Source: Actinopolymorpha alba DSM 45243
Lineage (GTDB): Bacteria > Actinomycetota > Actinomycetes > Propionibacteriales > Actinopolymorphaceae
DNA: 43,736 bases
Assembly (NCBI RefSeq): GCF_000373925.1
Contig: NZ_KB892749.1
Location: 1 to 43,736, forward strand
Direction of reading: 5' to 3'
Under the pieces are notes generated by a model that saw only the letters and a list, made by a program, of their open reading frames with translations, was not told where the DNA came from and did not search any database. Shown here piece after piece: positions 1-43,736 of this stretch (its first letter is position 1; each line of letters opens with the position of its first letter). Both the position numbers and the translations under genes were made by a program.

Positions 1-197
1 TCCCCAAAAGGAAAGAGCTGCGCACCGTCTTCCTGATCCCCACCTGACACCCTCAATTGGACGCCTTTTCCCACATCGCTCACCACGACAGTCTTCAGCT
101 AACGCAGCAGTGGGCGGTTTGAAGCCACCCCCCGCACGGGCGACTCCGAAGGGCCAACCTTCATCTCCTGCACAGCACCGCCATCCAGAACCCGTAC

Positions 198-770
198 CTA
201 CATCCAGGCTCCTTCCCGCGTCCGTGACGCACTCACCTTCAAGATCTCGGCTTCGATATGCAGCCGCAACAGCCCGGCCCGCAGTTTCAACACCTCAGGG
301 AAGATCGCCTCATCCACTGCTGTGCGATCCGCTGGGGTTAGGAGGGTGAGCCGGTCAACGATCGTCCGCACCTCAGAGAACTCAAGCTCGCCGCGTTCCA
401 ACGCGCCACGGGTGTTCGGCAGATCAGACAGGGCGAGCGCGATCAGCATGAACTGATCACTGCGGTAGTTGGTCCACCCCAACAACGGCGACAACAGTTC
501 AGCCGCCCGCGGCTCCGGCACAGACGAGCGTTCCGCCTCATCATCTTTGAAGCAGGGTGGGCAGTGCGCCAGGATCTGCGTGTCGCCAAGACTCAGCGAC
601 TCAGCCCAGCGGGCAACCTTGCGCCCCGCGCGGACCAGCTCCCCCACCTCAAACCCGTTACAGGCATTCCGGTCGACGCCAGCGAGCGCGGCCACCAACT
701 CCGGACCGGGAAGCATGTCGCCAAACCCGGGCGGGAGCGGTGAGATTCGCACACCATCGCCGTCGCTCAT
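198..770 (-). pseudogene. Truncated DUF222 (HNH-endonuclease-associated) protein, N-terminal part
   Basis: The 190-residue product looks like the amino-terminal half of the actinobacterial DUF222 family, helical proteins usually 400-500 residues long that end in an HNH nuclease domain. Supporting stretches are the N-terminal LPGPELVAALAGVDR, a following RAGRKVARWAES helix and the later FSEVRTIVDRL helix. The frame stops at 198 before the rest of DUF222 and any HNH motif. Reading on in the same frame gives about 32 codons with no recognisable HNH sequence, then another stop. I use the ATG at 770 because the 12 codons upstream of it do not resemble the family start. DUF222 genes are often multicopy, so this is probably a decayed copy. 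The family assignment is from memory of the motif pattern. Confidence 0.6.
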
Positions 771-824
771 GTGTTCGATCTTACTCCACCAAGATCGCTC
801 CCGCAACCGGCGACGACCGCAAGA

Positions 825-842
825 ACCCTTATTTACAAGGGT
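825..842. promoter_or_regulatory. Short inverted repeat between divergent genes
   Basis: ACCCTT and AAGGGT face each other across 6 bases, in the gap between the leftward DUF222 remnant and the rightward P-loop gene. A TAGGATAAT stretch follows at 875-883. This could be an operator, but the arms are only 6 bp and chance occurrence is possible. Confidence 0.25.
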
Positions 843-942
843 GAACCTCTCGACGAAATGTGCTCAGCGGGAGGTAGGATAATCGACAGGCGCCTGCCTC
901 ATCACTTGCATCCGCACGACCTGATGAGCAAGCCTGGGTTCG

Positions 943-1512
943 ATGTGCAAGCGAATCGTGGTCATTGGGGCGGCCGGCGCCGGGAAGTCAACCCTCGCAC
1001 GGGCGATCGCCGACCAGCTAGGCATTCACTACATCGCCAGGGACGCCATCCTCGGCCCTGGTCAGAGCTCGCCCGAGCACCGTGCCGCCGTCGACCAGGC
1101 CACCCGGTCCAGTTCCTGGGTGTTCGACGGGACACCCTTCGACGTCGAAGACGTGCTCTATCCACGTGCGTGCACGGTCGTATTTCTCGATTACTCGCGC
1201 ACTACGGTCACCTGGCGCGCGTTGCGCCGTGCGATGCGGATCTTGCTGCTGGCCGGCGTCCGCTTGCGGGTCCTCCGGCCACGGCGGTCTATACGCAGAC
1301 CGGACGGGCCACATCAACCGGAGAACCCATGGAGATGGCTCGACCGTACGCACCCAGTGCGATGGTCCTGGTCCTCGCATCCTCGACGGAGGGCAGCACT
1401 GTCCGAGCTTATGGTGTCACCGGCACTTGCACACACCGAACGACTGCGTTTCGGCACGCCACGCACGACCGCAACGTGGCTCCGCACCCTTGCCGCAGGC
1501 CCGCAGCCGTAG
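943..1512 (+). CDS. Small P-loop ATPase / adenylate-kinase-like protein
   Basis: The 189-residue protein begins with a beta strand and a clear Walker A motif, GAAGAGKST at residues 9-17. The text that follows (LARAIADQLGIHYIARDAI) is typical of the nucleoside-kinase-like AAA family often annotated as topology modulation or FlaR-like protein. Family members phosphorylate small nucleotides or have unknown substrates; the substrate here cannot be read. The carboxy-terminal third is rich in Arg, Pro and Trp and less well conserved. No strong ribosome site precedes the ATG. The gene faces the UBP zinc-finger gene, with only 39 bases between the two stops. Confidence 0.65.
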   Translation: MCKRIVVIGAAGAGKSTLARAIADQLGIHYIARDAILGPGQSSPEHRAAVDQATRSSSWVFDGTPFDVEDVLYPRACTVVFLDYSRTTVTWRALRRAMRILLLAGVRLRVLRPRRSIRRPDGPHQPENPWRWLDRTHPVRWSWSSHPRRRAALSELMVSPALAHTERLRFGTPRTTATWLRTLAAGPQP

Positions 1513-1551
1513 CGGCGCCAGCCGGCCAGTCCCCACGAGGAAGCGTGCGGC

Positions 1552-1815
1552 TCAGACGTACTGCTCGTCGACGTAACACCACCGCCAGTCCTCACCTGGC
1601 TGGAAGGACTGGACGATCGGGTGGCCGACATCGTGCGCGTGCGCGCGTGCATGCCGCAATGGCGAGGAGTCACAGCAGCCGATATGCCCACAGGTAAGGC
1701 ACAGTCGTAGATGGACCCACGGTGAGCCCAACACCAGGCACTCCTCACAGCCATTCGGAGTTCGGGGTACGACTGGACGTACGAACCGCAGGTGTGGGTC
1801 AACCGCGGCAGTCAT
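1552..1815 (-). CDS. UBP-type zinc finger protein
   Basis: This 87-residue protein is essentially a single ZnF-UBP domain. Ligand-like residues are C23 and C26, C39 and C42, C47, and H55, H59 and H65, followed by the family signature GEDWRWCYVDE near the end. In eukaryotes the domain binds the free C-terminal Gly-Gly of ubiquitin; the bacterial ligand is unknown. I choose the ATG at 1815 because GAGGGGAG lies 8 bases before it, while the longer frame overlaps clpB. It sits 19 bases after the clpB stop on the same strand, so it is probably the last gene of the chaperone operon. That position suggests, but does not prove, a role in protein quality control. Confidence 0.85.
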   Translation of the reverse strand: MTAAVDPHLRFVRPVVPRTPNGCEECLVLGSPWVHLRLCLTCGHIGCCDSSPLRHARAHAHDVGHPIVQSFQPGEDWRWCYVDEQYV

Positions 1816-1834
1816 AGTAGGCACTCCCCTCGGT

Positions 1835-4459
1835 TCAGCCAATCAGGACAGGGTTCTCGTAGGTGAGCACGAGATCTCCATCACCTCGATCAACCCGGAT
1901 CATCGCGCCGTCCTCGATGTCTCCACGGAGCAGAGCGCGCCCGATCCGCGTCTCGACGTCGCGCGCGATGAACCGCCGGAGCGGCCGCGCACCAAAGACC
2001 GGGTCATAACCCTGCGCGGCGATGAACCGACGCGCCTCCTCGGTGACCTCCAGCGTGATACGACGGTCGGCCAGGCGATTGCGGAGTTCCCCGAGCATGA
2101 GGTCGACAATTTGTTCGATCTCCGCCTGCGTCAGCGGCTTGAACAACACGATCTCATCGACCCGGTTGAGGAATTCTGGACGGAACTGTCGGCGGAGCTG
2201 CGTCATCACAAGGTCCCTTGCCGGAGCGGTGATCTCCCCATCGGAGACCGCGCTTTCGACGAGATACTCCGAGCCGATGTTGGACGTCATGATGATCACG
2301 GTGTTCCGGAAATCCACGGTTCGGCCCTGCGCGTCCGTGAGCCGCCCGTCGTCGAGCACCTGCAACAAGGCGTTGAAGACGTCCGCGTGCGCCTTCTCGA
2401 TCTCGTCGAACAACACGACCGAGTACGGCTTACGGCGTACCGCCTCAGTCAGCTGACCGCCTTCCTCATAACCGACGTACCCCGGCGGCGCACCGAGCAG
2501 CCGGCTCACCGTGTGCCGTTCCTGGTATTCGCTCATGTCGACGCGGATCAGGTTCTCCTCGGTGTCGAACAACGCCTCCGCGAGCGATTTCGCGAGTTCG
2601 GTCTTTCCGACACCGGTGGGACCGAGGAAGATGAACGACCCGATCGGCCGGCGAGGATCCTTGATTCCGGAGCGAGCGCGGATAATCGCGTCGGTCACCA
2701 GCTGCACAGCCTCGTCCTGGCCGACCACCCGCCGGTGCAGGATCTCGTCCAGGTGGAGCAGTTTCTCCCGCTCCCCCTCCTTCAACCGGCTCACCGGGAT
2801 GCCCGTCCAACGCGACACGATGTTGGCGATCTCCTCCTCGGTCACGACCTCCCGCAGCAACCGGTGGCCATGCTGTTTGGCCGCCAGCTGTTCCTCTTCG
2901 GCATGCAGCTTGCGTTCGAGTTCGGCGAGCCGGCCGTACCGGAGTTCCGCCGCGCGGTTGAGGTCGTAGGTGCGCTCGGCTTCGTCAGCTTCGCGGCGTA
3001 CCTGCTCCATCTCCTGCCGCAGCGCCTGCACCCGGCGCAGCGCCTGGCGTTCGGCCTCCCACTGCGAGCGCATCGCATCGGCCTGCGAGTGCAGGTCAGC
3101 AAGCTCCTTGCGGAGGGATTCCAACCGGGCAAGGCTCGCCGGGTCCTTCTCCTTGGCAAGGGCGGCCTCCTCGATCTCCAGCCGGGTCACCCGGCGGGTG
3201 AGTTCGTCAAGCTCGGCTGGCATCGAGTCGATCTCGGTACGCAGCATCGCGCAGGCCTCATCGACCAGGTCGATCGCCTTGTCAGGAAGATACCTGTCGG
3301 AGATGTAACGGTGGCTGAGTACGACGGCGGCGACCAGGGCGCTGTCCTGGATCTTGACGCCGTGGTAGACCTCGAAGCGTTCGCGGAGTCCACGCAGGAT
3401 CGAGATCGCGTCCTCCACGGACGGCTCGTCGACCAACACCGGTTGGAATCTGCGCTCCAGGGCGGCGTCCTTCTCGATGTGCTTGCGGTACTCCTCGACG
3501 GTCGTCGCCCCGATCATGTGGAGCTCACCGCGGGCCAACATGGGCTTCAGCATGTTGCCGGCATCCATAGCGCCCTCGGCCGCACCAGCCCCGACAACCG
3601 TGTGCACCTCGTCGACGAAGAGCAGGATCCGCCCCTCGGACGACTTGACCTCGTTGAGAACCGCCTTCAGGCGTTCCTCGAACTCCCCGCGGTACTTCGC
3701 GCCCGCCACCAGCGCGCCCATGTCGAGAGCGAAGATCGTCTTGTCCCGAAGGCCTTCCGGGACGTCGCCATGGGTGATCCGCTGGGCGAGACCCTCGACG
3801 ATCGCGGTCTTGCCGACACCGGGATCACCAATGAGTACAGGGTTGTTCTTGGTCTTGCGGGACAGGATCTGGATGACCCGGCGGATCTCGCTGTCCCGCC
3901 CGACCACCGGGTCCAGCTTGCCGGTGCGAGCCTCCGCGACGAGATCCCGGCCGTACTTCTCCAGCGCTTCGTACGTCACCTCCGGCATCGCCGAGGTCAC
4001 CCGCTGGCTGCCGCGGATCGACGTGAGCGCCTGCAGGAAGCGTTCCCGGGTGAGCCGCTGGCCGTGCAGGAGCCGACCGGTAGCGGTGTCCGTGCCCTCT
4101 TCCAACAACGCGAGCATCAGATGTTCGACCGAGACGTACTCGTCCTTGAGCCGCTTGGCCTCCCGGTCGGCCGCGTCGAGGAGCCGGGACAGCCGCTGGG
4201 TAACGAAGATCTGGCCCGGCGAGACACCTGGGCCACTGACCCGAGGCCGGTGCTCGAGCTCCTTCTCCACCTCGATCCGCAGCAGGTCGGGATCGGCGTC
4301 CGCCTGCGGGAGCAGGCGCGGCACCAGGCCGTCCGGCTGTTCGAGCAACGCCAGAAGGAGGTGTTCCCCGTCCACCTCGGTGTGCCCGAAGCGCAGCGCC
4401 CTGGTCTGCGCGTCGTGCAGAGCTTCCTGGGACTTCTGTGTCATTCGGTTCGGGTCCAC
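1835..4459 (-). CDS. clpB: ATP-dependent disaggregase ClpB
   Basis: ClpB is a hexameric AAA+ machine that rescues aggregated proteins together with DnaK/DnaJ/GrpE in the cytoplasm. The 874-residue length is normal. An N-terminal Clp repeat domain covers about 1-150. The first AAA module has Walker A GDPGVGKT at 211-218. A coiled-coil middle domain rich in Glu, Arg and Ala spans about 410-545. The second AAA module has GPTGVGKT near residue 611, and a ClpB-type C-terminal domain follows. The coiled-coil middle separates it from ClpC and ClpA. The start is GTG at 4459 with GGAGG 7 bases upstream. Its first 19 bases overlap the end of the CbpM-like gene, which implies translational coupling within the dnaK operon. 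Confidence 0.97.
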
Positions 4460-4797
4460 GGTGGCCCTCCGATCCGTCGGGTGGTGTGTGCGGTCGGGTT
4501 ACGTACGGTCGGTGCGGTCGGATTGCGTACGGCCGCTTCCAGTTCGGCGATGCGGTCGAGCAGGTCGAGCACGAGACCGACGGCGGCGTAGTTGAGGCAG
4601 AAGCCCGTGCGCAGTCGCTGGATCCGCGCGACCACGGCGATCTGTGACGGCGCGAAGGCGAGCCGGCCGACCGGGTCGCTCTCGACGTCGATCAGCCCGA
4701 GAGCGACGAGGCGGCGTACGAGGTCCGGGTGGAGTCCGGTCCGCCGGGCAAACGAGTCCAGATCCAGCCGCGATGTGGGTACGAGGGAGAACGTCAC
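4441..4797 (-). CDS. CbpM-like chaperone modulator (MerR-type helix-turn-helix)
   Basis: The 118-residue product contains a MerR-like segment with the pattern [20 protein letters not shown], then an arginine-rich stretch and a leucine-rich C-terminal helix ([16 protein letters not shown]). This matches actinobacterial chaperone modulators of the CbpM group, which bind the J-domain of CbpA-type DnaJ proteins. The related HspR repressor normally holds this operon position, but its core (LRQYDRLGL and a following RRY) is not seen here, so I favour CbpM-like over HspR. The GTG start at 4797 overlaps the dnaJ stop as GTGA, and the 3' end overlaps clpB by 19 bases. The tail contains an imperfect RNPTAP/RNPTAH repeat. 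Confidence 0.75.
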
Positions 4798-5786
4798 CCT
4801 GCCCTCCTCGGGTCGAACTTCGAGACCGCGGCGAGCTCTTCGAACAACCGGCGTTCGTCTTTGGAAAGGGTGGGCGGGACCAGCACCATGGCCTCGGCGA
4901 AGAGGTCGCCCGGGCTGCCGCGCGGGTTCGGCATGCCTCGGCCCCGCAGCCGCAGCCGCCGGCCGGACGAGGTGCCGGCGGGAACCCGCACCTTGACCTC
5001 GCCACCCGGCGTGTCGAGCGCGACGGTCGCGCCGAGCGCCGCCTCCCACGGTCCGAGCGGCAGGTCGACCTGGATGTCGCGGCCCTCGACGTGGTAGCGC
5101 GGGTGGGGCGCAAGCCGGACGATCAGGTAGAGGTCACCGGCCCGCGCCCCGTCACTGCCACGTCCCCCCTGCCCGGCGAGGCGGATCCGCTGGCCGTCGG
5201 TGACACCGGCCGGGATCGTGACGTCGTAGTGGCGTGGCCCCTCTGGGCCGGCCAGCGTGATCGAACGCCGACCGCCGCGCCAGGCGTCCTCCACCGACAG
5301 GACGAGCTCGGCCTCCTGGTCAGCACCCGGAACCGCACCCCATCCGCGAGTGGTCCGCCCGCCGCGGCCGGCGTACAGCCCCTCGAACAACTCGTCGAGG
5401 TCGATGCCCTCGCCCGCGCCGAACCTGATCCCCTGCTCCCCGGGCGCGCCGGCGCCGGCCCACCCGCGGCCGGGGCCCCCGCGTGCCCAACCACGGCCGG
5501 CGCCCGCACGCGCCGCCTGCTCGCGGGCGCGCGCCCAGGTCTCGGGATCGACGTCCTCCGGCACCCTCCTGAAGTCCTCGCCGAACACGTCGTAGCGCCG
5601 GCGCAGGTCCGGATCGGACAGGACGTCGTACGCCCCGGAGATGTCCTTGAACCGCTCCTCGGCCCCGGGATCCTTGTTGACGTCGGGGTGGTAGGAGCGG
5701 GCGAGCTTGCGGTAGGCCCGCTGGATCTCTTCCTGGCTTGCCGTCCGGGGCACGCCCAGGATGTCGTAGAAGTCGCGGTTCGCCAT
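4794..5786 (-). CDS. DnaJ/CbpA-type J-domain co-chaperone without zinc finger
   Basis: The protein stimulates DnaK ATPase activity and delivers substrates. The J-domain occupies about residues 1-70, with the essential HPD at 33-35. A Gly/Arg/Ala-rich linker follows at about 90-140, then the two beta-barrel substrate-binding domains and a C-terminal dimerisation segment. The four CxxCxGxG repeats of class A DnaJ are absent, so this is a class B, CbpA-like protein; its 330 residues fit that class. The ATG at 5786 overlaps the grpE stop by one base, and the stop overlaps the CbpM-like gene as GTGA. Pairing with a CbpM-like gene is typical of cbpA rather than of canonical dnaJ. Confidence 0.92.
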
Positions 5787-6355
5787 CAGTCCTTCCTCGC
5801 TGCCACGACGACCGCCGCCGGGCGCAACTGGCGTTCACCGTCGCCATAGCCGGGCCGCACGACGTGGACGACAGTCCCCTCGGGGGTGTCGTCCTGCTGG
5901 GTCACCGTCGCGACCGCCTCATGCCGGGACGGATCGAAACGCGCCCCTTCCTCTTCCTCCCGGCGCGGGTAGCCGAGCGCGGAGAGCACCGAGACCGCCT
6001 GGTCGCGGACGGCGCGTACCCCCTCGACGATCGAGCCGGGATCGGCCTCCGCGTGCCGCAGCGCCAGATCGAGGTTGTCGAGGACCGGCAGCCAGCGCTC
6101 GGCGAACGCCGCCCGCTCCTGCAGGCGCTGGTCCTCGACCTCCCGGGCAAGGCGTTTGCGGAGGTTGTCGAGGTCCGCCGTCGCCCGGCGCCAGTTGTCC
6201 TCCAGCTCCGCGTTTCGCGACTCGAGCTCCGCGTACCGCGACTCGAGGTCGGCATACCGACGCTCCAGGTCGGCATGCCGGGCCTCGAGGTCGGCGTACC
6301 GGCTCTCCAGATCGGCGTTCCGCGTCGCGGCGGACTCGGCGTTCTGGTCGGTCAT
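5786..6355 (-). CDS. grpE: Nucleotide exchange factor GrpE
   Basis: GrpE dimers release ADP from DnaK. The 189-residue protein has the normal order: a long N-terminal helix, the conserved DNLRKR segment around residue 62, and a C-terminal beta domain ending in RPAAVVVA. Residues 14-54 are six near-identical heptads of the form DLESRYA, which should give a very regular coiled coil. Most actinobacterial GrpE proteins have a less ordered acidic N-terminus here. The start codon overlaps the dnaK stop by one base (TAATG), and the stop overlaps the dnaJ start by one base, so the genes are tightly coupled. Confidence 0.95.
6194..6316 (-). repeat. 21-bp tandem repeats inside grpE encoding heptads
   Basis: About six in-frame 21-bp units encode [35 protein letters not shown] and ELEDNWR. 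The units match strongly at DNA level as well as protein level, so they probably arose by recent tandem duplication. Copy number could vary between strains. Confidence 0.75.
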
Positions 6356-8289
6356 TACCCATCACCAGAGGTGAACTCGGCATCGATGACGTCCTCGTCC
6401 GTGCCGCCAGGTGCGGAGGGTCCACCGGAAGCGCCCGGACCACCGGGCCCCGCCCCACCGGGCCCAGCGGGCCCAGCCCCACCAGCGACACCGGCGGATG
6501 CGGCGCCCAGGCTGTGGTAGACCTGCCGCAGCTCCCCGGTCAGTGAGCGGAGCCGGTCGAGAGGCGCGTTCTCGTCCTTCACGGCCTGCCGGGCGTCGTT
6601 CACCAGCATCTCGGCGCGGGCCTTCTCGTGCGCGGCGGCCGCATCCCCAAGCTCACGCAGGCGACGCTCCACCTGGTACGCCGCGGCGTCGAGGTCGTTC
6701 CGCGCGTTGATGAGCTCCCGCAGCCGGGTGTCCTCAGTCCGGTAGCGCTCCGCGTCCTGGACCATCCGTTCCACCTCTGACCGGTCCAGGTTGGAGCTCT
6801 CGCTGATCGTAATGTGCTGCTCGGCGCCGGTGTCCTTGTCGCGCGCGGAGACGTTCAGGATGCCGTTCGCGTCGACGTCGTACGTCACCTCGATCTGGGG
6901 TTCGCCGCGCGGCGCTGGCCGGATGCTCTCCAGCCGGAACCTGCCGAGTACGCGGTTGTCCGCGGCCCGTTCCCGCTCGCCCTGGAGGACCACGACGTCG
7001 ACGGCGGACTGGTTGTCCTCGGCGGTGCTGAACGTTTCGGTACGCCGTGCCGGGATCGTCGTGTTGCGGTCCATCACCTTCGTCATCACTCCCCCGAGCG
7101 TCTCGATGCCCAGAGAGAGCGGTGTGACGTCGAGGAGCAGGACGTCCTTGACCTCCCCCTTGAGAACGGCGGCCTGGATCGCCGCGCCCACGGCCACCAC
7201 CTCATCGGGGTTCACGGTCATGTTGGGTTCCTTGCCACCGGTCATCCGGCGGACGAGGTTCTGGACCGCGGGCATCCGGGTGGCGCCACCAACGAGGATG
7301 ACCTCGTCGATGTCGTCGGCGGTCACCTTCGCGTCCGCCATCGCCTGCTCGACCGGGCCACGGCAGCGGTCGACGAGGTCGTGGGTGAGTTCCTCGAACG
7401 TCGAACGCATCAACGTGGACTGCAGGTGCTTGGGTCCGGTGGCGTCGGCGGTGACGAACGGCAGGCTGACCGTCGTCTGCGTAACCGTGGAAAGCTCCAC
7501 CTTGGCCTTCTCGGCCGCCTCGAACAACCGCTGGAGTGCCTGCGGATCACGGCGGAGGTCAATGCCCTGCTGGTTCTGGAACTCATCAGCCAGGTAGTCG
7601 ACGACGCGCCGGTCGAAGTCGTCGCCGCCCAGGTGCGGGTCGCCTGACGTGGCGCGTACCTCCACCACGCCGTCACCAACGTCGAGCAGGCTGACGTCGA
7701 ACGTACCCCCGCCGAGGTCGAAGACCAGCACCGTTTCGTGCTCGCGCTTGTCCAGGCCGTACGCGAGAGCCGCGGCGGTCGGCTCGTTGATGATCCGGAG
7801 GACTTCCAGGCCAGCGATCCGGCCCGCGTCCTTGGTCGCCTGCCGCTGCGCGTCGTTGAAGTAGGCGGGGATGGTGATGACCGCCTCCTGGACGCGTTCG
7901 CCCAGAACCTTCGACGCGTCATCGGTGAGCTTGCGCAGGATCATCGCGGAGATCTCCTCCGGCGAGTACAACTTGTCCTGCACCCTGAAGCGGGCCGTCC
8001 CATCCGGCCCTTCCACCACGTCGAACGACACCGCGTGGGCTTCGCTGGCCACCTCCTCATAGCGCCGGCCGATGAATCGTTTGGCCGAGTAGATCGTGCC
8101 TTTGGGGTTGAGGATCGCCTGCCGGCGCGCCAGCTGGCCTACCAGACGTTCACCTTCAGGGGTGAACGCCACGACGGACGGAGTCGTTCGCGACCCTTCC
8201 GCGTTGGGGATGACCGCGGGCTTTCCCTCCCTCATCGCCGCGATCACGGAATTGGTCGTCCCCAGATCAATACCGACAGCCGTTGCCAT
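6355..8289 (-). CDS. dnaK: Hsp70 chaperone DnaK
   Basis: DnaK binds exposed hydrophobic peptides in an ATP-regulated cycle. The start used is the ATG at 8289, giving 644 residues beginning [14 protein letters not shown]; the preceding in-frame codons are not family-like, and purine-rich GGAGGGAGGACGTGGAGCA lies just upstream. The nucleotide-binding domain has the phosphate loop GIDLGTTNS (6-14), the motif [12 protein letters not shown] and the second phosphate loop [13 protein letters not shown]. The substrate-binding domain follows from about residue 380. A Gly/Pro/Ala-rich disordered tail ends with the usual acidic DEDVIDAEF. It is the first gene of the chaperone operon, so the heat-shock promoter should lie in 8290-8400. 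Confidence 0.97.
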
Positions 8290-8352
8290 TGCTCCACGTC
8301 CTCCCTCCGCGACGTGTACGGACACTCGCTGAGCGGGATGTCAGAGCGTGGT

Positions 8353-8359
8353 ACTCAAG
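8353..8359 (-). promoter_or_regulatory. Half-site resembling the HspR operator (HAIR) upstream of dnaK
   Basis: On the minus strand CTTGAGT occurs 64-70 bases upstream of the dnaK start. It equals the left half of the known HAIR consensus CTTGAGT-N7-ACTCAAG. The expected right half is replaced by TCTGACA, so only half the site is preserved. A 7-mer match alone is weak evidence; position in front of dnaK is what makes it worth noting. Confidence 0.35.
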
Positions 8360-8562
8360 CCTTCGCGGGGAGCGCCATTCGAAGATCATGTCCCGCCCCT
8401 GCTCCTGATCCCTCAACCGGGGAAGGGCAGCTCACATACGCAAAGCGGCGGAACACCCACCGAGGCTGAGGGAGTCCTCTCTGGGGCCAGTCTTCTCCCA
8501 GATCCCACACGGCCACAACCCACCGGTGAAACCCACCGGCGAAGCCCATCGGCAGAGGGCGC

Positions 8563-8727
8563 CGACGTGGCATTCCGGTCGAGCTGGATTGGCTGTGCTT
8601 TTGCCACCTCGGATGAAAGGGTTCCTATCTCATGTTTAGAAGCTATTCCTGGAATGTCGTTCAAATCCGAAAGAATGCCACGTCGCTCGCTGCGCCTTAC
8701 GCGCTGCCTTCACCCGCCTGAGGTGGC
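8563..8727. repeat. Four-copy inverted motif cluster (GAsGTGGC)
   Basis: CGACGTGGCATTC at 8563-8575 is perfectly inverted as GAATGCCACGTCG at 8673-8685. Related copies lie at 8603-8610 (GCCACCTC, minus orientation) and 8720-8727 (GAGGTGGC, plus orientation, followed by GTTC). The order is plus, minus, minus, plus. A multi-site operator, a structured RNA and a decayed mobile element are all possible. Confidence 0.55.
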
Positions 8728-8937
8728 GTTCAGGACCCGCATCCACCGGCATGCTGAGCGTGGTGAGTTCGTACGAACCGATCCCCCGCATCGCCCGTGT
8801 TCAGGCTGCGGAGGCGCCCCACGGCCCGGCGGACTTCACCCCCGGTGGGTGAAGCCGAGGCCATGCCCTGCGCGGAATGTGGTGGGTGAGCCCTCCGCTC
8901 GATACGGGGAGGGTGTGAACCATCAGGGGGTTGGGCC

Positions 8938-9504
8938 ATGACAGACATGGAACACCGCGACACCGGCACGTCGGCGCAGCAGCAAGCGCAGCAACAGGCG
9001 CAGCAACAGCAGGCCGAAGCCCCGACCGTGCCGCAGGCCCGGAGGTCCGCGGAGGCACGAGGAGAGGCGGCGCTGCCGGCCGCTGAGATGGTCGCGGGAG
9101 CCGGCTGGTTGACCTACGCCGGGATCGCGCTCGTCGTGCTCGGCGGGTTCCACTTGATCTGGGGTCTCACCAGCCTGCTCAGGACGACCACATTCCTCGT
9201 GGCGAACACCGGACTGGTCATCACGTGGAACTACACCGCCTGGGGCTGGATCCACATCGCCATCGCCGTTCTGCTCGTGGCAACCGGCTTGGCGATCCTC
9301 GCGCGGCAGAAGTGGGCAAGGTTCGCCGGTATCGGGATTGCCTCGATCTCGGCGTTCGCGAACTTCCTCACGTTGGCCGCGTTCCCGATCTGGTCGCTGA
9401 TCATGATCGGCGTGGACATCCTCGTGATCTACGGCCTCGCCACTCACGGCGAAGCCATGACGGAGTCCATGCGGGAGTCTAGGGCGGCGCGCCGAGCGGC
9501 CTGA
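8938..9504 (+). CDS. Four-helix membrane protein, DUF7144-like
   Basis: The 188-residue protein starts with a hydrophilic, Gln-rich region (residues 13-26 are mostly AQQQ repeats). Four hydrophobic helices follow at about 55-78, 98-120, 124-142 and 144-165, then a charged C-terminus. The motif GWLTYAGIALVVLGGFHLIWGL and the WGWIHI segment match a common actinobacterial integral membrane family of unknown function. GGGGG lies about 8 bases before the ATG. It stands alone, divergent from dnaK, and is followed by three strong hairpins. Confidence 0.75.
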   Translation: MTDMEHRDTGTSAQQQAQQQAQQQQAEAPTVPQARRSAEARGEAALPAAEMVAGAGWLTYAGIALVVLGGFHLIWGLTSLLRTTTFLVANTGLVITWNYTAWGWIHIAIAVLLVATGLAILARQKWARFAGIGIASISAFANFLTLAAFPIWSLIMIGVDILVIYGLATHGEAMTESMRESRAARRAA

Positions 9505-9557
9505 GAGCGTCCCGCCTCACCGGCGAGACGCGACACAACCCGCCGGAAACAGTGATG

Positions 9558-9592
9558 TGGCTCATGCGTACCGATTCGGTACGCATGAGCCA
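9558..9592. terminator. 35-bp near-perfect palindrome downstream of the DUF7144-like gene
   Basis: TGGCTCATGCGTACCGA is followed, after a single T, by its exact reverse complement: 17-bp arms with almost no loop. It begins 53 bases after the stop codon at 9504 and is followed by TTTCCC. It probably ends transcription or stabilises the mRNA, though there is no real U tract. Confidence 0.55.
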
Positions 9593-9691
9593 TTTCCCTG
9601 CGTGCCCACGTACCGCAGCGGCTGGGCTGTGCCGCGTCTCCCACCCACGAAGCGCGCTCAGCACCCTGCCTGGTGGGAAGTTGGCGGCAAC

Positions 9692-9759
9692 CAAGATCAT
9701 TTCGGGGAAGTGGCCCACGCTTCGTGCGAAACGTGGGCCACTTCCCCGAAATGATCTTG
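9692..9759. repeat. GATC-bounded hairpin, copy 1 (28-bp arms)
   Basis: Exact 28-bp arms (9692-9719 and 9732-9759) enclose a 12-base apex CTTCGTGCGAAA, which itself has a TTCG/CGAA pairing. From the first GATC (9695) to the last (9756) it is 62 bp, the same as the hairpin at 9818-9879. The apical 24 bases of the two match at 19 positions, while the stems differ. The perfection of the arms suggests selection or recent origin. It could end transcription in both directions. Confidence 0.8.
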
Positions 9760-9814
9760 AGCCAACCGCAGGTCAGCCGGGGCCGTTCATGAGCCGGACA
9801 GCTTAAGCCTGGTT

Positions 9815-9882
9815 CATGATCAACTTGCAGAAATCGCCCAGCCTTCGCGCGGATCGTGGGCGATTCCTGCAAGTTGATCATG
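9815..9882. repeat. GATC-bounded hairpin, copy 2 (26-bp arms, one mismatch)
   Basis: Arms run 9815-9840 and 9857-9882 with one A/C mismatch, enclosing GCCTTCGCGCGGATCG. GATC to GATC is 62 bp (9818-9879), identical in length to the neighbour at 9695-9756. Shared blocks are GATCA, CCCA, CTTCG, GCG, CGTGGG and TGATC, in the same positions. The 14-bp stem segment between them differs but stays self-complementary. Confidence 0.8.
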
Positions 9883-10093
9883 GTGCGGTTTCCGTGTCGT
9901 TTCACTCAGATCCAGCGGTCTGTCCGGCGCCGGAGCCTTTGAACAAACCTCATCGGGTACACCCAGCGAGCCCAGATCTCGAGATAATCCCAACTCCAGC
10001 GATGAGGCCTATTCAAACTCTTCGCGAGGTCGGCATTCGGGCGAGGTCCAGCCATGCCGGCGCGGCAGCCTCATAAGGGGCAGGCCATCTCAG

Positions 10094-10338
10094 GATCGTG
10101 AAGACTCCGGGGTGCTATAACCCCCTCAAGTTTTCACGATCTTACTGAAATACAGCAGCCGTCCCGAATGGCGTACATCCGGTCGTATCGGATAGTGAGG
10201 GACCAGCCTCTTGTCTCACATTGAGTACACCCTTTGGCGGACCTCACGCGGCAAGTCCCCACCTCACGCGGCAAGTTTGCCTTGCCTGGTAGGGATATGT
10301 CCCGCCTCGCACCCGACAGGGTGTACACAACGTGAGAC
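10094..10338 (-). repeat. Composite intergenic repeat cluster, copy A
   Basis: Four modules recur in the cluster at 15342-15588. Module 4 is a 48-bp GATC-bounded hairpin at 10094-10141. Module 2 (10170-10199) matches its partner at 27 of 30 positions. Module 1 (GTCTCACRTTG and what follows) occurs twice, inverted, at 10213-10231 and 10306-10338. Module 3, ACCTCACGCGGCAAG, is a direct repeat at 10241-10255 and 10261-10275. Modules 4 and 2 run in the opposite direction to the second cluster. Confidence 0.8.
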
Positions 10339-10388
10339 GCACCCGCCTGCCATCCCGAACAGACTCCAGCCCCACCGCAGGGCCCCGC

Positions 10389-11774
10389 TTAACCCGTCCC
10401 CGCAGCGGGCTCCGACGCCAGGGGCGGCCGGGCAACGAACTCGATGATGGCCAGCGCCACCAGCAGAATCAGAGCCAGGAGCAGGACGACCAGGACGGTC
10501 GGCTGGTACCAGAACACGAATCCCAGAACGATGGCCACGACCACGGCGACCCGCAGCAGCCTCCTGTGGTCGTACACCCAGGAGCCCACCGCACCGGTCC
10601 GCAGTCCTATGGCCTCGCCGCGCTCCCGCAGCCAGCCGATCGCTCCGCTGAGCCACATACGCACGCGAACGACGAACTCCGTCGGCCCGACGAGGAACCC
10701 ACCCAGCGCCACGAGCAGCGCGACAACGGCGAAGGTACGCAACTGCACCTGGAGGAACCGCACCAGCGTGTCGTAGATCGCGGCCGCCGCATCGGGCGGC
10801 AGTTTATTTGGAGGTATGGAACTGAGGTAGATCGACCGGGCGATCGCAAGCCCCAATCCGAGCACCAGCATCGAGATCGCGACACCGATGCCGGCTCCGA
10901 TCAGCATCCGCCGGCGGTACCTCGCGAGAAGCACACCCGCTGCGAGCAGCACGACCGCCAGGATGGGAAGCAGCACCGCGAGCTGGTTGAGCCACTGGTA
11001 GGCGATCTGCAGTGTGGCGAGATCCTTCGACTGGAAGATCTGGATCGTCGGGTGGATCGCCGGCACCTGGTTGATCAGAGTGAAGCCCGCGTTGCTCAGG
11101 TCCTTCTTCACCACGTCGATGAAGGGACCGAGGTCGAGGCTGACCACGCCGCCCTGAACCTTGAGCGCACCGCCCTGCCCTGACAGCGCCTGGATGATCG
11201 CATGATGCGCCACGCGGTTGGCCTGTACCCACACCGTGGAGAACTGATCGCTTCGTACGACGTTTGTCACCTGCGTGGTAACGAATCCCTTGATGGCGTT
11301 GGAGATCGTCCCACTGAGTCCACGCACCTGTGCCGCCACGACAGGGGGCAGCCGGGAGGCGATCGCGTCCAACGCCTGGCGAGTGAGGCCTTCGACATCG
11401 ACCCGGCTGAAGATCGCCTGCGTGGCCTGGGTGGCCGCGGCGTCCTGAACGGCGGGTTCCTTCGCAAGCGGCGCCACGGTCGCGACGTACTGGTTCGTGT
11501 CCGAAACGGTGGTGTTGCTCCAGACCGCGACGAGCGCGAGCGGCGCGAAGATGCAGCCAAGTACGACGAGCAGGACCGCGATCGGCGTACGCCAGCGCCC
11601 AGTCGGGGGGTGTCGCTCAGACGGCGGGCCGGCGCCAGCCCCTTCGGCCTGGAGCCGTTGCGTCTCGGCCCTCGCATCCGCGAGTTCGACGCGCAGACGT
11701 TCCAGCTCGGCGCGCTCGTCGTCGCTGAGCGGTCCGCCGGGCGTCTCGTCACGGTTCGGCTCAGGTTCTGTCAC
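10389..11774 (-). CDS. Actinobacterial multi-pass membrane protein with N-terminal coiled coil
   Basis: The 461-residue protein has a charged coiled-coil N-terminus (about 18-50, ELERLRVELADARAE). One transmembrane helix at about 63-88 is followed by a long extracytoplasmic region of about 180 residues. Four or five hydrophobic helices fill the C-terminal third, and a Pro/Ala-rich tail ends the protein. I recognise it as a conserved actinobacterial integral membrane protein of unknown function. The GTG at 11774 is chosen because CGGGGGAA lies 6 bases upstream and the codons before it look non-coding. It lies 114 bases downstream of the LuxR gene on the same strand, with a 20-bp direct repeat between them. 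Confidence 0.7.
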   Translation of the reverse strand: MTEPEPNRDETPGGPLSDDERAELERLRVELADARAETQRLQAEGAGAGPPSERHPPTGRWRTPIAVLLVVLGCIFAPLALVAVWSNTTVSDTNQYVATVAPLAKEPAVQDAAATQATQAIFSRVDVEGLTRQALDAIASRLPPVVAAQVRGLSGTISNAIKGFVTTQVTNVVRSDQFSTVWVQANRVAHHAIIQALSGQGGALKVQGGVVSLDLGPFIDVVKKDLSNAGFTLINQVPAIHPTIQIFQSKDLATLQIAYQWLNQLAVLLPILAVVLLAAGVLLARYRRRMLIGAGIGVAISMLVLGLGLAIARSIYLSSIPPNKLPPDAAAAIYDTLVRFLQVQLRTFAVVALLVALGGFLVGPTEFVVRVRMWLSGAIGWLRERGEAIGLRTGAVGSWVYDHRRLLRVAVVVAIVLGFVFWYQPTVLVVLLLALILLVALAIIEFVARPPLASEPAAGTG

Positions 11775-11832
11775 ACACGTTCCCCCGCAGCCGATCCTTG
11801 CCGCCGCGCGCGCGAACGCCCTCACCCTCGCC

Positions 11833-11876
11833 GGGTGAAGCGTCGGGTGCAGTGTGGGGTGAAACGTCGGGTGCAG
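11833..11876. repeat. 20-bp direct repeat between the LuxR gene and the membrane-protein gene
   Basis: GGGTGAAGCGTCGGGTGCAG (11833-11852) recurs as GGGTGAAACGTCGGGTGCAG (11857-11876), with 19 of 20 bases identical and a 24-bp period. It lies 59-102 bases upstream of the membrane-protein start, where an activator or repressor could bind. Confidence 0.65.
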
Positions 11877-11888
11877 CCGGGCGCCTAG

Positions 11889-14810
11889 CTAGCGCAGGAG
11901 GTCCAGCTGCAGGGCCCGCGCGATCGCTTCTCGCCGGCAGGTGGCGCCGAGCTTGCGGTAAAGCGTACGAAGGTGGGACTTCACGGTGTTCACGGACAGG
12001 CAGAGGTCCTGGGCGATCTCGTCGTTGGTGAGATGCGAGGGCAGGTAGCGCAGGACCGCCCGCTCGCTCGCGGTGAGCCGGACCATCTGCTCCGGGGCCT
12101 TCCAGGTGGCTGTCGGCTGGACGTCGAACCGGTGGAGCAGCGTGCTGCGGAAACCGGCGTGTGGCCCTTCGGGTGCGATCACGACGGTCAGCAGCGCGCG
12201 CACTCCGCGGCCGGCGTCGAGGAACACCCGGATCAGGCCGTTCTCCTCGGCGAGGGCGAGGGCGCGTTCGAGGAAGCCGGTCGCCTGGTCCTGCTCCCCG
12301 CGCCGGCGATGCGCGGTCGCTGCCACCAGGAGCGCGGCCACTGTGTCGAGGAGCCGCGTCGGTGCCGGCGTACCCGCGAAACACGGCGTCACCGCCGCCA
12401 GCGCCGCGTCCGGATCGCCCGCCGCGAGGTGCAGCCGCCCCCGCGCCACCGCCAGGGCCGCGGCCCCCTCTGACGGTCCGGCTGTGGGTCGCACCGTCAC
12501 TGCCGAGGTCGCGAGGACCTGGCGGGCACGATCGGCGGTCGTGTCGTGGTTGCCCTCGTGCAGGAGGACCTCGAGTTCGAGGAGCGCGGCGTACCGCTCG
12601 ACCACCGGACGCAGGCGTACGGCGGAATCCTTCGCGGCGGCGAGCTCCGCACGGGCCGCGTTGAGATCACCACGGTGCATGAGTACGCGCGCCCGGAGCA
12701 GGCTCAGGATCTCGGCGAGCGGCGGATCGCTCGGGCCGGTGTCACACCCGCCGTGACCGGCCGGTCGGTACGCCTCGAGCCGAGACCACGCCTGGTCGAG
12801 CCGGTCGCGTTCTATCTCGAGCTGGATCTGGGCGACGTCGTACACCACATCCACAGGATCTGGTCGAGTCGCTGGGATGGAGTCAGAGGCTGCTGGTCCG
12901 GCCGTCTGCCCAGCAGGCCCAATTGTCCCGGGCGGCCCAGCAGGCCCAGCAGGCCCGGGCGACGCGGGCCCGGGCGACCCCGGCGGCCTGGCCGTGAGGA
13001 GTCGCTCCGCCACCGCCAGCCGTCCCTCGACGGCGTTCACCAGCGCAAGCCAACCTTGCGCCCGGCGTTCCCAGGTGGTGAAGCCACCGTTGGCAAGGCG
13101 CGGGACCGCCTGCTCGAACGCCGCTCGCGCCGCGGAGAACCGGGCGTTCCAGAGTTCGGCGAGACCGAGCCAGTACGCCAGCGTGCCGCCGTCGTAAGGC
13201 TGCTTGGAGGTGAGCCCGGCGTCACGGGCCGCGTCGAGCAACCCCCGTGCGGTCGCCACCACCGCCCCATCGATCCGGCCACGCAGGCAGCCCTGCTGGA
13301 GCCGGAGTTCGGTGGCCTTCAGCCGGCGGCCAAGCAAGGTCGGGTTGACATCGGCCGGCGGGATCGCGCCGTCACCATTGTTCGATGCCGCCGCGAGCTC
13401 ACCCTCGACACTGCGAATGAACGCCTCCGCGCCGTCAGGATCAGCCGCCCCCAGCCGGACCTGCGCGTACAGCGCGGCAAGCCCGGGGTTGGCGTGGATC
13501 TCCTCGGCCGGGATCTCGGCAAGCAGGGGTTCGAGATCGGCGCCCGCGCCGTTGGCGAAGGCACGGTGTCCGTTGCGGACGAGGATCCGGCCGGCGAGGC
13601 GCCAGTCGGAGGCGGCGACGGCATTCTGCCCGGCCTCGACCAGAAGGCCCTGCCCGGCAAACCAGTGCGCGGCCTGGCGGTACAGCCCAGGAATCTCGTC
13701 GGGGAGCTCACGGCGTAGCTGGTACGTAAGGAACTCCCGCAGCAGTGGGCCGTATTGATACCAGATCCGGTGCGGCCCGCAGGCGCTGACGAGGGCGTTC
13801 TCGCGGTCAAGCGTGTCGAGGGTCTGCGCACCGTCGTTGCCGCCGGTGAGCACGTCGGCGAGTTCGCCGCTCACGCGGTCGACCAGGCAGGTACGCAGGA
13901 GGAACATCCGCATCCTCGACGGTTGCGCGCCGAGGATCTCGTCGTTCAGGTAGTCGGCGACCAGCGGCTCATCCCCGGTGAAGGCGGTCAGGTCGCGCTG
14001 CCGGCGCGGCTGGGCCTGCCACCACAAGGTGGCGAGCCGGAGACCGGTCATCCAGCCGTCCGTACGCGCCAGGACGCTCGTGATCTCGTCCTGCGTGAGC
14101 TCCATCCCGAAGAGCGTGAAGAGATCCCTGGCCTCCTCGGGCGTACACGCGAGCTCCTTCGACCCCACGTCGGCAAGCTCCCCCGCGACCCGGAGTCGCG
14201 CGAGCGAGAGCAACGGGTGGCCCCGGCCAGACAGGACGAGCCGGAGGGTCGACGGCGCGTGCCGGAGTACGACCTCGAGCCCGGCCAGCAACCGCCAGTC
14301 GGTGGCCTCGTGGATCTGGTCGATGACCAGGGTGACCGGGGTATCGAGCTGGCCCACGGCGTCCAGGAAGAGTTCGGGAAACCGGTCACCACTTGGGTCA
14401 TTCGTGGCCAGGCGGGTGAAGATCTCGCGATTCCGTCCGGGGCAGGCGCGGCGTAGCGATTCCACGACATATGACCAGAAGACCTTTGCTTCATTGTCAT
14501 TCCGGTCGAACGACACCCACGCCGCGCGCCGTCGTGGCGACTGCCCGAGCCAGGAGGCAAGCAGGAGAGTCTTGCCAGCGCCGGCCGAGGCGTTCAAGAC
14601 CGTGACCCGATGGGTGCGGATCGCTGCGTCGAGAAGGTCGAACAGCCGTGGCCGTGGGAGGACCGGCACAGATACCGTGGGCACCGACACCTTGGTGTCC
14701 AGCACGCTCTCCCGCCGGCTCGCGTCGACCGGGGTCCGTGGGCGCGGGATCAACTGGTCTGCCGGCGTACTCACCGACGTGCCAGCGTCAACTCCCAAGT
14801 CTCTAGCCAT
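11889..14810 (-). CDS. LuxR-family transcriptional regulator, MalT-like (LAL type) with STAND ATPase domain
   Basis: The 973-residue length is typical of large ATP-binding LuxR regulators. The P-loop NASAGAGKT is at 73-81 and a Walker B-like VTLVIDQIHEA segment follows near residue 160. A TPR-like helical region fills about 350-880. The C-terminal LuxR helix-turn-helix covers about 912-973 (LTNDEIAQDLCLSVNTVKSH). A Gly-Pro-rich, collagen-like stretch interrupts the helical region at about 605-645. Members of this family bind an inducer and ATP before activating transcription; the inducer cannot be inferred. The ATG at 14810 has GGAGGGAGG directly upstream. The 114-base gap to the downstream membrane gene suggests a related function. 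Confidence 0.88.
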   Translation of the reverse strand: MARDLGVDAGTSVSTPADQLIPRPRTPVDASRRESVLDTKVSVPTVSVPVLPRPRLFDLLDAAIRTHRVTVLNASAGAGKTLLLASWLGQSPRRRAAWVSFDRNDNEAKVFWSYVVESLRRACPGRNREIFTRLATNDPSGDRFPELFLDAVGQLDTPVTLVIDQIHEATDWRLLAGLEVVLRHAPSTLRLVLSGRGHPLLSLARLRVAGELADVGSKELACTPEEARDLFTLFGMELTQDEITSVLARTDGWMTGLRLATLWWQAQPRRQRDLTAFTGDEPLVADYLNDEILGAQPSRMRMFLLRTCLVDRVSGELADVLTGGNDGAQTLDTLDRENALVSACGPHRIWYQYGPLLREFLTYQLRRELPDEIPGLYRQAAHWFAGQGLLVEAGQNAVAASDWRLAGRILVRNGHRAFANGAGADLEPLLAEIPAEEIHANPGLAALYAQVRLGAADPDGAEAFIRSVEGELAAASNNGDGAIPPADVNPTLLGRRLKATELRLQQGCLRGRIDGAVVATARGLLDAARDAGLTSKQPYDGGTLAYWLGLAELWNARFSAARAAFEQAVPRLANGGFTTWERRAQGWLALVNAVEGRLAVAERLLTARPPGSPGPASPGPAGPAGPPGTIGPAGQTAGPAASDSIPATRPDPVDVVYDVAQIQLEIERDRLDQAWSRLEAYRPAGHGGCDTGPSDPPLAEILSLLRARVLMHRGDLNAARAELAAAKDSAVRLRPVVERYAALLELEVLLHEGNHDTTADRARQVLATSAVTVRPTAGPSEGAAALAVARGRLHLAAGDPDAALAAVTPCFAGTPAPTRLLDTVAALLVAATAHRRRGEQDQATGFLERALALAEENGLIRVFLDAGRGVRALLTVVIAPEGPHAGFRSTLLHRFDVQPTATWKAPEQMVRLTASERAVLRYLPSHLTNDEIAQDLCLSVNTVKSHLRTLYRKLGATCRREAIARALQLDLLR

Positions 14811-14910
14811 GCCTCCCTCCCCGGATCATGGCGACAGCCCACGCGATCCACCTCGGACCGTCATCCGCGAGCTTTCTTCGACTATGGGCCCTAGCCGTGA
14901 GTCGCGCGGG

Positions 14911-14922
14911 TTTTTTATATTG
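14911..14922 (-). promoter_or_regulatory. Possible -10 element upstream of the LuxR gene
   Basis: In an otherwise GC-rich setting, the minus strand reads ACAATATAAAAAAC about 100 bases upstream of the LuxR start. TATAAA fits an actinobacterial -10 hexamer. No convincing -35 is seen. Confidence 0.3.
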
Positions 14923-14965
14923 TTCACCGTCGCGGGAGTGCCGTACGGAAGACATTCACACCAGA

Positions 14966-15001
14966 TTATTGTCGTGATCCGAAGGTTTATTGTCGTGACC
15001 C
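14966..15001. promoter_or_regulatory. Direct repeat with 21-bp spacing upstream of the LuxR gene
   Basis: TTATTGTCGTGATCC (14966-14980) and TTATTGTCGTGACCC (14987-15001) differ at one base. The 21-bp period is two helical turns, so a dimer could bind both on one face of the DNA. They lie 156-191 bases upstream of the LuxR start in an AT-rich patch. Autoregulation by the LuxR protein is a reasonable guess. Confidence 0.55.
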
Positions 15002-15341
15002 CGAATGGACATACCCACCCGCCGAAGGGCCTGAACGTCGCCACCATTTCCGGGTTCCAGTCCATGCCGGAGCGGGATTATCTGACAGATATTAGCTAGA
15101 TTTGTATTTCTTCTGACTCCTCCAACAGATCATCCTTTCCTGTGGCAGACGGTGACTTCCCAACCGGATCTCCGGCCCCTGTCAACCGCACACGCCAATT
15201 CCTCACCATGCCGGCGAATTCAGCATGCTTCATGCGAAGTTGCCCGTCGCGGCATCGTGAAGGAGCGGGCGCCTTGCTTGGTGGTGTCTGCGGCAATGAG
15301 GCCGACTCATCTGCGCCGGGTCAGAGTGCACCGCGGGTGCT

Positions 15342-15588
15342 GTCTCACATTGCGCACACCTTGTCCGGTGCGAGACAGGGCCTGGCTTCTCACTGTCCGA
15401 TACAACCGGGTGTACGCCGTTCGAGATGACCGCCACCTCACACGGCAACTCTTCACAAAGCACGCTCAATTCGCCTTACCTGGTGACAACTCGGCGCAAC
15501 GAGGACCCGAACTGGTCCCAAATCCGTCGTGCCTCATTAAGACCGTGAAAACTTCAGGGGGTCATTGCACCCCAAAGTCTTCACAATC
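15342..15588 (+). repeat. Composite intergenic repeat cluster, copy B
   Basis: Module 1 is at 15342-15374, module 2 at 15389-15418, module 3 (ACCTCACACGGCAA) at 15435-15448 and the module 4 hairpin at 15541-15588. Module 4 is 48 bp, as in copy A, and about 41 of 48 positions match. Both copies then continue into a shared GATGGCCTG. Relative to copy A it is inverted, so the pair brackets the membrane-protein/LuxR block. Confidence 0.8.
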
Positions 15589-15698
15589 TGGGATGGCCTG
15601 GCCATCGCCCACCAAAGGCTCGGCATTCGAGGATTGTGAAGGATTTTGGTCACATAGCGACGAGAACCCTTCCCAATCTCGATCCCGCTCTTAGGCTC

Positions 15699-17900
15699 TC
15701 AGTCTGGTCGCCGCTGGAACTTCCCCCGCCAGCGGTTGGGTGCGGGCAGCGGCGATGGTTCCGCCTCCGCCGGCGGCACCTCCACCGGCGGCGTGGCGGG
15801 GGACGCGTTCGCGGGCGGCTGAGGCAGTCTCTCCGACTGCAACGACGCCGGCTGGAACGACGGCGGCTGGATCGACGGCGGCGGGAGTGACGCCGGCCCG
15901 ACCACGCGGCCCGGCGCCATCGCCGACGGCAGGGGTTGCCCAGCAGGAAGCCGACCGGCCGCCAGGTCGGAGGGCCGAATCACCCCGGGTTGTTCCATCT
16001 CCCGCAGGATTTCAGGACCACAGTCGCCAAGACGCGGGCTTCCCGGGTCGCGCGGATCGACGAGGACGAACGCAGTCGGCGAGAGCGCCTGCAGGAAGGT
16101 GGGTTCGACGCCGAACTCGTAGACCCGCTGGTAGCCCATCGACTGGCTCTCTGACGTTCCCTCCTGCTCCGAACGGCTCTCACCCGAACTCACCGTGGTG
16201 CTCCGCCCGGTCGTCGTCGTCCGCTGGCCACCGCGGTTACGCGTACCAGAGTCGTGCGGGAAGTCCATAACCGCGCCGTAGTGGTAATTACGGGTCTTCG
16301 ACCACTGCTTGCCGGTGCTCACCGAATCCTGGTTGGTGGCGCTTTCGCTTCGCGACGTACCAACAGAGGTTGACAGGCTGCTGCTCCGCGAGACCGTGAA
16401 CCGGCTGAGCACCAGCCGATGGTCGCGCCCGATGAACGTCGCCGCCTGCTCCGCCTCCCTGGCGTTACCGAGCCGCATGAACATCACGGCCTCGCCGCCA
16501 CCGAGGAGTTCGACGGCATCCTCACGCAGATGCCGGAAGAACACCACCAGCCGGACACCTCGCCGGCGGGCCAGCTGGTCGAGCCGCTCGATGTGGGTAC
16601 GCCGGAACCGATCCGCCCCCACCACGACCAGGACACGTCCGCTGGTCTGCTCCTCATGCCGCAACCGGTGCAACAGGACCTGGAACACCACGTGGGCAAG
16701 CAACTCCCCCGCCAGGTCTCCCACGCGTTCCGACAGCTCCCAGACCCGCAACGAAGGGGAGCCGTCCACGCCGTCCACGAGCGTGCCCGCGGAATCCTTC
16801 GCCCGGCCGGTCCCGCCATCGGCTCCAGCTCCCGGCTCCAGCGCGGCCAGCCGCTGCAACGCCGCCGCCAGCCGGAACAACCGGGCCTCGGTCGACCGTC
16901 GCGCGCCCTCGCCCAGCAGGTCCACCAGGGCGGCGTACTCCTCCCGCTCGAGGACCTCGGGCCGCGGCTCCTGATAGGCGACCACGCGAACCGCGGCGTG
17001 GAGCCGGGTGAAGCTGACCGGCCCACGCAGGGTGCCGCAGATCTGCTCGATGAGCGTCGCGTCCAGAGTCTTGTCGCCACCGGCCGAACGATCGCGTTCG
17101 GAGACGTGGACCGCCTCGGCGACGACGCCTCCCACGTCTTCCGGAGTCAGGCCGGTCAGCAGCCCGACCGCCGCGAGGTCGTGGGGCAACAACGCCGCGT
17201 CGACGGTACGGCGTTCGTCCATCGCCTTGCGGACCAGCCCGTGGCAGATACCGTCCTGCGACAGGTCGACCACGGTCACGGTCGCGCCGGTCCCGAGCAA
17301 CGATCCGGCCACGCTGAGCAGCAGCGACTCGCATCCCGACGGATCCCCGCCGTAGACGTCGACCCGGTGCGTCGTGACCGGACGCAGCGGCTCCCAGCGC
17401 TCGGGGCGGCTTTCGGCGGCGAGGCCGTTCTCGTGTTCGGACCGGCGGCGGGCCCATTCGCGGGTGGCCGCGAGGACCTCCTGCTGCTGGGTGAGGAGGT
17501 CACTCCGCCATCTGCGGTACCGCAGGTCACCCCACCACGGCAGGACCGCCGGACGGAGCGCGAAGTACCCGACGACCACCGTGGCGACGATCAGGGTGGC
17601 CGTCACCCAGCCGGCGTACTCCCACGACAGCGCGGTCGAGAGCCAGGCGGCACCTCCGATGACCACAACGCCGCAGGCCCGGCGTACGTGCGACCACCAC
17701 CCCTGCGGCGATCTGTCGCGGCGGCCCGCGAGCCGGGCCAACCACGGCGCGGTCGGCGGCGGGAGTCCGGGTGGCTGCTCCTCGAACGGCACGGGGAGGG
17801 ACGTCTCGGGCGCCCGGAGCTCCCAACCCCAGCGTTCACCGTGGATACCCGCGCCGCCGCCCGCGTCGTTCTGACCCGAGCTTTCGGGCGTACCCGTCAT
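15699..17900 (-). CDS. VirD4/TraG-like membrane protein with degenerate ATP-binding site
   Basis: The 733-residue protein has a Pro-rich cytoplasmic start and two transmembrane helices (about 76-92 and 97-117). A RecA-like domain follows. The P-loop position reads GGDPSGCES (185-193), without the Lys-Ser/Thr needed for ATP. The Walker B-like strand VLVVVGADRF near residue 430 lacks the usual acidic DE pair. A Ser/Thr-rich linker and the segment RVYEFGVEPTFLQALSPTAF resemble actinobacterial VirD4/TraG coupling proteins. The C-terminus is rich in Pro. I infer an inactive relative of the DNA-translocation ATPases that retains a scaffold or sensing role. It overlaps the upstream zinc-ribbon gene as ATGA. 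Confidence 0.55.
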   Translation of the reverse strand: MTGTPESSGQNDAGGGAGIHGERWGWELRAPETSLPVPFEEQPPGLPPPTAPWLARLAGRRDRSPQGWWSHVRRACGVVVIGGAAWLSTALSWEYAGWVTATLIVATVVVGYFALRPAVLPWWGDLRYRRWRSDLLTQQQEVLAATREWARRRSEHENGLAAESRPERWEPLRPVTTHRVDVYGGDPSGCESLLLSVAGSLLGTGATVTVVDLSQDGICHGLVRKAMDERRTVDAALLPHDLAAVGLLTGLTPEDVGGVVAEAVHVSERDRSAGGDKTLDATLIEQICGTLRGPVSFTRLHAAVRVVAYQEPRPEVLEREEYAALVDLLGEGARRSTEARLFRLAAALQRLAALEPGAGADGGTGRAKDSAGTLVDGVDGSPSLRVWELSERVGDLAGELLAHVVFQVLLHRLRHEEQTSGRVLVVVGADRFRRTHIERLDQLARRRGVRLVVFFRHLREDAVELLGGGEAVMFMRLGNAREAEQAATFIGRDHRLVLSRFTVSRSSSLSTSVGTSRSESATNQDSVSTGKQWSKTRNYHYGAVMDFPHDSGTRNRGGQRTTTTGRSTTVSSGESRSEQEGTSESQSMGYQRVYEFGVEPTFLQALSPTAFVLVDPRDPGSPRLGDCGPEILREMEQPGVIRPSDLAAGRLPAGQPLPSAMAPGRVVGPASLPPPSIQPPSFQPASLQSERLPQPPANASPATPPVEVPPAEAEPSPLPAPNRWRGKFQRRPD

Positions 17901-18706
17901 GAGGCGGTGACCACCGTTCCGTGTGGGCGCGACGCGGCTTCGGCGGCCTCTGCCGGCGGCGCCGCGGGCCAGTCAGGAAAGACCCCTTCACCGCACCCGA
18001 GGGACGCGAGTTCCCTCTCCGCAGCGGCGCTGACCTCGGTGGCGGCGCGGCCACGCTCGTCACGTTCGGCATCGTCCGCCGGCGCGAACCGCCGCGCACA
18101 GCCGCGGCAGTGGAGGACGCCGTAGGCGGACCAGGCACCGCAGGTACGGCAGAACCGGCATTCCAACCAGGTGCGCTGCTCGTCAAGGACCCGGCGCGCG
18201 GCCACCGCCTTCTCCCATCGCTCACAGCACTGCGTGAGGACGCGTTCGAGCTCGGCGTCGGGCACCGTCAGGCCGCCGGCCGCGAGGGCCGCCTCGACCA
18301 GCCGGCGTTCCGCGCGGCGCACCTTCAGGGACGCGGCTCCCTCAGCACCCACCGTGAGCACGAGTGGATACCACCCGAGCACAACTAGTAATAGGGAATC
18401 GCCGCTGGCATGCCGCCACTGCCGGCGGAGGACGGGCAGCCCTGGCTCGGAGTCGCCCTCGGCATTGACGACGGTCCAGCTGCCGTCGCCGCACACGGCC
18501 CGGTCGAGGAGGTCACGGTGCACGTCGTCGAGGTGTGGCACCGGCAGGGCGAGGTGGCCGTACGAACGACCGACCCATGGTTTGCGCTGACCTGAGCGGC
18601 TACCTGGCCGACTCGGAAGGATGACGGTACGCCCGCTCACGGTGCGGCCGGCGGAGCCTCGCACCGGCGTCCGCACCGGCGCGGCCTTGCCTGCGGATGG
18701 TCGCAT
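17897..18706 (-). CDS. Unknown protein with C-terminal zinc ribbon
   Basis: The 269-residue product belongs to no family I recognise. The first 45 residues are rich in Arg, Pro and Ser. A mixed alpha/beta part follows, with a hydrophobic strand LLLVVLGWYPLVLTV at 105-119. A four-cysteine ribbon, C186-x2-C189 and C200-x2-C203, has an extra C183. The tail is rich in Ala and Glu. I choose the ATG at 18706 because GGGAGG lies 4 bases before it; a longer frame extends upstream with poor coding signs. It is the first gene of a two-gene operon with the VirD4-like protein, overlapping by 4 bases. The product may partner that protein. Confidence 0.6.
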   Translation of the reverse strand: MRPSAGKAAPVRTPVRGSAGRTVSGRTVILPSRPGSRSGQRKPWVGRSYGHLALPVPHLDDVHRDLLDRAVCGDGSWTVVNAEGDSEPGLPVLRRQWRHASGDSLLLVVLGWYPLVLTVGAEGAASLKVRRAERRLVEAALAAGGLTVPDAELERVLTQCCERWEKAVAARRVLDEQRTWLECRFCRTCGAWSAYGVLHCRGCARRFAPADDAERDERGRAATEVSAAAERELASLGCGEGVFPDWPAAPPAEAAEAASRPHGTVVTAS

Positions 18707-18915
18707 TGGGCCTCCCGACGATGACTCCGTGCGACAGGGTACCCGTGGACTGGCCCGGAACGCGGCGTTCGTCCTGGCGACAACCCGACCGAAACCCGGG
18801 CGGCGTACCGCGAGGCAGCCCATCAATCACAGGACGGTCGGTTGCGGACAGCCACCGAGCCCACACGGATCATGACGCAATGCAGGCTTGACCTAACAAA
18901 GAGTGAGAACCCAGC

Positions 18916-18942
18916 TTGACAGGAAGGCGCATCTCCTACAGG
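18916..18942 (+). promoter_or_regulatory. Candidate promoter of the disordered-protein gene
   Basis: A perfect TTGACA (18916-18921) is followed after 15 bases by TACAGG (18937-18942). The -35 is consensus, but the spacer is short and the -10 is weak. The promoter lies about 65 bases upstream of the ATG at 19006. Confidence 0.4.
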
Positions 18943-19005
18943 CTCGCCGGGACCCATCGTGCCAAGATCCGCTGAGAACGGCTGCGGAAGGCAGGAGGAA
19001 CGTCG

Positions 19006-19914
19006 ATGCGGGACGTCCAGAAAGGCCGGAAGTCGTGGCTGGAACGCCTGACCTCACCTCCCGAGTCGGAGGGTGACGACGGCTTTCAGAACGAGCCGCA
19101 CCCGTTCGAGCGCACCCTTGAGACGGGCGCCCCGCCCTCGCGTGAGCCGAACTTTCCGGAGGGTTTCGAGGCGTTCGCCCCACCAGGGCTTCGCCCGCCG
19201 CCGTCTGACGACCTGCGGAGTGCGCCTCCGGAGCGGTCCCACGAGCTGCGAAACAGCTTGCCGAGCGACCGGCCCCACCGGCCCGACCACGCACCAGGTC
19301 CGATCTTCGACGCCAAGTCGGAAGACACCATCCGGGTGCCGGCGCCGCTGCCATCGGCTCCGCCCAACGCCGTTCCCTCCAACGCCGCGCCCGCGCCGCG
19401 TGATATCTGGGAAGGTCCTGTGACCCCGACCCGCACCGAAGAAACCAACCAGTCCTCTGAGAGTTCGCGGCTGTCGAGCACACCACCGCCGCCCGCGCCG
19501 AGCCTCTCGTGGCAGCCCGAGCCGAGCTCCGACCTGCGCAGCAGCTTCACGATCGAGGATTCCGCGCCGGAGCTGTCGGTGACAGTCGACGAGGACGACG
19601 AGCTCTCGGGCCCGAGCGAGGCCGAGCAGATCGAGGCCGCCCGCAAGCGTCACATCGACGAGCTGCAGCACCGCTGGTTGGTCACCCAGGCTCAGCTCCT
19701 CGACGACCCGAGGGACGCGGTGCGCGAGGCCGGCCTCCTGATCGGCGACGCGATGCAGTTCGTGACCTCGACGTTCACCGACCACCGCGACCGCATCGAA
19801 CGCGAGTGGAAGAACAACGACAGCATGAGCACCGACGAGCTGCGGATGGTTATGCGGCGTTACCGCAACCTCTTCCAGTACGTCCTGGCCGCGTCTCAGC
19901 TGCCGGAACTCTAG
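19006..19914 (+). CDS. Conserved actinobacterial protein with disordered Pro/Ser-rich N-terminus
   Basis: Of 302 residues, the first 200 or so are low-complexity, rich in Pro, Ser, Glu and Arg, and probably disordered. The last 90 residues form a helical domain (HRWLVTQAQLLDDPRDAV, then a GDAMQFVTSTFTDHRDRIE helix and LRMVMRRYRNLF). That C-terminal pattern recurs in many actinobacterial hypothetical proteins; its function is unknown to me. GGAGGAACGTCG immediately precedes the ATG. A strong hairpin terminator follows the stop. There is no signal peptide or transmembrane helix. Confidence 0.7.
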   Translation: MRDVQKGRKSWLERLTSPPESEGDDGFQNEPHPFERTLETGAPPSREPNFPEGFEAFAPPGLRPPPSDDLRSAPPERSHELRNSLPSDRPHRPDHAPGPIFDAKSEDTIRVPAPLPSAPPNAVPSNAAPAPRDIWEGPVTPTRTEETNQSSESSRLSSTPPPPAPSLSWQPEPSSDLRSSFTIEDSAPELSVTVDEDDELSGPSEAEQIEAARKRHIDELQHRWLVTQAQLLDDPRDAVREAGLLIGDAMQFVTSTFTDHRDRIEREWKNNDSMSTDELRMVMRRYRNLFQYVLAASQLPEL

Positions 19915-19942
19915 AAGTCGGCGCAGACGCGTAGAAGCTCCT

Positions 19943-19986
19943 CGACGACGCCGTGTGGGCGGGGTTCCACACGGCGTCGTCGTTGT
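19943..19986 (+). terminator. Intrinsic terminator-like hairpin
   Basis: The 16-bp arm CGACGACGCCGTGTGG and its exact complement (19967-19982) enclose GCGGGGTT and are followed by TTGT. It starts 29 bases after the stop at 19914 and separates that gene from kgd. Confidence 0.8.
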
Positions 19987-20113
19987 CTGAGCCACGTTGT
20001 CCACAAAACAGATACCTCCAGGACGTACGCAGTTGGACCCGACGACTAGGCTTGGACCTCGAAGCCGGCAGACGGTCCAACGATCATGGTGAGCGGAAGA
20101 GGCGATTAACGCC

Positions 20114-23100
20114 GTGGCGTCCCAGTCCTCGCACAACGACCCGCTGTCCCAGTTCGGGACGAACGAGTGGCTCGTCGACGAGATGTACCAGCGCTACCTC
20201 AAGGATCCGAACTCCGTCGACAAGGCCTGGTTGGCCTTCTTTCGCGACTATCAACCCGAAAGCAACGGACGCGGTCGCGGCGGCGAAGCAGTGGTCACCA
20301 GCGCTCCGAGCAGCCCGGCAGCGGCTCCGTCGAGCAGCCCGCCGCAGCCCTCTGAGAGCGCCGCACCGTCGGCCCAGCGCGCAGCGGTGAGCACACCGTC
20401 ACGGCCAGCTCCCGCCGCACCCGCCAAGCCGACGCCCACCCCGGCGCCCGCAAAGCCCGCCCCCAGCACGCCGGCGGCACCTGCCAAGCCGGCGCCCGCC
20501 AAGCCTGCACCCAGCGCGACTCCTGCCGCCACGGTCGCGCCGGCACAAGCCGAGCTCGTGCCCCTGCGCGGCGCCGCGGCACGTACCGCCAAGAACATGG
20601 ACGAAAGCCTCACCGTCCCGACGGCCACCAGCGTGCGCCAACTCCCGGTGAAGCTGCTCATCGACAACCGCATCGTCATCAACAACCACCTGGCCCGCTC
20701 CCGCGGTGGCAAGGTGAGCTTCACCCACATCATCGGCTACGCGATCGCCAAGGCCGCCCGGTCGATGCCCGAGATGACGTACGCCTACACCGAGGTCGAC
20801 GGCAAGCCGACCCTGGTCAAGCCGCCTCATCTGGCGCTCGGGCTCGCGATCGACATCCAGAAGAGCGACGGCACCCGTCAGCTCCTGGTGCCCAACATCA
20901 AGAACGCCGAGACCCTCGACTTCGCGTCGTTCTGGGGCGCCTACGAGGACGTCGTACGCCGCGCCCGCACCAACAAGCTCACCGTCGCCGACTTCCAGGG
21001 CACGACGATCAGCCTCACCAACGTCGGCACGGTCGGCACGACCCACCCGGTCCCGCGCCTCATGTCAGGCCAGAGCGCCATCATCGGTGTCGGCGCGATG
21101 CAGTATCCCGCCGAATACCAGGGCGCGGCCGAAGAAACCATGAACCGCCTCGCGGTGAGCAAGGTCATGACGATCACGTCGACCTATGACCACCGCGTCA
21201 TCCAGGGCGCGCAGTCTGGAGAGTTCCTCCGCCGGGTCCACCAGCTTCTGCTCGGCGACGAAGACTTCTACGACGACATCTTCGCGGCGCTCCGGATCCC
21301 CTACGAGCCGGTGCGCTGGGTCTCCGACATCCCGGCGTCGCACGATGACGAGATCGGCAAGCAGGCGCGGGTGCTGGAGCTGATCCACGCCTACCGCGTG
21401 CGTGGCCACCTCATCGCCGACACCGACCCGCTCGACTACAAGGTCCGCCGGCACGCCGACCTCGACGTCGTGACGCACGGCCTGACGCTGTGGGACCTCG
21501 ACCGGGAGTTCGCCACCGGCAGCTTCGGCGGCGGCAAACGGTTCATGATGCTCCGGCACATCCTCGGTCTGCTGCGGGACGCCTACTCCCGCACAATCGG
21601 TATCGAGTACATGCACATCCAGGAGCCCGAGGAACGCCGCTGGATCCAGGACCGCGTCGAACGCCCGCAGGACCGCCTGCCCCGCGAGGAGCAGCTCCGT
21701 ATTCTCGCCAAGCTCAACCAGGCCGAGGCGTTCGAGACGTTCCTCCAGACCAAGTACGTCGGTCAGCGGCGGTTCAGCCTCGAAGGCGGCGAGTCGGCGA
21801 TCGCATTGCTCGACGAGATCTGCGAGCAGGCCGCGATGGCCGACCTCGACGAGGTCACGATCGGGATGGCGCACCGCGGGCGGCTCAACGTCCTCGCCAA
21901 CATCGCTGGCAAGAGCCCGGCACACATCTTCCGCGAGTTCGAGGGCAACATCGACCCGCGCACCATCCAGGGCTCCGGTGACGTCAAGTACCACCTCGGC
22001 GCGGAGGGTGAGTTCTCCGCCGAGAGCGGCGCCCGGATCAAGGTGTCGGTCGCCGCTAACCCCTCCCATCTCGAGGCGGTCGACCCGGTCCTCGAGGGCA
22101 TCGCCCGCGCCAAGCAGGACATCCTCAACCTCGGCCTCGAATACCCCGTGCTCCCCGTCCTCGTCCACGGCGACGCGGCGTTCGCCGGACAGGGTGTGGT
22201 CGCCGAGACCCTCAACCTCTCGCAGCTGCGCGGCTACCGCACGGGTGGCACGATCCACGTGATCGTCAACAACCAGGTCGGCTTCACCACCTCGCCCACG
22301 GCCTCCCGCTCGTCCACCTACTGCACGGACGTCGCGCGGATGGTCCAGGCACCGATCTTCCACGTCAACGGCGACGACCCCGAGGCCTGCATCCGGGTGG
22401 CGCGGCTGGCGTTCGAGTACCGCCAGCAGTTCCACAAGGATGTCGTGATCGACGTCATCTGCTACCGCCGGCGTGGTCACAACGAGACCGACGACCCGTC
22501 GTTCACTCAGCCGCGCATGTACGACCTGATCGAGCAGAAGCGGTCGGTCCGCAAGCTCTACACCGAGGCTCTGATCGGCCGTGGTGACATCTCCGTCGAG
22601 GAGGCCGAGCAGGCGCTGCGCGACTACCAGGAGCGGCTCGAGCGGGTGTTCGCCGAGGTCCGCGCCGCCAAGACCGCACCGCCCGAGGACTACATCACGG
22701 TCCCGGAATACCCCGAGAAGCCTGCCGCAGAGCTCCAGACCGCGGTGCCGTTCGAGGTGCTGAAGAAGATCGCCGACGCGCACGTCTCGGCACCGGAAGG
22801 GTTCACCGTCCACCCCAAGGTCCTGCCACAGCTCCAGCGCCGGGCGGCCGCGATCACCGAAGGGCCGATCGACTGGGGCACCGCGGAGATCGTGGCGTTC
22901 GGCTCCCTGTTGATGGCGGGCCGACCGGTGCGCCTCGCCGGCCAGGACAGTCGCCGGGGGACGTTCGTCCAGCGGTTCGCCACCATCATCGACCGGCAGA
23001 CCAGCGAGGAGTGGAGCCCGCTCCAGCACCTCGACGACTCGCAGGGGCCCTTCTACGCCTATGACTCGCTGCTCAGCGAGTTCGCGGCGATGGGCTTCGA

Positions 23101-23893
23101 GTACGGCTACTCCGTGGCCCGTCCCGACGCGCTCGTCTGCTGGGAGGCACAGTTCGGCGACTTCGCCAACGGCGCCCAGACGATCATCGACGAGTTCATC
23201 TCGTCAGGCGAGGCAAAGTGGGGCCAGAATTCCGGGGTCGTCCTCCTGCTCCCGCACGGCTATGAGGGCCAGGGGCCCGACCACTCGTCCGCGCGGATCG
23301 AGCGGTTCCTGCAGATGGGCGCCGACGGTTCCATGACGATCGCCCAGCCCTCGCTGCCGTCCAACTACTTCCACCTGCTGCGCTGGCACACGCTCGGCGC
23401 CGCCCACCGGCCGCTGATCGTCTTCACTCCGAAGTCGATGCTGCGGAACAAGGCCGCGACGAGTCATCCGTCCGAGTTCACCCAGGGCACCTTCCGCCCG
23501 GTGATCGGTGACGACACGGTCGACCCGAGCGCGGTCACTCGCGTGTTGCTCAGCTCGGGCAAGATCGGCTGGGAGCTGTTCGCCGAGCGCAAGCGGCTCG
23601 AAGGCGACCACCCCCGCACCGCGATCGTCCGTGTGGAGCAGCTGAGCCCGCTTCCGGCGGAGCAGATCAAGGCCGAGCTGGCAAAGTACCCGAACGCCAG
23701 CGACGTGCGGTGGGTGCAGGACGAGCCGACCAACCAGGGACCGTGGCCGCACATGGCGCTCAACCTCGTTCCTCAGTTGGACGGCCGCCAGGTCCGTCTG
23801 GTCTCGCGTCAGGCCTCCGCCGCCCCCGCGGTGGGCTCCGGCTCCGTGCACCGGACCGAGCAGTCGACGCTGCTCGGCGAGGCGTTCGCCTGA
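20114..23893 (+). CDS. kgd: Multifunctional 2-oxoglutarate decarboxylase/dehydrogenase E1 (Kgd/SucA type)
   Basis: This enzyme decarboxylates 2-oxoglutarate with ThDP in the TCA cycle and, in actinobacteria, also serves as E1 of the dehydrogenase complex with a fused E2-like domain. The 1259 residues show an N-terminal E1o segment (1-40, [18 protein letters not shown]) and an Ala/Pro/Lys-rich linker (about 45-150). The acyltransferase domain (about 155-380) has the catalytic DHRVIQG. The E1 core starts near residue 410 with ThDP-binding [19 protein letters not shown] and the NNQVGFTT loop. A transketolase-like C-terminal region follows. The start is a GTG preceded by purine-rich GAAGAGGCG. 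No lipoyl domain is present, as expected for this architecture. Confidence 0.96.
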
Positions 23894-23917
23894 CCCAGCC
23901 CGCCACCGGAGTTCAGC

Positions 23918-24094
23918 GTGTACTTCACCGACCGCGGCATCGAGGAGTTGGCCGACCGGCGAGGCGAGGAGGAAGTCAGCCTCGCCTGGTTGGCCAACCG
24001 CCTGCAGGAGTTCGTCGATCTCAATCCTGAGTTCGAGACGCCGATCGAACGCCTGGCGACCTGGCTCGCCCGCCTCGACGACGAAGACGAGTGA
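23918..24094 (+). CDS. DUF6104 small protein
   Basis: This 58-residue acidic protein begins (GTG) YFTDRGIEELADRRGEEEV and ends ARLDDEDE, a pattern I recognise as DUF6104. The family is small, soluble, widespread in actinobacteria and has no known function. GGAG lies 6 bases before the GTG. It starts 24 bases after kgd and ends 12 bases before the AAA ATPase gene, so the three genes are probably co-transcribed. The product is helical and highly charged, without membrane segments or cysteines. Confidence 0.85.
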   Translation: MYFTDRGIEELADRRGEEEVSLAWLANRLQEFVDLNPEFETPIERLATWLARLDDEDE

Positions 24095-24106
24095 CGGGCC
24101 TGCCCG

Positions 24107-24841
24107 ATGGCTGGCGGCTTCGGCGACCGGCGGGCCGTACGCCGAGTCCTCCGCGCTGATCAGGCGGAGGTGAATGCCCGCGCGTGGCCGTTCACGCTGC
24201 CCCCGGTCGCGCAGCTGCTTCGCGAGGGATTGGAACTCCCGCCGGGTGTGACGTTCCTGGTCGGCGAGAACGGCACCGGAAAGTCGACGTTGGTCGAGGC
24301 GATCGCGATGGCGTTCGGACTCTCCCCTGAGGGCGGATCAACCGGCGCCGCCCACTCGACCCGCTCGACGGAATCCCCACTACACCGGGCCATCCGACTG
24401 GAGCGCGGCCTGGGTGCGCCACGATGGGGCTTCTTCCTTCGCGCCGAGACGATGCATGGCTTCTACACCTATCTCGAGGAGAACCCCGGCCGGCGAGCCG
24501 AGCGCTTCCACCGGCTGAGCCACGGCGAGTCGTTCATCGAGATCCTGCGTACCCGCTTCGACTCCCCCGGGCTCTACTGCCTCGACGAGCCCGAGTCGGC
24601 GCTGTCGTTCTCCTCGTGCCTGGCCCTGATCGGCGTACTCGACGAACTCGCCCGCGGTGGCGGCCAGGTCCTGTGCGCGACACATTCCCCGCTGCTCACC
24701 GCCCTTCCCGGTGCGCACATCCTGGAGGTCGGCGACTGGGGCATCCGCCCGGCAGCCTGGGACAACCTGATGCTCGTCGAGCACTGGCGCAGCTACCTCA
24801 CCGACCCCCGGCGCTACCTCCGCCACGTACTCACTGACTGA
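24107..24841 (+). CDS. ABC-type AAA family ATPase (predicted soluble)
   Basis: The 244-residue ATPase has Walker A GENGTGKST at 53-61, the signature LSHGES near residue 144, Walker B LYCLDEPESAL near 163 and the switch histidine in CATHSP. It matches the stand-alone predicted ATPases related to the ATP-binding heads of ABC and RecF proteins. No membrane segment or transporter permease is nearby, so transport is unlikely. It lies 12 bases after the DUF6104 gene. Its cellular role is unknown. Confidence 0.85.
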   Translation: MAGGFGDRRAVRRVLRADQAEVNARAWPFTLPPVAQLLREGLELPPGVTFLVGENGTGKSTLVEAIAMAFGLSPEGGSTGAAHSTRSTESPLHRAIRLERGLGAPRWGFFLRAETMHGFYTYLEENPGRRAERFHRLSHGESFIEILRTRFDSPGLYCLDEPESALSFSSCLALIGVLDELARGGGQVLCATHSPLLTALPGAHILEVGDWGIRPAAWDNLMLVEHWRSYLTDPRRYLRHVLTD

Positions 24842-24861
24842 TCCCTCTGACAACTCGGGCC

Positions 24862-25766
24862 TCAGCGCGCGAGCCAGGCGCGGGCGGTCCTCGTCAGTTC
24901 GACGAAGCCGAGCTTGCTGAACAACGCGAGCTCCGCTTCGGCCTCCGGTGAGGCGTACGCCAACAACCGGTCGACTCGTGCCAGGTGCAGCCACTCAGCC
25001 ACCTGCCCGAACAGCCAGGTAGCGACGCCACGCCGGCGATAGGCCTCATCGACGTGAAGGTTCCCGATGTCGGCCCAGCGGTCGAGTCGACCCACCCGCT
25101 CGGCGTCGGCGAGGCTCTCGACCTCGATGTAGCCGATCTGCCGCTCGCCAAGGTGCGCGGTGAACCGCGTGCCGTTGATGCCAACCGAACGTCGCGCGGC
25201 CAGACCGGGGACGGTCGGCTCGCCCGGACGCGGCAGGTTGTCGACCCGAGCGAGTAGGACGACCTCGGTGTCGCCGACGTGGACGAAGCCGGCGCGTTCG
25301 TAGATGGCCCGGACGTGCGGCCACACGTCGGGCACACCGTAGATGGACGGCGCTGGCAATGACCCGTCGGCAAACCGCCGGCCGACCTGCCACCGATCGA
25401 GCTGGGCCAGGCAGGCCGCCGCGAGCGCATCGCCGACCGCCTGAACGTCTGCCCACGGCGAGTACGGCGACCAGCACACCAGCCAGCGGATCTCCCCGGT
25501 GTCGCGGAAACTCTCGCTCACCCGGTCGTCCTTCGGAGGAGATGGGCGGCCGCGACCAGACGCTCGTGCTGATAGGCGACCAGGGTCGCACGTTCGGTGA
25601 CCCACGGGTCCTGGATGAACTCGCGCGGCTCGCGTTCGAGTTGGTTCAGCACTGCACTGACCGACACGGACATGCCGGGGATGACGGCCTGGATGTGGCC
25701 GTTGATCAGGTTGGTGAGCTGCTCGCGGTCGCTGCGACGGAACGGGCGCACCTCGACTGCGGACAT
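24862..25766 (-). pseudogene. GNAT family N-acetyltransferase, split by a frameshift
   Basis: Two minus-strand frames join into one GNAT protein of about 300 residues. The N-terminal part starts at the ATG at 25766 with GGAGG 7 bases upstream, begins MSAVEVRPFRRSDREQL and ends at a TGA at 25518. The C-terminal part (KDDRVSESF to the stop at 24862) carries the acetyl-CoA-binding core NLHVDEAYRRRGVATWLF. The frames switch at about 25530-25545, in CTCCTCCGAAGGACGAC. A loss of two bases or gain of one would explain it. The second frame could also be expressed from an internal start. Sequencing error is possible. Substrate unknown. Confidence 0.75.
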
Positions 25767-25856
25767 GAGCGAACCTCCACGGAAAACGGCGCAGATCGCG
25801 CTATCGAATGGAGGCCGCTACCGGTGCGGCACACCGCGAGACTAGCAGTCGACGAC

Positions 25857-26825
25857 TCAACGCGTGAAGACAATCTTGCCGAAGAGGTCGCCCTCGGCCA
25901 TGGTGGCGAACCCCTTCCGGGCATCGGCGAGCGGCAGCGCCTGATCGATCACCGGTCGTACGCCGGTCTGCTCGCACAGCCGGAGCAGGCTCGCGAGCTC
26001 GTCCCGCGTTCCCATCGTCGATCCGACCACCCGCAGCTGCAGGAAGAAGACACGGTTGAGTTCGGCCGGTGGGTTGAACCCGCTGGTCGCGCCGCAGACG
26101 ACGAGTGTCCCGCCCGGGCGGAGCGACTTCAGCGAGTGGCTCCAGGTCGCCTCGCCCACCGTCTCCATCACGGCGTCCACGCGTTCGGGCAATCGTGTGG
26201 CGGGTTCGAACGCCGCGTCCGCGCCCAACTCCGTGACGGCTCGGGTTCGCTTCGACTCAGTCCGGCTCGTCACCCAGACCCGGTAGCCGGCAGCCTTCGC
26301 CAGCACGATCAGGGCGGTCGAGACGCCGCCGCCAGCGCCCTGGACCAGGACCGTCCCGCCTGGGCGGAGCCCGGACTGGGTGAAGAGCATGCGGTACGCC
26401 GTGAGCCAGGAGGTCGGCAGGCACGCCGCCTCCTCGAAACTGAGCCCGGCCGGCTTGGGTAGCAGATTCGCCCGCGGCACCGCCACCCGCTCGGCGAAGG
26501 TGCCCTGATGGCGTTCGGACAGCAACGAACGGTGGGGATCGAGCGTTTCGTCACCGCGCCAGTCAGGGTCGCTGATGACGGCGTGAACGACGACCTCGTT
26601 GCCGTCCTCGTCGACACCGGCCGCGTCGCAGCCGAGGATCATCGGCAGCTGCTTCTCCGACAATCCCACCCCACGAAGGGACCACAGGTCGTGGTGGTTC
26701 AGCGCGGTCGCGCGTACGTCGACCAGGGTCCATCCATCGGGCCGGTCAGGCTCGGGGCGCTCACCGAGTTCGAGAGCGGCGAGCGGATCAGCGGCGTCAA
26801 TCCGGGCGGCATAGGCGGCGAACAC
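25857..26825 (-). CDS. Zinc-binding-family (MDR) alcohol dehydrogenase / quinone oxidoreductase
   Basis: The 322-residue protein is a medium-chain dehydrogenase/reductase. A GroES-like domain covers about 1-125 (ALNHHDLWSLRG). The Rossmann domain has the motif GAGGGVSTA near residue 168, and the C-terminus returns to the catalytic fold. The catalytic-zinc Cys/His pattern of true alcohol dehydrogenases is not evident and the four structural cysteines are missing, so a quinone-oxidoreductase-like, zinc-free enzyme is likely. It probably uses NADPH on an enone or quinone. Its start is 232 bases downstream of the malic enzyme stop, beyond a strong hairpin, so it probably has its own promoter. Confidence 0.85.
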   Translation of the reverse strand: MFAAYAARIDAADPLAALELGERPEPDRPDGWTLVDVRATALNHHDLWSLRGVGLSEKQLPMILGCDAAGVDEDGNEVVVHAVISDPDWRGDETLDPHRSLLSERHQGTFAERVAVPRANLLPKPAGLSFEEAACLPTSWLTAYRMLFTQSGLRPGGTVLVQGAGGGVSTALIVLAKAAGYRVWVTSRTESKRTRAVTELGADAAFEPATRLPERVDAVMETVGEATWSHSLKSLRPGGTLVVCGATSGFNPPAELNRVFFLQLRVVGSTMGTRDELASLLRLCEQTGVRPVIDQALPLADARKGFATMAEGDLFGKIVFTR

Positions 26826-26979
26826 AGTCTGACCCTACCCAAGCAGACACTCAGATTCGCGAGTTGCCGCTCGGTTGGTCACGTGAACCGGTGAACGAGT
26901 GCGGCCAACCCGTTCTGTTTTCGCCTACCAGAGCGACGATCCGGCCGCGATGCAAGGCGAGATTGACATTTCTCGACCG

Positions 26980-27048
26980 CGCCGAAGATTCGCACGCGAA
27001 AACGCCCACCTGCTCGAGGTGGGCGTTTTCGCGTGCGGATCTTCGGCG
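26980..27048 (-). terminator. Strong hairpin terminator after the malic enzyme gene
   Basis: Arms of 32 bp (26980-27011 and 27017-27048) have one T/G wobble and enclose GCTCG. It starts 8 bases after the malic enzyme stop on the minus strand. Its top reads CCCACC...GGTGGG and GATT/GATC marks lie lower in the stem, recalling the hairpins near 9.7 kb. Confidence 0.8.
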
Positions 27049-27056
27049 TAACCCCT

Positions 27057-28292
27057 TTACCGCCGGGCGAGACCTTCCCGCCGCGCGGTCTCCGCAACGG
27101 CCGTGGCCACCGAGGGCACGACCTGCGCGTCGAACGGCGACGGGATGATGCGGTCGGGCGCCAGGTCCTCGCCCACCAGCTCGGCCAGGGCGTTGGCGGC
27201 GGCCAGCTTCATTCCCTCACTGATCTGCCGCGCACGGACGTCGAGCGCTCCACGGAACACACCAGGGAACGCGAGAACGTTGTTGATCTGGTTCGGGTAG
27301 TCAGAACGCCCGGTGGCGACGACGGCCGCGTGCCGGGCAGCGATGTCCGGATGGACCTCGGGCGTGGGATTAGCCAGGGCGAAGACGATGGAGTCGGCCG
27401 CCATCGCGGCGATCGCCTCCTCCGCGACCTCACCGCCGGAGACACCGATGAAGATGTCGGCACCCGCCAGCACGTCCGCGAGAGAGCCAGAACGGCCTTC
27501 CGGATTGGTCGTCTCGGCGAGCACGCGTTTGACCGGGCTGAGGTCGGTGCGATTCAGGTGGATCGCACCGCCGCGGTCGGTGACCACGATGTCTTCGATA
27601 CCGGAGGCCAGCAGGATCTCCGCGACGGCCACGCCAGCAGCGCCGGCGCCGGAGATCACGACCCGAGCGTCGATCGGCTTCCGGCCGGTCAACTCGAGTG
27701 CGTTGGTGAGTGCCGCGAGCACCACGATGGCGGTGCCATGCTGATCGTCGTGGAAGACCGGGATGTCGAGCCGGTCGCGCAGACGGCGTTCGACTTCGAA
27801 GCACCGCGGCGCGGAGATGTCCTCGAGGTTGATCCCACCGAACGCCGGTGCCAGGCGTACGACCGTCTCGACCAGCTCGTCGACGTCAGTGCACGCGAGG
27901 CAGATCGGCACCGCGTCGACGCCGCCGAACTTCTTGAAAAGAAGGGCTTTGCCCTCCATCACGGGAAGTGCGGCTTCGGGGCCGATGTCGCCAAGCCCGA
28001 GCACCGCGGTGCCATCGGTGACGACCGCGACGGTGCGGGACTTCCAGGTGTAGTCGTGAACGAGGTCGGGTTGCTCCGCGATTGCCGTGCACACCCGGGC
28101 CACACCTGGGGTGTACGCGAGTGAGAGATCATCGCGCCCACGCAGGGGTACGGCCGAGGCGACCTCGAGTTTTCCGCCGCGGTGGAACGCATACGCCGGG
28201 TCGATGTCATCTGACTCAATCGAGGCAGCCACCGAACTCACCGGCATGGAAGGTGACGGGACGAATGGATCGGTCAAAGGCTCTGCAGACAT
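27057..28292 (-). CDS. NAD-dependent malic enzyme
   Basis: The enzyme oxidatively decarboxylates malate to pyruvate. The 411-residue form belongs to the short bacterial class. The N-terminal catalytic domain has [26 protein letters not shown] and [16 protein letters not shown] (with the catalytic lysine region). [11 protein letters not shown] supplies the metal ligands. The NAD-binding domain has the SGAGAAGVA motif. I use the ATG at 28292 (MSAEPLTDP), since upstream codons to 28484 look non-coding; its ribosome site is weak, so the start is uncertain. No phosphotransacetylase-like domain follows, unlike the MaeB fusions. It is divergent from the amino-acid transporter operon. Confidence 0.93.
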
Positions 28293-28631
28293 TCGGGGAC
28301 CCTGAGGTAGGTGAACGGTGCGGCCAGGCATCGCCCGGCCGGTTAACCGTGGACGGATCGGGACAACGCCCTCGACGACCAGGTCCGGGTCGGTCGCGGT
28401 GCCAAACGGGGGTCGCCCGTATGAGCAAGAGTCTGTCATACCATGTGTCGACCTCGCGGGGCACAACTGGTAACACCTCTGCACTCAGGGTTACCGGCCG
28501 GCACACAAACGGCACCAGATGATGGCGCTTGACGTGTAACCGGAACGGAACTCCGAGATGCCACCGTCAGGACACCATGCCCGCCCGGCATGGACTTATA
28601 GAGCCCGATCTGACCCTAGAAGGACGTAGTC
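28293..28631. other. Divergent promoter region of malic enzyme and amino-acid transporter
   Basis: No gene is seen in these 339 bases. The region holds GGTAAC/GTTACC arms at 28469-28474 and 28490-28495, and an inverted repeat next to a -10-like sequence at 28575-28602. Confidence 0.5.
28575..28602 (+). promoter_or_regulatory. Inverted repeat abutting a -10-like hexamer of the ABC transporter operon
   Basis: CCATGCC-CGCCC-GGCATGG (28575-28593) is a perfect 7-bp inverted repeat. TATAGA (28597-28602) follows 3 bases later, about 30 bases before the start codon. A protein on the repeat would cover the promoter spacer, so repression is the natural reading. No clear -35 is visible. Confidence 0.45.
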
Positions 28632-29549
28632 ATGACCAGGCAGCTCACCCGTCGCGCGCTTGCGTCGTGCGCCGCGATCTTGGCAGTCACCTCCGCGCTC
28701 GCGGCCTGTGGCAACACCACTACGGACGGCGGCGCGAGTTCCAAGCCCACGAGCACGACCACGGCCGAAGCCTCGCTCGCTTCCCTGGTGCCCGATGCCA
28801 TCAAGTCCGACGGAGCCATCCGGGTCGGGACAGACGCGTCATACGCACCAAACGAATTCCTCGACGCCGACGGCAAGACCGTGATCGGTATGGACGTCGA
28901 AATCTTCGACGCGATCGCCGCGAAGCTGGGCCTTAAAGTCCAGTGGGTGCCGTCGCAGTTCGGCGACATCATCCCGGGCGTGCAGTCCGGCAAGTACGAA
29001 GCGGGCGTCTCGTCGTTCACGATCAATGACGAACGCAAGCAGCAGACGCTGATGATCTCCTACTTCAACTCGCCCATCCAGTGGGTGACCGCCAAGGGCA
29101 ACCCCAAGAAGGTCTCCCTCGACAACGCCTGCGGCCTGCGGATCGGCGTCCAGAAGGACACCGTTGAGGTGCCTGACCTCCAGGAGCGGTCGAAGGCCTG
29201 CGAGTCCGCCGGCAAGTCCGCCATCCAACTCGACCAGAACCCCGACCAGGGCCTGGTCACCACCAGCGTCGTCACCGGCAAGAACGACGCCATGACCGCC
29301 GACCTGCCGATCGCGGTGTACGCCGTGGCGCAGAGCCAGGGCAAGCTCGAGATCCTCGGTGAGCCGTACGGCAATGCCCCCTACGGCATCACCGTCAACA
29401 AGGACGAGGACAAGTTCGCCGAGGCGATCCAGAAGGCGACGCAAGCCATCATTGACGACGGCACGTACGCCAAGATCCTCACCAAGTGGGGTAACGACAA
29501 GGGCGCGATCACCACCGACCAGGTGCAGGTCAACCCGTCGGTGTCATGA
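28632..29549 (+). CDS. Polar amino-acid ABC transporter substrate-binding lipoprotein
   Basis: The 305-residue protein has a lipoprotein signal peptide: Arg-rich start, hydrophobic core and lipobox LAAC with the lipidated Cys26. A Thr/Ser-rich linker follows. The mature part is a type II periplasmic-binding fold of the SBP_bac_3 family (VGTDASYAPNEFLDADGKTV, GMDVEIFDAIAAKLG). It should capture glutamate, glutamine, arginine or a related amino acid at the membrane surface. AAGGACG lies 6 bases before the ATG. The stop overlaps the permease start by 4 bases (ATGA). Confidence 0.92.
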   Translation: MTRQLTRRALASCAAILAVTSALAACGNTTTDGGASSKPTSTTTAEASLASLVPDAIKSDGAIRVGTDASYAPNEFLDADGKTVIGMDVEIFDAIAAKLGLKVQWVPSQFGDIIPGVQSGKYEAGVSSFTINDERKQQTLMISYFNSPIQWVTAKGNPKKVSLDNACGLRIGVQKDTVEVPDLQERSKACESAGKSAIQLDQNPDQGLVTTSVVTGKNDAMTADLPIAVYAVAQSQGKLEILGEPYGNAPYGITVNKDEDKFAEAIQKATQAIIDDGTYAKILTKWGNDKGAITTDQVQVNPSVS

Positions 29550-30490
29550 GCGACATCGTCAATACGACCACCACCGAGCGGCCCGACGCCCTCAGGGCGG
29601 TGCCGGTCCGGCACCCCGGGCGTTGGGTCGCCACGGCGGTCATCCTCGTCCTCGTCGCGATGTTCGCGCACATGGTGCTGACGAACGACGCGTTCCAATG
29701 GGGCTTCATGGCGAAGAACGCGTTCGCCGGACCAGTCCTCGAGGGTGCCCGCAACACCGTGCTCCTCACGGTCGTCTCGATGGCGATCGGTATCGCCATG
29801 GGCGTCATCCTGGCGATCATGCGGTCGTCGACCAACCCGATCCTCGCCAGCATCGCGTGGGTCTACATCTGGTTCTTCCGCGCCGTTCCCCGGGTCGTCC
29901 TGCTGGTGTTGTTCGGGAACCTCGGAATTCTCTATGCCCGCTTCGAGATCGGGATTCCGTTCGACTGGCTGATCGCCGACCTTCTCAACATCGACCTGAG
30001 CGGAAGGTTCTTCGGCTTCGACGCCCGCACGCTGATCAGCGGGTTCGTCGCCGCGACGCTCGGCCTGGCCCTGTCGGAGGCCGCGTACATGGCCGAGATC
30101 GTCCGGGCCGGCATGCAGTCGATCCCGCAAGGTCAGGTTGACGCCGCGGAGTCGCTCGGCATGTCGCGCTCGCTCACCCTGCGCCGGATCATCCTGCCGC
30201 AGGCGATGCGGGTGATCATCCCACCGACAGGCAACGAAACGATCGCCATGATCAAGGACACCGCCCTGGTGGCCTACGTGCCGGCGTACGAACTCTGGTT
30301 CCAGCTGCAGGGCATCGGCAGCCGTACCTTCCAGGTCTTCCCGATGCTGGTTGCCGCGTGCCTGTGGTACCTCGCGCTCACGAGCGTCCTGATGGTGGTC
30401 CAACACTTCATCGAACGACACTTCACCAAGGGCTCCCGCACCGACTCGGCGCGGCTGCGACTGGCCCGCGGCGGGGCAGGCGGTGCATGA
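29546..30490 (+). CDS. Polar amino-acid ABC transporter permease
   Basis: The 314-residue membrane protein has about five or six helices: one at 29-48 and the rest within about 65-290. The cytoplasmic EAA loop, which docks the ATPase, reads [20 protein letters not shown], then the conserved [10 protein letters not shown]. This is the HisM/GlnP-type permease family. It overlaps the binding-protein gene by 4 bases and the ATPase gene by 4 bases. A single permease gene implies a homodimeric channel. The N-terminus is longer than usual and hydrophilic. Confidence 0.93.
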
Positions 30491-31299
30491 CAATGGACGT
30501 AGGTATTCCCAGCACCGCCGGTCCGATGGTGAAGGCGGAAGGCGTTCACAAGCGGTTCGGCCGGCACGAGGTGTTGAAGGGCGTCAACCTGGAGGTCGCG
30601 ACCGGCGAGGTCTGCTGCGTCATCGGGCCGTCCGGGTCGGGCAAGTCGACTTTCCTCCGCTGCATCAACCACCTGGAAAAGATCGACAACGGCCGGCTGT
30701 GGGTTGACGGGCAGCTGGTGGGCTACGTGCAGCGTGGCGAGAAGCTGTACGAACGCAAGCCGCGCGACGTCGCGGCCCAGCGGCGCGAGATCGGCATGGT
30801 CTTCCAGCAGTTCAACCTCTTCCCGCACATGACGGCGCTCGAGAACGTCATGGAGGCGCCCGTCCGGGTACGCAGGGAAACCCGGGCAACCGCCCGTGAA
30901 CACGGCGTACGCCTCCTCGATCGGGTCGGGCTGGCCAGCCACCTCGACAAATACCCCACCCAACTCTCGGGCGGCCAACAGCAGCGGGTCGCGATCGCCC
31001 GTGCGCTTGCCATGCGCCCGAAGCTCATGTTGTTCGACGAGCCCACGTCGGCGCTCGACCCCGAACTCGTCGGCGAGGTCCTTGACGTCATGCGCCAACT
31101 CGCCCTTGACGGCATGACAATGGTGGTCGTCACGCACGAGATGGGCTTCGCGCGGGACGTGGGCGACACGGTCGTCTTCATGGATGACGGCGCGGTCATC
31201 GAGTCGGGCAACCCGCAGGACGTCCTTGCCAACCCCCGGCACGAACGCACCCGAGCCTTCCTGCAGCGCGTCCTGTCACCAACGCCCAAGCCTTCCTGA
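30487..31299 (+). CDS. Polar amino-acid ABC transporter ATP-binding protein
   Basis: The 270-residue ATPase powers the transporter. Walker [10 protein letters not shown] is at 47-55, the Q-loop in [10 protein letters not shown] near 106, signature LSGGQQQR at 160-167, Walker B LMLFDE at 180-185 and the switch His in [10 protein letters not shown]. It is GlnQ/HisP-like. The ATG at 30487 overlaps the permease stop as ATGA and gives a normal N-terminus. The gene ends the operon; a 30-bp palindrome lies about 110 bases downstream. Confidence 0.95.
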
Positions 31300-31407
31300 C
31301 CCACAGCAAAGCGGACGGGCCTGCCGAGTTGCCCCTTGCCCCGGAGAACCAAGCCATGGCGCCCGGGTGTGCGGGCACGGTGACGATGTGCTAGCCCATG
31401 TGAGGGT

Positions 31408-31437
31408 CCAAATGATCACGTATACGTGATCATTTGG
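31408..31437. terminator. 30-bp perfect palindrome between convergent genes
   Basis: CCAAATGATCACGTA is followed directly by its reverse complement. As RNA it would fold as a 13-bp stem with a TATA loop in either direction. It lies between the convergent ABC transporter and sodX genes, so bidirectional termination fits. As DNA it could be an operator for a dimeric regulator. It also contains GATCA/TGATC, as do the hairpins near 9.7 kb. Confidence 0.6.
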
Positions 31438-31532
31438 CCGCCGAGGGGAGCCGCAAGAATGTCGCGGCGACGAGCCGCCTGGGCGCAGGTGCCAGAGACG
31501 GCGACAAGGAACCGCTGACGCAGGACACGAGA

Positions 31533-31868
31533 TCAGCGTGCCCGCACTCGACCGCGTCGAAGGTGCCGGGCGACGGCGTTGAGGAGTCGGAACCGGTTGA
31601 CGACAACCGCGACGAGGTCGCCGGGCGGCACCGCGCCCACCTGCCAGGAGTCCACCCCCTCGCGCGGGTTGTCGCGCTCCACCCACCAGCCCTCCGGCTC
31701 CCGCCGGACGAGCCGCTTGACCGAAAGAGGGCGCCCACCTGGTAGCCGGACCAGCACCAGGTCACCCGGGCGGGCGTCGCCGACGTACTTCACCAGCAGC
31801 CGGTCGCCGTCCCAGAGGGTTGGTTGCATCGAGCGTCCGCGGACGATCGCCAACCCGAACCGCGGCAC
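31533..31868 (-). CDS. sodX: Nickel-type superoxide dismutase maturation protease
   Basis: The 111-residue S26/S24-type peptidase removes the leader of Ni-SOD so that the new N-terminal His can bind nickel. The catalytic serine is in GRSMQPT (Ser13) and the general-base lysine in SVKRLVR (Lys51). I choose GTG at 31868 because GGAGGGGG lies 6 bases upstream; the frame upstream to 31922 lacks a site. No transmembrane helix is seen, unlike signal peptidases, which suits a cytoplasmic Ni-SOD. It is divergent from sodN, with 106 bases between the starts. Confidence 0.92.
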   Translation of the reverse strand: MPRFGLAIVRGRSMQPTLWDGDRLLVKYVGDARPGDLVLVRLPGGRPLSVKRLVRREPEGWWVERDNPREGVDSWQVGAVPPGDLVAVVVNRFRLLNAVARHLRRGRVRAR

Positions 31869-31916
31869 AAGATCCCCCTCCGTCGACGTTTGGATCGAGG
31901 AGTAGTGTCGCAAGAA

Positions 31917-31928
31917 GTTCAAAAGAAC
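31917..31928. promoter_or_regulatory. Small inverted repeat between sodX and sodN
   Basis: GTTC-AAAA-GAAC lies in the 106-base divergent promoter region. Ni-SOD genes are often nickel-regulated through Nur in related organisms, but this does not match the TGCAA-N5-TTGCA pattern I know for Nur. Chance is possible. Confidence 0.25.
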
Positions 31929-31974
31929 CGAAGAAGGACGTCATTCAGGCACGGTTCGGAAGGAAGGACGAGGG

Positions 31975-32376
31975 ATGCTTTCGCGTCTGATCGCACCGGC
32001 GGTGGAAGTCTCGGCGCACTGTGACCTGCCGTGCGGGGTCTACGACCCGGCACAGGCACGGATCGAGGCGCAGTCGGTCAAGGCGATCATCGAGAAGTAC
32101 CACGCCAGCGACGACGCTGAGTTCAGGACGCGTGCGCTGATCATCAAGGAGGAGCGGTCCCAGCTGGTCAAGCACCACCTGTGGGTGCTCTGGACCGACT
32201 ACTTCAAGCCGCCGCACTTTGAGAAGTACCCCCAGCTGCACGCGCTGTTCAACGAAGCGACCAAGCTCGCCGGGGCCTCGGGCACCAAGGGGTCCCTCGA
32301 CGCGGCGGTCGGCGACCAGCTGCTCGCCAAGATCGACGAGATCGCCGAGATCTTCTGGGAGACCAAGAAGGCCTGA
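31975..32376 (+). CDS. sodN: Superoxide dismutase, Ni type
   Basis: This Ni-dependent enzyme converts superoxide to oxygen and hydrogen peroxide. The 133-residue precursor has a 14-residue leader, then the nickel hook HCDLPCGVYDP. His15, Cys16 and Cys20 become His1, Cys2 and Cys6 after cleavage. The rest is a four-helix bundle of normal length. Ribosome-site purines GAAGGACGAGGG precede the ATG. It is divergent from its protease sodX and is followed by two hairpins. Confidence 0.98.
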   Translation: MLSRLIAPAVEVSAHCDLPCGVYDPAQARIEAQSVKAIIEKYHASDDAEFRTRALIIKEERSQLVKHHLWVLWTDYFKPPHFEKYPQLHALFNEATKLAGASGTKGSLDAAVGDQLLAKIDEIAEIFWETKKA

Positions 32377-32425
32377 GCATGGCTCCGGTCACCGATGCCC
32401 TGGCATCGCACCGACTTGTCACCGC

Positions 32426-32461
32426 CGACGTGCCCGTCCCCTTCGGGGGCCGGGCACGTCG
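32426..32461 (+). terminator. Terminator hairpin after sodN
   Basis: Arms of 16 bp with one mismatch, beginning CGACGTGCCCG, close on a TTCG tetraloop. A smaller hairpin, CGATGCC/GGCATCG, lies at about 32392-32407. Together they probably end sodN transcription about 50-85 bases after its stop. Confidence 0.75.
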
Positions 32462-32603
32462 TGTTCTGGCGTCGCATGTGCCCCAAGTCATGACGCGGCG
32501 CAACCTAATCCATACCTTGCGTCCGCAATCGGCCGCCGCACGATAGTCTCCGGGCGTACGGTGGGGCTGTCTTGAGGACGACCAGACGGTGGAGGAGCAC
32601 CCT

Positions 32604-33206
32604 GTGACCGATGTACCCGAGAGCGCCACGGCAGCGCGGGGCGATCACGAGAGGGACGTCGTCGAACTCGGCGTACCAGCCCGGACTGCCTACGTCTCGG
32701 TGCTTCGGACGACCGCGGCGGCACTGGCCGCGCGTCTCGACTTCACTCTCGACGAGATCGAGGACCTGAGGATCGCCGTCGACGAGGCCAGCGCACTCCT
32801 GCTCACCCAGGCGATCGCCGGCTCGCAGCTGTCCTGCCGCTTCGAGCTCTACGACAGCGAACTCGCGGTGGCGGTCTCGGTCCAGTCACGCAACCCGCGC
32901 GTTCCCGCTCGCAACTCCTTCGCCTGGACGGTCCTCACCGCGCTGGCGGGACATGTCGACACCATCATCGACTCTGAGGAGGGCCGGGCGACGGTCACCC
33001 TCACCAAGCGGGGCGAAGCCGCCGGCTCAGCCCGTTCGATGGTCTCCGGTGAGGTGCGCACCCTCGAGGACGCCCGCAACTCCCGCGCCCGCGACCGCCA
33101 GGGCACGAGCGAGCCGGACGCCTCGGTCAACGACAACGCTGCCTCGGCGGGCGGCACGGGTTCGTCCGGGCTGCCGCCGATGGGATCGGGCGCGGTAGAC
33201 CAGTGA
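32604..33206 (+). CDS. RsbW-like anti-sigma factor (serine-kinase fold)
   Basis: The 200-residue protein has a Bergerat-fold ATPase domain in residues 20-140, with the N-box pattern EIEDLRIAVDEASALL. Members bind SigF/SigB-type sigma factors and phosphorylate anti-anti-sigma proteins. The later glycine boxes are weakly kept, as in UsfX-type proteins. A hydrophilic Ser/Ala/Gly-rich tail (about 145-200) looks disordered. I choose GTG at 32604 because GGAGGAG precedes it by about 8 bases. Its stop overlaps the sigma-factor GTG by 4 bases, which supports partner-switch control. No anti-anti-sigma gene is nearby. Confidence 0.85.
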   Translation: MTDVPESATAARGDHERDVVELGVPARTAYVSVLRTTAAALAARLDFTLDEIEDLRIAVDEASALLLTQAIAGSQLSCRFELYDSELAVAVSVQSRNPRVPARNSFAWTVLTALAGHVDTIIDSEEGRATVTLTKRGEAAGSARSMVSGEVRTLEDARNSRARDRQGTSEPDASVNDNAASAGGTGSSGLPPMGSGAVDQ

Positions 33207-34027
33207 TCGAGCATCCCGTACGAAGCGACCGGGGGGCGGCAGTGGACGACCTTCCCGGTCGGGCGAGCGTTAGCGACACCCGGATGCTCACGCGGGAGCT
33301 GTTCGAGCAACTTCGCCGGCTCCCACCCGACGACTCGCGCCGCGCCAAGATCCGCGACCGGCTCGTCGAGATGCACCTCCCCCTCGTCGAACACCTCGCC
33401 CGGCGCTTCCGCAACCGCGGCGAGCCCCTCGACGATCTCGTCCAGGTCGGCACCATCGGTCTCATCAAGTCGGTCGACCGGTTCGACGCCGAGCGGGGTG
33501 TGGAGTTCTCCACGTACGCCACACCGACCATCGTGGGTGAGCTCAAGCGACACTTCCGAGACCGCGGCTGGGCGATCCGCGTACCCCGCCGACTGCAGGA
33601 GCTCCGCCTCTCCCTCGCCACCGTCACCGGCGACCTCACCCAAGAACTCGGACGAGCCCCGACAGTGGGTGAGCTCTCGGGCAAGCTGGGTGTCCGTGAA
33701 GAAGAGGTGCTGGAGGGCCTCGAGTCGGCCAACGCCTACAGCACCCTCTCCCTCGACGCACCCGACCAGGGCCAGGACGACGCGCCCGCCGTGGTCGACT
33801 CGCTCGGCAGCGTGGACGAAGCGCTGGAGGGCGTTGAGTATCGCGAGGCGCTCCGGCCACTCCTCAGCCAGCTTCCCGACCGGGAGAAGCGCATCCTGCT
33901 GTTGCGGTTCTTCCGCGGGATGACGCAGTCCCAGATCGCCGCCGAGGTCGGGATCTCGCAGATGCACGTGTCGAGGCTGCTCTCCCGCACCCTGGCCCAG
34001 CTCCGGGAACGCCTCCTGCAGGACTAG
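33203..34027 (+). CDS. RNA polymerase sigma factor, SigF/SigB group
   Basis: The 274-residue group 3 sigma factor covers region 2 (LVEHLARRFRNRGEPLDDLVQVGTIGLIKSVDRF), region 3 (APTVGELSGKLGV) and region 4 (LPDREKRILLLRFFRG, then the DNA-binding helix SQIAAEVGISQMHVSRLLSR). It should direct a general-stress or developmental regulon, as in related actinobacteria. The GTG at 33203 overlaps the anti-sigma stop (GTGA); a later GTG at 33242 is possible because the first 13 residues are not family-like. Confidence 0.93.
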   Translation: MIEHPVRSDRGAAVDDLPGRASVSDTRMLTRELFEQLRRLPPDDSRRAKIRDRLVEMHLPLVEHLARRFRNRGEPLDDLVQVGTIGLIKSVDRFDAERGVEFSTYATPTIVGELKRHFRDRGWAIRVPRRLQELRLSLATVTGDLTQELGRAPTVGELSGKLGVREEEVLEGLESANAYSTLSLDAPDQGQDDAPAVVDSLGSVDEALEGVEYREALRPLLSQLPDREKRILLLRFFRGMTQSQIAAEVGISQMHVSRLLSRTLAQLRERLLQD

Positions 34028-34042
34028 GCGCGGACGATTCCG

Positions 34043-34501
34043 TCATTCCCGGAACAACGCGGTCGAGGCCGGCGCCAGGACCAGTACGAGAGTCGCGACC
34101 GCGGCGGCGAGCATGCCCTCCCCCACAGCCGTGGTCGCGCTGCCCCGGACGAACTCGACGCCGAGCAGCAGGAGGATCAGTTGCGCGGCGACGGTGGGGC
34201 CACGGCTCCAGCGCCGGGCACGTGAGAGGCCCCACGCCAGGCCGGCCAGCCCAGCCCCGGCCGCGAGCACGAACACCCCACTGCCCAAGGCGATGGCGAT
34301 CCCGCGCGGATGTTGCAGCAGGGCCTCGACCACGAGCCAGCACCCGGCGGCAACCGCGCCCAGGGCCTCAAGCGCCACGACGGCGGCCGCGGCGTACAAC
34401 GTTTTCGGCACCCGCCGACCACCGTGGACGGAAGGCTCCGGCGGCGGACTCGACGCCTGCTCGGTTTTGGTCCGCCGCGAGCGGGTACGCCGATTTGTCA
34501 T
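34043..34501 (-). CDS. Small four-helix membrane protein, unknown
   Basis: The 152-residue protein has a basic cytoplasmic N-terminus (NRRTRSRRTK) and four hydrophobic helices at about 33-60, 67-92, 103-117 and 125-147. No catalytic motif is visible. It is convergent with the sigma-factor gene, 15 bases away from its stop. The ribosome site before the ATG at 34501 is weak, so the start is uncertain. Proteins of this layout are common, lineage-specific and uncharacterised. Confidence 0.6.
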   Translation of the reverse strand: MTNRRTRSRRTKTEQASSPPPEPSVHGGRRVPKTLYAAAAVVALEALGAVAAGCWLVVEALLQHPRGIAIALGSGVFVLAAGAGLAGLAWGLSRARRWSRGPTVAAQLILLLLGVEFVRGSATTAVGEGMLAAAVATLVLVLAPASTALFRE

Positions 34502-34929
34502 GCTCGAAGGCTACCGAGACGGCGAGCAGGAGAAGGCACCGCAGCGCCGGCCCGCCAGTACGGCATGTACGCTGACGGGTTCGGCGAGTCGCAATGACGT
34601 CCGATATCCGGATTCGTTACCCTGCGTAAGTCTTCGATCTACTCTGTGACGTAACTGACATCGACTTTTCCAGGGGTTAACACGGAAAGGGTCTTGTGTA
34701 TCGCTGACATAGTTGAAACTATCGAGCCTGCAGAGAGGCGCGGCACCCAACCGGTGCAAGCGCCGGGGGCTGACGCAAGCGATCACAATCCGTGTGGGCG
34801 CCGCTGGGAGAGTGGCGTGAGCATGCCTTCGCGCGGGCGATCGTGAAAGTGTTCACACAGCAGAAGTTATTAACCAGCCTTGCGTAGTCGGTGGAGACCG
34901 ACACGCGCGAACCGAGGAGTGAAGCCTTG
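34502..34929. other. Promoter region between the membrane-protein gene and whiB1
   Basis: These 428 bases have no supported gene. They hold divergent promoters, a small hairpin ATAGT-TGAA-ACTAT near 34710-34723, and a CRP-like palindrome at 34842-34857. The untranslated stretch in front of whiB1 is long; I considered but could not support a riboswitch. Confidence 0.5.
34842..34857. promoter_or_regulatory. CRP-like binding site upstream of whiB1
   Basis: CGTGA-AAGTGT-TCACA matches the CRP/FNR consensus TGTGA-N6-TCACA with a single mismatch. It ends 73 bases before the whiB1 start. In Mycobacterium tuberculosis, whiB1 is known to be controlled by the cAMP receptor protein, so the context supports function. 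Confidence 0.6.
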
Positions 34930-35181
34930 ATGGACTGGCGCCACCGGGCCGCCTGCCGGGACGAGGACCCTGAACTGTTCTTCCCGATCGGGAACACAGG
35001 TCCTGCACTCCTGCAGATTGAGGAGGCCAAGGCGGTTTGCCGTCGGTGTGATGTCGTTGACCTCTGTCTGCAGTGGGCCCTCGAGACTGGACAAGACGCC
35101 GGTGTTTGGGGCGGCATGAGCGAGGAAGAACGACGGGCGCTCAAGCGACGCGCCGCTCGTTCCCGTGCCCGCATCATCTGA
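34930..35181 (+). CDS. whiB1: WhiB1/WblE-type iron-sulfur transcription factor
   Basis: This 83-residue Wbl protein binds a 4Fe-4S cluster through Cys9, Cys37, Cys40 and Cys46, and has the GVWGG turn at 58-62 and a basic DNA-binding tail (LKRRAARSRAR). The start MDWRHRAACRDEDPELFFP closely matches WhiB1 of mycobacteria and WblE of Streptomyces, both linked to nitric oxide or redox sensing and to the primary sigma factor. GAGGAG lies about 10 bases before the ATG. A CRP-like site lies upstream. The gene is convergent with pdtaS, as in M. tuberculosis. Confidence 0.95.
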   Translation: MDWRHRAACRDEDPELFFPIGNTGPALLQIEEAKAVCRRCDVVDLCLQWALETGQDAGVWGGMSEEERRALKRRAARSRARII

Positions 35182-35196
35182 CTGCGAAGCTTTTGT

Positions 35197-35229
35197 GGGG
35201 AGGCCCTGGCCATTGGCTTGGGCCTCCCC
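35197..35229. terminator. Bidirectional terminator between whiB1 and pdtaS
   Basis: GGGGAGGCCC and GGGCCTCCCC pair across a 13-base loop, with CTTTTG just before on the plus strand. It lies in the 102-base gap between two convergent genes. Confidence 0.7.
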
Positions 35230-35283
35230 GCATCTGTGCCCCGACCACGAGCTGTCCTGAGAAGTTCTGTTCGGAACGGGCGT

Positions 35284-36753
35284 TCAGAGGCCTACGTCGG
35301 GGATGTCCACGACCACCCGAGTGCCTTTGCCCTCGCGTCCAGGCCCGATCGTGAGCTGTCCGCCAAGTTCGCTTTCGACCAGGGTCCGGACGATCTGCAG
35401 CCCAAGCCGACCAGACACCTCGAGGTCGAAGTCATCGGGAAGCCCTCGCCCGTCGTCCTCGACGACGACCCGTAGCTTCCCGTCCTGCCGATCGCCCACG
35501 ACCTCCACCCGACCGCCGGAACGCCCAACGCCATGCTGGACGGCGTTCTGAGCCACCTCAGTAATAACCATCGCGAGCGGCGTCGCCGTTTCGGCGTCGA
35601 GCATCCCGAAGGAACCCTTGCGCCGCGGAACCACCCGGGTCTCCGGAATCGACACCTCCGCGACCATTGCGAGGACCCGATCGGCCACCTCGTCGAAGTC
35701 GACGCGTTCCTCGAAGGCAGTGGACAAAGTCTCGTGCACGATCGCGATCGTCCCGACCCGGCGTACGGCTTCCTCCAGTGCCTCGCGGCCACCAGTCGTG
35801 CCAAGCCGGCGAGCCTGCAGGCGTAACAGCGCCGCCACCGTCTGCAAGTTGTTCTTGACACGGTGGTGGATCTCGCGGATCGTCGCTTCTTTCGTGAGGA
35901 GTTCGCGTTCCCGCCGGCGCAGGTCGGTCACGTCACGGAGCAGGACGAGTGCACCCGCGGGCGCGCCCTTGGGCACCAGCGGAATCACCCGCATGCTGAC
36001 GACCGCGGCGCCGCTCTCGATCTCCGTCTCACGAGGCGCGCGACCGGAAATGAGTGCCGAGATCGCTTCGTCGACAGGCCTCCTCGACGGAGGCAACAGC
36101 TCGGCAGTGGTCGTCCCAAGGTGGCAGCCGAGGAGATCGCCCGTGAGGCCAAGGCGACGGTACGCCGACTGGGCGTTGGGGCTCGCATAGGTGACGATCC
36201 CGTCGGGATCCAACCGGGCCAGGCCATCGCCCACCCGGGGCGCGGAGTCGAGGTCGACCCGCTCGCCGGGAAGCGGGAACGCACCGTCCACGATCATCTG
36301 GGCGAGATCGGTGGCGGTCTTGAGGTACGTCAACTCCAAACGGCTCGGCGTACGGACCGAAAGAAGGTTCGTGTTGCGGGTGATGACGCCAAGAACCCGA
36401 TCACAGCGACGGACCGGAATGCTCTCGATGCGGACCGGCACCTCGTCACGCCATTCCGGGTCGCCCTCGCGGCAGATCCGGCCCTCGTCGAAGGCCGCAT
36501 CGAGTAACGAACGCCGGCCACGGGGAACGAACGACCCCACGAGATCGTCAAGGTGGGCGGTAGGTCCGGTGGTGGGACGCATCTGGGCGCACGCCCAGAA
36601 GCCGAGACCCTCCCGGTCCGGCACCCACAACACAAGGTCGGCGAACGACAGGTCGGCCAGCATCTGCCACTCGGCCACGAGCCGGTGCAGCCATTCACGG
36701 TCCACGTCGCCAAGATCGGTGTACTGGCGTACGACATCGTCAAGAGAGGGCAC
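35284..36753 (-). CDS. pdtaS: PdtaS-type sensor histidine kinase
   Basis: The 489-residue cytosolic kinase has an N-terminal GAF domain (WQMLADLSFADLVLWV onward) and a PAS domain at about 185-285. The HisKA_2 domain, with phospho-acceptor His in REIHHRVKNNLQTVAALL, is near residue 295. The HATPase domain has ITEVAQNAVQHG and DDGRGLPDDF. This is the layout of PdtaS, which signals to the RNA-binding antiterminator PdtaR; no pdtaR lies in this window. I choose GTG at 36753 because the N-terminus then aligns with the mycobacterial protein. It has no membrane segment. Confidence 0.92.
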   Translation of the reverse strand: MPSLDDVVRQYTDLGDVDREWLHRLVAEWQMLADLSFADLVLWVPDREGLGFWACAQMRPTTGPTAHLDDLVGSFVPRGRRSLLDAAFDEGRICREGDPEWRDEVPVRIESIPVRRCDRVLGVITRNTNLLSVRTPSRLELTYLKTATDLAQMIVDGAFPLPGERVDLDSAPRVGDGLARLDPDGIVTYASPNAQSAYRRLGLTGDLLGCHLGTTTAELLPPSRRPVDEAISALISGRAPRETEIESGAAVVSMRVIPLVPKGAPAGALVLLRDVTDLRRRERELLTKEATIREIHHRVKNNLQTVAALLRLQARRLGTTGGREALEEAVRRVGTIAIVHETLSTAFEERVDFDEVADRVLAMVAEVSIPETRVVPRRKGSFGMLDAETATPLAMVITEVAQNAVQHGVGRSGGRVEVVGDRQDGKLRVVVEDDGRGLPDDFDLEVSGRLGLQIVRTLVESELGGQLTIGPGREGKGTRVVVDIPDVGL

Positions 36754-36852
36754 GCCGAGAGCGTATCTCCGTCGAACACCCGTCCTCACAGGGTGCGGCG
36801 GCTCGCTCACGTCCAGCGCCCCTACCCGTACAGACCGGGAGGCGGGTCTGAA

Positions 36853-37773
36853 ATGATGTCCCCCGTGGGGGTTCGGTCAGGGTACTGGGAGCAGGTCCGC
36901 GCAAGCGGCTTCAGGCTGCCCGATGACCGGCCCCTCGACGACCTCACCACCGAACTCGTTCACATGCTGGGCGACCCCGACCATCAGGTGCGCGGCGGTA
37001 TCGCCTATCCCGTGCTGGCCGCCTGGATCAGCGAAGGTGTCTACGACGATCTCCTTGCGGGGTTCGGTGATGGGGTGTCCGAGGGACTCTTCACCGGGCT
37101 TGGTGAAGACGGCACCGACACGGTTCTGCGGCGGTCGTTCTCGTCCCTTCTTCTCGCCGAGGCGATCCTGCGCGACCATGTCACCCGGGTCGTCCATTCC
37201 GACGCGGTCTTCAGGTGGGGCGATCGGGCCGCGTCGTGGTTCGTCCGCGAGCGCGACCTGCGCGGCTGGGTGGACGGCCAGGGCTGGGCACACGCGGTGG
37301 GCCATGGTGCCGACCTCATCGGCGCCCTCGCCCGCTCGCACCATTTCGGCAAGCTCGAACTCACCGTCCTGCTCGACGTGGTGGCCGATCGCCTACTCAC
37401 CCCGACGCCCTACCGTTTCCTGCATGACGAGGACGATCGGCTCGCGTTCGCGGTGATGGCCATTCTCCACCGCAACCTGCTCGGCATTGACGTTCTCGAG
37501 CCCTGGATCGAACGCCTCGCAACCGCCATCGTGCGTCCAACCGTGCCGAACGGCGACCCGTCCCCCGAATGGCCGACGCCCGTCGCCGGCAACACCATGA
37601 ACTTCCTTCGCGCCCTGCATCTCCAACTCGCGCTGGGTGTCCACGGCAAGCAGACCCCGCAAGACGTGGCGTTGTTCGGTAAGCCCCCGCAGGTGCGTGC
37701 CGACCTGCTGCTCGTCCTGCTCCGGGTCCTGCGGACGAGCCAGCCGTGGCTCTTCACCACACCGAAGCACTGA
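36853..37773 (+). CDS. DUF2785 domain protein
   Basis: The 306-residue all-helical protein fits the DUF2785 family (helices such as WISEGVYDDLLAGFG, FSSLLLAEAILRDH, GHGADLIGALARS and NFLRALHLQLALG). Function is unknown; the repeated alpha-hairpins suggest a HEAT-like scaffold. GGGAGG lies about 10 bases before the ATG at 36853, and a second ATG follows at once. It is divergent from pdtaS with about 100 bases between the starts, and no operon partner is evident. Confidence 0.82.
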   Translation: MMSPVGVRSGYWEQVRASGFRLPDDRPLDDLTTELVHMLGDPDHQVRGGIAYPVLAAWISEGVYDDLLAGFGDGVSEGLFTGLGEDGTDTVLRRSFSSLLLAEAILRDHVTRVVHSDAVFRWGDRAASWFVRERDLRGWVDGQGWAHAVGHGADLIGALARSHHFGKLELTVLLDVVADRLLTPTPYRFLHDEDDRLAFAVMAILHRNLLGIDVLEPWIERLATAIVRPTVPNGDPSPEWPTPVAGNTMNFLRALHLQLALGVHGKQTPQDVALFGKPPQVRADLLLVLLRVLRTSQPWLFTTPKH

Positions 37774-37952
37774 GAGCCAGTTCCTGAACTCGCTCTAAAT
37801 CCGCCGACGCATCAATCGTGACGTCCTTTTACGGGCGTTATGTCGCGAACCGCCTCCGATTCCGCCATTGTTGAACGCGGCCTGCAGTGTGGTTCCGGCC
37901 CCACTCGGGCTTCGCCCGTCTGGGCCCACCCCCACCTCACGGAGGTGTCCTG

Positions 37953-38231
37953 ATGGCACAACACACACGAAGGACCACAGAGCTCCTCACGCCAACCCGG
38001 GTGCTGGTCGGAGTCCTGCTGGCCCTGCCCTTTCTCGGCACGCTCTGGGTCTCGTCGTACTCCCGGGTGGAGCCACGGCTTGGCGGCTTTCCCTTCTTCT
38101 ACTGGTACCAGTTCCTCTGGATCTTCCTGTCGGCCATCCTCACGACCTGCGCCTTCGTCCTGGTGCAGCGAGAACGCCGGGGACAGCAACACCGCACACC
38201 ACAACCGCGGCGGAAAGGCGGGGCACGATGA
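37953..38231 (+). CDS. DUF3311 small membrane protein (symporter accessory)
   Basis: The 92-residue protein has two transmembrane helices (about 16-34 and 50-70) and a basic tail. It resembles DUF3311 proteins, which are usually encoded just before sodium:solute symporters and probably form part of the transporter. GGAGG lies 7 bases before the ATG. The stop overlaps the symporter start as ATGA, so translation is coupled. A CGGGC-TTC-GCCCG hairpin lies upstream in the leader. Confidence 0.85.
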   Translation: MAQHTRRTTELLTPTRVLVGVLLALPFLGTLWVSSYSRVEPRLGGFPFFYWYQFLWIFLSAILTTCAFVLVQRERRGQQHRTPQPRRKGGAR

Positions 38232-39889
38232 AAGGTGGAGTTGACACCGTTGCTCTGGCGGTCGTGGTCGTTCTCTTTCTCGCCGTCACCATCATGGGCT
38301 TCAAGGCCGCCCGGTGGCGGCAGGGCGCCAGCCTCGCGAGCCTCGACGAATGAGGGCTTGGCGGACGGAAGTTCGGCACCTGGGTGACGTGGTTTCTTCT
38401 CGGCGGGGATCTCTACACCGCCTACACGTTCGTCGCCGTGCCCGCGGTGATGTTCGCTTCGGGTGCGCAGGGCTTCTTCGCTGTGCCGTACACGATCATC
38501 GTCTATCCGCTCGTCTTCTTGTTCCTGCCCCGCCTGTGGTCGGTGTCGCATCGGCGCGGTTACGTGACACCCGCTGACTTCGTCCGGGCTCGATTCGACT
38601 CACGGGGGCTCGCCCTCGCCGTCGCGCTCACCGGAATCCTCGCGACAATGCCGTACATCGCCTTGCAGCTGGTCGGAATCCAGGCGGTGTTCGAGGTGAT
38701 GGGGCTCGGCGGCTCCGGCAACATCCTGGTGGCGGATGCTCCGTTGTTCCTGGCGTTCGCGGTCCTCGCGGCCTATACCTACTCGTCCGGGCTGCGCGCG
38801 CCCGCGCTGATCGCCTTTGTCAAGGACGCCTTGATTTATCTCGTCATCGCCGTCGCCATCATCTACATCCCCACGAAACTTGGCGGGTGGAGCGGGATCT
38901 TCGACGCGGCCGGGGAGAAGTTCGCCGCCGCGGACGACGCCGCCGGTCGCCCGGAGGGCTTCTCCTTCGTCGGACTCGGGCAGGCGTGGCCGTACGCGAC
39001 TCTGGCGCTCGGCTCCGCGATGGCATTGTTCATGTATCCACACGCGGTCACCGCGGTGTTGTCCGCCAAGAACCGCTCGGTGCCGCGCCGCAACGCCGCG
39101 ATCCTGCCCGCCTATTCGTTCCTGCTCGCGCTCCTCGCGCTGACTGGGTTCATGGCGATCGCCGCGGGAATCAACCCGGTCGGCCTCAATGGCAAGCCGA
39201 ACGCCCAACTCTCGGTGCCGATGCTTTTCGAGGCGATGTTCCCCAGTTGGTTCGCAGGGGTGGCGTTCGCCGCCATCGCGATCGGGGCGCTCGTGCCCGC
39301 GGCCATCATGTCGATCGCGGCGGCCAACCTGTGGACCCGCAACGTTTACAAGGCATTCCTCAAACCGGACGCCAGTCACGCGGAAGAAGCCCGGCAGAGC
39401 AAGCTCGTGTCGTTGCTCGTGAAGTTCGGTGCCCTCATCTTCGTACTGGGGCTCGACAAGAGCTTCGCGATCAACCTGCAGTTGCTCGGCGGGATCTGGA
39501 TCCTCCAGACGTTCCCCTCCGTGGTGTTCGGCCTTTACACCCGGTGGTTCCACCGCTGGGGGCTGTTCGCGGGGTGGGCGGTCGGCATGGCTTATGGCAC
39601 CTGGACCGCGTACAACATCACCAACCCCGTCACCGGGACCCAGCACTTCGGTGGCTCGACCGCTGACATTCCCCTGATCGGGGAGAAGGGGTACGTCGCC
39701 TTCACCGCCTGGGTGCTCAACGTCCTCGTTACGGTCGCGGTCACGGTGGTGCTCCGCGCTCTCAAGGTGGCCGAGGGTGTCGACCAGACCAGCCCGGACG
39801 ACTACCACGCCGATGCGGGCGAGCCGGGGGTACGCGATGCCCCACTCCCACAGCCGGGCGGAAAGGCGGGTAGCCCCGCCGAAGCATGA
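38228..39889 (+). pseudogene. Sodium:solute symporter (monocarboxylate/acetate type) with in-frame UGA
   Basis: The frame from the ATG at 38228 reads 41 codons ending SLDE, then TGA at 38351-38353, then continues in the same frame with GLGGRKFGTWVTWFLLGGD. Symporters of this family have Trp between LDE and GLGGR, so TGG has become TGA. Counting the stop, the frame has 553 codons and encodes the full 12-13 helix SSSF fold. It normally imports pyruvate, acetate or similar acids with sodium or protons. A GTG at 38384 could restart translation but would lose the first helix. Readthrough, true loss and sequencing error are all possible. No other lesion is seen. Confidence 0.85.
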
Positions 39890-39926
39890 CCCGTCCTTGC
39901 CTGGCGTGAGGCGGTAGGTTGCCGGG

Positions 39927-41654
39927 ATGACGGAGAACGGTCACACGCAGCACGGTGACCAGGACGACGCGAGCGCCATCGAAGGCCACGGTGGCGAGCT
40001 CGCGGTCGCGGTCGCCCGGGTGCACGGCGTCGACACGATGTTCACGCTGTCGGGAGCGCACGTGTTCCCGTTGTACGACGCGGCCGTCGGTGGTCGGGCC
40101 CGGCCCGAGCCGCCACCGCTCCGGCTGATCGACGTACGCCACGAAGCGACCGCCGTCTTCGCCGCGGAGGCGGTCGGCAAGCTCACCAGGCGACCTGGGC
40201 TGGCCGTGGTCACGGCCGGCCCAGGAGTGACGAACGCTGTCAGCGCGGTGACCCAGGCCCGGCAGTCTGGGGTGCCACTCGTACTCCTCGGTGGCCGGGC
40301 GCCGACGCAGCGGTGGGGATCGGGCAGCCTGCAGGAGCTCGACCATCCACCACTCCTGGCGCCCGTCACGAAGCTGGCCCGGACGGTCCCGTCGGTGGGC
40401 GAGCTGGCCGGCGCCGTCGACGAGGCGTTCCGGGTGGCCAACACCCCGCACCGCGGGCCGGTGTTCCTCGACGTACCCATGGACCAGCTCTACTCCCGTA
40501 CGACCGCGTCGATCCCGGCGAGCCCGTCGTCGCCGGCCGTGCCGGCGGGCCCGTCCGAAGGGGCCGACCCGGACGCGCTGGCCGAGATCGCCACGCTGCT
40601 GCGCGAGGCGGAGCGGCCGGTCGTCGTTCTCGGCTCCGATGTCTGGCTCGACGGCGCGGAGGAGGCGGCGCGCACGCTGGTTGAGGAGCTCGCGATCCCC
40701 GCGGTCACCAACGGCATGGGACGCGGGATCCTGCCGGCGGGCCACCCGCTCCTGGCGTCGAAGGCGCGGTCAACCGCGTTCGGGCGGGCTGACCTTGCCA
40801 TCGTGGTCGGCACTCCCCTGGACTTCCGGCTCAACTACGGCAGCTTCGGTGGCAAGGACGGCGCGCCCCCGGCCAAGGTCGTCCACCTGGCCGACTCGCC
40901 GGGCCAGCTCGCCTCGCACACTCCCCTCGCGGCCTCGGCCGCCGGCGACCTCACCGGCCTGCTCGCGGGACTCGCCACTGCCTGGGGTCAGCTGCTCCGC
41001 CGCCCCGACTGGTCGGCGTGGCGCAGCGAGCTCCGCACCGCGAGCCTGGCCGCGCAGAGCCGCGACCAGGCGCTGCTCACCGCCGAATCCGACCCCATCC
41101 ATCCGGCCAGGATCTACGGCGAGCTGGTGCCGCTGCTCGCCGACGATGCGGTGGTGATCGGTGACGGGGGCGACTTCGTGTCGTTCGCCGGCAAGTACGT
41201 CGAGCCGGGCCAGCCCGGTTGCTGGCTCGATCCCGGTCCCTTCGGATGTCTCGGTGCCGGCCTCGGCGCGGCGATCGCGGCCCGGCTGACCCGGCCGTCG
41301 TCGCAGGTGGTCGTGCTACTCGGGGACGGGGCCGCTGGCATGTCGCTGCTCGACGTCGACACGCTGGTACGCCATCGGCTGCCGGTCGTCATGGTGGTGG
41401 GCAACAACGGCTGCTGGGGCTTGGAGAAGCACCCGATGCGGATGCTGTACGGCTACGACGTGGCGGCGGATCTGCAGCCGGCAACGCCGTACGACGTGAT
41501 CGTGCGGGCACTCGGCGGGGCCGGCGAGACGGTACGCAAGCCTGGCGAGCTGGGCCCGGCGCTTCGCCGGGCGTTCGACTCCGGTGTGCCGTACCTGCTC
41601 AACGTGCTGACCGACCCCGAGATCCCCTACCCCCGCTCCACGTTCGGCGTCTGA
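39927..41654 (+). CDS. Thiamine-diphosphate enzyme, acetolactate synthase / 2-hydroxyacyl-CoA lyase-like
   Basis: The 575-residue enzyme has the three-domain ThDP fold. The cofactor-activating glutamate is in RHEATAVFAAEA (Glu73). The central domain carries VVLGSDVWLDGAEE. The ThDP/Mg motif starts at GDGAAGMSLLD near residue 466 and ends with VVGNNGCWGL. Similarity extends to acetolactate synthase large subunits and to 2-hydroxyacyl-CoA or oxalyl-CoA lyases. No small regulatory subunit gene is adjacent, and loops such as QELDHPPLLAPVTKLA leave the choice open. Nearby CoA and organic-acid genes favour an acyl-CoA lyase-like role. Ribosome site is weak. Confidence 0.8.
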   Translation: MTENGHTQHGDQDDASAIEGHGGELAVAVARVHGVDTMFTLSGAHVFPLYDAAVGGRARPEPPPLRLIDVRHEATAVFAAEAVGKLTRRPGLAVVTAGPGVTNAVSAVTQARQSGVPLVLLGGRAPTQRWGSGSLQELDHPPLLAPVTKLARTVPSVGELAGAVDEAFRVANTPHRGPVFLDVPMDQLYSRTTASIPASPSSPAVPAGPSEGADPDALAEIATLLREAERPVVVLGSDVWLDGAEEAARTLVEELAIPAVTNGMGRGILPAGHPLLASKARSTAFGRADLAIVVGTPLDFRLNYGSFGGKDGAPPAKVVHLADSPGQLASHTPLAASAAGDLTGLLAGLATAWGQLLRRPDWSAWRSELRTASLAAQSRDQALLTAESDPIHPARIYGELVPLLADDAVVIGDGGDFVSFAGKYVEPGQPGCWLDPGPFGCLGAGLGAAIAARLTRPSSQVVVLLGDGAAGMSLLDVDTLVRHRLPVVMVVGNNGCWGLEKHPMRMLYGYDVAADLQPATPYDVIVRALGGAGETVRKPGELGPALRRAFDSGVPYLLNVLTDPEIPYPRSTFGV

Positions 41655-41674
41655 GCAAGACCTGGCACGCGCGG

Positions 41675-42097
41675 TCAGGAAGTTTGGTCGGGCGAGGGTC
41701 CCGAGGGTCCCGGCAGACAAAGGCGGGCGAGGAAACGGTCACGGTCCACCACGGCACGGGTTACGGCGCCACGCGCCACGGAGCTGCCGTCCGGATGCTC
41801 CGCGGTCACCTCGAAGCGCAGCAGCCGGCCATCGACCGCGACCAGGACCGCGCTGACGGTTACCCGCTCCCCCAACGGGCTGGGTGCGAGGTGGGACAGC
41901 TCGACGTGCTTACCCACGGAGGTTTGGTTTGCGGCAAGGGCGCCCGCCACCGCGGCGCAGGTCGCCTCTTCGGCCCAGGCCAGCAGGCGCGGAGTGGCAA
42001 GGACGGGAACGTCTCCGCTCCCGAGCGCCTCGGCGGTGTCTGGCAGGGCGACCACGTGCGAGACGCTGGCTCGAAGACCCGGTGCGAGTGACGGCAT
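41675..42097 (-). CDS. Hot-dog thioesterase, FlK (fluoroacetyl-CoA thioesterase)-like
   Basis: The 140-residue single-domain protein resembles the FlK family. Thr in VLATPRLL, Glu in AWAEEAT and His in VELSHLAP occupy positions like the FlK catalytic Thr, Glu and His. It should hydrolyse a small acyl-CoA; real fluoroacetate activity cannot be claimed from sequence. It lies 17 bases downstream of the biotinyl carrier gene on the same strand, so the two probably form an operon. It is convergent with the ThDP enzyme gene. Confidence 0.82.
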   Translation of the reverse strand: MPSLAPGLRASVSHVVALPDTAEALGSGDVPVLATPRLLAWAEEATCAAVAGALAANQTSVGKHVELSHLAPSPLGERVTVSAVLVAVDGRLLRFEVTAEHPDGSSVARGAVTRAVVDRDRFLARLCLPGPSGPSPDQTS

Positions 42098-42114
42098 GAG
42101 CGCGGCGGCGTGGC

Positions 42115-42330
42115 CTAGTCGAGGACGACGAGGAGGTCGCCTTCCTGCACGACCTCACCCGGCTTGACCGTGACCTCGCGCACCACGCCCGCGGACTCGG
42201 CCAGGACAGGGATCTCCATCTTCATCGACTCGAGGACCAACAGCGTCTGGCCTGGGTGTACGGAGTCGCCGGACTGCACACTGACTTCGAAGACGTTGGC
42301 CACCATCTCCGCACGGACTTGCTCAGCCAC
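42115..42330 (-). CDS. Stand-alone biotinyl carrier protein (TB7.3-like)
   Basis: The 71-residue protein is a single biotinyl domain. The biotinylation lysine is in ESMKME, with the flanking hammerhead pattern (VRAEMVANVFEV; GDLLVVLD). It closely matches the biotinylated protein TB7.3 of M. tuberculosis, which lies beside pdtaS there. The acceptor carboxylase is unknown. GTG at 42330 is preferred because AAGGAGGGG sits just upstream. Confidence 0.92.
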   Translation of the reverse strand: MAEQVRAEMVANVFEVSVQSGDSVHPGQTLLVLESMKMEIPVLAESAGVVREVTVKPGEVVQEGDLLVVLD

Positions 42331-42462
42331 TACCCCTCCTTCCGTGGACCGCCCGCCATCCAATCACGCCGGGAGCTCTCCCGACCCGGCGCCACACCTG
42401 ACGTACCCGCAGCGACCGCGCGGACCCACCAGCCCGGCGGCGTCCGCGACACAAGGTGGCGG

Positions 42463-43734
42463 TCAGCGACGGATCAGCGACGTTCGGTCGAGCACCCGGG
42501 CAAGCGAGGCGACCACCCGCGGATCGTACTCGTACGCCATCCCGAGACGGAGGCCTTCGAGCGCCTCGAGCCGGGCGTCCTCGCTGGTGGCGTTACCGAC
42601 CATGTCGTCGTAGGCGTTGACGACCTTGATGATCCGGCTCTCCTGCGGCACGTCCACGTCGTCGGGCAGGTGCGGACGGCGGTACGGCTCAGCCTGCGCC
42701 TCCACGATTTCCGCGACCTCCTCCAGCACGCTGGCCTGCCGGACCACCTCGGCACCGAACTGCGCGATCCGGCGGCGTTCGTCGGGAGTGAGCAGCACCG
42801 TGGCGCCGCCGGGTATCGGATCGGTCAGGGACAGCTGCCCGAGGTCGTGCATCAACGCGGCGTACTGCAGCAGCTGGAGTCGCTTCTCTGGCAGCCCGAG
42901 GTCGCGACCGATGGCGAGGGACAGCTCCGTCACCCGGCGCGCGTGGCCGGTCTCGGTGTAGCCACCGACCTCAGTCGACCGGGACAACGCACGGATCGTC
43001 TGGACCTGCGTACGCCGGATGGCGGTGTACCGGCGATACGCCAACTGGGCAAGGAAAAGCGGAATGATGACGAGGGGCAGGGCCCACAGGTCGACCTCCC
43101 AGGTCGCCAGCGGGATCAGCACGCCGGTGGACGCGATCGCCGCGCCAATCCCGAAGAACGCGACGAGTTCGTTACGTAGCATCGCCCGGAACGGCCCGAG
43201 CTGCTGGCTCGCCTGCACTCCCGCCGCGAGCAACGCTTCGAGCGGCCACGTCATCAAGACCGCGAGGATGGTCACGAGGACGTACCACCGGGGGTGGGTC
43301 GCGAACCAGCCGTACGTACCGTCGTCCAGCACCAGCGGCCGGAACACCACGGCCACACCTGCCACCACGAGGATCCGGCGGGCGATGCCTTCGAGCTCGG
43401 ACTCCCGGCCGGCAAGAGCATGCGGCAGCGCGCCGGCGAGCATGCCTCCGGAGGTGACCGCCACGGTCTGCAGGATCGAGTGGGTCGCGCGGCCTTCGTT
43501 GGGTAGGTGGCTGAGCAGGGCATACCCGAGCGCGGCGGCCAGCCCGATGGGAGCCTGGACGCGGTCGTCGGGAAGGCGGAGCCGCACCATCTCACCGACG
43601 GCGATCAGGCAGCCGAAGGCACCGGCGACAATCGGAGCGGACACACCACGCGCGGCGGTCGCGGCCACCGCGGTCACCATGAGAAGCGCCGCGAACGAGA
43701 CGATGACCGCAGAGCCGTCAAGCCATGGCCGCAC
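42463..43734 (-). CDS. Membrane-bound HD-domain phosphohydrolase-like protein (may start outside the window)
   Basis: The visible 423 residues have seven or so N-terminal transmembrane helices (to about residue 235), then a cytoplasmic HD domain. The metal residues include His264 and the HD pair at 296-297 (YAALMHDLGQLSL). It aligns with HD-GYP phosphodiesterases, but the HHE and GYP motifs are not present: the region reads VEAQAEPYRRPHLPDD. Cyclic-di-GMP hydrolysis is therefore doubtful. The first codon is a GTG two bases from the window edge, so the gene may extend further. Confidence 0.8.
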   Translation of the reverse strand: MRPWLDGSAVIVSFAALLMVTAVAATAARGVSAPIVAGAFGCLIAVGEMVRLRLPDDRVQAPIGLAAALGYALLSHLPNEGRATHSILQTVAVTSGGMLAGALPHALAGRESELEGIARRILVVAGVAVVFRPLVLDDGTYGWFATHPRWYVLVTILAVLMTWPLEALLAAGVQASQQLGPFRAMLRNELVAFFGIGAAIASTGVLIPLATWEVDLWALPLVIIPLFLAQLAYRRYTAIRRTQVQTIRALSRSTEVGGYTETGHARRVTELSLAIGRDLGLPEKRLQLLQYAALMHDLGQLSLTDPIPGGATVLLTPDERRRIAQFGAEVVRQASVLEEVAEIVEAQAEPYRRPHLPDDVDVPQESRIIKVVNAYDDMVGNATSEDARLEALEGLRLGMAYEYDPRVVASLARVLDRTSLIRR

Positions 43735-43736
43735 TC

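Follow-up and report, generated by a model that had tools for sequence, protein, structure and literature searches.

The window, i.e. the whole stretch of 43,736 nucleotides of Actinopolymorpha alba DNA that was analysed, contains two hairpins, A and B, in the intergenic region between two convergent genes, whose 3' ends lie at 9504 (plus strand) and 10389 (minus strand). The coordinates of the features are given in Table 1. The flanks and spacer of the A/B block are found again elsewhere in the genome. The second repeat of the same region, about 280 bp long, has dozens of partial copies in this genome with 75-89% identity. When the whole window was compared with Rfam at the gathering score, nothing matched on the hairpins; the sole match was a piece of a group II intron (D1-D4-2, RF01999, 91.7 bits) on the minus strand near the contig start (42-162). 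Eight repeat-bearing loci (78,767 bases) gave 0 Rfam matches.

Table 1. Features in and around the intergenic region of hairpins A and B (window coordinates).
Feature	Position	Strand	Remarks
Left-hand gene, 188-aa ORF	8938..9504	+	3' end towards hairpins
Separate hairpin	9550..9600		46 bp past left-hand gene end; candidate ordinary 3'-end hairpin of left-hand gene
Whole repeat block (A, spacer, B, outer flank of B)	9684..9953		270 bp; repeat depth at least 3
Hairpin A with CAA/TTG extension	9692..9759		GATC-GATC core 9695-9756; stem class TTTCGGGGAAGTGG
A-B spacer	9760..9814		recurs in other A-B composites
Hairpin B with CAT/ATG extension	9815..9882		GATC-GATC core 9818-9879; stem class ACTTGCAGAAATCG
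Second dispersed repeat block	10064..10344		same intergenic region; imperfect 48-bp GATC-bounded palindrome at 10094-10141
Right-hand gene, 478-aa ORF	10389..11825	-	3' end towards hairpins

The sequence upholds the measurements of the preliminary description. Counted from one GATC to the other, each hairpin has a length of exactly 62 bp; by eye, their apical 24 bases are identical at 19 positions, their 14-bp stem segments agree at 7 of 14 (about half, as described), and the stem of A is perfectly self-complementary while that of B has one mismatch. Since the arms of A start at 9692 and those of B at 9815, the palindromes are 3 bp longer on each side than their GATC ends. Folded as single-stranded DNA, A has a free energy of -37.3 kcal/mol (z -14.1) and B of -27.3 kcal/mol (z -8.4), and for neither was any of 200 shuffled sequences equally stable.

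That A and B belong to one family had been inferred from the two copies. When at most 3 mismatches are allowed, a pattern in which ends and apex are fixed and the stem is free occurs 40 times forward and 41 times in reverse in the 8-Mb genome, and its reversed control not once, so that the likeness of the two hairpins is not due to chance. The covariance search of this genome that had been proposed, with a model for which 17 copies representing classes A to D were aligned, gave 129 strand matches at 65 places, or 64 loci when one weak partial match (E 0.05) is set aside. Further copies, whose absence would have refuted the family, thus exist, and the family stands. The number of 64 loci is a lower bound, because 135 of 5061 candidates were scored. 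Most of these loci are 62 bp long, and the few off-length copies include one (C45:87718) with the same extra base in both arms. At least five stem classes can be distinguished: A, with the stem TTTCGGGGAAGTGG; B, with ACTTGCAGAAATCG and the divergent variants C2:42340 and C54:17829; D, with AGTCCGAGAAACTG, in 8 copies; E, with ACGACGGCCGAAAC, in a single copy; and F, with ACGGTCCCG-AATTC, in two copies of 62 and 61 bp. The window has a further hairpin at 26980-27048, with 32-bp arms that are 97% complementary, a 5-base loop and GATT/GATC within the arms; its different length and apex rule it out as a member of the 62-bp family.

The fixed length and the GATC ends are properties of the genome at large. 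In 800 kb, a sample chosen by contig and not by hairpin, there are 29 GATC-bounded hairpins, eleven of 62 bp, two of 61, eleven of 80, two of 71 and one each of 40, 45 and 47 bp; 400 kb from each of two same-genus genomes have 2 and 0. Among the 16 self-complementary tetramers GATC yields most hairpins, and the length modes of ACGT (72, 60), TATA (66) and CATG (68) are, with the nesting judged by eye, offsets of those words inside the 80- and 62-bp elements. The length counts and the comparison of tetramers reject a chance length mode. A GATC-rich genome was also rejected as the cause, as the observed to expected ratio of GATC is 1.05 here versus 1.02 and 1.03 in two same-genus samples. Long palindromes of all kinds occur at 33.8 per Mb here versus 12.5 and 7.5 in two relatives.

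The 80-bp hairpins form a second GATC-bounded family that is likewise abundant. Its 24-bp arm matches the genome 191 times forward and 194 times in reverse (control 0), counts in which one site may figure on both strands because the arm is itself nearly palindromic. The 80-bp palindromes, with AATGATCACGTWTACGTGGTCATT arms, were seen at L050 7465-7544 and at 13 other places in the DNA examined from this genome, with the both-arm variants GTATAC, GTTTAC/GTAAAC and GTTTGC/GCAAAC, and solitary arms occur too. Another long palindrome (TCATAGGTTTCTCGG... or CAGAGGTTTCTCGG...) recurs at L051 6223-6278, L085 9186-9239 and L081 12644-12691, and its L085 copy adjoins a composite of A and B that is bounded by terminal inverted repeats (TIRs).

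The 62-bp pattern with fixed ends and apex is absent from 56 relatives, including five same-genus genomes, and among 394 genomes of the class it matched only the own genome and, in non-palindromic form, one other (G336). The covariance model gave nothing above 33.3 bits in the same-genus genomes, where its five matches all fall in G003. A relaxed exact pattern found 8 places in a collection of genome contigs, with arms that are not complementary (7-14 of the first 20 positions, the fixed GATC included). The class A and class B strings both had 0 matches in viral contigs, and hairpin A had no match in plasmids and phages.

The design is met again farther away. Run over 197 genomes of the class (E 1e-5, stricter filters, 26 candidates scored per genome), the model matched G149 of family f17 and G191 and G096 of genus g50 in family f23, and what it found there are again palindromes with GATC ends, built on other stems. 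A length of exactly 66 bp is shared by 8 of the 15 GATC-bounded hairpins in a 342-kb sample of G191, a mode that none of the other tetramers displays. The pattern TTGATCWTGGAG..CTCCAWGATCAA matched 14 of 394 class genomes (control 0), namely all 12 of the g50 genomes examined, in 2, 4, 9, 10, 27, 34, 41, 57, 59, 78, 97 and 124 copies, and outside g50 G209 (2 copies) and G114 of family f24 (3). One g50 element compared with plasmids and another compared with phages found no match. With matches in the own genome, G149, g50 and G114, the design spans at least four families (f1, f17, f23 and f24). For a common descent of the 62-, 80-, 66- and 55-bp families, it is their shared design only that would speak.

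Placement relative to genes was studied with the gene calls of a simple codon-usage script on 1.04 Mb, which hold 46 copies of 61-62 bp in a set partly chosen around known copies. None of the 46 lies inside a called gene, and the 42 copies with both neighbours comprise 21 between convergent, 16 between tandem and 5 between divergent genes. Among the intergenic regions, a copy is present in 17 convergent, 15 tandem and 4 divergent ones and absent from 66, 223 and 120, so that convergent regions are enriched (17/36 regions with a copy vs 66/409 without, Fisher p = 3.9e-5) and divergent ones depleted (p = 0.019). The median distance to the nearest facing 3' end, present for 41 of the 46 copies, is 137 bp, compared with 66 bp for the 80-bp family (11 of 14 copies) and 254 bp for random intergenic placements. 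Only 8 of the 46 (17%) lie within 60 bp of a facing 3' end, little above the 13% of random intergenic placements, and this tells against the copies being strict terminators here.

The elements of g50 sit closer to genes. Among those of 55, 56, 65 and 66 bp in the G191 sample, 11 of 12 have a called stop codon no more than 43 bp away, and in convergent pairs the element is spaced 35/35, 21/21 and 25/25 bp from the two gene ends. One convergent site followed across 12 g50 species has a GATC hairpin in five: 66 bp in G191 and G128, 65 bp in G234, 66 bp in G274 with another stem and the apex in the opposite orientation, and a 55-bp element of another family in G182. G096 has an apparent remnant, and six species have no element in the 150 bp inspected; as the second gene adjoins in only four species, loss of synteny is mixed into this comparison. 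G191 also has two 48-bp GATC palindromes (GATCATCAAGGATCC..., L239 5064-5111 and L252 15046-15093), unlike the 66-bp family, between divergent genes.

Hairpins A and B also serve as modules of larger mosaics, and the flanks of their copies recur (seven pairs of neighbouring A and B were compared). Since most A and B copies are within such mosaics, the mobile unit may exceed the palindrome. The mosaics exchange modules, as in a TIR-bounded 325-bp unit (L210 1654-1978) with an F-class-like and a GATCGTAAAGGATTT palindrome in place of A and B. Two copies, C57:26594 and C2:319701, are chimeras of one A arm and one B arm, and the second of them has the outer flank of B, which is what would remain of an A-B composite after the loss of everything from one apex to the other. 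Three copies (C70:37090, C117:88799 and C1:401039) have lost hairpin B, and C38:117084 has lost the greater part of both A and B; by eye, the break points of these losses are at short direct repeats. The two chimeras and the four copies with losses look like products of recombination and slippage.

The difference between the stems of A and B, each complementary in itself, had been taken as the trace of a structure under selection, and this part of the description is weaker. In an alignment of 17 copies of classes A to D, picked as palindromes so that paired cells are favoured, the 442 cells are paired to 97.1% and comprise 74 both-sided changes, 5 one-sided standard pairs and 13 unpaired cells; shuffled alignments have 22.2 both-sided changes and slid controls at most 9. 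Changes across the 17 copies are thus mostly two-sided. Within classes, however, one-arm changes outnumber matching two-arm changes (44 vs 16 in A, 72 vs 19 in B, 21 vs 4 in D), while the latter exceed the 3.2, 7.7 and 1.3 both-arm cells expected under independence, which means that the arms drift and are occasionally re-matched or re-founded. In g50 the 12-bp ends are invariant, the apex is conserved and the stem segment in between varies; 92.5% of the cells pair in an alignment of copies chosen as palindromes, which again favours paired cells, and both-sided cells number 30 vs 12.9 in shuffles, yet on two of the five covariation measures the alignment does no better than shuffles (277 and 261 of 500). 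The complementarity of the stem is by itself no proof of selection, as the copying of ready-made palindromes or the homogenisation of arms by template switching would give the same picture without it.

Four other accounts of the copies have to be weighed. The preliminary description had left a REP/MITE-like mobile palindrome and a terminator family side by side, and the dispersal of the repeats and their preference for gene 3' ends are in part consistent with both. Movement by the Y1 tyrosine transposase, the enzyme of GTAG REPs, would suit short hairpins with a 3'-end bias, and the own genome has 9 Y1_Tnp (PF01797) matches where four of five same-genus genomes have none. Nevertheless, RAYT-type mobilisation is largely refuted and hardly credible, as Y1_Tnp has no match in any of 18 genomes elsewhere, 15 of which carry the design in up to 124 copies. 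G003 has 7 Y1 matches yet no match to the 62-bp pattern; the own Y1 genes belong to elements common to G003 (81-82% identity); the four own Y1 loci scanned, three of which by eye have a TnpB-like ORF nearby, have no 62-bp palindrome at their ends; and the GTAG tag is absent. With Y1 missing from 18 of 18 genomes, spread needs another enzyme or a replication-linked route. A DDE transposase is one candidate, with the A-B composite as the inside of a short transposon that has GAGGCTTATTCAAAACC as its inverted ends. Some composites are indeed flanked by GAGGCTTATTCAAAACC in inverted orientation, the closest pairs spanning 204 to 480 bp, and this motif has 24 forward and 30 reverse matches genome-wide and none for the control. 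Even so, we regard this origin as improbable: many copies have other flanks, the flanks of classes D, E and F and of the 80-bp family are by eye unique past a few bases, no target duplication was seen by eye at the listed composite boundaries, and no transposase partner was found for the composites with inverted ends.

It could also be that the hairpins are primarily terminators kept by selection at gene ends, and that they resemble each other through recombination (concerted evolution) and not through movement. The convergent enrichment of the 62-bp copies, the tight and symmetrical spacing of the G191 elements, the five g50 species that have a GATC hairpin at one convergent site despite differing family, stem and orientation, and the both-sided stem changes all fit this account. 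We still think it rather unlikely, because identical ends at unrelated loci require copying, 5 of 42 copies are between divergent genes, six of the 12 g50 orthologues have no element in the inspected stretch, and the median distance of the 62-bp copies from facing 3' ends is long. At the locus itself, no rho-independent terminator with a T-tract was found in 9400-10450 and the left-hand gene already has the hairpin at 9550-9600. The matching arms might instead be a mutational by-product, template switching homogenising the stems and inverting the apices, with neither selection nor an enzyme needed for complementarity. This process, described in yeast with arms homogenised and spacers inverted in the part of the source used here (PMC8604942), could keep stems complementary without selection. 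The excess of matching two-arm changes over independence agrees with it, as do the paired 1-bp insertion in both arms of C45:87718 and the reversed apex at the orthologous site of G274. Shared ancestry within subclasses likewise yields two-arm changes, and template switching accounts for the upkeep of stems and not for spread to 64 loci or for the fixed length and ends; as the explanation of the palindromes we hold it to be a serious possibility, if a doubtful one.

On balance we favour the reading that these are RAYT-independent dispersing palindromes settled at gene 3' ends, where they probably act as bidirectional 3'-end hairpins. A and B would then be members of a superfamily of GATC-bounded palindromes copied around actinobacterial genomes as intergenic repeats. 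Each copy would retain the ends, the length and, within a lineage, the apex, and the stem in between could be any self-complementary sequence. New copies may arise when a palindrome is copied by some other enzyme or by replication-linked template switching, and template switching may also re-match the arms. Copies would persist chiefly at gene 3' ends, above all those of convergent pairs. A long hairpin should do little harm at such places, and it may act on transcript ends there and serve both directions, in termination or protection. Neither an empty site nor a target duplication nor an enzyme came to light, and movement is therefore inferred. Against this reading are the 62-bp copies, which are not tight behind stop codons, the lack of a T-tract terminator at 9400-10450, the left-hand gene with a hairpin of its own, and the position of the two 48-bp palindromes of G191.

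Several known systems offer parallels. In BIMEs of E. coli and in rhizobial mosaic palindromic elements, palindromes and linkers make up composite intergenic mosaics, as A, spacer and B do here; to our knowledge these elements have no sequence or tag in common with the GATC palindromes. MITEs are also short and non-coding, and some A-B units have inverted ends, but here no autonomous element was found among the motif pairs, no target duplication was seen and many palindromes are without GAGGCTTATTCAAAACC ends. In searches of the literature, the sequence strings of A and B found no match, and those of several families matched only through one 14-letter term, in work on other subjects. Stem-loop families of Yersinia, Bordetella and Enterococcus are intergenic and accumulate on the 3' side of genes and between convergent ones (PMC1590033), a placement like that of the GATC palindromes, though they are unrelated by name and the part of that paper considered here mentions no GATC-bounded family. 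Most REPs have been sorted into GTAG and CGTC types, the latter without a dedicated transposase (PMC3733652). According to the same source, in the part drawn on here, both types are dispersed, many-copy intergenic palindromes named by a short tag, and the CGTC type resembles the GATC palindromes in the missing transposase. REPs differ in being 20-40 bp long with an unpaired tag at one end, whereas the present elements are 55-80 bp long with paired GATC at both ends and a free stem between fixed ends and apex. The main text of PMC3733652 contains none of the terms GATC, actinobacter and Streptomyces.

The GATC family is therefore REP-like in the broad sense, with many palindromic copies (64 loci) that are intergenic (0 of 46 in called genes) and biased to 3' ends, and not in the strict, RAYT-associated sense, as it has paired GATC on both sides in place of the GTAG tag and lacks the link to a Y1 enzyme. 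We tentatively suggest, with somewhat less assurance than for the reading given above, that the GATC palindromes may be a third, RAYT-independent REP-like superfamily, characteristic of Actinomycetes. Its members would be portable 3'-end hairpins working in both directions, with ends, length and apex retained, stems rewritten in both arms together, and one element taking the place of another at a given gene end as species diverge. If this is true, the dispersed palindromes gain a superfamily that has a tag of its own and lacks the tyrosine transposase by which GTAG REPs are explained, and for which the question of spread becomes testable. It would also provide a natural case of stems that stay complementary as their sequence changes, in which structural selection can be separated from homogenisation by template switching, a distinction that bears on all arguments in which covariation serves to prove an RNA function. 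In high-GC bacteria 3'-end hairpins are little known, and the copies, placed at gene ends, are candidates for them.
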